Source: Bacteroidales bacterium
GTDB lineage: Bacteria > Bacteroidota > Bacteroidia > Bacteroidales > UBA10428
NCBI GenBank assembly: GCA_016933335.1
Contig: JAFGBD010000004.1
Location: 20,019-84,018, forward strand
Direction: 5' to 3'
DNA: 64,000 nt
Position numbers and translations under genes: made by a program. Shown piece after piece: positions 1-64,000 of this stretch. The notes beneath the pieces are model-generated. The model made no database searches. It was not told the DNA's origin and was given only the letters and a program-made list of their open reading frames with translations. How positions within the stretch are numbered: the stretch's first letter is position 1; each line of letters opens with the position of its first letter.

Positions 1-256
1 TGGTGGTATTATCACCTATCTCGACCGTGGTTTTTTCCCCCTTGAATTTTAAATCCTGGGGAATTGCTGAAATGACGGCGCCTGGAAAAATCTTGCAGTT
101 CTTACCGATTCTGGCACCTTCCATGATGGTAACATTTGGTCCCACCCATGTGCCTTCACCTATTTTAACATCTTTGGCGATACTGACAAAAGGTTCAATC
201 ACAACGTTGTCTGCAATGGCTGCTTCAGGGTGTACATATGAAAGTGGCTGATTCAT
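1..256 (-). CDS. lpxA: UDP-N-acetylglucosamine O-acyltransferase LpxA, N-terminal part (runs off window edge)
   Basis: Minus-strand translation from CAT at 254-256: MNQPLSYVHPEAAIADNVVIEPFVSIAKDVKIGEGTWVGPNVTIMEGARIGKNCKIFPGAVISAIPQDLKFKGEKTTVEIGDNT; left-handed beta-helix hexapeptides; directly downstream of lpxC/fabZ. The plus-strand ORF 3..251 is its shadow. Confidence 0.93.
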   Translation of the reverse strand, partial: MNQPLSYVHPEAAIADNVVIEPFVSIAKDVKIGEGTWVGPNVTIMEGARIGKNCKIFPGAVISAIPQDLKFKGEKTTVEIGDNTT

Positions 257-289
257 AGAAGTATCAAATGTGATGGTTCTTTTAAATAT

Positions 290-1690
290 CTAAACACCAG
301 GTTTTCTGGATAGCTGGGCCATGAATTCACACTCAATTGCCAGCTTGTCACCTACAAATCCCTGTCCGTAGGTTAATGCAATCCCTCTTCTCACAGGTTC
401 TTTCAGAATCATCCTGACATTTAAGGTATCGCCCGGGACCACTTTTTGTTTAAATTTAACATTCTCAATTTTCATAAAGTAGAGCACATAATTCTCAGGG
501 TCGGGCACCATGCTCATGAGCAGTATGCCTCCTACCTGTGCCATTGCTTCAATCTGCAATACTCCGGGCATAATAGGTTCTTCTGGGAAATGGCCGACAA
601 AGAAGGCCTCATTCATTGTTACATTCTTAATCCCGCAGACGGTCCAGTCATCAAGATAGGTTATTCTGTCAACCAAAAGGAAGGGAGGACGGTGAGGGAG
701 TTTCTTCATGATGTCATTGATATCACATACCGGGGGTTTGTCCGGATCATACTCAGGAGGGACGGGTTTTGAAAGTTTATGCTTAATTTCTTTTCGCAGC
801 ATCCTTGCGAATTCTGTATTGATGTAATGGCCGGGTTTGTTGGCAATGATTTTTCCTTTCAGCCTTGTTCCAACCAGTGCCAGATCGCCAATGACATCAA
901 GTAATTTATGCCTTGCGGGCTCATTATTGAAATGAAGCTCAATGTTGTTAAGAACCCCTTCCGGCTTGGCCTGAATTTTTGGCTGGTGAAACAGATCTGC
1001 CAGCCGGTCAAGCTCTTCCTGGCTCACTTTACGATCGATGATAACAATGGCATTATTCAAATCTCCACCTTTTATGAGGTTATTTTTATAAAGCAATTCC
1101 ACCTCCCGTAAAAAGACAAAAGTGCGGCAGGGGGCAATCTGTGTTTCGAATTCATCAAAGTTGTTAAGGCGGGCGAACTGGTTATCAAGTATTTTTGAGT
1201 CAAAACCAATGTGCACGTCAATGCTGAAAGTATCATCAGGATATCCTGTTATCTCCAGTCCCTTTTTTTCATCCCTGAAAGCCATCTTGTTCTTGATCTC
1301 AAAATATTTTCTTTCAGATTCCTGTTCGGCGGTTCCGGCGCTCTTTATGGCTTTCACAAATTCAATGGCGCTTCCGTCCATGATCGGGACTTCGGGTCCG
1401 TTAAGTTTAAGAAGTGCATTATCAATACCCATGGCATACAGTGATGCAAGCAGATGTTCTATTGTTGAAACCCTTACCGAGTTTTCTTCAAGGGTAGTGC
1501 CTCTTTCAGTCAAAACAACATTCTCAGCAACAGCCCGGACCGTTGGATTACCTTCGAGATCGGTTCGCTCAAAAACATAACCATGATTGTCAGGTGCAGG
1601 GTGAATCGTTAACTCAACCTTTTCACCGCTGTGAAGCCCGTTACCTTTAAGTGTAACCGGCTTTACTACGGTTCTTTGTTTTTCACTCAT
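290..1690 (-). CDS. lpxC/fabZ: Bifunctional UDP-3-O-acyl-GlcNAc deacetylase / 3-hydroxyacyl-ACP dehydratase (LpxC-FabZ fusion)
   Basis: N-terminal LpxC (VKPVTLKGNGLHSGEKVELTIHPA, STIEHLLASLYAMGIDNA) and C-terminal FabZ (IMKKLPHRPPFLLVDRI, GHFPEEPIMPGVLQIEAMAQ). Confidence 0.97.
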   Translation of the reverse strand: MSEKQRTVVKPVTLKGNGLHSGEKVELTIHPAPDNHGYVFERTDLEGNPTVRAVAENVVLTERGTTLEENSVRVSTIEHLLASLYAMGIDNALLKLNGPEVPIMDGSAIEFVKAIKSAGTAEQESERKYFEIKNKMAFRDEKKGLEITGYPDDTFSIDVHIGFDSKILDNQFARLNNFDEFETQIAPCRTFVFLREVELLYKNNLIKGGDLNNAIVIIDRKVSQEELDRLADLFHQPKIQAKPEGVLNNIELHFNNEPARHKLLDVIGDLALVGTRLKGKIIANKPGHYINTEFARMLRKEIKHKLSKPVPPEYDPDKPPVCDINDIMKKLPHRPPFLLVDRITYLDDWTVCGIKNVTMNEAFFVGHFPEEPIMPGVLQIEAMAQVGGILLMSMVPDPENYVLYFMKIENVKFKQKVVPGDTLNVRMILKEPVRRGIALTYGQGFVGDKLAIECEFMAQLSRKPGV

Positions 1691-1771
1691 CCTTTGTAAA
1701 AAATTAATTTTTAGTTAATTAATCGCGAAAGATATAAAAAAATAACCAATCGGGTAAAAAATCCTGCTATT

Positions 1772-2812
1772 TTACTTTTTCTTCTTCAGCATTTCCACCT
1801 CTTTTTCAAGTTCGTTAAATCGCCTGTATATCGATGGCAGCTGTTTTGAAACCACAAATTCGCGCTTCTTTTCTCTTGCGTTATAGGCAGGGGCACCAAG
1901 CACTATTTCTCCTTCTTTTTCAATGTTATTGGTCACGCCTGACTGGGCTCCGACAATAACTTTATCCGCTATTTTCAGGTGTCCTACAATACCTGCCTGG
2001 GCTGCAATAATACAATTCCTGCCAATCTTTGTCGATCCTGCAACACCTGCCTGGGCAACGATGACAGTATTATCACCTATTTCCACATTATGCGCGATCT
2101 GGATCAGGTTGTCAAGTTTTGCTCCCTGGCCGATGATGGTGGAACCTATGGTAGCCCTGTCAATAGTCACATTGGCACCAATTTCCACATCATCTTTTAT
2201 GATCACATTGCCGATCTGCGGTATTTTTTTATAGTTATGGTCTTCCTGGGGTGCAAATCCGAATCCGTCGCTTCCGATGATGGTCCCTGCATGTATGGTA
2301 CAGCCGGACCCAATAAGACAGTCCCGGTAAACCTTTACTCCCGGGTACAGTACGGTGTTATCTCCTATTGTAACATTATCACCAATGTATACCTGAGGGT
2401 AAAGGCTGACATTATCGCCGATTTTAACATTTTTGCCGATAAAGGTGAATGCCCCGATAAAAGCATTTTTCCCGTAAACAGAAGAAGGATCAATAAAAGC
2501 TTTGGCATCCACACCCGTATTCTTTGGAACAGATTGCACATACAGGTTCAGCAATGATGCAAAAGCCTGATAAGCATCATCAACTTTGATAAGGGTTGCA
2601 CTTATTTTATGATCAAGATGCAGGTTTTTATTTACCAGTATTATTGAAGAGCTGGTGGTATAAAGATGTTTGGTGTATTTTGGATTTGCCAGAAACGATA
2701 AGGTACCTTTTCTGCCTTCTTCAATTTTTGAAAAGTCATTTACTTTCACTTCAGGATCACCTACAATTTCCCCTCCGAGAAACTCTGAAATAGCTTTTGC
2801 TGTAAATTCCAT
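1772..2812 (-). CDS. lpxD: UDP-3-O-(3-hydroxyacyl)glucosamine N-acyltransferase LpxD
   Basis: 346 aa, hexapeptide repeats, [37 protein letters not shown] motifs; same operon. Confidence 0.96.
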
Positions 2813-2934
2813 AAGTTACCGAAATTTAGTGGTTACATTAAATATGTTCTGGTCTATGTTATCAAAAAACATGCTTAATAGCTGTCTTCTTGTAAAATAT
2901 CCGGAAAATTTGGGCACAAAACTAATCATTAATA

Positions 2935-4182
2935 TCAAACCCCACAATTTTTAGGGTAACATAAAAAGTACTTTTTTGCTGTTTTATACAATTCATTCAG
3001 ATTAAAGATGTCGGATGCCTCAGCAATATCCTCGATCTCACCATTATTGTACAGGATGCTTATTTTGTCATCAAACTGGCTGTAGGCTTTATTTGAGATA
3101 ACTTCGGTGTATACAATATAATGGATGTATTCTTCCGGCCAGGCATATTCACGGATGACATTTTTTCTGATCTGCGAAATGACCTTTTTCTCAAAAGGTT
3201 TCTTCTGTATCCTGATCTTTGGTAAAATTCTGTTTATCAGATTTTTTGAAAGAAGTGACAATACTACGTCATTATGTTTGCTCCAGACTTTGGCCGACAC
3301 CATCAGATCATCATCATCAAGTGAAACAAAATTTTCAATGATCAGGTCCTTACGGGCATCCATATCTGATTTTGAGATCTTATTCTTAAGGAAAAAGTCC
3401 AGCGGCGGGCTGGCGTATAAGGAGATCCCGTTCATGATGAGTTCTTTTGCACGCTGCAGCAGTTTCATAAGTAAAAATTCTGCCGCTATTACGGTCTTGT
3501 GAAAATAAACCTGCCAGTACATCAGTCTGCGGGCAACAAGAAATTTTTCAATGGAATAAATACCTTTGGCTTCAATCACCAGCTGATCATTTACAACATC
3601 CAGCATTTTTATGATCCTGTCAGATCCGATGACTCCTTCTGTCACACCGGTAAAAAAGCTGTCTCTCCTGAGGTAATCGAGCCTGTCCATATCAAGCTGG
3701 CTTGAAACCAGCTGGTGCAGGAATTTTTTACTGTACCTGTTATTAAATATGCTCAGTGCAAGTTCCAGTTTCCCCTTATACTCTGTATTCAGTTTCTGCA
3801 TGAGTAATGCTGAGAGGTCTTCATGATTTATCTGGGGAATGATGCTTTCTTCCAGCGCATGAGAAAAAGGGCCGTGACCAACATCATGAAGCAGTATTGC
3901 AGCAAGAACTGCCTCGGCTTCCTCATCTGTGATATCATGTTTTTTGAGCCGCAGATTATGAATGGCCTGATCCATCAGGTATACAGCACCAAGCGCATGC
4001 TGAAAACGTGTATGGGTGGCACCGGGATAAACATAATAGGTAAGACCCAGCTGCTTGATTCGTCTCAACCGCTGTACGACAGGGTGTTCAATCAGCTCAT
4101 AAATGAACCGGGATGGAATTTTAATAAAACCGTAAATCGGGTCATTGATGATTTTTGCCTTGTAAATTTTTTGAGCGTTCAC
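2935..4182 (-). CDS. HD-superfamily phosphohydrolase (dNTPase/SAMHD1-like)
   Basis: HTRFQHALGAVYL, LLHDVGHGPFSHALE, QLDMDRLDYLRRDSFFTGV motifs. Confidence 0.9.
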   Translation of the reverse strand: MNAQKIYKAKIINDPIYGFIKIPSRFIYELIEHPVVQRLRRIKQLGLTYYVYPGATHTRFQHALGAVYLMDQAIHNLRLKKHDITDEEAEAVLAAILLHDVGHGPFSHALEESIIPQINHEDLSALLMQKLNTEYKGKLELALSIFNNRYSKKFLHQLVSSQLDMDRLDYLRRDSFFTGVTEGVIGSDRIIKMLDVVNDQLVIEAKGIYSIEKFLVARRLMYWQVYFHKTVIAAEFLLMKLLQRAKELIMNGISLYASPPLDFFLKNKISKSDMDARKDLIIENFVSLDDDDLMVSAKVWSKHNDVVLSLLSKNLINRILPKIRIQKKPFEKKVISQIRKNVIREYAWPEEYIHYIVYTEVISNKAYSQFDDKISILYNNGEIEDIAEASDIFNLNELYKTAKKYFLCYPKNCGV

Positions 4183-4308
4183 TCAGTAAAGGATTAGTTC
4201 AGCGGATATTTCACCACAAATTAAGATACATTATTGATAAAATACCAATGTAAGGGTAAATTTAAATAATTTATAGCCAGGTTATTTTTTTCTTTAAAGT
4301 ATTATTTA

Positions 4309-4316
4309 TAGCTTTG
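4309..4316 (+). promoter_or_regulatory. Predicted Bacteroidota -7 element (TAGCTTTG, consensus TAnnTTTG) for rimP-nusA-infB
   Basis: TAnnTTTG match about 65 bp upstream of the rimP ATG; the -33 region is only T-rich. Confidence 0.45.
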
Positions 4317-4335
4317 CACCCGAAAGAATGAGCAG

Positions 4336-4360
4336 ATAGGGGACCTTAGTCCCCTATTTT
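4336..4360 (+). terminator. Terminator/attenuator-like hairpin in the rimP leader
   Basis: ATAGGGGAC-CTTA-GTCCCCTAT perfect 9-bp stem with 4-nt loop followed by TTT, just upstream of rimP. Confidence 0.6.
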
Positions 4361-4376
4361 GTTAACCGGATTTCAT

Positions 4377-4841
4377 ATGATATCTGCAGACAGGATAAGA
4401 AAATGTATCGGGGAAGAGCTTGAGAGGAATGGTCTTTTTCTGATTGACCTCACGGTAAGCAGCTCAAATAAAATCAAGGTCGTTATCGACAGCATGAAGG
4501 GGATAACCATTGATGAATGTGCGCAGATAAGCCGGATGATCGAAAATAAGTTTAACAGGGATGAGGAGGACTATGATCTTGAAGTTACCTCTCCCGGACT
4601 TGACAGTCCCCTTGTTTTGCCTGTGCAGTATTTAAAGAATACAGGAAGACAGGTTGAAGTGCTGACAACAGACAATCAAAGAATCAGAGGAACACTGAGA
4701 TATGCCGGTGAAGAAAAAATTGAGGTCGAAACCGAAACCAAAAAAAAGATAAAAGGTAAAAAGAAAAAGGAGATCATTGTCAGTAGGTTTTCTTTCAGCT
4801 TCGATGAGATCAGGTCGGCTAAGGTTTTAGTAACATTTTAA
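4377..4841 (+). CDS. rimP: Ribosome maturation factor RimP
   Basis: First ATG at 4377 (the TTG at 4359 is a less likely start); DLEVTSPGLDSPL motif; precedes nusA. Confidence 0.92.
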   Translation: MISADRIRKCIGEELERNGLFLIDLTVSSSNKIKVVIDSMKGITIDECAQISRMIENKFNRDEEDYDLEVTSPGLDSPLVLPVQYLKNTGRQVEVLTTDNQRIRGTLRYAGEEKIEVETETKKKIKGKKKKEIIVSRFSFSFDEIRSAKVLVTF

Positions 4842-4853
4842 TATAATAACAGA

Positions 4854-6092
4854 ATGGAAAACATTAATCTGATTGAAACATTCTCGGAATTCAAAGATCT
4901 CAAGAATATCGACAGGACTACCATGATGAATGTTATTGAGGATGTGTTCAGAAATATGTTAATAAAAATGTATGGTACTGCAGATAATTTTGATATTATT
5001 ATTAACATAGATAAAGGTGATTTTGAGATATGGAGAAACAGGGAAGTTGTCGAAGACAAAGAAGTTGAAGATCCTAACCTGCAGATTTCTTTATCCGAGG
5101 CGAAGAAGATTGACAGTGATTATGAAATCGGAGAAGATGTAACTGATGAGGTGAAGCTGGCCGATTTCGGAAGAAGGTCGATTCTTGCTTTACGACAGAA
5201 CCTTACTGCACGTATTCTGGACCTGGAAAAGAATAATGTTTATCTCAAATACCGTGACCGTATCGGTGATATTGTTACCGGTGAGGTATACCAGGTGTGG
5301 AAACGTGAGATTCTCGTGCTGGATGAAGAAGGCAACGAGCTGATCCTGCCCAAGACTGAACAGATACCTTCGGATTATTTCAGGAAAGGAGATACCATAA
5401 GGGCGGTTGTCATCAAAGTCGAAATGAGGAATAATAACCCTCTGATTGTCTTAAGCAGGACGTCACCTGTGTTTCTTGAACGGCTTTTTGAGCTTGAGGT
5501 GCCTGAAATATTTGACGGACTTATCACAATAAAGAAGATTGTGCGTGTTCCGGGCGAAAGGGCAAAGGTAGCGGTTGAATCGTATGATGAGCGTGTTGAT
5601 CCTGTCGGGGCATGTGTTGGTATGAAAGGTTCGAGAATTCATGGCATTGTCAGGGAATTGAAAAACGAGAATATTGATGTCATAAACTATACCACTAATC
5701 TTCAGTTATATATAACAAGGGCATTAAGCCCGGCAAAGATATCAAGTATTAAACTCGACCAGGAGCACAAACGGGCAGAAGTTTATCTGAAACCGACCGA
5801 GGTATCGCTGGCCATAGGCAAGGGAGGATTAAATATCAAGCTGGCAAGCCAGCTTACAGGTTACGAAATTGATGTTTTCAGGGAGACTGATACAGCGGAT
5901 GAGGAAGATGTCAGTCTGGAAGAGTTTGCCGATGAAATCGAAGGATGGATCATCGATGAACTGAGAGCAATAGGCTGTGACACGGCAAAAAGTGTTCTTG
6001 ATCTGAGTGTTGAAGATCTGGTGAAAAGAACTGATTTGGAAGAAGAGACGATCAAAGAGATCATTAAAATTTTACAGTCTGAATTTGAATAA
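4854..6092 (+). CDS. nusA: Transcription termination/antitermination factor NusA
   Basis: S1 and KH domains: RVPGERAKVAVESYDERVDPVGACVGMKGSRI, AIGKGGLNIKLASQLTGYEIDV. Confidence 0.97.
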   Translation: MENINLIETFSEFKDLKNIDRTTMMNVIEDVFRNMLIKMYGTADNFDIIINIDKGDFEIWRNREVVEDKEVEDPNLQISLSEAKKIDSDYEIGEDVTDEVKLADFGRRSILALRQNLTARILDLEKNNVYLKYRDRIGDIVTGEVYQVWKREILVLDEEGNELILPKTEQIPSDYFRKGDTIRAVVIKVEMRNNNPLIVLSRTSPVFLERLFELEVPEIFDGLITIKKIVRVPGERAKVAVESYDERVDPVGACVGMKGSRIHGIVRELKNENIDVINYTTNLQLYITRALSPAKISSIKLDQEHKRAEVYLKPTEVSLAIGKGGLNIKLASQLTGYEIDVFRETDTADEEDVSLEEFADEIEGWIIDELRAIGCDTAKSVLDLSVEDLVKRTDLEEETIKEIIKILQSEFE

Positions 6093-6146
6093 ATTAAGCT
6101 ATAAATTATAAATTAGCCGATTTAGAGAATAACTATTTTGTTGTAT

Positions 6147-9095
6147 ATGTCAGAAATCAAGGCAACCAGGTTGAGTAAAATAGCGAGGGAGTTGAATGTC
6201 GGTATTTCAACAATTGTCGATTTTCTTCATAAAAAGGGAATCAAGATTGATGTTAATCCGAACACCAAGGTTACACCTGAACAATACGATCTGTTGTTAC
6301 AGGAGTACAGCAATGATTTGTCTGTCAAGAAAGAATCAGAAAGACTTAACCTGAAGCATCTCAAGGAAAAGCAGGAGACAATTACACTGAACGATCTCAG
6401 GGAGGAGTATGAAGGTGAGGGGCAGGATTTTGACGAGGTATTGATTAAAGATTCAAGTGCTTCTTCCGGTGCTTTTGAAACAGAAACCGAAAAAGAGATT
6501 GAAAATAGAGACAGGATTAAGCTCAATATTATTGGTAAAATAAGCATTGATAAAAAGGATAAGAAAGAAGAGAAGCCTGCAGAGGAGCATCCTGAAGAGC
6601 ATGAAAAGGAAGAAAGACCCGGGGTTGAAGATAAGGCGGGAACAAAGGCCGCAAAACCCGGTAAAGAAGAAGACACAGATGTAGAAGCACAAAGTGAAAA
6701 AGAGGCTGAAGAGGTTGATTTGCAGGAAGAGGAAGAACCTGAATTTCTCAAGAGAGAGAAAAAAGAATTTGAGGTTAAGGTTCTTGGGAAGATTGACCTG
6801 GAATCAATGAATCAGCGTACCAGGCCTCCCCGTAAAACAAAAGAGCAAAAAGAAACAGAGAGGAAGGAAAGAATAGCTGCCAAACTCAGGGAGCAGGAAG
6901 AAGCAAAAACAACTCCAAAGAAGAAAGCCGGGGAAGCTGAGGAGAAGGGTGAGGTCAAGGAGAAAACAGGGGAAGAGATCACAAAAACTGATGAAGAAAT
7001 AGTATCTTCCGGTGATGAAATCCCGGTATCAGAAAAAGAAGATATTGGTTTATCTGATTTAAAGAAGAAAAGAAAAAGAATAAGAAAGGATAAGGAAAGG
7101 GTAAAATTTGACGAGAACCGTCTGGAAAAGAAGACTGAAGAAAAAGGGGATAAATTCAAAAAGAAAAAAATCAGGAAAGGATATAAGTTTGAGATCAGCG
7201 ATGATGAAGTAGACCGACAGATAAAAGATACCATGTCGCGGCTGGCTCCGAAAGGTAAATCAAAAGGTTCTAAATACCGGCGTGAAAAACGTGATCTCGC
7301 CAGCCAGAAACAGCAGGCTGAGGAAGAAATGCGCCAGCAGCAGAAAAACATCATCAAGGTAACCGAATTTGTTTCTGTAAGCGAGCTGGCCAATATGATG
7401 AATGTTCAGGCAACAGAAGTTATTGCCACCTGCATGAATATGGGACTTTTTGTATCCATCAACCAGAGGCTTGATGCAGAAACGATGGCTCTTGTAGCTG
7501 ATGAATTCAATTATAAAGTCGAATTCGTGAGTGTCGAGCTTCAGGAGTCTATCAGGGAAGAGGCAGATGCAGAAGAAGATCTGCAGCTGCGTCCGCCTAT
7601 TGTCACGGTAATGGGGCATGTTGATCACGGTAAAACAAAGCTTCTGGACCATATCCGCAAAACCAATGTTATTGCCGGTGAAGCAGGGGGCATTACACAG
7701 CATATCGGTGCATACAATGTCCAATTATCAGATGACAGGCAGATTACTTTCCTGGATACTCCGGGGCATGAGGCCTTCACGGCTATGAGAGCCCGCGGAG
7801 CCCAGATAACAGATGTTGCCATCATCGTGGTTGCCGCTGATGATGGCGTGATGCCCCAGACCGTTGAAGCCATCAACCACGCCCAGGCAGCCGGCGTACC
7901 CATGGTTTTTGCCATCAATAAAATCGACAAACCCGAAGCTAATCCTGAAAAGATAAAGGAAGAGCTGGCAAAAATGAATATCCTGGTGGAGGATTGGGGA
8001 GGTAAATACCAGTCACAGGAAATATCGGCCAAAAGCGGGATAAACATTGAAGAGCTTCTGGAAAAAGTGCTTCTTGAAGCAGAGCTTCTGGAGCTGAAAT
8101 CAAATCCCGGCAAGAAAGCTGTTGGTGCTGTCATTGAATCTTCGCTGGATAAGGGGCGCGGATATGTTGCCACAGTTCTTGTGCAGGCAGGCACATTGAG
8201 AATCGGAGATATCGTTCTGGCAGGGACACATACCGGCAGGGTAAAGGCAATGTTCAATGAGAGGGGGAAAAAAATCACCGAAGCCGGACCTTCTACTCCT
8301 GCCATGATTCTCGGACTGGACGGAGCACCTCAGGCCGGAGATAAGTTCAATGTGATGGATAACGACCGTGAGGCTAAGGATATTGCCACAAAGAGAAATC
8401 TGTTACAGCGTGAACAGGGATTAAGGTCGCAAAAACACATTACACTTGATGAAATTGGCAGAAGAATAGCCATCGGAAATTTCCAGGAACTGAATATTAT
8501 TGTAAAGGGCGATGTTGACGGTTCAGTCGAAGCGCTGTCAGATTCTCTGATAAAACTATCCAATGATGAGATACAGGTGAATATCATTCACAAGGCAGTT
8601 GGTCAGATATCCGAAGGTGATGTATTGCTTGCTGCAGCTTCAAATGCCATCATTGTCGGGTTTCAGGTTCGTCCGTCGATGCAGGCAAGAAGACTGGCCG
8701 AAAAAGAAGAAATTGAAATCAGGCTTTATTCGGTAATCTATGATGCCATCAATGAAGTGAAATCAGCTATGGAAGGTATGTTATCACCTGAAATCAAAGA
8801 AGAGATCATTGCCACGCTGGAAGTGCTGGAGACTTTTAAAATTACAAAAGTCGGGACCATTGCCGGTTGTATGGTAAAGGAGGGGAGGATCAAACGTGAT
8901 ACCAGGGTGAGGGTCATCCGGGAAGGGATCGTTGTTTATACCGGAGAGCTGGGCTCTCTCAAGAGGTTCAAGGACGATGTGAAGGAAGTGGCAAGCGGAC
9001 TGGAATGCGGGCTGAATGTGGAGAATTTTAATGATATCAAGAAAGGAGACATCATTGAAGGCTATGATATCAGAGAAATCAAGAAAAAACTATAA
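6147..9095 (+). CDS. infB: Translation initiation factor IF-2
   Basis: GTPase motifs [47 protein letters not shown]; long charged N-terminal linker. ATG at 6147 preferred over TTG at 6138. Confidence 0.97.
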
Positions 9096-9180
9096 AATCC
9101 CGGCATCTTATCTGTGAAACTCAAATTATAAAAGTGCACTGCACTGAAATTTGAAAGCCGAACATCATTTTTTCCCTGGT

Positions 9181-10107
9181 ATGGTGCATGGAAAATATTC
9201 AGGTTTAATCAAAGCCGAAGCACGCCGTCTTGGTTTCGACAATTGTGGTATCTCCGGGGCGGAATATCTCTCCGGGCATGCATCGCATCTGAAGATATGG
9301 CTTGAAAAAGGATTACACGGGGAGATGGATTATATGGCCGGGCATTTTGAGGAGCGGCTCGATCCTGAAAAACTCGTCAGGAATACCAGGTCAGTTATAA
9401 CAGTCATAGCCGGTTACAATACCAACCTGAAACAGGAAGACAGTTCAGCCCCTGTCATTTCAAGATATGCATTCGGAAGAGACTACCACAAGGTTATCAG
9501 AAAAAAGCTGAAACAACTGCTTGACTACATTCAAAGAGAGATCCAACAGGCCAGCGGAAGGGTATTTGTAGATTCAGCGCCCGTACTTGAACGCGCCTGG
9601 GCTGTAAAGGCCGGACTGGGCTGGATTGGTAAGAACTCAAACCTTATCTCACCGGAATCCGGGTCTTTTGTTTTCATTGGTACTGTTTTCATTGATCTTG
9701 AACTGGAAGCCGATTCACCGGTGAGAGACATGTGCGGCAGCTGTACGAAATGTATCGATGCATGTCCGACACAGGCTATTATCAGACCTAAAGTGATAAA
9801 CAGCAACAGGTGCATTTCTTATTTAACGATTGAATACAAGGGACAACTGCCTGAAAACCTGCGGGAAAAATTTCATAACAGGATTTTCGGTTGTGATATC
9901 TGCCAGGAGGTCTGTCCCTGGAACAGGAAGGCTCCCCTGCACAGAACGGAAGATTTTATGCCCTCAAAGGAGCTGCTGGAAATGAAACGCAGTGATTGGA
10001 TCACACTTGATGAAAAAAAGTTCAACCGGCTTTTTGAAGGTTCTGCAGTAAAAAGAGCCGGGTTTGAAGGATTAAAAAGAAATATCCGTTTTGTGTTAAG
10101 CTCTTAA
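9181..10107 (+). CDS. queG: Epoxyqueuosine reductase QueG
   Basis: CGSCTKCIDACPTQAI and CDICQEVCPWN 4Fe-4S motifs, GRDYHKVIRKKL, AGLGWIGKNSNLIS. ORF may extend to TTG at 9151. Confidence 0.93.
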   Translation: MVHGKYSGLIKAEARRLGFDNCGISGAEYLSGHASHLKIWLEKGLHGEMDYMAGHFEERLDPEKLVRNTRSVITVIAGYNTNLKQEDSSAPVISRYAFGRDYHKVIRKKLKQLLDYIQREIQQASGRVFVDSAPVLERAWAVKAGLGWIGKNSNLISPESGSFVFIGTVFIDLELEADSPVRDMCGSCTKCIDACPTQAIIRPKVINSNRCISYLTIEYKGQLPENLREKFHNRIFGCDICQEVCPWNRKAPLHRTEDFMPSKELLEMKRSDWITLDEKKFNRLFEGSAVKRAGFEGLKRNIRFVLSS

Positions 10108-10186
10108 GCTGGCTTAAGCTCCTTAAGCTCTTCCGGATTTCAAATCCGAAAAAGCAATATACAATATCTGGGCAATAAACCATATA

Positions 10187-10212
10187 TGGCGCAAGGCTCC
10201 AGCCTTGTGCCA
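10187..10212. repeat. REP-like palindrome (TGGCGCAAGGCT-CC-AGCCTTGTGCCA)
   Basis: 12-bp arms with one G/A difference (G-U pair), 2-nt centre, in the queG-yjbQ intergenic region. Confidence 0.45.
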
Positions 10213-10223
10213 GAACCATTATC

Positions 10224-10631
10224 CTAATCACTTTTAAAAACCGTTACAACAATCTTTCTGGCAGACCTGGGACCGTCGAACTCACAAAGAAATATGTTCT
10301 GCCATCTTGATAATCCCAGGTTTCCGTCAATAACAGGAATGGTTTCACCCGGCCCCACGATCCCGGCTTTCAGATGGGCATCGCCATTATCATCCTGGTG
10401 ATCGTGTTCCCACACACCATGCGGGATGAGTTTTTTCAGAAGGTTTATCACATCATTCTGCACTGATTCATCCCAGTTTTCCTGAATCATGATGGCTGCT
10501 GTGGCTCCCTGGACATAAACATTTACAAAGCCTGTCTTAACCCCGCTGGAACTGACAACAGCCCTCACTTCCCCGGTTATATCATACAAACCGTTATGTT
10601 TGCCGGTGCTTACTTGAATTATTTTTTGCAT
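10224..10631 (-). CDS. YjbQ/UPF0047 family protein (secondary thiamine-phosphate synthase)
   Basis: MQKIIQVSTGKHNGLYDITGEV... WQNIFLCEFDGPRSARKIVVTV; internal ATG at 10631 preferred over 10685. Confidence 0.85.
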   Translation of the reverse strand: MQKIIQVSTGKHNGLYDITGEVRAVVSSSGVKTGFVNVYVQGATAAIMIQENWDESVQNDVINLLKKLIPHGVWEHDHQDDNGDAHLKAGIVGPGETIPVIDGNLGLSRWQNIFLCEFDGPRSARKIVVTVFKSD

Positions 10632-10815
10632 TTTAGTATCTTTATAAAGCGCTCTGAATACCTTTTTGGCAAATTTATAATACAATCAATAATTGAAACC
10701 GGTTTGGCGGAATTAAATGCACAGAAAAGAAAGATACAGAAGAGATAATACCGGATATAGCGGAATGGCAAGAAAATATTTACGGCAGGCCGGGTTCAGT
10801 AATTAATATTCTTGA

Positions 10816-11790
10816 ATGATGGATTTCAGAACAAAAATTGACATACCTGCGAGCAAAGCCAAAATAGATCATACCACCGGAATCCTTTTAATGGGCTCCT
10901 GTTTTGCAGACAATATCGGATTAAGGTTAAAAGACCTGAAGTTCATGGTTGAACATAATCCGTTTGGTGTTCTTTTCAATCCGGTGTCTGTTCAGATTGG
11001 TCTGGAGATTCTCACAGAAAGGAGACTGTTTACTGAATCTGATCTGTACAGCTTTAACGGCAGGTGGATCAGTTTTAATCATTACACCATGTTTTCCGAT
11101 CCTGATCAGAGAACATGTCTTCAAAGAATCAATGATTCCATTGTTTCAGCGTCAGAATTCCTGTCAGATGCCCGGTTTCTTTTTATCACCTTTGGCACCG
11201 CATGGGTTTATGAGTTTCGCAAGACAGGTCAGATCGTGGCCAACTGCCATAAGATTCCTGCCGCTGAATTCAGGCGTTTTTTGCTGAATCCCGGGGATAT
11301 TGTTCATGCCTGTGATGTCCTGCTTGAAAAGCTAAACGCTTTCAATCCTGATCTGAATATTGTTTTCACTGTAAGTCCGATCCGTCACTGGAAAGACGGA
11401 GCGACAGGCAATCAGCTCAGCAAATCCATCCTGCTGGTTGCCATACATCATCTTGTTGAAAGGCATCGGAATGCACAGTATTTTCCTTCCTATGAGATAT
11501 TTATGGATGAGCTGCGTGACTACAGGTTTTATGACAAGGATATGATCCATCCCTCGGAAGCCGGCCTTGATTATGTTTGGGAAAGATTTACCGGTACCTT
11601 CATCTCGGGAGAATCAACCGGTATTATGAAGGAAGTTGAAGAGATCAGAAAAGCCAGGAACCACCGACCCGTTAATCATGATTCGGCCGGATTTCTTGAA
11701 TTCAGGAAGAAGATCCGGAAAAAGATTGACCTGCTGCATCAAAAATACCCGGGACTCAACCTTTCTGAAGAGACGGCATATTTTTCCTGA
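10816..11790 (+). CDS. GSCFA domain-containing protein
   Basis: LLMGSCFADNIGLRLKDLKF motif, FTVSPIRHWKDG, DMIHPSEAGLDYVWERF. Confidence 0.9.
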   Translation: MMDFRTKIDIPASKAKIDHTTGILLMGSCFADNIGLRLKDLKFMVEHNPFGVLFNPVSVQIGLEILTERRLFTESDLYSFNGRWISFNHYTMFSDPDQRTCLQRINDSIVSASEFLSDARFLFITFGTAWVYEFRKTGQIVANCHKIPAAEFRRFLLNPGDIVHACDVLLEKLNAFNPDLNIVFTVSPIRHWKDGATGNQLSKSILLVAIHHLVERHRNAQYFPSYEIFMDELRDYRFYDKDMIHPSEAGLDYVWERFTGTFISGESTGIMKEVEEIRKARNHRPVNHDSAGFLEFRKKIRKKIDLLHQKYPGLNLSEETAYFS

Positions 11791-11945
11791 GGCCGTTACC
11801 ATAAGCCTGACCTGTATGATACGGCAACAGGCATGGTTGTTTACCTGCCGGCAGCCATATGCCGGAAGATTTATTTGTTTAACATTATTTTGAAATAATT
11901 GAACAAAAGAACAGGAGTGCTGTTACTAGATTTAAAAATATAAAA

Positions 11946-14360
11946 ATGAAGAGATATCTGATATTGACTGCATGGATCATAATCACGGGGATCTTTTATA
12001 TGGCAAAAGCCCAGGAAGAGGGCAGCGGTATTATCGAAGGAAGGATTTACAACGCCAAAAACAATGAACCGATACCATTTGCCAGCATCATCATCTGGGG
12101 GACCAGCATCGGATCCATCAGCGATATGGACGGTAATTTTTTATTTACCGGCATCAGACCCGGTTTTGTTCAGCTGGCTGCCTCTTCCATCGGATTTGAA
12201 AGTTATATTTCACCGGAATTTCTGGTCACCAATGCCAAAAAGAGCTACATCGAGATAGCGTTGACAGAGGCCAATATTGCAATTGATGAGGTGGTGGTAA
12301 AGGCCTCTCCTTTCAGGAAGCAGGAAGAAAGTCCGGTATCACTGAGAAGGATAGGCATTTCAGAGATCGAAAAGAATCCCGGCGGTAACAGGGATATCTC
12401 CAAAGTGATACAGTCATTTCCGGGAGTGGCGTCAACACCGGCATACCGGAATGATGTGATCGTAAGGGGAGGAGGACCAAGTGAGAACCGTTTTTATCTC
12501 GACGGGGTGGAAATACCCAACCTGAATCATTTTGCCACCCAGGGAGCTTCGGGTGGCCCGGTAGGGATCATAAACGTTGACTTTATACGCGAAGTAAATT
12601 TTTATTCAGGGGCCTTTCCGGCAGATAAAGGAAATGCGCTCAGTTCAATCCTTGATTTCAGGCAGGTTGACGGCAACAGGGAAAAAACAAGGTTCAGAAG
12701 CACCATCGGGGCTTCCGATCTGGCTTTGACCCTTGATGGTCCTTTGGGCGACAGGACCTCCTATATTTTCTCTGCCAGAAGATCATATCTGCAACTGCTT
12801 TTTACTGTCCTGGAGCTGCCTTTTCTGCCTGCCTACAATGATTTTCAGTTCAAGATACGTTCAAGACTGAGCGATAAAAACGAGCTGACACTGATCGGCC
12901 TTGGGGCCATAGACCAGTTTGACCTTAACCTGAAGGCCAATGAGACGCCCGACCAGCGTTACATATTAAGTTATATCCCGGTTAATGAACAGTGGAATTA
13001 TACCATCGGAGCAGTTTACAAGCACTTTGGAAAAAACGGTTATGATACTTGGGTATTCAGCAGGAATTATCTGAACAACATCGCCTACAAGCATGAACAG
13101 AATAACACCGAATTACCACGGACCTTTAACTATTCATCGTGGGAATCTGAAAATAAATTCAGGTATGAACATAACAGCGAAACAGAGAATAACTATAAGA
13201 TCAACTACGGGATCAATGCCGAATATGCCAGGTATAACAATCAGACTTACAGGCAGCTTTTTATTTCCGATTCGCTGGCTGACATAAACTACGATACCAG
13301 TCTGGATATGTTTAATTACGGATTATTCGGACAGGTCAGCAGGAAGTATTTAAAAAACAGGTTGTCTCTTTCAGCAGGCATCAGGTTTGACGGGAGCACC
13401 TATTCAAAAGAAATGTCCAACCCGGTAAAGACTTTTTCACCCAGGATTTCTGCCTCATATGCATTATCAGAAAAAATATCGGCGAATTTCAGTACCGGAA
13501 GATTTTATCAGCGTCCTCCTTACACTGCGCTGGGTTATTCCGATAACCAGGGTATTCTTGTTAATAAGAAAAACGGGATTACTTACATATCTGCCGATCA
13601 GGTTGTTGCCGGTATTGATTTCAATCCTGATGAAAGATCGAAGATCAGCATTGAAGGGTTTATCAAATCCTACAATAATTATCCTTTTTCGGTGAATGAT
13701 TCGGTAGCATTAGCCAGCAAAGGTGCGGATTTCGGTACATACGGCGATGAGGAGCTGATCCCGGCAGGACAGGGAAGGGCTTATGGACTGGAGGTATTCG
13801 GCAGAGCGCTTGACCTGAAAGGATTCAATGTCATATTTTCATATACGCTGGTGTGGAGTGAATTTAAGAATACCGGACTTGCATCGGCTGACCGCGGGTA
13901 TATACCTACCTCGTGGGACAACAGGCATCTTTTCAACCTTACCGCCACACGCAGTTTTAAAAAAAACTGGGATGTCGGCTTTAAGTGGAGATATATCGGG
14001 GCAGCTCCTTATACACCCTATGATTATGAGAAGTCTTCCATTCAGGCTGCGTGGGACGCAACAGGCGGGCCATATCTTGATTATTCAAGATTCAATACCC
14101 TGAGACTGAAGCCTTTTCACCAGCTTGATGTGAGGGTTGACAAACAATACTATTTTAGTAAATGGTCGCTTATGTTATATGTCGATATTCAGAATCTGTA
14201 TAACTTCAAGGGTTATGAGCCGGACAGGCTTGTCAGGGCGTCGATTGTAAATCCTGAAGTCAATGACGATGAAGGTAACGGATTATACAGGCTGACATAT
14301 ATACCTTCGGACGGAAGCGGAACCATACTGCCCACTATAGGGATCATGATTGAATTTTAA
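11946..14360 (+). CDS. TonB-dependent receptor with carboxypeptidase-regulatory-like N-terminal domain
   Basis: Signal peptide, GIIEGRIYNAKNNEPIPFASIIIWGT, plug domain (VIVRGGGPSENRFYLDGVEIPNLNHF), beta-barrel C-terminus ending in aromatic F. Confidence 0.93.
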   Translation: MKRYLILTAWIIITGIFYMAKAQEEGSGIIEGRIYNAKNNEPIPFASIIIWGTSIGSISDMDGNFLFTGIRPGFVQLAASSIGFESYISPEFLVTNAKKSYIEIALTEANIAIDEVVVKASPFRKQEESPVSLRRIGISEIEKNPGGNRDISKVIQSFPGVASTPAYRNDVIVRGGGPSENRFYLDGVEIPNLNHFATQGASGGPVGIINVDFIREVNFYSGAFPADKGNALSSILDFRQVDGNREKTRFRSTIGASDLALTLDGPLGDRTSYIFSARRSYLQLLFTVLELPFLPAYNDFQFKIRSRLSDKNELTLIGLGAIDQFDLNLKANETPDQRYILSYIPVNEQWNYTIGAVYKHFGKNGYDTWVFSRNYLNNIAYKHEQNNTELPRTFNYSSWESENKFRYEHNSETENNYKINYGINAEYARYNNQTYRQLFISDSLADINYDTSLDMFNYGLFGQVSRKYLKNRLSLSAGIRFDGSTYSKEMSNPVKTFSPRISASYALSEKISANFSTGRFYQRPPYTALGYSDNQGILVNKKNGITYISADQVVAGIDFNPDERSKISIEGFIKSYNNYPFSVNDSVALASKGADFGTYGDEELIPAGQGRAYGLEVFGRALDLKGFNVIFSYTLVWSEFKNTGLASADRGYIPTSWDNRHLFNLTATRSFKKNWDVGFKWRYIGAAPYTPYDYEKSSIQAAWDATGGPYLDYSRFNTLRLKPFHQLDVRVDKQYYFSKWSLMLYVDIQNLYNFKGYEPDRLVRASIVNPEVNDDEGNGLYRLTYIPSDGSGTILPTIGIMIEF

Positions 14361-14370
14361 TTGATATGAT

Positions 14371-15159
14371 ATGATGAAAAGAACCATTTTATTGATACTT
14401 GTTATCGCAGCTGTACCGGCAATGATCATCAATTCGTGCCGTTCCGGACGGATTGGTGTGCAGACTGCCGGCGTTGACACCATATACACCATTCAGGACA
14501 GAGAGGGTTATCCGGTCGAGTTTCATTTTATAAAGGGCAGTAAACACAATTACCCTTTGATGGCTTTATGGATAACAGATACAGGTAACAATTATTTACA
14601 GACTCTGTATGTTGCCGAATCTGTAGCCAAAGGTGTCTTTAAGCACGGAGAGACATCAACCGGAAAATGGATGCCCGGACCAATCAGACGTCCGGCAGCT
14701 TTACCGGTCTGGGCGCACAGCAGGGGCGTTCCGGAAGAAGACAGTCTCTTTATACCAACCGTTCATACACCCATTGCTGATGCATATACCGGTGCCACCC
14801 CGTTGAATCATTTTGTGATATTTTCCAGGATTCCGGACACCACGAATCACATCTTCAATGTTTATTTTGAAATTAACCAGAGCTGGGACTGGAACGAGTA
14901 CTGGACCAACAACAAATTCCCGGATGATGAGGATTACAAAACCTCCTGCCAGCCTTCACTGGTATATTTTACTCAGATCGATGTGAAAAGCAGTCAGGGT
15001 GTTTATGATCTGAAGTTAATCGGTCACGGGCATTATTCGGGGGATGACGGGAAGATATATCCTGATTTAAGCACTTTCACTACTGCCCTGGAAATCACAA
15101 AAAGGGCTTATGTCGTATTGAAGGAGGCAGAGGGACCAGTTCCTTTAAATCACCAGTGA
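14371..15159 (+). CDS. Secreted lipoprotein, DUF2271-like
   Basis: Lipobox-like IINSC; RPAALPVWAHSRG; directly downstream of the TonB receptor (10-bp gap). Confidence 0.55.
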   Translation: MMKRTILLILVIAAVPAMIINSCRSGRIGVQTAGVDTIYTIQDREGYPVEFHFIKGSKHNYPLMALWITDTGNNYLQTLYVAESVAKGVFKHGETSTGKWMPGPIRRPAALPVWAHSRGVPEEDSLFIPTVHTPIADAYTGATPLNHFVIFSRIPDTTNHIFNVYFEINQSWDWNEYWTNNKFPDDEDYKTSCQPSLVYFTQIDVKSSQGVYDLKLIGHGHYSGDDGKIYPDLSTFTTALEITKRAYVVLKEAEGPVPLNHQ

Positions 15160-15231
15160 TTCTGCATGCACATGTCAAACTGTCCGGCAGAATCTGCATA
15201 TACTGTTCAACATCTTCAGCATATCCTGTAA

Positions 15232-16068
15232 TCACACTTCATTATTTTCAACACAATGATTGTTGTATTTGCCGGGGGCCAGGTCGCTTAACTTCTTGAT
15301 GATTCCCCTTTCGGAGGATTTGATGAATGATACGATCTCTTCCCTCATCTGCGACTGTCTGATGTTTTTTTCAATGTATTCAATGGCCTGAGATGTATTG
15401 TACTTTTCCTGGTAGAGAATCCTGTATATGTGATGTATGTCGTCAATCATCTCTTTGGAGAAACCCCGTCTTTTCAGTCCGACATAATTGATACCCTGGT
15501 AGACCACCGGAATGCCTGCTGCTTTCAGGAAAGGAGGAACATCTGAAAGAACACCGCTCATCCCGGATATCATCACGTGTTTTCCTATTCTGCAAAACTG
15601 GTGTATGCTGGACATACCTCCAATGACGGTGAAATCATCTATTTCAACTTCGCCTGCTATCTGAACCCCGTTGGATATGATGCAGTTATCTCGCAGTATG
15701 CAATCGTGTGCAATATGGACATAAGCCATCAGAAGGCAGTTATTCCCTATTTTTGTGATACCTTTTGAGGCTGTTCCCCTGTTTACAGTAACTGATTCAC
15801 GTATCACAGAGTTGTCGCCGATTTCAACAAAAGATTTTTCACCTTTGAATTTCAGGTCCTGAGGGACAGCAGCGATGACTGCTCCGGGAAATACCTTGCA
15901 GTTCCTGCCCAGTCTTGTGCCTTCATATATTATGGCATTGGAGCCAATCCATGACCCGTCACCCACGATAACACCCTTGTCTATTCTGGCAAATGATTCG
16001 ATGGTTACATTAATACCAATGGAGGCATCAGGATGGATTTCGGCCTGCGGAGATATCTGATCATTCAT
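15232..16068 (-). CDS. lpxA: UDP-N-acetylglucosamine O-acyltransferase, second LpxA paralog
   Basis: Full-length 278 aa with AHDC catalytic region, IHQFCRIGKHVM, VGLKRRGFSKEMI; similar to the 1..256 fragment. Confidence 0.9.
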   Translation of the reverse strand: MNDQISPQAEIHPDASIGINVTIESFARIDKGVIVGDGSWIGSNAIIYEGTRLGRNCKVFPGAVIAAVPQDLKFKGEKSFVEIGDNSVIRESVTVNRGTASKGITKIGNNCLLMAYVHIAHDCILRDNCIISNGVQIAGEVEIDDFTVIGGMSSIHQFCRIGKHVMISGMSGVLSDVPPFLKAAGIPVVYQGINYVGLKRRGFSKEMIDDIHHIYRILYQEKYNTSQAIEYIEKNIRQSQMREEIVSFIKSSERGIIKKLSDLAPGKYNNHCVENNEV

Positions 16069-16178
16069 TGCGAAATATTTACAGCCTGAAAAATTATTAA
16101 AAATAATTGAAACAGACTGAGAGATATATCATTAATTGTTAACCGGTATGATGAAGAAATGAACTGTTATACTGCATT

Positions 16179-16970
16179 TCATCCGCCAGTCCAGCGATTT
16201 CTGATCCTCACCAGATCCTCCGGTGTATCTATTCCTATGCTATCATATTCTGTAACATCCAGTTTTATCCTAAATCCGTTTTCAATCCAGCGGAGTTGTT
16301 CAAGCGACTCAGCAACCTCAAGCTCTGAAGGAGGTAATTTTGTAATCCGGGCAAGAATATCTTTTTTATATGCATATATTCCGATGTGAAGGTAGAAACA
16401 GTGATTTGATATCCAATCGTCCTGTTTTTCAACGTTCCTGAGAAAAGGGATAACTGCCCTGCTGAAATAGATGGCATGACCTTTTTTATCAGCTATCACT
16501 TTGACCTTGTTCGGGTCAAACAATTCATCTTTGTTTGTAAAAGGTTTGACAAGTGTGGCAATGCAGTCATCAGGACCTGCAAAACATGTCATCAGTTTTT
16601 TTATTTGTGCGGGCTGAATAAAAGGTTCGTCTCCCTGGATGTTTATAACAATATCATAACCTGTGTTTTCTGCTGATTCGATGGTTTTTATTGCTTCGGC
16701 GCATCTGTCTGTTCCGCTTTTATGATCTGCAGAGGTAAGCACAACTTTTCCTCCGAACTGTTCCACTGCATGGTATATACGTTGGTCGTCCGTTGCCACG
16801 TAAACATGATCGAGGCTTTTGCTGGCCTGTTCATACACACGTTCAATCATCATTTTCCCGGCTATCATGGCAAGAGCTTTTCCCGGGAATCTTGTTGAGG
16901 CATACCTGGCCGGGATAATTCCTATATATTTCAGTTTATTGTTCATGATCTCAGGAGACAATGCCATCAA
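16179..16970 (-). CDS. kdsB: 3-deoxy-manno-octulosonate cytidylyltransferase
   Basis: IIPARYASTRFPGKAL, INIQGDEPFIQP, AVIPFLR, GIYAYKKDIL. Confidence 0.96.
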   Translation of the reverse strand: MMALSPEIMNNKLKYIGIIPARYASTRFPGKALAMIAGKMMIERVYEQASKSLDHVYVATDDQRIYHAVEQFGGKVVLTSADHKSGTDRCAEAIKTIESAENTGYDIVINIQGDEPFIQPAQIKKLMTCFAGPDDCIATLVKPFTNKDELFDPNKVKVIADKKGHAIYFSRAVIPFLRNVEKQDDWISNHCFYLHIGIYAYKKDILARITKLPPSELEVAESLEQLRWIENGFRIKLDVTEYDSIGIDTPEDLVRIRNRWTGG

Positions 16971-17140
16971 ATAATCATGATTTTCAATACTATTTCGTTT
17001 GTAACTTCGTATTTGGATAGGTGCAATTTATGTAAAAAACTTATATTATTGTAATTTTGTCATACAATTGACAAAAATTCATATTTTTAAGAAATCAATC
17101 TTTGATGAAGCGGTTGAGATAGTACTTTTTACTGATTTTT

Positions 17141-18367
17141 ATGGATGTTCAGTCGATCAAACAACGTTTTGGAATAATAGGAAATTCTCCTGCACTTAAC
17201 AGGGCAATAGATGTTGCCCTGCAGGTTGCACGTGCTGATTTATCGGTATTGATTACAGGAGAGAGCGGCGTGGGTAAAGAGGTCTTTCCGCAGATTATTC
17301 ATCAATACAGCAGCCGGAAACACGGGACATACATTGCGGTAAACTGTGGCGCCATTCCCGAAGGTACCATTGATTCAGAGCTTTTTGGCCATGAAAAGGG
17401 ATCCTTTACGGGAGCCTATGACAGCCGCAAGGGGTATTTCGAGGTAGCAAACGGGGGTACTATCTTTCTCGATGAGGTAGCCGAGCTTCCTCTTTCTACC
17501 CAGGTCAGGCTTCTCAGGGTACTGGAAACAGGAGAGTTTTTAAAGGTGGGATCTTCAAAGGTCATAAAGACCAATGTCAGGGTTATTGCCGCCACAAATG
17601 TGGATATACAGCAAACCATACAGCAGGGAAAGTTCCGTGAAGATCTTTTTTACAGGCTGAATACAGTGCCCATTGACATTCCTGCGCTCAGGGAAAGGAA
17701 AGAGGATATTCCCATACTGTTCCGCAAATTTTCGCTTGATTTTGCCGAGCGGAACAGGATGCCTGCCATCATGCTCACAGAAGATGCCATGCAAATACTC
17801 ATGAATTACCGGTGGCCTGGTAATATCAGGCAATTAAAGAACATTACCGAACAGATATCCGTCATAGAACAGAACAGGGAGATCACGGCCGATATTATGA
17901 GAACTTATCTTCCCGATTACTATGAGTCAAAGCTTCCGGCATTATTTGATGCGGTTGATCAGAAAACCTTTGCAAACGAAAGGGAAATATTATATAAAAT
18001 ACTGTTTGATCTGAAAACCGATGTCACCGATTTAAAAAAACTGGTATTGGATATCATGCAGAAAGGTAAGGGCGGAATTGAAATTCATGAGGACAATGCA
18101 AGGCTGATCAAAAAGTTGTATGACATTTCGGAACCAGTGGAAGAAGATGGTATGACATCACGGAAAATTGATATCGGAAAAATGGAGGTGAAAGATATAC
18201 AGGATACTGAAGAGATTGTTGAGGAATCCTTATCACTTGAAGAAAAAGAAAAGGAGCTTATAAAGAAGGCACTTGACAAGCATAACGGAAAGAGAAAATA
18301 TGCTGCCGGTGAGCTTGGTATCTCTGAGAGAACATTGTACAGGAAAATCAAGGAATATAATATCTGA
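17141..18367 (+). CDS. Sigma-54 interacting AAA+ transcriptional activator (no receiver domain)
   Basis: Walker A GESGVGKE, GSFTGA loop, Walker B GGTIFLDEVAELP, YRWPGNIRQLKN, C-terminal Fis-type HTH. Confidence 0.95.
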   Translation: MDVQSIKQRFGIIGNSPALNRAIDVALQVARADLSVLITGESGVGKEVFPQIIHQYSSRKHGTYIAVNCGAIPEGTIDSELFGHEKGSFTGAYDSRKGYFEVANGGTIFLDEVAELPLSTQVRLLRVLETGEFLKVGSSKVIKTNVRVIAATNVDIQQTIQQGKFREDLFYRLNTVPIDIPALRERKEDIPILFRKFSLDFAERNRMPAIMLTEDAMQILMNYRWPGNIRQLKNITEQISVIEQNREITADIMRTYLPDYYESKLPALFDAVDQKTFANEREILYKILFDLKTDVTDLKKLVLDIMQKGKGGIEIHEDNARLIKKLYDISEPVEEDGMTSRKIDIGKMEVKDIQDTEEIVEESLSLEEKEKELIKKALDKHNGKRKYAAGELGISERTLYRKIKEYNI

Positions 18368-18390
18368 TCATGAGGCGAATACATGAAGTC

Positions 18391-18903
18391 ATGAAAAAAG
18401 TAATCACATATATTGTCATTTTCATATTGCTGATATCTCTGTATTCCTGCTTTACGATGAAGTACTCCACCACCGGTGCATCCATTCCGGTTGAGGCCAA
18501 AACAGTGTCGGTGCAGTTTTTTGAGAACAGGGCCCCGCTTGTTGATGCCACACTAAGCCAGCAGCTTACCGATGCGCTTAAAGATTATATCCAGGCAAAT
18601 TCGAAGCTGATCCTGGTAAACGGTATCGGAGAACTTGATTTTGAAGGTGAAATAACAGGGTATGATTCGCGTCCCACCTCTATTTCAGCAGGTGATATTG
18701 CTGCCAACAGCAGGTTTACAATAACTTTGAATGTGAGGTATACCAATACGTTCGACTCATCCAAGGACTGGGAAATGAGCTTCAGCAGGTTTGAGGAATA
18801 TCCTTATGACCAGTCGTTTGAAGAAGCCCAGGCTGCCTATACAGAAGATATTCTAAAGCTGCTGATCGAAGATATATATAATAAAGCATTTGTCAACTGG
18901 TAG
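18391..18903 (+). CDS. lptE: LptE-like LPS-assembly lipoprotein
   Basis: Lipobox ISLYSC, SIPVEAKTVSVQFFENRAPLVDATLSQQLTDALKDYI; lies between the sigma-54 activator and secG. Confidence 0.8.
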   Translation: MKKVITYIVIFILLISLYSCFTMKYSTTGASIPVEAKTVSVQFFENRAPLVDATLSQQLTDALKDYIQANSKLILVNGIGELDFEGEITGYDSRPTSISAGDIAANSRFTITLNVRYTNTFDSSKDWEMSFSRFEEYPYDQSFEEAQAAYTEDILKLLIEDIYNKAFVNW

Positions 18904-18912
18904 AACCGGTGC

Positions 18913-20004
18913 ATGATGAATAAGGCTGATTTATCAAAATACCTGAAGAATCCGGGGGATCTGGATAGCCAGACCCTGGGGGAGTTGAATCTGCTGAAGG
19001 ATGAATTCCCTTATTTCCAGACAGCTCACCTTCTGGCTACAAAAAATCATCATAATGTCAGCAGTAGCGATTTTGACAGGACACTCCATCTGGCCGCGGC
19101 ATATGTTTCAGATCGTCGTGTGCTGTATGATTTATTGTATAATCCGGGTCTTGTCTCTGTCCGGCTGGAAAAGGACAGGGCTGATATTTCAGGAAGCAGA
19201 ATAATAAAAGACAGCCTGAAAGAAAATATTTCAGCGACGCTTAACAGCCAGGTCCGGAATATGAAAGATTTTGATGATGATCAGAAGGAATTGATACCTG
19301 AAGTAGCCATTGATGTGAGAAAAGAATATGGGGAGGGTATCGAGCTTGATGATACTGATTTCAGCATCAGGCTTTCGCACGGCAGGGAAGATGACCATGA
19401 AAAGGAATCTGCAGAAAGGATAATAACTGTTGAAGAAGAGAAAAGGCATATCCCGGTTGAAGAGGATCCGGAAATCCTCGAACTGGAAGATCATTTATCT
19501 GTTTTGCCGGATGGTTGTACAGAAGAGGAAGCCTTTGGTGCGGCCGGAGATACGAAAGATCTGCCGGGAGAGACAGGTATGATTGATACGGGGCAGGATG
19601 AGCCCATCGAGTTTGATCTCGAAGAACGTGTCATCACAGATACAGATAAAGAAACAGAAAAACCGTTATTCGTAAATGGTTCTCCGGAAGAAAGCGGATC
19701 AGAGCAACGCACCGTCACCGGCAGCAGGGATTCAGATGTTGACCTGATAGAAAAATTCATCAGAAAAGGATCAGGGAAGATCTTACCGAAAGAGAACCAC
19801 AATGAACTCATCGACATCTCTGAAGAAAGTGTGAAGGAGCATGAGGGATATATTACCGATACCCTTGCAAAGATCTATATAAAACAAGGTTATTATTCGA
19901 AAGCCATTTTTGCTTACGAAAAATTAATTTTGAAATTTCCCGAAAAAAGTAGTTACTTTGCAGCTCAGATCGAAGAGATAAAAACAATAATCAGGAATCT
20001 ATAA
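18913..20004 (+). CDS. Conserved hypothetical protein, C-terminal TPR-like
   Basis: Acidic linker; C-terminal TDTLAKIYIKQGYYSKAIFAYEKLILKFPEKSSYFAAQIEEI. Confidence 0.75.
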   Translation: MMNKADLSKYLKNPGDLDSQTLGELNLLKDEFPYFQTAHLLATKNHHNVSSSDFDRTLHLAAAYVSDRRVLYDLLYNPGLVSVRLEKDRADISGSRIIKDSLKENISATLNSQVRNMKDFDDDQKELIPEVAIDVRKEYGEGIELDDTDFSIRLSHGREDDHEKESAERIITVEEEKRHIPVEEDPEILELEDHLSVLPDGCTEEEAFGAAGDTKDLPGETGMIDTGQDEPIEFDLEERVITDTDKETEKPLFVNGSPEESGSEQRTVTGSRDSDVDLIEKFIRKGSGKILPKENHNELIDISEESVKEHEGYITDTLAKIYIKQGYYSKAIFAYEKLILKFPEKSSYFAAQIEEIKTIIRNL

Positions 20005-20015
20005 TTCAGGATAAT

Positions 20016-20369
20016 ATGTACAACGTTATCGCCGTATTGATACTCATTGTTTGCGTTTTGTTAATTCTCATTGTGCTGGTGCAGAACTCCAAGGGAGGTG
20101 GTCTGGCTGCTAATTTTTCCGCTGCCAACCAGATAATGGGAGCAAGAAGATCCGCGGATTTTCTGGAAAAAGCAACATGGACACTGGCATCTACGCTTCT
20201 TGTATTAAGCCTTCTTGCGAGTATTGCCATTCCAAAGGCAAAAGAGGAAAATGCGAAATCCCTGATCGAAGATCAGCTTGAAAATGCCATTGATCCGGAA
20301 CGGTTGCCCGCTTTTCCGACAACAACCCCGGAACAGGTTGAAGACGAGTCAGGAAGCAGCGAAGAGTAA
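20016..20369 (+). CDS. secG: Preprotein translocase subunit SecG
   Basis: LLILIVLVQNSKGGGLAANFSAANQIMGARRSADFLEKATW. Confidence 0.95.
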   Translation: MYNVIAVLILIVCVLLILIVLVQNSKGGGLAANFSAANQIMGARRSADFLEKATWTLASTLLVLSLLASIAIPKAKEENAKSLIEDQLENAIDPERLPAFPTTTPEQVEDESGSSEE

Positions 20370-20397
20370 TCAGAGGTATCTTTTAACTCCATACATG

Positions 20398-20436
20398 AAA
20401 AAATGTCAGTTTGTCATGCATGCTGGCATTTTTTTT
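20398..20436 (+). terminator. Rho-independent terminator after secG
   Basis: AAAAAATGTCAG...CTGGCATTTTTTTT stem (one G-U) with T-run. Confidence 0.7.
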
Positions 20437-20655
20437 AGTTCCGGGATATGCCAGGCAAAATCTGTGGTTATAAATCACGTTATCAATAACATAGATAACA
20501 AGTAACCGGTATCATTCCGGTTACCCGAATATCAGTGATGACTGAAATTTTGTCGTCAGATTAGCTGGAATAAATGTAAATAATGATTTGGCATAAATTA
20601 TGATAGCTTCCTGACAGAAAATTAAACATGTTTAACCTTTAAAACATAAAAAAGT

Positions 20656-20934
20656 ATGTCTGAACTTAAAATTAAGCCCCTTGCTGACAGGGTGGTTATT
20701 GAACCAAAAGAGGCAGAAGAAAAAACTGCCAGTGGCATTATTATACCTGACTCTGCTAAAGAAAAACCTCAGAAAGGAAAAGTCGTTGCTACCGGTCCGG
20801 GAACGAAAGACGAAAAGATGGAGGTGAAGGCCGGTGATATTGTATTATACGGAAAATATGCAGGAACTGAGATATCAATCGATAATAAGGAATACCTGAT
20901 CATGAGACAATCAGACATCCTTGCGATTATTTAA
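20656..20934 (+). CDS. groES: Co-chaperonin GroES
   Basis: [44 protein letters not shown]. Confidence 0.98.
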
Positions 20935-20966
20935 CCTTAAAAAGAAGTAATCAATAAAATCTATAA

Positions 20967-22604
<1,638 letters not shown>

Positions 22605-22624
22605 TACAATCCATGATATATTTC

Positions 22625-22657
22625 AACCCCTTTCCGTTTACGGGAAGGGGTTTTTTT
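22625..22657 (+). terminator. Rho-independent terminator after groEL
   Basis: AACCCCTTTCCG-TTTA-CGGGAAGGGGTT stem (one G-U) followed by TTTTT. Confidence 0.85.
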
Positions 22658-22673
22658 CGTGTTCCTGTCCGCA

Positions 22674-23444
22674 TCAATAGGTTTTATTCTTATCATCCAC
22701 CATGGGCACGAACCGTACAGGCAGGACCGAATGTTTCACCAGTTTTCCTTTTTTTTTGCTCAGCAAAACCAGGTCCTGAACACCTCTCTGGCCGACGGGG
22801 ATGATCATTCTTCCGCCTTCGGCAAGCTGGTTCATCAATGGCTCAGGAACATGGGTGGGTGCGCAGGTAACGATGATGGCATCGTAGGTGGCGTGTTCGG
22901 GCCATCCCAGATATCCGTCACCTGTTTTTACAAGCACATTGGAATAACCGAGCATTTTCAAAAGTCTGGCTGCCCTTACACCCAGTTCGGGCACTATCTC
23001 GATGCTGAAAACAGAATCACATATTTCACCCAGGATGGCAGCCTGGTAACCCGAACCTGTTCCGATTTCCAGGACCTTTGTTGTTTTTTCAAGGTTAAGT
23101 ACCTGTGTCATGAAAGCCACGATATAGGGTTGTGAGATGGTCTGCCCGTATCCGATAGACAGGGGGTGATCTCCGTATGCATACCTTGCCAGTTCAGGGG
23201 GAACAAACAGGTGACGTTCAACTTTTCGCATGGCAGTAAGAACCTGCCTGTCGGTAATGCCTCTTGAGGCAATTTGCTGATCCACCATTTGATTCCTGAG
23301 CGGGAGGTATTCATCGGCCTGAGGCTGGGTCCTGGTTTTACAGCCAAAATGCAGTAACAGAACCAGCAGTAAGCAGATTTTGATATTCAGCGGATATGTT
23401 TTTTGTAAAGCACACATTTGCCGGCTGTTTAAGGAACACGACAT
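22674..23444 (-). CDS. pcm: Protein-L-isoaspartate O-methyltransferase
   Basis: MRKVERHLFVPPE, ISQPYIVAFMTQVL, VLEIGTGSGYQAAIL, MIIPVGQRGVQDLVLL; N-terminal lipoprotein-like signal. Confidence 0.93.
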   Translation of the reverse strand: MSCSLNSRQMCALQKTYPLNIKICLLLVLLLHFGCKTRTQPQADEYLPLRNQMVDQQIASRGITDRQVLTAMRKVERHLFVPPELARYAYGDHPLSIGYGQTISQPYIVAFMTQVLNLEKTTKVLEIGTGSGYQAAILGEICDSVFSIEIVPELGVRAARLLKMLGYSNVLVKTGDGYLGWPEHATYDAIIVTCAPTHVPEPLMNQLAEGGRMIIPVGQRGVQDLVLLSKKKGKLVKHSVLPVRFVPMVDDKNKTY

Positions 23445-23626
23445 ATATTTTAAATATCATCCCGGTTAACCATTTCCGGTGAAAATGCAGTTAAACACAC
23501 AGCAACAAATTCCGCACCACCGGGGAAAGGAGTACTGCGTCTGACCCATTCACCCTGATCAGCGATAACAGCCTGGCAGGAATTAATAGAAATCAAAAAA
23601 GCAGAAAAGCCATGTAAAAAGGCATG

Positions 23627-25360
23627 TCACTCATTGATGAAGAATGCAATGGTTTTATGCGTTTCATTCCCGAGCTTGTCTTTTGCACGGATCCTGATGG
23701 TGTATTCTCCAATCGACGGAAAATTACCAATCCCTCCTGCATAGCTTTTTTCCTGGGTATCGTTGATTGAATAAAGCATCTGGTCAAAACCAACCATGTC
23801 GTCGGTGCTTGAAAGGAATAATACAACATGGCCGGGGTAGACATCAAGTACTTTTTCTTTTAGTGTCAGGGTTCCTGCCGGATTGATGCTGAATGTGGCA
23901 AATATTTCCGGTCCCTTATTATCAACAATCAGCACAAACTCAGAAGAGCTTGAGTTTTCAACGTTATCATAAGATGTGGCATAGACATTATGAATGCCGG
24001 GTTCAGTCACAGAGAATTCATTCTCAAAAACACTGACAGGATCATCGTCAACATTGTATTCGATTCTTTCAAGGCCTGATTCGCTGTCGGTGGCTGTAAT
24101 CGATATTTTTGATTCGGGCGAAACAAAAACGGTATCCCTGAATATGAATACAGGACCGGAAAAATGATGTTTGATATTTGGCCCTGTCAGGTCAACGTAA
24201 GGGATGGCAGTTTTGTCGCCTGATTCGACACTTTCTGTTTTATTGTTGACATTGTCAAGCGCATAAGCATTAACAGTCAGCCGGCCGGTAACATCAGTCA
24301 GATAGACAGGGCGGTCGTATTTTTTATATTCCCCTTTATTTAGCGAATACCAGACTTCTTTGATACCTGCTTTGTTGTCAAAGGTTGTAAGTTTCAGCTG
24401 GCTGCGTCCTGATGAATACTCGTTTCCGCCTGTAAAGAAGCTCTTTCCGATAATTTCCTGGACGATTACCGGTGGTGTTTTGTCAACATAGAATTCAAAG
24501 ATGTTTTCTTTCTCGGTATTACCGACCTTGTCGGCGGCATAGAATTTTATGATATGATCGCCCTGTGTGAGATATGTTGCCAGGATAGGGGTGACATACT
24601 TCTTTTGAGTACCTTCATCAATCTTATAGAAAATATTGTCGACCCCGATCCCGGTTCCATCCTCAGATTTCAGGATGATCTTTGAACGGCCGGAGATAAT
24701 ATTCTCATGGATGTCACCGGAGACTTCGCAGCGGGATACGGGATCTGATTTATCGATATTGATGACTGCTTCATGCAGTTCCTCAACATTTCCCACATTG
24801 TCGACAGCGTAGTACCTGATGCTGTACTGTTTTTCAGTTTCCAGTTTCAGGGGCCCGGTATATCTGACATAAGATGCATTATCGACGGAACAATAAATAT
24901 TTTCAATACCGGACATCATGTCCGTTGCTTTCAGGTCCAGGCTGACACTGCCATTAACAAACAGTCTGCCACCCTCGCTATAGGTTTTTGCATCTCCGTA
25001 ACTGATGGTCGTGAGCGGGGCTTTGCTGTCTGCATAAACTTCAAATATGATATCCTGTAAAGGATAGACCGGTTTTTTAGTAACAGTGTCGACTGCTGAA
25101 GGCGAACGAAAGGTATTGTATCCTTCAGTATCAAGATACATCGGGTTGGAGTATTTCGATGTTTCCTCGCTGTGAAGAAGCCAGGTCTTTGCATTTTCAT
25201 CCGGCGAGGTTGCAACTCGCAGATAGAGGGGCAGCGCCTTATTGATATATATTTTTCCACCGGGAGCAACATATATCTTTTTCTCGTGGTTTAACCGGTC
25301 TTGTCCGTGCAGGAATCCTGAGATCAGTAATACGGCAGTCAGTACAATAAATCTGTTCAT
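23627..25360 (-). CDS. Secreted protein with repeated OmpL47/Ig-like (bacterial surface) domains
   Basis: Signal peptide; repeated blocks of Y.VDN.GN / YAADKVGNTEKENIFEFYVDKTPP. Confidence 0.7.
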   Translation of the reverse strand: MNRFIVLTAVLLISGFLHGQDRLNHEKKIYVAPGGKIYINKALPLYLRVATSPDENAKTWLLHSEETSKYSNPMYLDTEGYNTFRSPSAVDTVTKKPVYPLQDIIFEVYADSKAPLTTISYGDAKTYSEGGRLFVNGSVSLDLKATDMMSGIENIYCSVDNASYVRYTGPLKLETEKQYSIRYYAVDNVGNVEELHEAVINIDKSDPVSRCEVSGDIHENIISGRSKIILKSEDGTGIGVDNIFYKIDEGTQKKYVTPILATYLTQGDHIIKFYAADKVGNTEKENIFEFYVDKTPPVIVQEIIGKSFFTGGNEYSSGRSQLKLTTFDNKAGIKEVWYSLNKGEYKKYDRPVYLTDVTGRLTVNAYALDNVNNKTESVESGDKTAIPYVDLTGPNIKHHFSGPVFIFRDTVFVSPESKISITATDSESGLERIEYNVDDDPVSVFENEFSVTEPGIHNVYATSYDNVENSSSSEFVLIVDNKGPEIFATFSINPAGTLTLKEKVLDVYPGHVVLFLSSTDDMVGFDQMLYSINDTQEKSYAGGIGNFPSIGEYTIRIRAKDKLGNETHKTIAFFINE

Positions 25361-25396
25361 CTGTCACACAATTATGGTTAGCAATAATGATACTTC

Positions 25397-25780
25397 TCAG
25401 TTTTCAGTATAACCTTCAAGTTTGAAAGGCATTTTATAAATCTCTGAAAATTCTTCCCCTGTTTCTTTCAGCTCCTTATCCTCAAGGCTGAATTTCCACA
25501 CAATGCTGACATTGTTTCCTTTCAGGAACAGCTTTTCCAGTATGGTCAGGATATCATTCAATGCCCTGACAGATGCTGAATTGATATAATCCATTTTAAA
25601 AACAAAAGCTGTATTTTCGTTGGGAGTGTCGATATAGGCGTTAATCCATTCAAGAACAGGCTGATAAAAAGCAAGGGCCTCTTCCGGCAAAGATCTCCCT
25701 GATATTTCGAATTTCCCGGATACCTTATCCAGATGTATGGAAGGGGTTGAATCTGTTAAATGAATGATTAAGGGCTCCAT
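25397..25780 (-). CDS. SiaC-like (DUF1987) protein, paralog A
   Basis: 127 aa; GKFEISGRSLPEEALAFYQPVLEWI; FKMDYINSASVRALNDILTILEKL. Confidence 0.85.
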   Translation of the reverse strand: MEPLIIHLTDSTPSIHLDKVSGKFEISGRSLPEEALAFYQPVLEWINAYIDTPNENTAFVFKMDYINSASVRALNDILTILEKLFLKGNNVSIVWKFSLEDKELKETGEEFSEIYKMPFKLEGYTEN

Positions 25781-25941
25781 TACTTTTGACTATTGTTTGA
25801 TATCCTTCATCTCTTTATCATATTACAGGTAATTCCGTTCGAAGCGGAATCTAATTTATGAAAATTATTTTGGTTAATCAAAGCAATGCACCAGTTTGTA
25901 TGAACAAGGTCAAAACATGACAGATCAAAAGCATATCCTGA

Positions 25942-27417
25942 TCACAACATTTCCCAGTGTGTACCGTCTTTTGTGTCATCGATACGGATGCCAAGCTGTT
26001 GAAGCTTTTCCCTGATTTTATCAGCAGCGGCAAAATCTTTCCTGAGCCTGGCTTCATTACGGAATTCAAGCAGCATCTCTACCAGTTCTGATGCCAGGAG
26101 TCTTTCCTTTTCTGAATCCTGCTTCTCATCCTTCAGTCCGAGCACATCGAATACGATCTCCCGGTATAGTTTCTTAAGTTCCCGGAGATCCTCTTCAGAG
26201 ATGGTTTCTTTGCCATCATTCACAGAATTTATCAACCTGATCCCGTCAAAAAGGTGTGAGATGGCAACGGGGTAGTTCAGGTCATCATTCATAGCTTTGT
26301 AGCAGTTTCTGACCAGTTCTTTTGCACTGGTTGTTGATTTGCCGGAAGGCTTCAGGCCCTGCAGTATCTGTATTCCTTTCATCATCCTGGCAAGTCCTTT
26401 TTCCGCAGCCTGCAATGCCTCATCTGAAAAATCGAGCGTACTGCGGTAATGGGCCTGCAGGACAAAAAATCTTACAGTCATGGGTTTATATGCCCGGGTA
26501 AGTTTTACGTGTGTTCCGGTGAAAAACTCGTTAAATGTGATAAAGTTATTCAGTGACCTGGCCATTTTCTGGCCTTCGATGGTTATCATGTTGTTATGCA
26601 TCCAGTACCTGACAGGTTCTTTACCATTGGCAGCCACTGCCTGGGCTATTTCACATTCATGATGGGGGAAGAGGAGATCCATTCCGCCGCCATGGATGTC
26701 GAAGGTCTCACCAAGATATTTGGTACCCATAACAGAGCATTCAAGGTGCCATCCCGGAAATCCTTCGCTCCATTCAGAAGGCCATTTCATAAGGTGCGTC
26801 GGACCGGCTTTTTTCCAGAGTGCAAAATCGAGCGGATAGCGTTTTTCGTCCTGGCGGTCAAGATCGCGGGTATTAACCAGCAGGTCTTCAATTTTCCTTC
26901 CTGAAAGCTTTCCATAGTGGTATTTGCGATGATATTTCTCAATGTCAAAGTATACAGAACCGTTGGTTACGTATGCATACCCGTTATCAAGGATCTTCTT
27001 TATCATCAGCTGCTGTTCGATGATATGACCTGATGCAAGCGGCTCGATGCTGGGAGGAAGCACGTTCAGTATCTCCATAACATGCTGAAAAGCATATTTA
27101 TATTTCTGCACCACCTCCATGGGTTCAAGCTGTTCGATCCTTGCCTTCTTTTCAATTTTGTCTTCCTCCCCGTCAGCAAGATCACCTTCAAGATGGCCTA
27201 CGTCGGTGATATTTCTGACATAACGGACTTTATACCCGATATGGTTCAGATAGCGAAAAAGCACGTCATATGTAACAGCCATCCTGACATGGCCCAGGTG
27301 TGGCTCGCTGTAAACTGTCGGTCCGCAGACATACATGCCGACATGAGGCGGGTTGACGGGTTTAAAAAGCTCGGTTTTCTTTGTCAGGGAATTGTAAATA
27401 TGGAATTGATGTTGCAT
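25942..27417 (-). CDS. cysS: Cysteinyl-tRNA synthetase
   Basis: [57 protein letters not shown]. Confidence 0.98.
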
Positions 27418-27529
27418 GTTGATGATCTGGCAGATTAAGTGCTAAAATTAGCAAACAATTTTCAATCGTATCAGATTGTATAAAAAATATATAAGAATCA
27501 GTATGTTTGTTAAAGCATGGAGGAATATG

Positions 27530-27552
27530 AAAAATCCCGTCTGAAACGGGAT
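27530..27552 (-). terminator. Rho-independent terminator downstream of SiaC-like paralog B
   Basis: Minus strand ATCCCGT-TTCAG-ACGGGAT followed by TTTTC. Confidence 0.7.
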
Positions 27553-27592
27553 CCTGTCAATGTGTGCCTGTAATATATTTAAAGTGTATCTG

Positions 27593-27970
27593 CTAATCGA
27601 TAATTTCAGCATATTTCTGGTAGGTGAAATGAAATCTTTTCAGCATATCTTCATAGATTTCTCCTGATTCCAGCATCTCGTCGTCACCATCCTCATACAT
27701 CCAGGTTATGCTGATCTTTTCAATATGATGATTGTTTTCAAAGCTCCTGAACAGATCCAGCAATTGTTTGGATACGCTTGTATTGAAATAGTCAATGTTA
27801 AACTCAATATTGATCTCTTTAACGTCAATTTCCGAAGCCCATTTTATCAAAGGCTGAAAAAAAGCAAATGCATTTTCGGGCATTGCCCTGCCTTCCATTT
27901 TGATTTCGCCCGTGGTACTAAAAAGGATACCGGGCATTGTTGGGGTTCTTTCAATATAAAGATCTTGCAT
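27593..27970 (-). CDS. SiaC-like (DUF1987) protein, paralog B
   Basis: 125 aa; GEIKMEGRAMPENAFAFFQPLIKWA; FNIDYFNTSVSKQLLDLFRSFENN. Confidence 0.87.
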   Translation of the reverse strand: MQDLYIERTPTMPGILFSTTGEIKMEGRAMPENAFAFFQPLIKWASEIDVKEINIEFNIDYFNTSVSKQLLDLFRSFENNHHIEKISITWMYEDGDDEMLESGEIYEDMLKRFHFTYQKYAEIID

Positions 27971-28205
27971 GGTTAATAATGTGGTTTTTTGATTTGAAAA
28001 ATAAAGTTAAAGCATTTTTTTACGGGAATTCCATTTTAATTGACAAACCGGTCTTTTAAGTTGATGAACATCGTATTTAATAATATGAAAAACAGGTGGA
28101 TTTTTCATGCTTACATGCTAAAGTAATTTAAGAAAAAGGGGGTTTCAAAGAAAGATATTAACATGATGTGAATGAATATATTATATTGATCCCATGTCAT
28201 TATTT

Positions 28206-28898
28206 TCAGATCAGGTTTCGAATCTCGGCAGCCCGGATGATGATTTTCACTATTTCATCAATCGAAAGGGTCATGCAGTTAAAGCTAAGGTCAAAGCGGG
28301 TATAATCGGTATTCTTGCCTTCAAAATATTCACGGAACTGCTTTCTTTTTCTGTCGATGTCAAGTGCATATTGTTCAGACTCTTCGAGCGACAAATCCAG
28401 TTTTGCACTTGTTCTGAGAACACGCCATTCCAGGGGGGCTTCAAGATTAATATGCAGCGACCTGGGAATATCATGAGCGATTGCTACTCCACCTCGTCCG
28501 ACAATAATCACATTGCCTTCACAGCTGATGTTTCTGATGACTCTTGCAATGGTATTCCTGATACGGCGGTCGCTTTTATAGTATTTTGTTGAATGCGAAG
28601 TTATGATATCATCCAGGAGGCCTTTTTGTTCATATTTAAACACATACCGGATTTTTTCAGGATCCAGTTCAAGTTCTTTGGCAGATTCACTCATAATTTC
28701 TTTGGTGATATATTTCCATTCAATGTCTTTTCCCTTTACAAACATCTTTCTTGTAAGTTCTTCGGTCAGTTTCTCTGCAATACGCCTGGCAGGGCATCCG
28801 TATTCCCTTGATATGGTGATGACAGGCCCGGGCTCTTTGACTTTTCCCAAATCTTCCTGGAGACGGTCAGACATATATTTAAGCAGATCGACTTTCAT
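28206..28898 (-). CDS. Cytidylate kinase-like family protein
   Basis: VITISREYGCPARRIAEKLTEEL, CEGNVIIVGRGGVAIAHDIPRSLHINLEAPLEWRV. Confidence 0.85.
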   Translation of the reverse strand: MKVDLLKYMSDRLQEDLGKVKEPGPVITISREYGCPARRIAEKLTEELTRKMFVKGKDIEWKYITKEIMSESAKELELDPEKIRYVFKYEQKGLLDDIITSHSTKYYKSDRRIRNTIARVIRNISCEGNVIIVGRGGVAIAHDIPRSLHINLEAPLEWRVLRTSAKLDLSLEESEQYALDIDRKRKQFREYFEGKNTDYTRFDLSFNCMTLSIDEIVKIIIRAAEIRNLI

Positions 28899-29040
28899 TT
28901 TGGCAGTTTTGGTTACAGGATATTATAAATATAACATTTTATAAATAATTTATCAAGTTATTTAAATTGTGTTATTAAATTCTTTTATTTGGAATATTTT
29001 TTCTCAAATATCAAATGAATTACGAACTTTAAGGAATGAT

Positions 29041-29577
29041 ATGAAAACAGTTGTTAACAAGGATATTTTAAAGAAAGCAATCCGCAATATTCCTGATTTT
29101 CCACGGAAAGGGATTCAGTTCAAAGACATTACGACACTTCTAAAAGATCCGGCATTATATCATTATGTCATTGAGCAGTTCACAAATTATTACCGCAACA
29201 GGGGAATTACCAGGGTTGTTGCCATCGAGTCGAGAGGCTTTATCCTGGGAGGTATCCTGGCACATCAGCTGGGAGCCGGCTTTGTGCCTGTGCGTAAGCC
29301 GGGTAAATTACCAGCCGGGGTATACCGCAGATCCTACCAGCTTGAATACGGCGAAGATGCCCTTGAAATACACCGGGATGCGCTGGCTAAAGAAGATATT
29401 GTTCTGTGCCATGACGATTTGCTGGCTACGGGAGGCACAACCCTTGCAGCACTGGATCTGATCAGGGAATTCAGCGTCAGTAGGGTATATCTGGCCTACC
29501 TGGTTGAACTGGATGCCCTGGAGGGCAGAAAAAGAATAACAGGGGATTATGACATCTTTACGCTCATTCATTTTTAA
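29041..29577 (+). CDS. apt: Adenine phosphoribosyltransferase
   Basis: IRNIPDFPRKGIQFKDITTLLKDP, VVAIESRGFILGGILAHQLGAGFVPVRKPGKLP, VLCHDDLLATGGTTLAA; ATG at 29041 preferred over the extended ORF. Confidence 0.97.
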   Translation: MKTVVNKDILKKAIRNIPDFPRKGIQFKDITTLLKDPALYHYVIEQFTNYYRNRGITRVVAIESRGFILGGILAHQLGAGFVPVRKPGKLPAGVYRRSYQLEYGEDALEIHRDALAKEDIVLCHDDLLATGGTTLAALDLIREFSVSRVYLAYLVELDALEGRKRITGDYDIFTLIHF

Positions 29578-29727
29578 TAATCCTGTCCAGCGCGTATGGT
29601 ATGACTCTGTTTCATTGCAGTTAATCCCTGCCCGGTTATGGTTATAATTGTTTCAAAAATTAGCATACCTTTACAGGTATCCATTTATCAATAATTTTTA
29701 AAAGATAATTCAGGATCATTTAACATT

Positions 29728-29970
29728 ATGCGTATAAAAATAATAATAAGCCTGTTGTTGTTAATTGTGGCGGTGATTTGTGCCATCCAGAATGCAAATG
29801 CAATCACGGTAAGGTTTCTTTTCTGGGATGCCACATTGCCGGTGGCATTAATTATCGTTCTGACGCTGGCAGTGGGGGTAATCCTCGGATTGATCCTCTC
29901 GCTGTCCGGTAAAAAGCCTGCAAAGGCTGTTGATAAAAAACCCGATGACGAAACATCGGAAAAGTTTTAG
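29728..29970 (+). CDS. LapA/DUF1049 family small membrane protein
   Basis: 80 aa, two TM helices, ICAIQNANAITVRFLFWDATLPVALIIVLTLAVGVILGLI. Confidence 0.85.
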   Translation: MRIKIIISLLLLIVAVICAIQNANAITVRFLFWDATLPVALIIVLTLAVGVILGLILSLSGKKPAKAVDKKPDDETSEKF

Positions 29971-30030
29971 CAGGGATTTACGGACCCGGATTTCAGGTCC
30001 CGGGGACTCAAAAAAAAGCGGCAGTCAATA

Positions 30031-30777
30031 TTACCTGGCTTTTCCCTGGTTTTTCACCGCTTCGGTTGCTTTTCTTATTTCTTCTTCGTCTCCCAGGTAA
30101 TAATGCCTGACCGGTCTCAGGTCTGAGTCAAGCTCATAAATCAGGGGTATGCCTGTGGGGATATTCAGTTTAAGGACTGCCTCTTCACTCATGTTATCAA
30201 GATATTTCACCAAAGCCCTGAGGCTGTTCCCGTGTGCGGAAATCAGCACTCTTTTACCTTTTTTGATGGTTGGGGCTATTTCTTCATGCCAGTAAGGCAG
30301 GAACCGGGCAACCGTATCTTTCAGGCTTTCGGTCAGGGGAAGTTCTTTTTCATCGACATTGGCATAAACCCTCAGCTTACCCGGATACCGGTCATCTGTT
30401 TTTTCGAGTGCCGGTGGCGGTATGTCGTAGCTTCTTCTCCATATCAGCACCTGTTCTTCACCGTATTTTTTTGCCGTATCAGTTTTGTTCAGGCCCTGCA
30501 GTGCCCCGTAATGTCTTTCATTCAGTCTCCATGATTTTTCCCAGGGTATCCATAGCTGGTCCATTTCTTCAAGGCAGAGCCAAAGGGTTCGGAGTGCCCT
30601 TATCAGAACCGAAACGAACGCAATATCAAACTCATACCCGTTTTGTTTCAATACCTTCCCTGCTTTGATTGCTTCGTTTACACCTTTTTCAGTAAGATCA
30701 ACATCTGTCCAGCCTGTGAACTGGTTGGATTTGTTCCAGACGCTTTCGCCGTGCCTGAGTAAAACAACTTTAAACAT
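30031..30777 (-). CDS. gpmA: 2,3-bisphosphoglycerate-dependent phosphoglycerate mutase
   Basis: [62 protein letters not shown]. Confidence 0.97.
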
Positions 30778-30822
30778 ATTCTTTTATTTTTGCGGTGAAA
30801 TTAAAAACTATTCCTGAATTTG

Positions 30823-32103
30823 TCAATTTTTTATTCCCTGAAAGGCATATCCGGCGTTTTCAACCGCATCTCTGATTTTTTTCATGTCGATGTATTCTCC
30901 GTGAACGGTCACCTCGCCGGTCTCAAAATCTGCAGTGCTGTCATGGATGCCCTTTATGGCATTGATGCTGTTTTCAACAGACATCTTGCAGTGTCTGCAG
31001 GTCATTCCTTTTACGATCAGCTTTAATTCTTTCATCTCCGTTGGTTTATTGATGTTGGTGAATTCCTTTTTGCTTTTTTTATGCCTGATCATGGTTTTTC
31101 GCAGGTAACCGAAAATGATGAGGGCAGAGAGTATGATACCCGAGCTCATCTTCAGCCACAATGGCAACAGTCCGTGTTCATGAACTGTATGGGTCATGTG
31201 AAGGGCGTTCAGGAACATTTCCCTGGGCAGCACGTAATCAATCAGCAATCCGAAGAACAATGCCCCGGTCATAATTGACACAAGGTAGGTCATGAGTGTT
31301 CTGCGGCCCATCACTTTCCCGATAACCGTAATGGTTGCGGCGTTGGTTGCTGGTCCTGCCATCAGGAAGACCAGGGCTGCTCCGGGTGATATGCCTTTAA
31401 GCATCAGTACGGCAGCAATAGGAACAGAGCTGGTGGCACAGACATAGACAGGGATTGAGGCGGCAAGGATGATCAGCATACCCAGAAAATCACTTTTGAT
31501 GTAAGCCGCAAAGAAATCGTCAGGCACTGCAACAGCGATGAGGGCTGCTATGAGCAATCCGATCACTATCCATTTTGCGATATCCATCAGGAAAGTGCCA
31601 AATGAATACCGCAGGACTTCCCATAACAGGTTACCTCTATGATTATTTGATTTTTGGGAGACTTCACTCATGGTTTTTTCCTGCCGGTTCTTCTTTTCCA
31701 GGAAGTTTGATACAAATCCGCCCGCGATTCCTGTGATGAAAGCAACCAGGGGACGAAGGACAGCCAGGGGAAGGCCAAGCATTGAATAGGTGATGAGGAT
31801 CGAATCCACGCCGGTTTGCGGGGTTGATATCAGAAAAGACACTGCCGAACCTTTTGAGGCACCGCTCCTGTAGAACGAAACGCCTGTCGGGATAACGCCG
31901 CAGCTGCAAAGAGGCATCGGAACACCCAGAAGTGCTGCATTCACAACAGAACCGGTATTGCTTCTGCCGAGAATCTTCCTGATCTTCCCGTCGGGGAAGA
32001 AAATATGCAAAACCCCGGCTATCAGGAAGCCCAGAATCAGCCAGGGAGACATATCATAAAGTATACTGACAAGCTCCCTGAAATATGATTTCAGAAATTC
32101 CAT
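30823..32103 (-). CDS. SO_0444-type heavy-metal efflux permease (ArsP/DUF318-like) with C-terminal HMA domain
   Basis: MPLCSCGVIPTGVSFYRSGASKGSAVSFLISTPQTGVDSI; C-terminal KGMTCRHCKMSVENSINAIKG. Confidence 0.88.
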   Translation of the reverse strand: MEFLKSYFRELVSILYDMSPWLILGFLIAGVLHIFFPDGKIRKILGRSNTGSVVNAALLGVPMPLCSCGVIPTGVSFYRSGASKGSAVSFLISTPQTGVDSILITYSMLGLPLAVLRPLVAFITGIAGGFVSNFLEKKNRQEKTMSEVSQKSNNHRGNLLWEVLRYSFGTFLMDIAKWIVIGLLIAALIAVAVPDDFFAAYIKSDFLGMLIILAASIPVYVCATSSVPIAAVLMLKGISPGAALVFLMAGPATNAATITVIGKVMGRRTLMTYLVSIMTGALFFGLLIDYVLPREMFLNALHMTHTVHEHGLLPLWLKMSSGIILSALIIFGYLRKTMIRHKKSKKEFTNINKPTEMKELKLIVKGMTCRHCKMSVENSINAIKGIHDSTADFETGEVTVHGEYIDMKKIRDAVENAGYAFQGIKN

Positions 32104-32107
32104 ACGA

Positions 32108-33013
32108 TTATCGTGAGTGGATCATCTCCTTGTTGTCACAGCAGTTGAACTCGTACTGTATAGTAACGTGCGAGATACCGAATTTGTTCAGCAGGATCTC
32201 GTGTATCTTTTCTTTGATTTTTTCAGTCTGGCTGATCCTGATATCCTCTTTCAGATCGATATGGCATTCAAAGTGAATTTCATTGTCGTTAAGGTTCCAG
32301 GCATGTACATGATGGATATTATCAATTTCAGGAAGAATTTCCAGTGCCTGTTTAACCTCGGTCAGTTCCAGTTCACGGGGGGTACCCTGCATCAGAATTC
32401 CCAGGGCCTGTTTCAGCACTGTCCATGTTTCTTTCAGGATGTACAATCCAACGATGACTGTTATGACGGGATCCAGCCAGTACCATCCGAAAAAATAAAT
32501 AAATACGGCACCAATTATAACGGCAACTGATGAGATCGTATCTCCCAGAAGGTGAAGATAGGCAGCCTTCACATTGATATTATGCCGTGAGTCGCGCCGC
32601 AGGAGAAAAACTGATATAATGTTTGCAAGGAGTCCGGCTACTGCAACCACAAACATCACCTGGCCCATAACAGGTTCAGGATTGCTGAGTCTTTTGAATG
32701 CCTCGGTGAACAGAAAGAAGGTGATAACAATCAGCACAATGGCGTTAAACAGGGCTGCCAGTATCTCAATGCGTTTATAGCCGAAGGTTTTCTTGTCGGT
32801 ATAATCTTTTTTACTGATGAGATGTGCCATCCAGGCAATGAATACTGCAAAGGTATCGCCCAGGTTATGCAAGGCGTCTGACAACAGGGCAAGGCTGTTG
32901 GATACCAGTCCCCCGATGATCTCAACAATGGTGATGGATAAATTCAGGACGGATGATATAAGGAGATTTTTCCCGCTGATATCCTTATGATAATGGTGTT
33001 GATGATGTTCCAT
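32108..33013 (-). CDS. CzcD-like cation diffusion facilitator
   Basis: GLVSNSLALLSDALHNLGDTFAVFIAW, HLLGDTISSVAVIIGAVFIYFFGWYWLDPVI; His-rich N-terminus MEHHQHHYHK. Confidence 0.93.
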   Translation of the reverse strand: MEHHQHHYHKDISGKNLLISSVLNLSITIVEIIGGLVSNSLALLSDALHNLGDTFAVFIAWMAHLISKKDYTDKKTFGYKRIEILAALFNAIVLIVITFFLFTEAFKRLSNPEPVMGQVMFVVAVAGLLANIISVFLLRRDSRHNINVKAAYLHLLGDTISSVAVIIGAVFIYFFGWYWLDPVITVIVGLYILKETWTVLKQALGILMQGTPRELELTEVKQALEILPEIDNIHHVHAWNLNDNEIHFECHIDLKEDIRISQTEKIKEKIHEILLNKFGISHVTIQYEFNCCDNKEMIHSR

Positions 33014-33159
33014 AAGATGTCCGGATGCCGGTTTATGATTAACAATAGCCCTTGCAGGGTTACTGGCCTGTCATAGAACAATTTTTATAAGGTTAAAGTT
33101 CAAATACGATAACCGTTCCTCATAAACCATTATACCGGTCCTTTGAACGGCTGCAGGTT

Positions 33160-34263
33160 TTATTCAGTGCGTGAAGGGCGCCTGAGATATACCAGTACCA
33201 GTCCGGCCAGCACAAGCGGGATACTGAGAAGCTGTCCCATATTCAGAAGCATTGTGCTTTCAAATGCCTCCTGGTCTGCCTTGATGAATTCGATGAAAAA
33301 CCTTGACAGGAATACCAGGACCATGAACAGGCCTATATAAAAGCCGTTTTTTATCTTTGTGCCTTTGCGGATATATATCCACAGCAGCAGCAGGAAGATG
33401 ACCAGGTAAGCCGATGCTTCCATAATCTGGGTCGGATACCTGGGGAGTCCGTAAACACCTGCACTGAGAACCAGTTTCCGGCCTTGTTTTTCGATGCGAT
33501 AGTCCAGTTCTTCAGGACGGGGATGCGTAACATCCAGCTGATAGATATAAGGTGCCAGGGCTCTTTTCAATCTCCGGCTGGCAAACAGTTCGGCTGTTGC
33601 GGTATCTTTCACACGCTGGGAGAACCTGACATAAATTTCAAGCGGAACTGCAGCATCCGGATGAGCGGAAGATGTGTCCTTCTTTTTGTACCATATTTTA
33701 TCAATCATCTCATCGTCTGAGATCAGGCTGTTAAAATCCTGTACAAAGACAAATCCTGAATCATTGCCGGTATGTTTGCCGTAGATCTCGGAATTCATCA
33801 GGTTGCCCGTGCGGATCATGAATGCTGCCAGTGCAACCAGGATAGCCAGGCGATCGAGCGACCACAGGTACGGCAGTCTGGTTTTCCGTGAAAAAAGGTA
33901 CATGCCAATCAGGATACCAGCCGCTGCACCATGGCTTGCCAGTCCCTGGTACCCGGTAAACCTGAAATCCTGTCCGATGGTTCCCCTCCAGGGCAGTATG
34001 ATTTCCAGCGGATGTTCCGAATAGTAACCGAACTCATAAAACAGGCAATGTCCGAGCCGTGCACCGATAATGGTACTCAGGATGACATAGATGGTGAGCT
34101 TTTCCATAATGGAGGTATCCAGGTTCTCCCGCTTAAGCATCCGGAGCATGATGAAATACCCGATAACAAACGAAAGGGCAAATAACATGCTGTAATACCT
34201 CAGTTCAATAGCTCCCAGGTCTGCAATCTGAGGTTTGATGTTCCAGATAATAAAATTCAGCAT
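33160..34263 (-). CDS. lgt: Prolipoprotein diacylglyceryl transferase
   Basis: IIGARLGHCLFYEFGYY, GLASHGAAAGILIGMYLFSR, RTGNLMNSEIYG, YPTQIMEASAYL; insertion before the PTQ motif. Confidence 0.93.
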   Translation of the reverse strand: MLNFIIWNIKPQIADLGAIELRYYSMLFALSFVIGYFIMLRMLKRENLDTSIMEKLTIYVILSTIIGARLGHCLFYEFGYYSEHPLEIILPWRGTIGQDFRFTGYQGLASHGAAAGILIGMYLFSRKTRLPYLWSLDRLAILVALAAFMIRTGNLMNSEIYGKHTGNDSGFVFVQDFNSLISDDEMIDKIWYKKKDTSSAHPDAAVPLEIYVRFSQRVKDTATAELFASRRLKRALAPYIYQLDVTHPRPEELDYRIEKQGRKLVLSAGVYGLPRYPTQIMEASAYLVIFLLLLWIYIRKGTKIKNGFYIGLFMVLVFLSRFFIEFIKADQEAFESTMLLNMGQLLSIPLVLAGLVLVYLRRPSRTE

Positions 34264-34402
34264 TTAAGTCTTTTTTATATGCAAATCTAGCAAACTAATG
34301 TTAAAATATGCAAATTGAGAAACAAATCAACCGGTTGTTATATTTTTGAGGCAGCCGGCAATATTATGTTATTATAAAAGTTTTAAGTTTGTATCTGAAT
34401 AA

Positions 34403-36274
34403 TTGATATCCTTGGTAAAAGACAGAATATACATCCTGTTCTTCATGTTTTGCGCAGTCTTTGCCGTTTGCTTTACAGACTGTGCCAAGGTTGGAACACC
34501 TATGGGAGGGCCTCAGGATAAAATCCCCCCACAGATAGTATCCAGCGAGCCTGCCAATTATAAGAGCAATTTCAGTGACGACAGGCTTGAAATCACTTTT
34601 GACGAGTTTGTAACCATCAGGAACCTCAGCAGTGAACTGATCGTTTCTCCACCGCTCAAGGAAAGGCCAACCATGAGGATGCGCGGAAAGGCCTTTATCC
34701 TTAACCTGAACAACGAGCTGAGAGACAGCATCACCTATACCTTTAATTTTGGAAGTGCCATCACAGATTTTCATGAAGGCAATGTTTTGCTTAATTATGA
34801 GTTTGTCGTTTCAACCGGTGATTTTCTGGATTCGCTGTCATTAACGGGCAGGTTGTTGCAGGCCCATGACCTTCAGCCGGGTAAAGATCCCGCGCTGGTG
34901 ATGATGTACAGTAACCTGAACGATTCTGCACCATTGCAGGAGATACCCCTTTACCTGGGGAAGACCGGCAAAGAGGGTGATTTTACCATTAATAACATAA
35001 AAACAGGGACATACAGGATCTTTGCATTAAAGGATGTCAACAACAATATGATTTATGATCTTCCCGATGAGTCGATTGCATTTTCAGATTCTGCTTTTGT
35101 TTTTGATCCACGTATTACTGATTTCAGCGAAGACATCATCATCGACACTTCCCGTATTGCCGGTTATGTTGATTCCACCATGTTTTCAGATTCGCTGTTT
35201 GCGACCTTTGTTGTTGACTCAATCACCGGTGACACCATTAATATTCCGCAGAAGCTAAGTTATGCCCTGCATATCAACCTTTACCTCTTTAACGAGATGA
35301 CAACCGTTCAGTATATAACAGATAAGGAAAGGCATACAAGAGAAAAGATATTCATCGCTTTCAACAGGCCTCCGTTTGACAGTGTAACAATAGAGCCCCT
35401 GAGTTTCGGGGATGAGACGCATACATTGCTTAAGGAGGTATCAGCCGGTAACGATTCCATCGTTTTATGGATTACGGATACCAGTATTGTCGCGATGGAT
35501 ACCCTGTTGCTGAAAGTAAGCTATTCGGTGTATGATTCATTGCATCGTCTGACGCGTACATCTGACACGCTTAATTTAAGGTTCAGGGAAAGAAAGCCTG
35601 AACCTGAAAGAGGCAGGAAATCACGCAAAGACAGGGAAGAAGAAGTACCTGAAACAGAATACCTGGGTCTGCAGCTGAATCTCGTCCCGAACGGCAGCAT
35701 GGACCTGAACAGGCTGTTAACCGTTACTTCTCCGCGACCTGTGTTTGACTTTGACAGCAGCAGGATGCATCTTTACAGCGTGGCAGATTCGGTTGATGTG
35801 GAGGAATCTTTTCATCTCCTGCCTGACTCTGCCCGGGTCCGCAGATTTGCTTTCAGGGTGAACTGGAAGGAAGGTATGAAATACCATCTTTACATAGATC
35901 CCGGGGCATTTACCGATATTTACGGCATGGCAAATGATACCATAGACATGCATTTTACCACACGTTTCCGTGACTATTACGGAAAGATCATTCTCAGCCT
36001 GGGGGAGAACCAGTCACCTTTTCTGATTCATCTGCTGGATGATAAAGACAAGATTGTTGCCACGGGGTCAGTTACCGGTGGTGTTAAAACTGTCTTCGAT
36101 TACCTCTACCCCGGAAATTACAGGTTAAAGGCCATCAGGGACATGAACCGGAACAGCCGGTGGGATACCGGCAAATACCTCGAAAATATTCAGCCCGAGA
36201 AGGTCTGGTTTTATCCCGAAAAAATAGAATTAAGATCCAACTGGGACATAGACCTTTCGTGGGATATTCGCTAG
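34403..36274 (+). CDS. Ig-like (SbsA-type) domain lipoprotein
   Basis: GTPMGGPQDKIPPQIVSSEPANYKSNFSDDRLEITFDEFVTI; GTYRIFALKDVNNNMIYD. Confidence 0.8.
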   Translation: MISLVKDRIYILFFMFCAVFAVCFTDCAKVGTPMGGPQDKIPPQIVSSEPANYKSNFSDDRLEITFDEFVTIRNLSSELIVSPPLKERPTMRMRGKAFILNLNNELRDSITYTFNFGSAITDFHEGNVLLNYEFVVSTGDFLDSLSLTGRLLQAHDLQPGKDPALVMMYSNLNDSAPLQEIPLYLGKTGKEGDFTINNIKTGTYRIFALKDVNNNMIYDLPDESIAFSDSAFVFDPRITDFSEDIIIDTSRIAGYVDSTMFSDSLFATFVVDSITGDTINIPQKLSYALHINLYLFNEMTTVQYITDKERHTREKIFIAFNRPPFDSVTIEPLSFGDETHTLLKEVSAGNDSIVLWITDTSIVAMDTLLLKVSYSVYDSLHRLTRTSDTLNLRFRERKPEPERGRKSRKDREEEVPETEYLGLQLNLVPNGSMDLNRLLTVTSPRPVFDFDSSRMHLYSVADSVDVEESFHLLPDSARVRRFAFRVNWKEGMKYHLYIDPGAFTDIYGMANDTIDMHFTTRFRDYYGKIILSLGENQSPFLIHLLDDKDKIVATGSVTGGVKTVFDYLYPGNYRLKAIRDMNRNSRWDTGKYLENIQPEKVWFYPEKIELRSNWDIDLSWDIR

Positions 36275-36313
36275 AAAGTACAACTGATTCATTGCTTGTC
36301 GGGCCCGGGATTT

Positions 36314-38428
36314 TTATCCAACGGCTTTATGGCTCAGGTATTTTTTCATCATTTCAAACAAATCTTTCAGGTTGACCGGTTTTATTAAGAAGCCGTTAAA
36401 CAACGACTGAAAGCTTTTCTGCTCTTCATTTTTCGGATAAGAGGCAGATATTGCGATGACCGGGATATTCCTGGTATGATCATGTTCCCTGAGAAACCTG
36501 GCGGCATCGTAACCGTTTATTTCCGGCATAATAAGATCCATTAATATAAGATCAGGGCGATATTGCATTGCCGCATTGATGGCCTTTTCCCCGTTTTCAG
36601 CCTCAATAAAATCCAGCGGTGAATACTTAAGCACGTCCATAATAAGCCTGCGGGCAGTCTGGTTATCATCACAGATCAGTATTTTTGCTTTATCAAACAA
36701 GATTGATCTGGGATTAAAAACTGTTTCGTCTGCTGAAATGATCTCCTGCCTTGGAACCTGTATATCTGAAAGCTCTATGGTGAAGGTACTTCCATGGCCG
36801 GGGGTGCTTGTGACGCTTATTGTACCACCCATCATTTCAACCAGCTTCTTTGTAATGGTAAGTCCTAATCCAGTGCCGCCATATATTTTTGTGTTCTGTC
36901 CGAGCTGTTGCCTGAATGCTTCAAATATCAGTGCCTGTTGTTCCGGAGGAATACCGATGCCGGAATCCTCAACAGATACGGATAAATCCATTTTATCATT
37001 ACCATCGTGCATTGATACTTTATCCAAAATCAGTTTTATATACCCTTTAGTGGTAAATTTACAGGCATTGCCGATGAGATTAACAAGTATCTGCTGCATC
37101 CTCACTTCATCAAGCATCAGAATAGCCGGAATATTGCTGTCTTTTTCAACAATAAACGAGAGCCCTTTTTCTTTAATCTTGTTAATAAACACGTTTTCAA
37201 CATTTTTAACAAGATTATTAATATTAACCGGAGCCGGTTCAATTCCAAGCTCTCCGGCTTCTATTTTACTCAGGTCGAGAATGTCGTTAATGATGTTGAG
37301 CAAATTATTTGCATTGTTAAGAATGATATTAACCTGGGAACGTTGGTCTTCATCTTCCACTGAGTGTACAAGCAAATCGGAGAAACCGATAATTGCATTC
37401 AGTGGTGAGCGGATCTCATGCGACATGTGGGAGAGAAATTCACTTTTTGTACGGTTTGCAGTTTCTGCAGCTTCTTTCTCAAAGCGCATTTTTTCCGCGT
37501 GTTTGCGTTCTGAGATATCCCTGAAGTTACATTGCATCACTTTTTTCCTTCCGGCAGTATATACGTTGCTTACTAATTCTATATCAATATAATGTTCCTC
37601 CCTGGTTTTTAAGCACAGATTTTCATTTTGAACATACTCTTTCTTTTGCATTTCTTTAAACAGGCTCTTTGTTTCCGCGGGCTCATCAAAGAAAATTACT
37701 TCCCACATTTTTTTCCCTGCTGTTTCCTCCTTTGTAATGCCTAATAAATTTGATAATGATGGATTTATATCATTAATCCTGCCGGTATTAAAATCCAGGA
37801 TCAGGATGCCGTCTTTAGCGCTTTCGAACAAACGCCGGTATTGTAATTCGGATGCCTTGATCAGTTCTTCCGCCTTTTTCCGGTAAGTAATATCTTTATT
37901 TATCCCGCGGTACCCTTTGAAGTTTCCTGAATCGTCAAAAACCGGAACACCGTCGGTAAGAAGACAGACCTGGCTGCCGTTCCTGGTCAGTATCCAGTTT
38001 TCCATATCTTTAATGGGTTTCCTCTTACTGGCGATCTTGAGAAATTTCTGGTTTATTCTCTGTGCTTCATTCGGGAGCGATAAATAATAAAAAGGTTTTC
38101 CGATAATTTCTTTGTTGGTATATCCCAGAATATCTTCAACTTTTTCAGAACAATAAATAAACCTGCCATTTTCATTAACTTCCCATATCCAGTCCGCACT
38201 GTTGAACACGATATCCTTAAAACGCTTTTCGGACATACTGAGTTCTTTTGTCCTTTCTTCAACTTTCTGTTCCAGTGTCATGCTGTATTCTTCAATAATC
38301 TCTCTGGACTGGATCAGTTCTGCCTGTGTTCTTCTTAATTTCAGTTCCGTTCTTACGAGAAGTTTTACCTGTTCTTCCAGTGCCTGGCAATCGGCCCTTA
38401 ATTTTTCTATTTCAGTTTTATTATCCAT
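36314..38428 (-). CDS. Hybrid sensor histidine kinase (coiled coil, PAS, PAS, HisKA, HATPase_c, REC)
   Basis: HMSHEIRSPLNAIIGFSDLL, GTGLGLTITKKLVEMMGG, ILICDDNQTARR...DLILMDLIMPEINGYDAARFL. Start set at MDNKTEIEKL (38428) because the longer ORF overlaps the FIST gene. Confidence 0.93.
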   Translation of the reverse strand: MDNKTEIEKLRADCQALEEQVKLLVRTELKLRRTQAELIQSREIIEEYSMTLEQKVEERTKELSMSEKRFKDIVFNSADWIWEVNENGRFIYCSEKVEDILGYTNKEIIGKPFYYLSLPNEAQRINQKFLKIASKRKPIKDMENWILTRNGSQVCLLTDGVPVFDDSGNFKGYRGINKDITYRKKAEELIKASELQYRRLFESAKDGILILDFNTGRINDINPSLSNLLGITKEETAGKKMWEVIFFDEPAETKSLFKEMQKKEYVQNENLCLKTREEHYIDIELVSNVYTAGRKKVMQCNFRDISERKHAEKMRFEKEAAETANRTKSEFLSHMSHEIRSPLNAIIGFSDLLVHSVEDEDQRSQVNIILNNANNLLNIINDILDLSKIEAGELGIEPAPVNINNLVKNVENVFINKIKEKGLSFIVEKDSNIPAILMLDEVRMQQILVNLIGNACKFTTKGYIKLILDKVSMHDGNDKMDLSVSVEDSGIGIPPEQQALIFEAFRQQLGQNTKIYGGTGLGLTITKKLVEMMGGTISVTSTPGHGSTFTIELSDIQVPRQEIISADETVFNPRSILFDKAKILICDDNQTARRLIMDVLKYSPLDFIEAENGEKAINAAMQYRPDLILMDLIMPEINGYDAARFLREHDHTRNIPVIAISASYPKNEEQKSFQSLFNGFLIKPVNLKDLFEMMKKYLSHKAVG

Positions 38429-38447
38429 AGGGCATACCGGTCGTTTT

Positions 38448-39659
38448 TCAATAAATAACACACAGCGAGGCAGTAAAATTGTGGAAAAAGTTTTTTCGCC
38501 CGATAGGACCAATTTCTCCGTATGCATAGAATCCCAGCCACGGAATATTTTTATCAAAAACATCCTGTATCACATCAATACCCTTTTCCTTTGCCTCTGA
38601 ACCAAAACATAATTTTCCTCTTGCGGCACAATCAAAATGCAGGACTGCCACCGGCTTCCTGTCCCCCGGATTAGACCTGATTCTTTCGGCCATTTTTTTT
38701 GCATTCAGCGATATTTTATCCGGATCTCTTCTGCCCAGCTGTATATTCGATCCTGTTGGGATCTCCGCCAGCACCTGTATGGAACCGTCAGGATTTTTAA
38801 GGGCCGGTGCGCGAACAATATGTGTGTCGTAGTTTGTGGCAAGCTGCTTTGGCAGCCTTTCACAAAGGCAGAGGGTACCGGCAAGCTCTGCAGTGAGATC
38901 GGTGGCATTTTCGGGCAGGTAGGTTTTAAAGAATGCCCATGCAGATTCATTGTTTATTTCAATGATTCTGTTTGCTTCCGCCCTGGTAACTGTTTTTTCT
39001 GTACCAATTGGTGTGCATCCGTGGCTGATTGCCGTTTCTATTGCGGCTTCCCCGGAAATCATGATACAGGAGACACTATCGCTGAAAACCTGATCATTGT
39101 AAAACTGGTATGTTTTAAAGGCATTCAGGCTTTCACTGGCGCATCCCCCGCTAAACAAAACGGGCTCTTTAATATTGCTTTCAATGCCGGAAAATAATGC
39201 GCTTGAATTAACCGTAAGGCCGTCGGGGAACATGACAAGAAGAAGGGGGGGGTCAGGTTGTGAATGTATCTTTTTTGCTATTTCACCCCCGGCTTTTTTT
39301 GAATTTTCTTTCAGATCATGTGCAATAAAATTTTGAAACCTGATCTTCTCCGAAGAAAAGACCATTAAAGCTGCTGTACTTTCGCCTTTTACCAGTCCCG
39401 ATTCGGTATAATATCCTTCTCCGGAAGGTCCCGTCTGTGTAATTACCCCTGATGCAGAGCATCCGCTTAAAGGTGCCTCGCCGGTTACAGATCTCACTCC
39501 TTTCAGCAGCTTATTATGATCATAATCGGCTGTGGCGAATAATAAAACAAAATCACAGGTGTTAATCCCTGCATTACTTAGTGCAGTCCGGGCTGCTTCA
39601 ACTCCTGCCATGAAAGGATCGGCTTGTTTGCTTTCTCCGACTCCTACTTTTGTTCCCAT
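38448..39659 (-). CDS. FIST domain (FIST_N/FIST_C) sensory protein B
   Basis: MGTKVGVGESKQADPFMAGVEAARTAL..., SARGKLCFG-type C-terminal motif CAARGKLCFGSEAKEKGIDVIQDVFDKNIPWLGFYAYGEIGPI. Confidence 0.88.
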   Translation of the reverse strand: MGTKVGVGESKQADPFMAGVEAARTALSNAGINTCDFVLLFATADYDHNKLLKGVRSVTGEAPLSGCSASGVITQTGPSGEGYYTESGLVKGESTAALMVFSSEKIRFQNFIAHDLKENSKKAGGEIAKKIHSQPDPPLLLVMFPDGLTVNSSALFSGIESNIKEPVLFSGGCASESLNAFKTYQFYNDQVFSDSVSCIMISGEAAIETAISHGCTPIGTEKTVTRAEANRIIEINNESAWAFFKTYLPENATDLTAELAGTLCLCERLPKQLATNYDTHIVRAPALKNPDGSIQVLAEIPTGSNIQLGRRDPDKISLNAKKMAERIRSNPGDRKPVAVLHFDCAARGKLCFGSEAKEKGIDVIQDVFDKNIPWLGFYAYGEIGPIGRKNFFHNFTASLCVIY

Positions 39660-39827
39660 GGTATCCTCCTTGTTTCCGTGTTTCGTATTACGTGGTTCCT
39701 GTTTCAGGTCTGTCTGTAAAGGTTTGAAACTGTTTTTTTTCCTGCATAAGGGTCAATTTCTCTTCATTGCCGGAGATCTTTAAACAGGTTAACTTTATAA
39801 ACAGGAATTATGAATTGTTCTTATCGA

Positions 39828-41045
39828 TTACTTATGTATCACACATAGAACAGCTGTTTGATTATGGAAATAATTTTTATCCTTTATGGGAGATATTTCA
39901 CCATAGGAATAAAATCCTAACCAGGGAATATCTTTGCCCAGGACATCCTGCATCACATTTATACCCTTTATTTTAACATCGTTGCCAAAGAACATCTTCC
40001 CCCTTGCCGAGCAATCAATATGAAGAACAGCAAAAGGTTTTTTATTCCCAAGCCTGGCTTTGATTCTTTCAGCCACCTTTTTGGCATTCATGGAGATTTT
40101 ATCAGCATCTCTTCTTATCAGCTGAACATTTGTGCCTCCGTCTATTTCAGTAGCGAAGTTCAGGGAGCCGTCGGGGTTCTGGCTTACAGGTGCACGGATA
40201 ATATATTTATCATATTCTGTGGTCAGGTCCTCAGGTAGTTTCTCACCAAGACCGATAAAAGTATTTATTTCATTGTTGAACTCTTTCAGATCAGGATCGA
40301 GGTATTGTTTAAAGAAACTCCATACAGGCTCATGGTTAATCTCATAAACTGTATTACTCTTTCTTCTGGTAACAGTTTTTTCAAGTCCTATGGGATAGCA
40401 TCCGTGACTTACGCCAAGCTCGATTTCAGCATTCCCTGATATCAATACACATGAAGCGGCATCGGATAATACATGATCGTTGTGATATTGATAAGTATTC
40501 CCGTAGGTAAAGTCATCAGCTGCCAATCCTCCGCAAAACAAGAGAGGCTTCTGCACAACGGCATCTATCCCGTGAAAAAACTCCCTGACATTTACGGTTA
40601 AACCGTCAAGATACATCATCAGTACGAGTGGCTTCTCAATGTTGTCATTTACTATTTTTTTCCCTATTTCTTTACCTGCTTTTTCCGAATCATTTTTCAG
40701 TTCTCTGCCGGCATAGTTGACAAATTTTATCTCATCCGAAGCAACAACCATCACTCCTGCTGCATCTATTCCCTTTTTAGTCCCTGCCTGCGTAAAAATC
40801 ACTTCTCCTTCAGGGCCGGCCTGGGTTATTATTCCTTCTCCCGAACATCCGCTCAAAGGCGCATCACCGGTGACTGATCGCACGCCCATCAGCAACTCCG
40901 GCTGGTTATAACCTGCCGTGGCATGTAAAAACACAAAATCACAGTTTTCAATTCCTGCCCTGTTTAATGCAATACGCGCAGCTTCAGCTCCTGCTTCAAA
41001 AGAATCTGTTTTTTTGCTTTCTCCAACACCAACTTTCGTTCCCAT
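39828..41045 (-). CDS. FIST domain (FIST_N/FIST_C) sensory protein A
   Basis: MGTKVGVGESKKTDSFEAGAEAARIALNRAG..., CSARGKMFFGNDVKIKGINVMQDVLGKDIPWLGFYSYGEISPI; paralog of 38448..39659. Confidence 0.88.
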   Translation of the reverse strand: MGTKVGVGESKKTDSFEAGAEAARIALNRAGIENCDFVFLHATAGYNQPELLMGVRSVTGDAPLSGCSGEGIITQAGPEGEVIFTQAGTKKGIDAAGVMVVASDEIKFVNYAGRELKNDSEKAGKEIGKKIVNDNIEKPLVLMMYLDGLTVNVREFFHGIDAVVQKPLLFCGGLAADDFTYGNTYQYHNDHVLSDAASCVLISGNAEIELGVSHGCYPIGLEKTVTRRKSNTVYEINHEPVWSFFKQYLDPDLKEFNNEINTFIGLGEKLPEDLTTEYDKYIIRAPVSQNPDGSLNFATEIDGGTNVQLIRRDADKISMNAKKVAERIKARLGNKKPFAVLHIDCSARGKMFFGNDVKIKGINVMQDVLGKDIPWLGFYSYGEISPIKDKNYFHNQTAVLCVIHK

Positions 41046-41135
41046 AATGAGATATCTTAAGTCTCTCTAAACAGACTATAACAAGTTACTCATTTTTTAT
41101 GACATTTTTATCATAAAATTTTCAAATAAAAAGTC

Positions 41136-41843
41136 TTAAATGCCATATTTTGCCACAGCCAGTGTAGCGATGCTGACCGTTGTTCCCTGCAGTTTAAGTA
41201 TTTCCGAGGCGCAGGCTTCGAGGGTTGATCCTGTGGTTACCACGTCATCGACCAGAAGTATGTGCCTGCCGGCCAGAAGATGTGGTTTTGTTACGCGGAA
41301 TATTCCTTCCACGTTTTCCCATCTTTCGTATCTCGGCCGGTTAACCTGTGAACCGGAATAACGGATTCTGGCCAGGGCTCTGGTTACTGTTTTTTTGTCC
41401 ATGCTTTCAGCCATCCCCCTGGCAATGATCTCGCTCTGGTTAAATCCCCTGTTCCTTTGCTTTTTAGGGTGAAGGGGAACCGGAACAATGATATTTGTTT
41501 CCGAAACAGAGGATTTTGCCAGCTCAGAACCAAATATTTTACCCAGTTCCAGTCCGATGTGCTGTTTACCGTCATATTTCAGATGATGGATGATATTCTG
41601 GTATTTGCTGTCTTTCAGATAGTAGAACCAGGAGGTGCAATACATCACCGGCACCCTCCCCCAGAACAGTTCCGCCACCATGTTGTTTTTCAGATCCTTA
41701 AAACGGGTTAACGGAAAGTCATACAGGCAGCTGGTGCATATCACCTTTTCCTGTTCGTAAAGGTTTGCTCCGCATGCGGCGCAAAGCCGGGGGAAAATCA
41801 GGCCTGTAAAATCGGTGAGTGCTCTGTAAACCCTGTTCAGCAA
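41136..41843 (-). CDS. comF: ComF family phosphoribosyltransferase-like protein
   Basis: CAACGANLYEQEKVICTSC zinc motif, VPVPLHPKKQRNRGFNQSEIIA, HILLVDDVVTTGSTLEACA. Confidence 0.93.
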   Translation of the reverse strand: MLNRVYRALTDFTGLIFPRLCAACGANLYEQEKVICTSCLYDFPLTRFKDLKNNMVAELFWGRVPVMYCTSWFYYLKDSKYQNIIHHLKYDGKQHIGLELGKIFGSELAKSSVSETNIIVPVPLHPKKQRNRGFNQSEIIARGMAESMDKKTVTRALARIRYSGSQVNRPRYERWENVEGIFRVTKPHLLAGRHILLVDDVVTTGSTLEACASEILKLQGTTVSIATLAVAKYGI

Positions 41844-41852
41844 GACCGGGAA

Positions 41853-42266
41853 TTATAAAATCCTGATTTCGTGTGTCAGTCTCATGGCCTTTTTGTATGA
41901 AACACTGACACCGCAATAGTTCTCCTGTGACAACTGCACGGCTCTTTCGAGCTTATCCATTGGCAGATCTATGCCTTTGAACTCATAGATCATATGCATT
42001 GCCGTAAAATGTTTCGGGTGTTCTTCTGTAAGATCGCCTTCAATTTTAACATGGAAATCCTCCACCTGGATTCTCATCTTGTTCAGGATGGATATGACGT
42101 CCATGGCAGTGCAACCGGCGAGCGCGACCATCATCAACGGTTTTGGAGGCGGGCCCTGGTCTGTTCCGCCAACCTCCTCCTTTGCATCAACGATGATTTG
42201 ATGTCCGTTAACCTCGGTTTCAAAAGCCATCTTATCACGCCATTTTAAATCAATCGATTCTTTCAT
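41853..42266 (-). CDS. OsmC family protein
   Basis: PPPKPLMMVALAGCTAMDVISILNKMR, SQENYCGVSVSYKKA. Confidence 0.9.
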   Translation of the reverse strand: MKESIDLKWRDKMAFETEVNGHQIIVDAKEEVGGTDQGPPPKPLMMVALAGCTAMDVISILNKMRIQVEDFHVKIEGDLTEEHPKHFTAMHMIYEFKGIDLPMDKLERAVQLSQENYCGVSVSYKKAMRLTHEIRIL

Positions 42267-42402
42267 GTCAGAATATTATAGCAGGAATGTTTAACATGTA
42301 TACAGGAATATTGTTTAAAGATAAAAGTAATAATTCTATACTTTCGAAATTACATTATATTTAATATCTTTATTTTTTTAGTATAAACAAATTCAGGTTA
42401 TT

Positions 42403-43110
42403 ATGATAAACAAAACCTTTGCCACTTTAAAAAACATGAATTTGATTGACGCCAATTCGATATTCAGGCATCTCACTGATGAAGAGCTGGCACAGATACC
42501 CATCGACCAGGATCCTGAATACTATAAAAGGGGGACCATCATTTATGAAGAAGGGAGCAGGATACCGGGATTTTTCTGTGTTCAGAAAGGTATTATCAAG
42601 ATATATAAAACAGGATTTGACGGGAAGGAACAGATCATCCGGTTTGCCAAGAAAGGTGATATCATGGGATTCAGATCCACCCTGGCCAGGGAACGTGCTT
42701 GCACAACTGCCAAAGTCATTGAAGATGCTGCCATTATCCAGGTCAGTGCCGACATGGTTATTCACCTGGTCAAGACAAACGGTGAATTTGCATATGATCT
42801 TCTCCGCATAGCCTGCAAAGAGCTGGGCGAAGCCAATGATTACATTACCGATATCGCACAAAAGACCGTAAGGGAAAGGCTGGCGGAGGTGCTCATTCAT
42901 CTGCGGAAAGAGTTTGATCTGGATAATGAAAAATTCCTGAGGATATCACTCACCCGCGAGGAGCTTGCCAATATTGTCGGCACTGCAACTGAATCGGTCA
43001 TTCGTTTGTTGTCTGAATTCAAACAGGACAAGCTCATAGAACTGCATGGCAGGCGGATCAGGATACTCGACGAGAAACAGCTGATCAAGGTTGGAAACAT
43101 TCACGACTAA
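42403..43110 (+). CDS. Crp/Fnr family transcriptional regulator
   Basis: cNMP-binding fold plus HTH: LTREELANIVGTATESVIRLLSEFKQDKLIELHGRRIRILD. Confidence 0.93.
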   Translation: MINKTFATLKNMNLIDANSIFRHLTDEELAQIPIDQDPEYYKRGTIIYEEGSRIPGFFCVQKGIIKIYKTGFDGKEQIIRFAKKGDIMGFRSTLARERACTTAKVIEDAAIIQVSADMVIHLVKTNGEFAYDLLRIACKELGEANDYITDIAQKTVRERLAEVLIHLRKEFDLDNEKFLRISLTREELANIVGTATESVIRLLSEFKQDKLIELHGRRIRILDEKQLIKVGNIHD

Positions 43111-43248
43111 GCCTGTTATTCCTGATGAACACTTATCCGGCGGTTTTGTTATATGATATCCTGAAATTCAGGTATATCATTTTTTAAGAAAGTTAACGGT
43201 GATGGTGGGGAAAAAGTATTTCTTCAATTCAGATACAATTTATATTTT

Positions 43249-44058
43249 ATGGCAACAGAACATCTTTTACTGGCTTTTGCATTCACGCTTTTTGCGGGCT
43301 TGTCAACAGGCATAGGCAGTGCGATTGCTTTTTTCGCGCGCACGACAAACACCAGGTTTCTTTCCGTTGCGCTCGGATTTTCTGCCGGGGTGATGATTTA
43401 TGTTTCGCTGATTGAGATATTCAGTAAGGCAAAGGAGTCGCTTGTTATCAGTCTTGGAGAATCCCGGGGTTACTGGGTTACTGTCATTGCCTTTTTTGCA
43501 GGTATGTTTCTCATTGCCATCATCGACAGGCTGGTCCCTGAAGAGGAGAACCCGCATGAGATCAAACTGGTTGAAGGCATAGAGCACCCGGAGATTTACA
43601 GGAAAAACAGGTTGCTCAGGATGGGATTGTTTTCGGCACTTGCCATTGCCATCCACAATTTTCCCGAAGGACTTGCCACATTTACAGCCACCCTGAGGGA
43701 TCCGGGACTGGGTATTGCCATTGCTGTTGCAATAGCCATTCACAACATACCAGAAGGTATTGCCGTTTCGGTACCGATATATTATGCCACAGGTGACAAA
43801 CGCAAGGCATTCAGGCTGTCTTTCCTGTCGGGACTTGCAGAGCCTGCCGGAGCGCTGATCGGATACCTTATCCTGCTGCCCTTTTTCAATGATGTGATAT
43901 TCGGCGTGCTGTTTGCCTCTGTGGCAGGCATCATGGTATTTATTTCGGTGGATGAGCTCCTTCCTGCAGCAAGGGAGTATGGCAAGGCGCACCTGTCGAT
44001 ATACGGGCTTATAGGCGGTATGATCATCATGGCTGTCAGCCTGTTGCTTTTTGCATGA
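43249..44058 (+). CDS. zupT: ZIP family zinc transporter ZupT
   Basis: [16 protein letters not shown] and [22 protein letters not shown] signatures. Confidence 0.95.
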
Positions 44059-44420
44059 TAAGTAACGTGATAAATTATATACTGCTTATATTCATTGTAT
44101 TGTTTATCTGTCATGATCTGAACGGACAGGAACCGTTTGAGCTGGTCGGTGACAGGCCCGATCAGACAGAATCTTCCTTAGCAGTCCCGCATCAATCCCT
44201 GCAGATTGAATCAGGATTCCTTTACATGAAAAGTACAGGCAATGACGCTGAATACATCCATACAGAGTATAACAGCACATTGCTGAGATTCGGATTGATG
44301 AAATTCATGGAATTAAGATTTGGAGCAGGTTTTGAAGCGACCATACCGGGAACAGGAATCATTTACAGGTTCACTCTTTTTGATCCCGGCTCCGGAGATT
44401 TGCAGTCCGAAAACCTGTAA
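44055..44420 (+). pseudogene. Truncated outer-membrane transporter-like (Phenol_MetA_deg-like) fragment
   Basis: Signal peptide then LVGDRPDQTESSLAVPHQSLQIESGFLYMK...LLRFGLMKFMELRFGAGFE; the ORF then reads into unrelated sequence and stops at 121 aa. Confidence 0.5.
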
Positions 44421-44517
44421 TATCAGGCTTAATCATTCATACTATCTTTAGAGCACTATTCCCATCGAAAAATCTCTGATTATATGTATTTTTGCTGTCC
44501 TGGATAATTTTCAACCA

Positions 44518-45441
44518 TTGAACAGGGAACTTGAAATAAAACGGGCATCGTGGATTGCCATATCAGGCAATGCATTGCTTGCCGCTGTTAAGGTGGCGGC
44601 CGGATTGATATCCGGCAGTCTTGCAGTGGTTGCCGATGGTATCGATTCGCTGAGCGACATCATCACCTCGTTGATAATATTGATAGCGGCAAGGATACTT
44701 TCAAGGCCTCCGGACATCAGGTTCCCTTACGGTTATGGTAAGGCAGATACCATTGCCACAAAAGGACTATCCTTCATCATCCTTTTTGCAGGTGCGCAGC
44801 TGGCCATTACCACTGTCAGGAGACTGATCCAGGGCACGGCTACCGAACTGCCGGCAAAACTTGCCATCGTGGTGACAGTCATATCAATAGTAGGGAAGCT
44901 TTTGCTGGCAAGGCACCAGAAAAAGACCGGCAAAAAAACTTCCAGCGCCATGCTGACAGCCAACGGCCGCAATATGCAGAATGACGTGCTGATATCGGTT
45001 TCGGTGCTTACCGGACTGTTTTTCACTTACATTCTGAAGATGCCAGTCATTGATTCCATCACTGCATTGCTGGTCAGTATCTGGGTCCTTAAGACCGGCT
45101 TCGATATTTTTATGCAGACCAATATCGACCTGATGGATGGTATTGATGATTGTTCCATTTATAATGAGATTTTTACTGCCATCGATCAGGTTGAGGGCGC
45201 TAACAATCCCCACAGGGTACGCGCACGAAAGATAGGGGATAAGATCATGGTTGGGGTTGATATAGAGGTTGACGGGAGTATTCCTGTTCAGGAGGCACAT
45301 CATATTGCACATAAGGTTGAAGCAAGCATCAGGTCAAGGATCGGCAATATCTTTGATGTTGCTATACATATGGAGCCGCTGGGCGATAAAACAGATGAAA
45401 AAAAATTCGGGATATCCAAAGAGTCCCTGCCGAAAGAGTAA
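44518..45441 (+). CDS. Cation diffusion facilitator family transporter
   Basis: ISGSLAVVADGIDSLSDIITSLI, RFPYGYGKADTIATKGLSF, HRVRARKIGDKIMVGVDIEVDGSIPVQEAHHIAHKVE; probable TTG start. Confidence 0.92.
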   Translation: MNRELEIKRASWIAISGNALLAAVKVAAGLISGSLAVVADGIDSLSDIITSLIILIAARILSRPPDIRFPYGYGKADTIATKGLSFIILFAGAQLAITTVRRLIQGTATELPAKLAIVVTVISIVGKLLLARHQKKTGKKTSSAMLTANGRNMQNDVLISVSVLTGLFFTYILKMPVIDSITALLVSIWVLKTGFDIFMQTNIDLMDGIDDCSIYNEIFTAIDQVEGANNPHRVRARKIGDKIMVGVDIEVDGSIPVQEAHHIAHKVEASIRSRIGNIFDVAIHMEPLGDKTDEKKFGISKESLPKE

Positions 45442-45631
45442 ATTTTTAATACCGGAATAATCGATGCCGGATATCAGATTCATTCCGGCCCGGAAAATCC
45501 GGCCCGGGACATCAGCAATAAGTTTTTCAATATCAGTCTCTTCTTGAATAGCTACAGCCTTTATTTGCAAATCTCCTGCTATTTCTGAATAACAATCCAT
45601 TGCTTTTTCTTTCCTAAAAAATGTTAAAAAA

Positions 45632-45678
45632 TTTGGCAATTACGATTTATGTCGTATATTTGTACGATAAAATTCGTA
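45632..45678 (+). promoter_or_regulatory. Promoter with paired BlaI-type operator dyads upstream of the blaI-like gene
   Basis: TTTG (45632-45635), 19 bp, TATATTTG (45655-45662); TACGA-TTTATG-TCGTA (45641-45656) and TACGA-TAAAAT-TCGTA (45663-45678), both perfect 5-bp arms, centres 22 bp apart. Confidence 0.8.
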
Positions 45679-45683
45679 GTTTC

Positions 45684-46067
45684 ATGATAAACAAAACAGT
45701 CAGACCAACTGCAGCAGAACTGGAGATACTCCAGGTTCTGTGGAGATACAAATCGGCAACGGTCAGGTTTGTACACGATAAGATCAATCAAAAGAAAAAT
45801 GTGGGATATACCACAACCCTGAAGATCATGCAGAACATGGCAGCTAAAAGGATGGTCAGAAGAGAGCAGAACGGAAGGAGTCATGTTTACATTCCTTTGT
45901 TAAAGAAGGAAGAAACCCAGGGTATGCTGCTGGATAAATTCCTCGACACCGCATTCGGTGGCTCTGCTTCAACACTTGTGATGCAGGTTCTGGGTAATCA
46001 CAGGACAAGCGGGGAAGAGCTCGATCAGATCAAAAAGTTAATTCAGAAGCTGGAGGAAAAGAAATGA
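45684..46067 (+). CDS. BlaI/MecI/CopY family transcriptional repressor
   Basis: PTAAELEILQVLWRYKSATVRFVHDKINQKKNVGYTTTLKIMQNMAAKRMVRREQNGRSHVY. ATG at 45684 preferred; the listed ORF start at 45621 would place the promoter/operators inside the CDS. Confidence 0.95.
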   Translation: MINKTVRPTAAELEILQVLWRYKSATVRFVHDKINQKKNVGYTTTLKIMQNMAAKRMVRREQNGRSHVYIPLLKKEETQGMLLDKFLDTAFGGSASTLVMQVLGNHRTSGEELDQIKKLIQKLEEKK

Positions 46068-48376
46068 CAAACTTCATAAACTCGTTATTGCCTTCCGGTG
46101 TTGTGGAGGCTTTCGGATGGATGATCCTGCATTCTTTGTGGCAGGGAGCAGTTATTTCGGTAATACTGGGACTGATGATGATTATCACCCGGAAGTTCAG
46201 TGCCGGAAGCAGGTATTTCATTGCCATTACGGCCATGCTGTTCATGCCGGTTACAGCAGTTTATACCTTTTTCAGGTATTATACCCCTGCAGGGTCAGTT
46301 ATGACAGTTGAGGCACCTATGGTCAGATCTGAAGCTGTTGTTACAGCCACGAACACCCAATCGGAGGAAAACAGGATCCGCCCTGTTACACTGCCGGCAG
46401 CTGAAAAGAGGGTTAGCGGCAGGATGAGATCATACCGGGAATATTTTTATCAGCACATACCTTTTATCGTTACCATCTGGATGCTCGGCATGCTTGTATT
46501 TGCCCTGAAGTTTTTAGGCGGACTGGCATATACGCAGAGGCTTAAACATTACAGGATACTGCCTGTCAGTGATGAATGGCAGCAGGTCTTCGACCGTCTG
46601 GCCAAGATGCTGAACCTGAAAAAGGCCGTCAGGATATTGCAGTCCACCCTGGTCACGGTACCGATGGTTGTCGGTTATTTTAAACCGGTGGTGCTGATAC
46701 CCGTAAGTGCTTTCACAGGATTATCACCAAAGCAGCTTGAGGCTGTTATCCTGCATGAGCTGGCGCATATTGTCAGGAAAGACTATATCATCAACATCCT
46801 GCAGTCGGTTGTTGAGATCATCTTCTTCTATCACCCGGCCGTATGGTGGATGTCAAAAATGGTAAGGCAGGAAAGAGAGCACTGCTGCGATGACATTGCC
46901 ATCGAAAAATCAGGCGATTCGGTCAGTTTTGCCAAAGCCCTGGCCAATATCCAGGAACAGATATTTATAAGGGAGAATATTGCCTTGGCCCTTGGAAGAG
47001 ACAGCAATCATTTGTTCAAACGTATTAAAAGATTATTAAACCAACCAAACATGAAAACAAATTTTACAGAAGGATTTACGGCATCATGCATCATCTTTGC
47101 AGGCATATTTATCATGATGCTCAATACAGGCTCCGCAAGATTCACCGCAGGAGATAACATGCAATCGAAAACAGCACAATTCATAAACGATGTCATGGGC
47201 AACGCGGATGATACAGTTAAAACAGCAATCCCTAAGGAATCGGCAGGCCAGGGCAGTGCCGAAGACAGGCTGTTTGAGCTGGAGCAGGATAGAAAGGCTG
47301 TTGATGCTGGCAGAAGGTCAGTTGAAGAAGAAAAAGCAGGAAAAGAAATCAGCAAAGCAGAAACAGAAGCCAGGGAGAGGGAAATGGAAGCTAAAAAGGC
47401 TGAGAAGGAGGCTGAAAAAGCACTGATCGATGCTGAAACAGAGAAGAGAGAGGTTGAAGAAGAAATAATCCAAGGGGTGGAGGCAGGACTGGAAGAGATG
47501 GACATCGATGCAGTAGTGGATGAAGCCATGGCAGGTGCCGAAGCGGGCATAAGCGGAATGGACCTTAACAGGATCGTGAGGGAAGCTGTCGAAGGGATAA
47601 GGACCGGCGTGAAGGAGATTGACGCGGAGATCATTTCAGAAGAGATATTGCATGGCATAGAGGCTGCGATCTACGAAATAGATTTAAATGTTTTTGCAAG
47701 TGAGATCATATCGGGAGTACGTACTGCGCTGCAGGAGATTGATGTGAACAGGATCGTGCAGTATCACCTACAGGCCCGGCCAGGCCAGGAAAGCTTCAGG
47801 GGAGAGCCCGGCCAGCTGGATATCATCAGCCGGGGTGTGGGTGAATGGAATCAGTGGAGGGATGATAATCCGGGGATTGAGCCCGATCTGAGGGGTGCCT
47901 GCCTGAGCGATGCCAATCTTAATTCGATAGACCTGCACGATGCCCTTCTTGATAACATCGATCTGAAAGAGGCAGTGCTTGACTGGGCCAATCTTGAGGG
48001 CGCCAGCCTGAGATACGCCATTCTGAAAGAAGCCACATTTAACGGGGCACGTATGATGCGGGCTGACTTTTCACATGCAGATATGAAAGAGGTTACACTG
48101 TCCGGTATGCTTCTGCGCAATACCATTTTTCACGGCACCAACCTGAAAGAGGCTGACCTCAGCGGGGCAGATCTGCGTGACAGTGATTTAAGTAATGCTG
48201 ATCTGGGTGAAGCAAGTCTTGTGAAGGCCGACTTAAGGGGAACCAACATAAGGGGAGCGGACTTAAGCGAAGCACAGCTCACCGGGGCAAAGATGCAGGG
48301 GGCCATGATAGACGACCATACCCTCCTGCCACCAGGGTTTAACCCGGCTGCGGAGGGTATGGTGACAGGGGACTGA
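46064..48376 (+). CDS. M56 (BlaR1-like) membrane metallopeptidase with coiled coil, 5 x 20-aa repeat and C-terminal pentapeptide repeats
   Basis: AVILHELAHIVRKDYIINILQ (HExxH), YHPAVWWMSKMVRQEREHCCDDIAI; repeat array at 47474-47773; pentapeptides LSGADLRDSDLSNADLGEASLVKADLRGTNIRGADLSEAQLTG. Confidence 0.93.
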   Translation: MTNFINSLLPSGVVEAFGWMILHSLWQGAVISVILGLMMIITRKFSAGSRYFIAITAMLFMPVTAVYTFFRYYTPAGSVMTVEAPMVRSEAVVTATNTQSEENRIRPVTLPAAEKRVSGRMRSYREYFYQHIPFIVTIWMLGMLVFALKFLGGLAYTQRLKHYRILPVSDEWQQVFDRLAKMLNLKKAVRILQSTLVTVPMVVGYFKPVVLIPVSAFTGLSPKQLEAVILHELAHIVRKDYIINILQSVVEIIFFYHPAVWWMSKMVRQEREHCCDDIAIEKSGDSVSFAKALANIQEQIFIRENIALALGRDSNHLFKRIKRLLNQPNMKTNFTEGFTASCIIFAGIFIMMLNTGSARFTAGDNMQSKTAQFINDVMGNADDTVKTAIPKESAGQGSAEDRLFELEQDRKAVDAGRRSVEEEKAGKEISKAETEAREREMEAKKAEKEAEKALIDAETEKREVEEEIIQGVEAGLEEMDIDAVVDEAMAGAEAGISGMDLNRIVREAVEGIRTGVKEIDAEIISEEILHGIEAAIYEIDLNVFASEIISGVRTALQEIDVNRIVQYHLQARPGQESFRGEPGQLDIISRGVGEWNQWRDDNPGIEPDLRGACLSDANLNSIDLHDALLDNIDLKEAVLDWANLEGASLRYAILKEATFNGARMMRADFSHADMKEVTLSGMLLRNTIFHGTNLKEADLSGADLRDSDLSNADLGEASLVKADLRGTNIRGADLSEAQLTGAKMQGAMIDDHTLLPPGFNPAAEGMVTGD
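47474..47773 (+). repeat. Five tandem 20-aa (60-nt) protein repeats inside the M56 protein
   Basis: GVEAGLEEMDIDAVVDEAMA / GAEAGISGMDLNRIVREAVE / GIRTGVKEIDAEIISEEILH / GIEAAIYEIDLNVFASEIIS / GVRTALQEIDVNRIVQYHLQ. Confidence 0.9.
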
Positions 48377-48397
48377 TCAGTATCCTGATCCCCTTTG

Positions 48398-48802
48398 TTA
48401 ATACATTACAGCGGGTGCAGTTGCGTTTGCCTTTTTAATGAAATCTTTGACCATTTTCAGGGAAGGAACCCTTCTTGTAAGCTTTTTGGCTTTGTTAACT
48501 TCTACTATTTTCTGATGCAGGTTTTCAGGATTCCGGGTTTTCAATTCCTTGATGGTATCAACACCCGCAGCCTCGAGCAGTTCGGCGAATTCTGCACCGA
48601 TTCCTTTAATCCGCATCAGATCTGCCATGTTTACAAACTCAAGGACCTGTGATTCTGAAATGCCTGATTCCTCGGCAATCTTTTTCCTGCCTGGTTTTGT
48701 TGCGCCATGTTTCAGGAGGCTATTGACCGATCTGATTTTTGCTTTTTCAAGTTTTTTGGCCAGTGCTGGTCCGATACCTTCAATTAAACTAATTTTTGCC
48801 AT
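48398..48802 (-). CDS. DUF4332-like helix-hairpin-helix protein
   Basis: SLIEGIGPALAKKLEKAKIRSVNSLL, LMRIKGIGAEFAELLEAAGVDTIKEL. Confidence 0.85.
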   Translation of the reverse strand: MAKISLIEGIGPALAKKLEKAKIRSVNSLLKHGATKPGRKKIAEESGISESQVLEFVNMADLMRIKGIGAEFAELLEAAGVDTIKELKTRNPENLHQKIVEVNKAKKLTRRVPSLKMVKDFIKKANATAPAVMY

Positions 48803-48803
48803 G

Positions 48804-49259
48804 TTACTTTTTTTTAGGATTTAAGAATCTGCTTATTAAATTTCCTGCGAGATTTCCCATCCCGCTTTTATCGCCAAAGAGTTCTTTAAGAGGAGAGGGA
48901 TCGTCTTCCGGAGTTTCATTATTTTTCTTTGTAACCAGTTTCATCAATGCGGGAACGACAATTGCCGATACAGCCGAAGCTGTTGATTGTGACAGTCCGA
49001 GCTTTTTAATTAATCCAGCCACAATTGAATTTCCAATGTTGGACTGCAGGGTATCGGCAAATGAATTGTTGGGCTTATCCGAGAAAAGATTCATAATTGT
49101 ATTGAAGCCGTCTTTTTTCATCGAGCTTTTAACTTCTTTTTGTGTGGCACTGCCGATCACCGACAAGATACCGTTAAGCTGGTCACGCTTAACATCTGTT
49201 TTCGAAAGGATCTGATCACCGATCTGATCTTTAAGTCCATTAATCAAATTCTCAATCAT
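48804..49259 (-). CDS. DUF937-like small protein
   Basis: 151 aa helical; SNIGNSIVAGLIKKLGLSQSTASAVSAIVVPALMKLVTKKN. Confidence 0.55.
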   Translation of the reverse strand: MIENLINGLKDQIGDQILSKTDVKRDQLNGILSVIGSATQKEVKSSMKKDGFNTIMNLFSDKPNNSFADTLQSNIGNSIVAGLIKKLGLSQSTASAVSAIVVPALMKLVTKKNNETPEDDPSPLKELFGDKSGMGNLAGNLISRFLNPKKK

Positions 49260-49416
49260 TTCTTTTTAAAATAAAATTTTATAACTAAATTTCAGTTTAT
49301 GCTTTTTTTCTGGGAGACATTATCTAAAGATAGACCTTTTAAATTTAAAATACCACGAGAATCGGCATGATTTTCATTCTCCGTTATTACGAGATATAAT
49401 TAAACCTATTTTAAAA

Positions 49417-49971
49417 ATGAAACGATTAAGCTTGTTTTTCTTTGTATTGCTGGTGCTCTGGATCATCATAGCCACCTACTGGTATGTTTGTAAGATCAGG
49501 AATGATTGCGGCAGGGCGCCGGAGGCATCGCTTGCTGAACCGACGGATACCCTGCAGGCAGCCTACGATGCTGCAGAGCCGGTTGCATCTCCGGAGAAAG
49601 ACCCGGTTGCCCTTGCAGCTGATTACCTCGACGGGGTTGGAACAAAGACCTACTACTTTGATTTTGCCTCGGCCGAATTAAAGACAGATGAAGGAGACAC
49701 TGCATATCTGTCTGCGCTCAGGCTGTATCTTAAGAACCGTTCTGAAGCATCAGTCACCATCGAGGGCCATGCTGATAACCGGGGTTCCGCAGCTGCCAAC
49801 GACAGATTTGCAAAACTGCGCGCTGAAGCTGTCATGCAGTATTTAACCGGAAACGGCATTGATGAGAACCGGATCAGGACGATCTCCAGGAGCGATACTG
49901 AGCCGGCTGCTTCAAATGATTCTGAAGATGGCCGTAAACTAAACCGCAGAGCTGAAATTACCATTAACTAA
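49417..49971 (+). CDS. OmpA-family (peptidoglycan-binding) protein
   Basis: N-terminal TM; YYFDFASAELKTDE, VTIEGHADNRGSAAANDRFAKLRAEAVMQYL, RKLNRRAEITI. Confidence 0.92.
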   Translation: MKRLSLFFFVLLVLWIIIATYWYVCKIRNDCGRAPEASLAEPTDTLQAAYDAAEPVASPEKDPVALAADYLDGVGTKTYYFDFASAELKTDEGDTAYLSALRLYLKNRSEASVTIEGHADNRGSAAANDRFAKLRAEAVMQYLTGNGIDENRIRTISRSDTEPAASNDSEDGRKLNRRAEITIN

Positions 49972-49983
49972 AATCCATACAAA

Positions 49984-50454
49984 ATGAGTGAAAGATTTGC
50001 TTCCGATTTGCTATTTATTCTGATAGCACTAATTATTGCAGCCATTCTTGGTTTCCTGATCGGATACTTCCTGCGTAAGCCGAAAACCATAGTCAAAGAA
50101 GTCTCAGGGGATACCGGAAAGGCTGAACCCGGAGAGGTGATGCCCCCTTTCGATGCAAATGCAGCAAAGGCGGCATTGGGAAAAAATGTTGCCCGGGATG
50201 ATTTAAAGATCGTTGAAGGCATCGGGCCTGTGATTGAAGGAATACTTAAGAGGAACAACATTGATACATGGAAGAAGCTGGCAGAAAGCAATAAAGAAAG
50301 AATCAGTTCAATCCTGATTGCCGAAGGGGGCGAAAAATACAGGATCCATGATCCGGGTACCTGGTCGAAGCAGGCGGAGCTGGCTTACAGAGGTAACTGG
50401 GCCGGGCTGAAGAGGCTCCAGGACGAGCTCCAGGGCGGCAGGCAGGATAGCTGA
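49984..50454 (+). CDS. Membrane-anchored helix-hairpin-helix protein
   Basis: N-terminal TM (LLFILIALIIAAILGFLIGYFL); DDLKIVEGIGPVIEGILKRNNIDTWKKLAE. Confidence 0.85.
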   Translation: MSERFASDLLFILIALIIAAILGFLIGYFLRKPKTIVKEVSGDTGKAEPGEVMPPFDANAAKAALGKNVARDDLKIVEGIGPVIEGILKRNNIDTWKKLAESNKERISSILIAEGGEKYRIHDPGTWSKQAELAYRGNWAGLKRLQDELQGGRQDS

Positions 50455-50511
50455 AGAAGTTCTGTTCTCACCTCTGAATTTTCAACCGGGTTTTACTTAT
50501 AGAGTTCAATC

Positions 50512-52068
50512 ATGCCGATAAGAATCCGTAAAGACAGCGATGCTTCGGGTCCGCAGCGGAAGATACCACGCCAGAGCGGCGGGATGACTTCCGGCGGGGG
50601 AGGCGGAGGGCTTGCAGGCGCTCTTCTGCCGTTGATCATCAATCTTTTTAAAAAGAATCCCAAAACAGCTGTCGTATTGATAATACTGGCAGTAGCCGGG
50701 TATTTTATACTGACGAGGACAAACAACCAGGCGAGCAGTGCGGTACAGAGCCTTTTTTTCGGTACCGGGCTGATGATGGATGAGGAGGTTTATGACCAGG
50801 CAGCGGTATTTGAGCCACTGGCTGACAACATTAAAAATCCTTTGCCTGAGAGCGTGTCTTTGCTGGAATATTGTCCCCGGCGTATGAACCAGGGATCGCA
50901 GGGTTCGTGTGTGGGATGGTCATCGGCCTATGCTGCACGTACCATTCTTCATGCACGTGCTAGCGGTCAGGATCCTGATGATGTGACTTTCAGTCCGTCT
51001 TATGTTTACAACCAGATTGCCCTTCCCGGCTGCCAGGGCACATACATGCAGAATGCCATGGAGGTCATGCACGAGGGAGGTGCATTGCCCTTTTCAAATT
51101 TTGCATATGATGAAAGCAGCTGTTCAAAAAAGCCTACCGAAGCGGAAAAAATGGCAGCTTCTGCCTTCAGAACAAAAGGCTTTAACCGTCTGACCCAGGG
51201 AGGCAATGACTACCGTACAGACCTGCTGGCCATAAAGCAGAACCTGGCACAGGGTGCACCGGTGGTCATTGGTATGATGGTAGGTGGAAGCTTCATGTCT
51301 GACATGACAGGGCAGGAATTATGGACACCGCGCAGGTCGGATTACAACATGTACGGATTTGGAGGGCATGCCATGTGTGTCATTGGCTTTGACGATTATT
51401 ACGAAGGAGGGGCATTCCAGGTGATGAACAGCTGGGGGGAAGAATGGGGCGATGAAGGCATATTCTGGATACGTTACAACGACTTTGATTATTTTACACA
51501 GGAAGCTTATGGACTTTACCCGATGGGAGATGCAGACAAGGTAGCATCGTACAGGCTGGATGTTGAGATAGGACTGGTTGTCAATACGACAGGAGAATAC
51601 ATACCTCTTCGTTACAACTCGGGGATCACATACGCTTCCGCTTCAACAGTGAATAAGAACACTGACTTCAAGGTTGAGATCACCAATTCGCTGGAGTGCT
51701 ATACCTATATTTTCGGGCAGGAGACCGACGGATCAAGCTATGTACTGTTTCCTTATACCGCAAAGCATTCACCCTATTGCGGCATAACGGGGACAAGGCT
51801 TTTTCCGAAAGACTATTCGCTGTATCCCGATGAGGTGGGTGACAGTGATTTCATAGCCATTGTTGTCTCTGTACAGAAGCTGGATTACAACCGTTTGAAC
51901 GGTGCCATCAACAGTGCGCCGGGCGCGGCATACAGCGAGAAGGTTTACAATACCCTGAAGGGGGAGCTGGCAAAAGATGTCAGGTTCGAAGGCGGAAAGA
52001 CCATTAAGTTCTCAACGGATATCACGTACAAAGGCACAGTGGCCATGGTTCTGGAGATATTAAAATAA
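50512..52068 (+). CDS. Membrane-anchored C1-family (papain-like) cysteine peptidase with DUF4384-like C-terminal domain
   Basis: NQGSQGSCVGWSSAYAARTI (Cys), GFGGHAMCVIGFDDY (His), VMNSWGEEWGDEGIFWIRY (Asn). Confidence 0.92.
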   Translation: MPIRIRKDSDASGPQRKIPRQSGGMTSGGGGGGLAGALLPLIINLFKKNPKTAVVLIILAVAGYFILTRTNNQASSAVQSLFFGTGLMMDEEVYDQAAVFEPLADNIKNPLPESVSLLEYCPRRMNQGSQGSCVGWSSAYAARTILHARASGQDPDDVTFSPSYVYNQIALPGCQGTYMQNAMEVMHEGGALPFSNFAYDESSCSKKPTEAEKMAASAFRTKGFNRLTQGGNDYRTDLLAIKQNLAQGAPVVIGMMVGGSFMSDMTGQELWTPRRSDYNMYGFGGHAMCVIGFDDYYEGGAFQVMNSWGEEWGDEGIFWIRYNDFDYFTQEAYGLYPMGDADKVASYRLDVEIGLVVNTTGEYIPLRYNSGITYASASTVNKNTDFKVEITNSLECYTYIFGQETDGSSYVLFPYTAKHSPYCGITGTRLFPKDYSLYPDEVGDSDFIAIVVSVQKLDYNRLNGAINSAPGAAYSEKVYNTLKGELAKDVRFEGGKTIKFSTDITYKGTVAMVLEILK

Positions 52069-52076
52069 TCCTTATG

Positions 52077-52826
52077 CTATTCCGGAAGTGATTCAACCTT
52101 GTACTCTATATCTGCAGGAGGCGACATCGCTTTCATTTCCACGCTTTTGATCAGCCTGTCGCGCAGGATGGTCACGATCTGGCTGCCGGGGTAGGGGGCA
52201 TTATTGATAAAATCGTTGAGCCGGTCATCCATAATGTTTCCTTTGGAATCAAAGAGCTCTTTACGTGCAAGGATAGCCATCCCGACATCTTCCTTACTCA
52301 CTGACACATACTCTTTCATGATCCAGCCCGAATTGTGGTTATTCCTGCCGGTGACATTGTACCAGCCATCCTTTTCACCAACAACGGCAACGATATCAAT
52401 GTCATCGTATTTTTTATTTGTCGATTTTGTAAGGATATCAGGTCGTTCATATACGGGTGTTGCTGCAATGATGGCCCCGGCAACGGCACTTTCGATGATA
52501 TAGTCGCTTCTTGACCAGCCGGTTGTACCGTCTGAGAGCACAATTTTACTGTATTCCTTTTTATTGATGGTGTCTGTCTTTTTAACACCGGAACTGATCA
52601 CAGACTCGCCCACCCTGAGGAAGGTTATCCGGCTTTTTGAGTCGTAATAATCTTCAAGCACCGGAAGGCCGTAAACGCTGTAGTCATATACATTCACGGC
52701 AGGTATGCTGTCGGTCGTTTTCTGAGCGGTTTCTTTCGTTTCTTCATCCCCCTTTTTCCCCTTGCAGGAGATCATTATTGTTGCGGCTGTCAGAAGGACC
52801 AGTGTTAAGTAAAATTTTGTTTTCAT
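52077..52826 (-). CDS. SH3-domain lipoprotein
   Basis: Lipobox TIMISCKGKKG; VVGEKDGWYNVTGRNNHNSGWIMKEYVSV. Confidence 0.75.
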   Translation of the reverse strand: MKTKFYLTLVLLTAATIMISCKGKKGDEETKETAQKTTDSIPAVNVYDYSVYGLPVLEDYYDSKSRITFLRVGESVISSGVKKTDTINKKEYSKIVLSDGTTGWSRSDYIIESAVAGAIIAATPVYERPDILTKSTNKKYDDIDIVAVVGEKDGWYNVTGRNNHNSGWIMKEYVSVSKEDVGMAILARKELFDSKGNIMDDRLNDFINNAPYPGSQIVTILRDRLIKSVEMKAMSPPADIEYKVESLPE

Positions 52827-53082
52827 CAGGTGTTTATTTTATTATTGCTTGTTAATATTTGGCTCGCTTTCGCTTTAGCGTTTCCGGATTTATTTGTACC
52901 TTTTTAAATTTCAGATAATAAGTTAAACAAATCTATGTTTAGATAAACAATTTCTTTTCCTGTTTTTTCATGAACCATAATGCCTGATTCCTGTAATTGT
53001 CCTATGTAAGCTTCCCTTAGTCAGCAACGTTTAGATCTGTAAAATTTCTGTTATTATTTATGTCCTGGCCTAATAATCCGGA

Positions 53083-54363
53083 TTAACTAAAAAATATATA
53101 TCCCACAAAAATCGCGGCGATGATACCTGCCAGGTCTGCGATCAGTCCGCATGTTACCGTATAGCGTGTTCTGCGGATATTCACGGCACCGAAATACACC
53201 GCTATGGTATAAAAGGTGGTCTCTGTTGATCCCTGGAAGATACATGCCAGCTTTCCGGCAAAAGAATCGGCCGAATAGTGCTGCATGATCTCGATGGTCA
53301 TGCCTCTTGCGGCGCTCCCGCTCAGGGGTTTCATAAGTGCTGTGGGCAGTGCTTTGACAAATTCCGTGTCAAACCCGAACAGTCCGAAGAATTTTGCCAG
53401 ACCGGCCAGGATCACGTCAAAGGCGCCTGAAGCCCTGAATACCCCGATGGCAACGAGCATGGCAACAAGGTAAGGGATGATCCTGATGGCCACCCCGAAT
53501 CCTTCTTTTGCCCCTTCGATAAACTCCTCATATATATTTACTTTTTTTCTCAGTCCCAGAATAAAAAAGAAAATTACAATCGAGAACAGGATGAAATTGC
53601 CCCAGAAAGCCGTTGCGATATCAGCTGTTGCGCTTTCCACCGATTTTACCAGGAACAGTATCAGTGCGATGATGGCGCTTAGTCCGCCCACATAGAGCAG
53701 GACGATCCAGTTGAGAAGGTTGATTCGCTGGACAACGGATACTGCGATCAGTCCGGCCAGGGTGGATATGAATGTGGTAAGCAGCAGGGGCAGGAACACG
53801 TCTGACGGGTTTGCAGCGCCCTCGGCCATGCGGTATGCCATGATGCTGATCGGTATGATGGTCAGTCCCGATGTATTCAGCACGAGGAACATGATCTGTG
53901 CGTTGGAGGCGGTATCTTTTTTCGGGTTGACTTTCTGAAGCTCTTCCATCGCCTTCAGTCCGAACGGTGTCGCGGCATTATCCAGTCCCAGCATATTGGC
54001 CGTCACATTCATCAGCATGGCCCCGATGGCAGGATGATCTTTCGGTACTTCGGGAAAGATCTTTCTGAAGAGGGGTGAGACGGCCTTTGAAAGCAGCTGC
54101 ACTGCCCCTCCTTTTTCGCCTATTTTGAGGATACCCAGCCACAGGGTCATTACCCCGATAAGGATGATGATGATCCTGATGCTTTCTGCAGCCATTGTAA
54201 AGGTGTTATTCACAATATCGGCAAAGATGTTCAGGTCAGCCTTGTCAAAAACGATACCCGCATATTCGGCAAAGAAGTCACGAAAGTAATAACCTGTCAC
54301 CCTGATAAGGGCAACCAGGAAACCGGCGAGAAAGAAGCCGATCCATATGTAGTTGAGTGCCAT
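53083..54363 (-). CDS. Fused SpmA-SpmB / nucleoside recognition (Gate) domain membrane protein
   Basis: LMNVTANMLGLDNAATPFGLKAMEELQ (SpmA-like) and GSTETTFYTIAVYFGAVNIRRTRYTVTCGLIADLAGI (SpmB-like). Confidence 0.9.
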   Translation of the reverse strand: MALNYIWIGFFLAGFLVALIRVTGYYFRDFFAEYAGIVFDKADLNIFADIVNNTFTMAAESIRIIIILIGVMTLWLGILKIGEKGGAVQLLSKAVSPLFRKIFPEVPKDHPAIGAMLMNVTANMLGLDNAATPFGLKAMEELQKVNPKKDTASNAQIMFLVLNTSGLTIIPISIMAYRMAEGAANPSDVFLPLLLTTFISTLAGLIAVSVVQRINLLNWIVLLYVGGLSAIIALILFLVKSVESATADIATAFWGNFILFSIVIFFFILGLRKKVNIYEEFIEGAKEGFGVAIRIIPYLVAMLVAIGVFRASGAFDVILAGLAKFFGLFGFDTEFVKALPTALMKPLSGSAARGMTIEIMQHYSADSFAGKLACIFQGSTETTFYTIAVYFGAVNIRRTRYTVTCGLIADLAGIIAAIFVGYIFFS

Positions 54364-54658
54364 AACTCAGATTAAGGTTTCAGGTATAAAAATAGGATAA
54401 ATCCTGAATAATGCCATTCCTATTGCAGGATAATTGCCATAAGGCACATTATAAAGAGTTTCACAGTTTATTCAGCTCCCGTCAGGATTTGTAACGATTA
54501 CAAAATCCGTATTGTCTGCCGGCATTTATACGTCATTGTCATGAAATAGCCTGATACTTTATATGAATGACTGCCTGGAAATGGTGCTACAGATAGATAA
54601 GATGATCAACGGATGTGAAAAATCTTTAACAGAAAAAACAGTGATATCAGTATATTGA

Positions 54659-57600
54659 CTATTTCAATAATATCATCTTTTTAATATCCCTGTACCTGCC
54701 TGCTTCCAGGATATAAAGATATATACCGCTTTCCAGTTCTCTGCCGTCAAAGATCACTTCATAGCTGCCTGCGCTTTTATCATCATTTAACAGGGTCTTT
54801 AACTGCCGCCCCGTTATATTATAAATATCCATTCTGGCATTGGAGTTTTCAGGCAAGTAATACCTAATGGTTGTTTCGGCATGAAAAGGATTGGGGTAAT
54901 TGTCATAAAGTTTAAATCCACCTGGAACTTTACCTGGTTCATCATTCGCATCATTGACGGCTGCCGGGCTGCCGGTTTTCTTCAGGTAAATATCATCGAT
55001 ATAAATACTGCTTTCGCCGACGGCTGCATCCTGAATGGTACAAACCAGTCCGATTTCTTTAATATCAGCGTTAATGACATCTTCAGGTATTCGAAAAGAT
55101 ATCTTATTCCAGGCATTGCCTTTCAGATTCATAATATTGACCCATTCCCTTCTCCAGACCCAGTCTGTATGCGTCAGATAGTTTTGAATACCGCCGCCTT
55201 TTGTCGGATCAATGGCTGCAGCGGCTACAGAAGCTTCCACCATTGCCTGTGGAATCCAGACATAATAAATGATTGTGTCAATATCCTCCTCCAAAGCGCC
55301 TGTTCTCTTTAAATAATTGCCGGAATTTACAACATAATTACCACTCAGTTTAACACTGCAGGAGCCGCTATTGGATTTTTCCGGGGTATTTGCAGCAACC
55401 GGGGATTCTCCTTCTCCCATGTTGCCGGCATTCCAGTCATCGATCTGGTCAGGGGTTTCAAAATCGTAATATGTCCTTTGGTCCGTGCCCGGGAATATGA
55501 TGTCTATTTTTACAGTATCACTGTCATTTTCTTCACTGGCATCTTTCACCGTCAGGATTATTTCGTAACTGCCTGTATCCAGTTCCACATTAACAGTTAC
55601 TCCTTCTGCGATTTCTATCTCATTCAGGCTCCACGTATAGCTTATAATTTCACTATTTTCTGAATAACTTCCTGAACCATTTAAGTGAACCGTTGCTTTA
55701 CCATCCTTATCTTCATCAATAATTCTTTGATCCGGGCCGGCATCAGCAACAAGTACCGGTGTGATGGTGCCGCCATTTCGGGAAAGACCATAAAGATAGG
55801 CGTATAAAAGGGTTTTCCCTCTCATGGTATATCGCGGACAAAATTCTGAATGCCCCCAGATATATCTGGTATTAATATAGTTTGAAGCATGCGGCCAGTT
55901 AACAATATCCGGGTAATATTTATTAAGCACTAACATTGGATTGCTTCCTACCATATGACCTCCATATCCTTCACTACTCAGCAGAGGTGTATGCCCCGGA
56001 TGAAGGCCGGGTGTTCCGTCATCTCGCCCGGATGTATTGCAGTTTTCAATACTGCGTTTATCAGCTAGTTCTGTTGTTGCCGTTGTCATCTGGATCATGT
56101 TGAGAGGATTTCTCCCCAGTCCCCAGTCTGCTTCCAGCAGCAATGCATCCAAAAAATTAAGCCGGTCTGTTGGATTGTCTGTAACAGCATGGGCTATAAC
56201 TGTTCTGTGCATATCCTGGCTGGTTTGATGCCATGCTTGTTCATAGCCGTTACCACGACGGGAAGGTCTCAGGTTTACATTGTCAGCTTCTTGCCACTTA
56301 GCTCTGTTGATAATAGATGATTTCATATTTTCATACAAGTCAGGGTAATGTACAGGACGTTTTGTCAGAAGATACGCGGCTGTTCCCCATAGCTGATTAT
56401 AAGATACCCTCTGATAGATACTTGAAGCAGTGCCGGTGACCACGCTTTCACTGTTGATAACATCTTCATAGGCTGTTTCACCGGTCAAATTATACAGGTA
56501 GGCAGCAGCCATCATTTTAAAATCAATCCTTCTGATACTTATTATCAGTGTGTCCAGCATCATCTGAATGTCCGGTATCGTATCAGCCAGATTATCGGCA
56601 TAGGTGTATGCAGCTATTGCAGAGTCCTGATAGGCATTTTTCAGATCGTTCAGTCCGGCAATCTGAAAACAATAAGCCAGCATGGAACAGTTCAGCGCAT
56701 TGGCCCATGCTGCCATCGCTGTATTGCCTGCCTGGTAAAGCCTGTTGTTATTATCAGGATTGGTCAGGCCATGCGAATAGCCGCCATTATAGCGAAGGTT
56801 TAACCAGAAATCCACTTCGTTCCTGGCTTCGTCAAGTATGTCGGGAACACCGTTTCCGCTTTCCGCGATTCTCAGATCATCATCATCCAGGGCGCCGTCA
56901 CTCAGCATATAGGCCAGGCAGAGATCATAGATGTTGACCACATGATCCAGAAACCGGTCCCAGTCATGGGCATCGCTGTGCCCGCCGATGGCGCCGGGAT
57001 TGGTGGGAGTGCCTGGTTTTATATAGGTCGCCCAATCCGGTGAGTCGTTCCATGAAGGGTTGTCCCATTGGTCTCCGCTGGTAAAAGTATTCCATTCCGG
57101 ATGATAGGGATGCATGTCTGTGACATAGATTTTGCAGTCGGACGGATCCTTGTCCTGGATGTATAAAGGTCTTCTGGGCACAGGTGATACACCGGCGCTG
57201 TCCTGGCCAACCCGCATATAAAAATATCCCAGCACCGATACTTTAAACGGATCGTGGTAAATGTCCTCACTGATCTCAAAATCTTCACTGCAGCCAACGC
57301 CTTCCACTGCCAGGCGATATGTTCCCTCTTGGTTGAATCCTGTAAAATCGACATTCCAGACATCGGAACCTGTCAGATTGTGAAATGTCTCCTTTTTATT
57401 TGCCATCCAGAAAGTCACTGAGCCGACTTTCTGTGATACTTTGGTATTCACGTTGTAGATATAAACTTCATTTCCAGCGAAACCGGAATAATCCCTGTTG
57501 CCGCCATCGCCCATGAAATGATAAAGATCAGCCGCCTTGACTCCTGAGCTGCTCATATATCCAACCAGGTTGGTATGTATGGCCTCAGAAGGACAGTTAA

Positions 57601-58126
57601 ATATATCAAAAGTGAAAGTCAGTGAACCTGTATCGGCACTAATATTTTCATTGATCTCAACCGTGTAAGTTTTATCCTGCTCCATCGACGAAGGCAGTTC
57701 CAGATAAATAAAATGTTCCATGGTATAATCATAACTATAATCATCATTGACCACATCCCATCCGGTATAGGACATTCCATTGATTTTTGATTTTCTGTAA
57801 ACTGCATTCGGAGATACCCCGGATGTTACATAATGACTGTCGTTATCAGATTTTATTGTCCAGTTGCCGATAGCCGCAGCATTTGTTAAATCAAGCATAT
57901 CACCGTACGTAACTACATAGGAATTATCCGGGTCGAGTGATTCGTGTCCGCCGTAAGCTCCCGGGCCCAGTCCGTCATCCACGAATTTTACCTCGGCGTC
58001 TTTGAAATGCAACATCAGGTAATCCTTATCAACGACTTTTATTTCCACCAGTTTTGAGGACCACAGTGTTTGAAAAATTGCGGAGACAAATACGATAAGT
58101 ACAGAATATTTCTTAAGCCTGTTCAT
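54659..58126 (-). CDS. Secreted GH9 family glycoside hydrolase (cellulase) with N-terminal Ig-like, PKD-like and T9SS C-terminal domains
   Basis: GGHSDAHDWDRFLDHVVNIYDLCLAY, SGNGVPDILDEARNEVDFWLNLR, FCPRYTMRGKTLLYAYLYGLS; C-term FKLYDNYPNPFHAETTIRYYLP...GIYLYILEAGRYRDIKKMILLK. Confidence 0.92.
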   Translation of the reverse strand: MNRLKKYSVLIVFVSAIFQTLWSSKLVEIKVVDKDYLMLHFKDAEVKFVDDGLGPGAYGGHESLDPDNSYVVTYGDMLDLTNAAAIGNWTIKSDNDSHYVTSGVSPNAVYRKSKINGMSYTGWDVVNDDYSYDYTMEHFIYLELPSSMEQDKTYTVEINENISADTGSLTFTFDIFNCPSEAIHTNLVGYMSSSGVKAADLYHFMGDGGNRDYSGFAGNEVYIYNVNTKVSQKVGSVTFWMANKKETFHNLTGSDVWNVDFTGFNQEGTYRLAVEGVGCSEDFEISEDIYHDPFKVSVLGYFYMRVGQDSAGVSPVPRRPLYIQDKDPSDCKIYVTDMHPYHPEWNTFTSGDQWDNPSWNDSPDWATYIKPGTPTNPGAIGGHSDAHDWDRFLDHVVNIYDLCLAYMLSDGALDDDDLRIAESGNGVPDILDEARNEVDFWLNLRYNGGYSHGLTNPDNNNRLYQAGNTAMAAWANALNCSMLAYCFQIAGLNDLKNAYQDSAIAAYTYADNLADTIPDIQMMLDTLIISIRRIDFKMMAAAYLYNLTGETAYEDVINSESVVTGTASSIYQRVSYNQLWGTAAYLLTKRPVHYPDLYENMKSSIINRAKWQEADNVNLRPSRRGNGYEQAWHQTSQDMHRTVIAHAVTDNPTDRLNFLDALLLEADWGLGRNPLNMIQMTTATTELADKRSIENCNTSGRDDGTPGLHPGHTPLLSSEGYGGHMVGSNPMLVLNKYYPDIVNWPHASNYINTRYIWGHSEFCPRYTMRGKTLLYAYLYGLSRNGGTITPVLVADAGPDQRIIDEDKDGKATVHLNGSGSYSENSEIISYTWSLNEIEIAEGVTVNVELDTGSYEIILTVKDASEENDSDTVKIDIIFPGTDQRTYYDFETPDQIDDWNAGNMGEGESPVAANTPEKSNSGSCSVKLSGNYVVNSGNYLKRTGALEEDIDTIIYYVWIPQAMVEASVAAAAIDPTKGGGIQNYLTHTDWVWRREWVNIMNLKGNAWNKISFRIPEDVINADIKEIGLVCTIQDAAVGESSIYIDDIYLKKTGSPAAVNDANDEPGKVPGGFKLYDNYPNPFHAETTIRYYLPENSNARMDIYNITGRQLKTLLNDDKSAGSYEVIFDGRELESGIYLYILEAGRYRDIKKMILLK

Positions 58127-58227
58127 TTTGTTATCATTAAAGTATAATGATAGATTTTATTTCAGGATCATGCCACTTTATGATCCTGTATCCATTGTAC
58201 TTAAAAACAAAAGGGCTCTCTCATGTA

Positions 58228-61200
58228 TTATCTGACGACCAGAAATTTATTTGTTTGAATCCCGCTGCCGACTTGAATTCTGATGATATACCAACCCGGT
58301 TTAAATCTTTTCAGATCGAGTTTATCAGCAAAATAAGAACTTTCGTTATAGTATGTTACAGACAATATCTCCCCGGTTTCTGACAGTATTTCAATTCTCG
58401 CTTTTTCTTCAGGATTAAACAATTCAATATTTAAATAATCACCTGCCGGATTTGGAAATATATTTATTGTAAGATCTTCCATGTTCAGAGACATGATATT
58501 TGAAGGCTCTGTTATTTCGTTTTTAACTTCAACCGATACAACTAAAGAATCTGTTAGTATACCGTCAGAAGCGATTACAACAAACGATGTATCCGTTGCG
58601 CCTGATGGAGCTATACCGGAAATAACCGAATCTGAAGGTGTAAGCCAGCCCGGATAATCAATATAGGTATAGCTTATCAATTCATTTTCCGGATCAACAG
58701 CATATGCAATATATTGAAATAGTGCATTTTCATAGGCTGTACCCTGATCAGATGAAAGAAAATAAGGAGGAGTATTCAAAACACTGGCAGTTTTCAAAAT
58801 AATTCCATAATCACCAACAAACCAGCCATTTAATTTATCTGCAAAACAAACGGAGTTTAAATCGCGGGTGGTTGGTTTTATCCTTTCATTCCAGGTGATT
58901 CCTCCATCAGTGGTGTATAAAATAATACCATCCGAACCTGCAACCCATCCGACATCCGGATCTGAAAAATATAGTGAATTCAGGCCTGCATACTTTGTAT
59001 TGCCTGTATACTGCAGATCCCATGTATTACCTCCATCTGTAGTATATAAAATAATACCGCAATAATCAGGTGCTCCTGTATAACCAACTATCCAGCCTGT
59101 AAGTGCATCAGTGAAATACACTGAATTTAATGTGGCTGTTGTTCCAGTGGTCTGCGGATTCCAGGTATTACCTCCGTCTGCTGTATATAAGATTGTGCCA
59201 TTATAACCTGCTGTCCATCCTATATTCTCATTGATAAAATAAACAGAATATAGGTGTTCAGTGGTTCCGCTGTTTTGATGATTCCAGAAAACACCGCCAT
59301 CCATTGTTTTTAAAATCATACCGTAGGTCCCGACTGTCCAGCCTGTATTGGCATCAATAAAGCGGACTGAATTCAGAACACATGATTTTGTAATATTTAT
59401 CCATGAGTCACCTCCATTCATGCTGGTCAAAACAGTACCATTTGAACCCACTGTCCAACCTGTATTTGAATCAGCAAAAAAGACAGAAAACAGACTTTTT
59501 GTCGTTCCGCTGGTTTGGGGGTTCCATATGGCACCGCCGTTAGCGGTGTTTAAAATTGTACCATTAAAACCAGCTATCCAGCCTGTAAGTGCATCAGTAA
59601 AATATATTGATTTTAATGTCTCTGTTGTTCCGCTGGTTTGAGGATTCCATGTATTACCTCCGTCTGATGTATATAAAACTGTACCATTATAACCTGCTGT
59701 CCACCCTATATTTTCATTGATAAAACAAACAGAATATAGGTGTTCAGTGGTTCCGCTGATCTGAGGATACCAGGTATCACCTCCATCTGTGGTTTGTAAA
59801 ATATCACCCATATTTCCTGCAGCCCAACCATTATTCGCATTGGTAAAGAATATTGAATTTAACTGGCTTGATTTGGTATAATTATCCCAGGAGCTGCCTC
59901 CATCTGTTGTCTTAAGAATTGATCCGTTATATCCTGCTATCCAGCCTGTACTTGAATTTATAAAAAAGACTGAATTCAGATAGTCAGATATTCCACTGGT
60001 TTGAGTATTCCATGTACTGCCGCCATCAGTGGTTTTTAATATCAGTCCGTTAGATCCTGCTATCCAGCCGGTATCTGAATCTGTAAAGTATATTGAATAT
60101 AAGCTTTCTGTTGTTTCGCTGGTTTGCGGATTCCATGTATCACCTCCATCTGCGGTATTTATTACAGTTCCAACATTACCAACTGCCCAGCCGGTATTTT
60201 CATCAATAAAAAATACCGAATGTAAATATCTTGTAGTTCCACATGTTTGCGGATTCCATGTACTTCCTCCATCAGTGGTTTTAAGAATTGTGCCGTTATA
60301 GCCACCAACAGTCCAGCCTGTGGTTGAACTGATAAAGAATACTGAACTCCGGTTATCTGTAGTTCCGCTGGTTTGCGGATTCCAGTCAGAACCTCCGTTT
60401 GTGGTCTTCAGGATTGTACCATTAGCTCCGGCAATAAATCCTGTATCCGAGTCAATAAAATATACAGAATACAGTTGATTGGAAGTGCCGCTGGTTTGAG
60501 GATTCCATGTATTACCTCCGTCGGTGGTTTTTAAGACAGTGCCATTATAACCTGCTGCCCAACCTGTATTTGAATCTGTAAATGTGACTGAACAAAGATT
60601 TTCTGTTATACCGCTGTTTTGTTTATTCCAGGTGATTCCGCCATCATTGCTATTAAATATTTTACCTCTTTCCCCGACTTTCCATCCTGTGTTTTCATCA
60701 ATAAAAAAGACCGATTTCAGTTCTGCCTTTGTTCCGCTCATAACGCTGTTCCATGTATTACCTCCGTTCGTTGTTTTTAAAACTTTGATATCAAAATCAG
60801 GCCAATCTGAATAACCGGTTATCCAGCCTGTATTCGAATCGATAAAAAACACAATATTTAAATCAGCAGATGTATTGCTGGTTTGTGGATTCCATGTGAT
60901 TCCGCCATCAGAGGTTTTCAGAATGATCCCTTCTTCACCTGCTGTCCAGCCGGTATTTGAGTCGGTGAAATAAACCGACTTAAGATTTTCTGTGGTTCCG
61001 CTCGTCTGATGTATCCATGTATTACCTCCGTTTGAGGTTGTTAATATTGTACCGTTTTGTCCCACTTTCCATCCTGTATTTTCATCTATAAAAAATACAG
61101 AGTACAAGGTTTTGTCTGTACCCTCCAGTACCATGTTCCATTCATTACCTCCGTTCGTGGTTCTTAAAATTTCAGTTTGTCCGTAATTTCCCCCAACAGC

Positions 61201-63543
61201 AAAACCGGCATTTGAATCAGTAAAATAAACTGAATTTAAGGATAATTCAGTTCCGCTTGTCTGACTATTCCATGTGCTCCCGCCATTTGTTGTATTCAAC
61301 ATAGTGCCATTCTCACCTGAAATCCATCCGGTATTAAGATCTACAAAATGAACAGATTTCAGGTTTTTTGTGATTTCTGTAATCTGCTCTTTCCAGCTTA
61401 TTCCAACAGTTTCAAAAACCCATGTTTCTGTCCATTCACTTGTATCGGTTTCATTCTCAGCTCTGACGTGCCAGTAATAAGCTGAACTGCTGTCGAGTTC
61501 ATTTATAACATAATATGGATCATTAAGTCCGTAAATATCATGTTCAAGAGCAGAAAAATCGGATAGTTTAGAAACCTGAAGGTGATACGAAGCATTACTT
61601 ATACCGGAATTCCATTCCAGTTTTTGATTTTCACATAATACTCCTGTTGAATTATTAGCCGGAGAAACAAGTGAAATACCTCCGCCATCAGAGGTATTCA
61701 GGATGATTCCGTTATTCCCCACAGTCCAGCCATTTACAGAATCAACAAAAAACACTGAGTAAAGATTTTCACCTGTTCCGCTTAATTGAGAAGACCAGAA
61801 ATTTCCTCCATTGGAGGTTTTTAATATGATGCCCTTATATCCCGTTGCCCAGCCTGTATTTTCATCAACAAAGCTGACTGAAAACAGATCCTGGTATGTT
61901 GACAGCCCGCTTGGCAGAGGAGACCAGGAATTTCCACCATTGACAGTCTTAAGAATTACACCGTCATCACCGGTTATCCAGCCTTTATCTGAACCGATAA
62001 AAAAGGCAGAAAGAAGATTTTTTGTGGTACCGCTTGTTTGGGGATTCCAGTTATTGCCCCCATCAGTTGTGCTTAAAACCGTGCCATAGCTGCCAACAGC
62101 CCATCCTGTATTTGAATCTGTAAAAAAAATTGAATTTAAATGTCTTGTAGTACCGCTGGTTTGAGGGTTCCATGTACCGCCTCCGTTGGTTGTATTTAAA
62201 ATAGTACCGTTCGCGCCGGCAGCAAATCCTGTATTTGAGCCTGTAAAGCAGACTGAATAAAGCTCATTTGCCGTACCGCTTGCCTGGGGAGACCAGGTAT
62301 CTCCTCCATTTTCCGAATGCAGGATTACGCCATCAGCACCAACCGCCCATCCTGTATTTGAGTCCACGAAATACAATGAATTTAATCCCGATTCAATGCC
62401 ACTTGTTTGTGCATCCCATGAGGTTCCGCCATTGGTGGTTTTTAATATTAAACCGTTTAAACCGGCTGCCCATCCTGTATTAGAGGTAACAAAGCAGGTT
62501 GATTTAAAATCCGCATTTGCGCCGCTTTTTAATGGAATCCAGGCAGAGCCACCATCATCTGTATATATAAGCGTACCATTCTCACCACCAATATAACCTG
62601 TGTTTGTGTCAATAAAATTTATGCAATATATATCTGATGTGGTTCCGCCTGATTGAATATCCCATACAAGACCCCCGTCAACAGTATGATAAATATCATA
62701 ATCTTCATTAATAAGCCACCCGGTAGCGGGATTAATAAAAAATATTTCCTTTAATTTTTTTGTAGATGTTAATTTTACTGTATTCCAGTTTTCGCCTCCA
62801 TCCTCGGTTTTCCAGTATGTGGATTGCGGGTTGCTTATATAAACTGATCCCCAGATATCAAGTGTAATACTTGAACCTGATACTCCTGATGCCCAACCCA
62901 CAGAATCATTCAGAAAATATATATCATATACTATTATTGCACCTGACAATACCGATGTCCAATCCTGGCCTTCATTAATGGTTCTTGACATTCCGAAAAC
63001 CCCGCCTATCAGGCCAAAATCCTGGTTTATAAAAGTACAGGATTTGCTTGAAATACCAACAGAACCCATTGTTTGTTCTTCCCAGGTGGTACCTCCGTTA
63101 ATCGTTTTTATGATTTTACTCGTTGATATGGCCCACCCGTTATTCTCATTACTAAAATGTACATTACTTAAGGCGGTTGTGGTTGCATTTATCTGCTGAT
63201 CCCATGTATTTCCGCCATCGCTTGTGTTTAAAACAGTTCCATCATTACCAACAATCCAGCCGTTATCAGCATCAGCAAATGTTATGGCACTTAAAGTTGA
63301 AGTTGTACCGCTTTTCAGTGTTTTCCAGTTACTCCCTCCATCATTTGATTTGGCAATTGTTCCATTTGAACCAATTACTATGATGGTATCTTTATTAAAC
63401 AAATACATATCATAGATGTAAACACCGGGAAGAAAAGGACTTTGATTTATCCATCCAATTTGTCCGCTGGATGTTTTTATGAGCAGAAACCAGATGACTG
63501 TGATTAAGACAAAAAACTTTAAAGGATCATGAAATTTTTTCAT
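58228..63543 (-). CDS. Giant YCF48/BNR-like repeat protein with inserted FN3-like domain and T9SS C-terminal sorting domain
   Basis: About 35 units of LNSVFFTDSNTGWAVGxNGTILKTTDGGNTWNPQTSGTTxx (usually 41 aa); FN3-like segment at about 61400-61680; C-term INIFPNPAGDYLNIEL...GWYIIRIQVGSGIQTNKFLVVR. Confidence 0.9.
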   Translation of the reverse strand: MKKFHDPLKFFVLITVIWFLLIKTSSGQIGWINQSPFLPGVYIYDMYLFNKDTIIVIGSNGTIAKSNDGGSNWKTLKSGTTSTLSAITFADADNGWIVGNDGTVLNTSDGGNTWDQQINATTTALSNVHFSNENNGWAISTSKIIKTINGGTTWEEQTMGSVGISSKSCTFINQDFGLIGGVFGMSRTINEGQDWTSVLSGAIIVYDIYFLNDSVGWASGVSGSSITLDIWGSVYISNPQSTYWKTEDGGENWNTVKLTSTKKLKEIFFINPATGWLINEDYDIYHTVDGGLVWDIQSGGTTSDIYCINFIDTNTGYIGGENGTLIYTDDGGSAWIPLKSGANADFKSTCFVTSNTGWAAGLNGLILKTTNGGTSWDAQTSGIESGLNSLYFVDSNTGWAVGADGVILHSENGGDTWSPQASGTANELYSVCFTGSNTGFAAGANGTILNTTNGGGTWNPQTSGTTRHLNSIFFTDSNTGWAVGSYGTVLSTTDGGNNWNPQTSGTTKNLLSAFFIGSDKGWITGDDGVILKTVNGGNSWSPLPSGLSTYQDLFSVSFVDENTGWATGYKGIILKTSNGGNFWSSQLSGTGENLYSVFFVDSVNGWTVGNNGIILNTSDGGGISLVSPANNSTGVLCENQKLEWNSGISNASYHLQVSKLSDFSALEHDIYGLNDPYYVINELDSSSAYYWHVRAENETDTSEWTETWVFETVGISWKEQITEITKNLKSVHFVDLNTGWISGENGTMLNTTNGGSTWNSQTSGTELSLNSVYFTDSNAGFAVGGNYGQTEILRTTNGGNEWNMVLEGTDKTLYSVFFIDENTGWKVGQNGTILTTSNGGNTWIHQTSGTTENLKSVYFTDSNTGWTAGEEGIILKTSDGGITWNPQTSNTSADLNIVFFIDSNTGWITGYSDWPDFDIKVLKTTNGGNTWNSVMSGTKAELKSVFFIDENTGWKVGERGKIFNSNDGGITWNKQNSGITENLCSVTFTDSNTGWAAGYNGTVLKTTDGGNTWNPQTSGTSNQLYSVYFIDSDTGFIAGANGTILKTTNGGSDWNPQTSGTTDNRSSVFFISSTTGWTVGGYNGTILKTTDGGSTWNPQTCGTTRYLHSVFFIDENTGWAVGNVGTVINTADGGDTWNPQTSETTESLYSIYFTDSDTGWIAGSNGLILKTTDGGSTWNTQTSGISDYLNSVFFINSSTGWIAGYNGSILKTTDGGSSWDNYTKSSQLNSIFFTNANNGWAAGNMGDILQTTDGGDTWYPQISGTTEHLYSVCFINENIGWTAGYNGTVLYTSDGGNTWNPQTSGTTETLKSIYFTDALTGWIAGFNGTILNTANGGAIWNPQTSGTTKSLFSVFFADSNTGWTVGSNGTVLTSMNGGDSWINITKSCVLNSVRFIDANTGWTVGTYGMILKTMDGGVFWNHQNSGTTEHLYSVYFINENIGWTAGYNGTILYTADGGNTWNPQTTGTTATLNSVYFTDALTGWIVGYTGAPDYCGIILYTTDGGNTWDLQYTGNTKYAGLNSLYFSDPDVGWVAGSDGIILYTTDGGITWNERIKPTTRDLNSVCFADKLNGWFVGDYGIILKTASVLNTPPYFLSSDQGTAYENALFQYIAYAVDPENELISYTYIDYPGWLTPSDSVISGIAPSGATDTSFVVIASDGILTDSLVVSVEVKNEITEPSNIMSLNMEDLTINIFPNPAGDYLNIELFNPEEKARIEILSETGEILSVTYYNESSYFADKLDLKRFKPGWYIIRIQVGSGIQTNKFLVVR

Positions 63544-63923
63544 TTTACAGGGTTTTTAGGGTGTTTTCAGATTTCTATAAATATAATATAAATAATGCTT
63601 GCATCTTTCTCAGAACAGCTTGTTTTTTATCTTTTTCAGCCCGGATGTAAAATCAAGATCTTCACTAAACCGGTGTCTGTTTCGCTCATTCAAAAGTTGC
63701 TTTTTGACAAAAATGAATGCGACTGATATTTTTCTGACCGGATGCTGACAGGCGGCTGATTAAGTACAAACTGTTGTATGATAATTTCTTCAGGCAGATC
63801 TTCATCTTTTTTATAACTCCGGAAAGGATATTTTAAAAAGCCCGGAATGTTTATCCTGTTTTATTCAAAGATAATGATTTATCAGCTGGGTTCCCATAAT
63901 ACAACCAGATTACTGTAAACGGT

Positions 63924-64000
63924 AAATAACAATGTATCATTTTCAGCAAATAAGAATGTACCAATTTCAGCAAATAACGATGTACATTTTTCAGCAAATA
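63924..64000. repeat. 24-bp tandem direct repeats at the right edge (three copies plus start of a fourth); candidate IS21-type terminal array
   Basis: aaataacaatgtatcattttcagc / aaataagaatgtaccaatttcagc / aaataacgatgtacatttttcagc / aaata... Confidence 0.8.

Follow-up and report, generated by a model that had tools for sequence, protein, structure and literature searches.

BlaR1 is, to our knowledge, known almost solely as an antibiotic sensor. In the Staphylococcus BlaR1/MecR1-BlaI/MecI systems (MEROPS M56), a membrane protease is paired with a repressor; BlaR1 is oriented N-out/C-out, carries the zinc motifs H201ExxH and E242xxxD246, and cleaves BlaI directly (PMC9834060). Bacteroidota possess BlaI-M56 pairs of their own, in which the protease goes by the name 'M56 family metallopeptidase' and ends mostly in a coiled coil or an undefined C-terminus. 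The locus described here has the same gene order, operator and promoter layout as these pairs, but its M56 protein ends in a pentapeptide half. A literature search, with most subscription journals outside its coverage, turned up no published M56 or BlaR1 protein with such a half.

We analyzed a 64,000-nucleotide stretch of Bacteroidales DNA (the window). Its open reading frames include a single intact frame of 770 aa, in which an M56 zinc-protease/membrane domain is followed by a coiled coil, five 20-residue repeats, a WNxWR cap and 29 pentapeptides:

46064..48376, + strand: M56-pentapeptide fusion gene, 770 aa (Pfam Peptidase_M56 and Pentapeptide)
46133..46975, + strand: Peptidase_M56 domain, residues 24-304 (Pfam; aligns to BlaR1 cryo-EM chain 8exs)
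46754..46768, + strand: zinc-binding HELAH, residues 231-235 (sequence, alignment to BlaR1)
46877-46891, + strand: E272xxxD276 zinc motif (sequence, alignment to BlaR1)
47063..47149, + strand: last transmembrane helix, residues 334-362 (AlphaFold helix, hydropathy)
47258..47449, + strand: charged coiled coil, residues 399-462 (in AlphaFold, part of a single long helix, 399-478)
47450..47749, + strand: five gapless 20-residue repeats, predicted helical, residues 463-562 (autocorrelation; three relatives)
47801..47881, + strand: cap GxxxxLxIxxxGVxxWNxWRxxNPxxxPDL, starting at residue 580 (also opens free-standing proteins L126, L135 and L136)
47882..48316, + strand: 29 pentapeptide repeats, residues 607-751, with E (mostly KE) in each fourth repeat

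The match to Peptidase_M56 (PF05569) is strong (E 1e-32, 113.9 bits vs. a gathering score of 31). Aligned to 8exs, H231ELAH and E272HCCD match the two BlaR1 zinc motifs gaplessly and at identical spacing, and H231, E232, H235, E272 and D276 are invariant across 68 M56 proteins. By sequence, then, the M56 domain, with its zinc site and membrane helices, is a BlaR1-type protease, as the initial annotation had proposed. The resemblance stops at the C-terminal half, which that annotation had called wholly different from the BlaR1 sensor. The NCBIfam blaR1 model covers residues 28-350 only and scores far below its cut-off, no penicillin-binding domain was matched in Pfam or NCBIfam, and, unlike in BlaR1/MecR1 systems, no beta-lactamase or PBP gene adjoins. 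Since the penicillin-binding half was sought and is absent, the predicted protein is not a beta-lactam sensor of known type.

Such an unusual fusion could in principle be an assembly chimera or a frameshifted join of two genes. Nothing was found for this reading, which has practically no chance of being correct; the two orthologues whose genes are interrupted by a contig end or a run of Ns (L004, L005) likewise have all five units, along with the cap and the rod. Against it stands a full-length orthologue from a separately deposited Bacteroidales MAG (JAFGPL010000313.1; L022/L003), 53% identical, with the same domain order and five repeats. Together with the partial orthologues, which span all C-terminal junctions, this independent assembly of the same fusion rules out an assembly join.

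The five repeats following the coiled coil are the same array that was initially placed at 47474-47773, read in another phase. Their self-similarity (mean BLOSUM62 score of 1.24 for residues 20 apart and 1.18 for residues 40 apart) is far higher than the maximum reached in 5000 shuffles (0.27), and three relatives have the same five copies. In the AlphaFold model the array forms short helices, each about 17 residues long, that break near (I/M)D(L/I)N positions (pLDDT ~50; pTM 0.28 when modeled alone). A constant-length helical repeat, as first suggested, is thus supported by the models; they are too weak to show the suggested solenoid, and the array may instead be a spacer. No significant match was found in Pfam, PDB sequences or PDB folds, the fold comparison being weak because the array model is poor. 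When we searched 395 genomes of the class with an array profile (E 1e-6), the source genome alone matched, and the exact repeat therefore looks restricted to its family. Relatives L006, L007 and L009 carry weaker versions of it. In another relative (L028, 997-1602), several 19-residue repeats are built on an I-D-x-x-x-I pattern much like that of the array, a hint that the array grew out of a widespread M56 coiled-coil motif.

Beyond the array, a linker and the cap, the pentapeptides, tandem repeats of the A(D/N)LXX type, run unbroken (Pentapeptide E 1e-33, 114.5 bits vs. a cut-off of 20.2), the count of 29 falling within the original estimate of roughly 25-30, and AlphaFold predicts a beta-helix (pLDDT ~97). 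Where the rod is fused to M56, Glu closes every fourth pentapeptide, as a rule preceded by Lys, which produces a stripe with a 20-residue spacing on one face of the rod; the Glu-ending blocks, six in all, lie on that single face (permutation p 8.5e-5). The Lys-Glu stripe is present in 5/5 M56-pentapeptide proteins and was not found in the 11 free-standing pentapeptide proteins that we read. Three free-standing proteins, from Nostoc (L135), Chlorohelix (L136) and Bacteroidales (L126), open with the same cap (shared form NEEHLxILxxGVxxWNxWRxxxxxxxPDL) followed by pentapeptides, but have neither a membrane part nor a K-E ladder each 20 residues. Because this cap begins free-standing proteins across Cyanobacteria, Chloroflexota and Bacteroidales, the module from residue 580 onward was probably captured whole. 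L126 and L136 also have a common C-terminal domain (LILGRF...FDFE...FIIADI), which looks TIR- or nucleotide-binding-like by eye. Among proteins of known structure, Alr5209 and HetL (PDB 6omx, 3du1) are likewise pentapeptide beta-helices; residues 665-765 align to Alr5209, and the Alr5209 model scores just under its NCBIfam cut-off (122.7 vs. 125 bits), here in fusion with an M56 protease.

The best-known pentapeptide proteins, Qnr and MfpA, act on gyrase and are cytoplasmic. For the present protein AlphaFold and hydropathy give four membrane helices (11-41, 47-72, 119-160 and 334-362), and the net charge is +8 in the protease part, 0 in the loop 73-118 and negative beyond the last transmembrane helix. 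Given the helices, the charge pattern and the N-out/C-out topology of its BlaR1 homolog, the C-terminal half with its repeats probably faces the periplasm. A role of the rod on DNA gyrase is therefore very improbable. It would draw on sequence and fold similarity to Qnr and MfpA, but Alr5209, HetL and synthetic pentapeptide solenoids match better than Qnr, and the NCBIfam models for Qnr (37.7 bits vs. a cut-off of 240) and MfpA (47.4 vs. 360) score far too low. We rejected this role mainly on the predicted topology, which places the C-terminal half outside the inner membrane.

How common is this architecture? By Pfam, pentapeptides occur in 5/68 Bacteroidota M56 proteins, all from one family; the 68 were gathered by similarity to this protein from limited genome draws, with few candidates scored per genome, so the fraction is no phylum frequency. 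In a tree of the M56 domains, the five fall into two well-separated groups, four together (support 100/98) and L010 apart. L010 has no 20-residue array, and its rod is one coil (20 residues) shorter. Its sister L011 (100/100) is without pentapeptides and carries repeated 'TSGGSI' motifs at its C-terminus; the survey's single DUF4097 match most likely belongs to L011. Since the stripe is shared by both groups, their sequences suggest that the pentapeptide module was passed between M56 lineages.

A recognizable folded C-terminal domain was found by Pfam in just a handful of the 68 proteins, and relatives without a penicillin-binding half are the rule in this sample. While M56, BlaI and the operator stay constant in the sampled Bacteroidota, the C-terminal halves vary widely and consist for the most part of coiled coil. 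MerR matches in two members (L060, L062) were discarded, as by eye they have the look of charged coiled coil. Two M56 proteins of another Bacteroidota family (L084, 943-3702; L085, 1069-3771) carry a different C-terminal tandem array, which in L084 has units of about 26 residues, GI(K/R)PEYVKEMK.GY..DEIKE.GVL; it is helical, unrelated-looking and in the same position. Many Bacteroidota M56 proteins, including L024, L027, L032, L043, L060 and L081, bear a small unnamed C-terminal motif, DGLI...Y...L....M.VNGK.QP..V..KY..LYE, which is present twice in L060 and L081.

This diversity is what one would expect if the C-terminal half were an anchor or ruler reaching the peptidoglycan or outer membrane, or a means of self-association, with the signal read elsewhere, for example in the TM2-TM3 loop; the EL1 loop of BlaR1 does take part in signaling (PMC9834060). 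However, the KE face and the cap are conserved residue by residue over two M56 branches, beyond what a passive rod would need, and we consider this reading unlikely.

The BlaI partner assumed in the initial annotation is encoded directly upstream. Its gene overlaps the start of the M56 gene by 4 bp, and in the promoter ahead of it the -7 element lies between two inverted repeats:

45632..45635, + strand: -33 element TTTG of a Bacteroidota-type promoter (sequence)
45641..45656, unstranded: operator dyad 1, TACGATTTATGTCGTA (exact TACGA-N6-TCGTA)
45655..45662, + strand: -7 element TATATTTG, between both dyads (layout as in 35/37 paired-dyad loci)
45663..45678, unstranded: operator dyad 2, TACGATAAAATTCGTA (exact TACGA-N6-TCGTA)
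45684..46067, + strand: blaI-like repressor gene, 127 aa (Penicillinase_R, PF03965, E 2e-25; Pfam)

The BlaI-like protein is collinear over its full length with residues 1-125 of S. aureus BlaI, and an adjacent full-length BlaI with dyads over the promoter is a further likeness to the staphylococcal systems. In this alignment Gln101-Val102, near which cleavage would be predicted, corresponds to Asn101-Phe102 of S. aureus BlaI. The promoter (TTTG, 19 bp, TATATTTG) corresponds to the Bacteroidota consensus TTTG-N19-TAnnTTTG. Unlike BlaR1/BlaI, the pair has its own dyad, TACGA-N6-TCGTA, and apparently itself as the sole target: a scan of the 4.05-Mb genome finds the exact dyad twice, each time at this promoter. 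Of 69 distinct, related blaI loci sampled from the phylum, 64 carry one or more exact dyads, with just two more in the remaining 262 kb of locus sequence. Close dyad pairs occur at 37/69 blaI loci, and 35 of these 37 pairs enclose TAnnTTTG. Across 23 genomes of the source family, close pairs were found at blaI only, except on one short contig (G011 C159) on which no blaI was recognized. As the dyads sit at the blaI promoter and recur at blaI genes, we infer that BlaI binds them. A wider regulon was sought among the 38 one-mismatch dyads of the genome, and nothing convincing emerged: of 13 inspected, 12 lie within ORFs, and the remaining one sits between genes, upstream of an ORF of 161 aa.

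The gene neighborhood agrees with this narrow target. BlaI is upstream in nearly every sampled relative with upstream DNA to inspect, M56 is mostly the final gene of the transcription unit in these relatives, none follows it in the source unit, and beyond the blaI-M56 pair we found no synteny between genera. With exact dyads only at its own promoter, M56 last and no further synteny, the pair would be chiefly autoregulatory. Of the sensor coupled to BlaI derepression that was initially suggested, the BlaI partner stands, and the target appears to be only its own operon. Genes for ZIP-like and CDF-like metal transporters (named by eye) occupy 43249-45441, just upstream of blaI; they are not syntenic in relatives and are thus probably unrelated to blaI-M56.

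Above the Pfam cut-off, the genes for BlaI and for M56 each number exactly two in this genome, and they form two pairs. The second pair is divergent (L002, G000 contig C72, ~17153-19560), and the exact TACGA dyad was not found upstream of its blaI. These observations, together with the failure to find either another exact operator elsewhere in the genome or a co-transcribed effector gene, would also fit a protease whose main substrates are membrane or envelope proteins rather than BlaI, with BlaI as a feedback gauge matching protease to demand. Imperfect or half-site BlaI targets could nevertheless exist, and the source assembly is 93% complete; we regard this possibility as the less likely one.

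Our preferred reading, which we think fairly probable, is that the protein is a BlaR1-type transmembrane signaling protease in which a different half has taken over the periplasmic position, making the locus a variant of BlaR1/BlaI that, by analogy, probably works like it. In this model the C-terminal half would project into the periplasm, where the helices would serve as spacer or lever and the conserved face of the beta-helix would bind a component of the envelope. The last membrane helix would pass on such binding, or its loss, to the zinc site in the cytosol, and this site would cleave BlaI. Loss of BlaI would derepress the blaI-M56 operon, so that the protease level would be set by the state of the envelope. 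A broader proposal, which strikes us as rather doubtful, is that BlaI-M56 pairs are closed two-gene loops throughout the Bacteroidota, each repressor governing its own operon alone and the proteases, with their exchangeable periplasmic halves, acting on substrates other than BlaI, and that the pentapeptide rod with its K-E ladder is one of many swappable envelope probes and serves the membrane protease as a sensor.

If our preferred reading is correct, a protease-repressor engine of the BlaR1 kind has been coupled to periplasmic modules that can be exchanged, much as those of histidine kinases are, and pentapeptide rods would gain a predicted sensing role in the periplasm. The two-dyad operator makes both the regulon and the signal directly testable.
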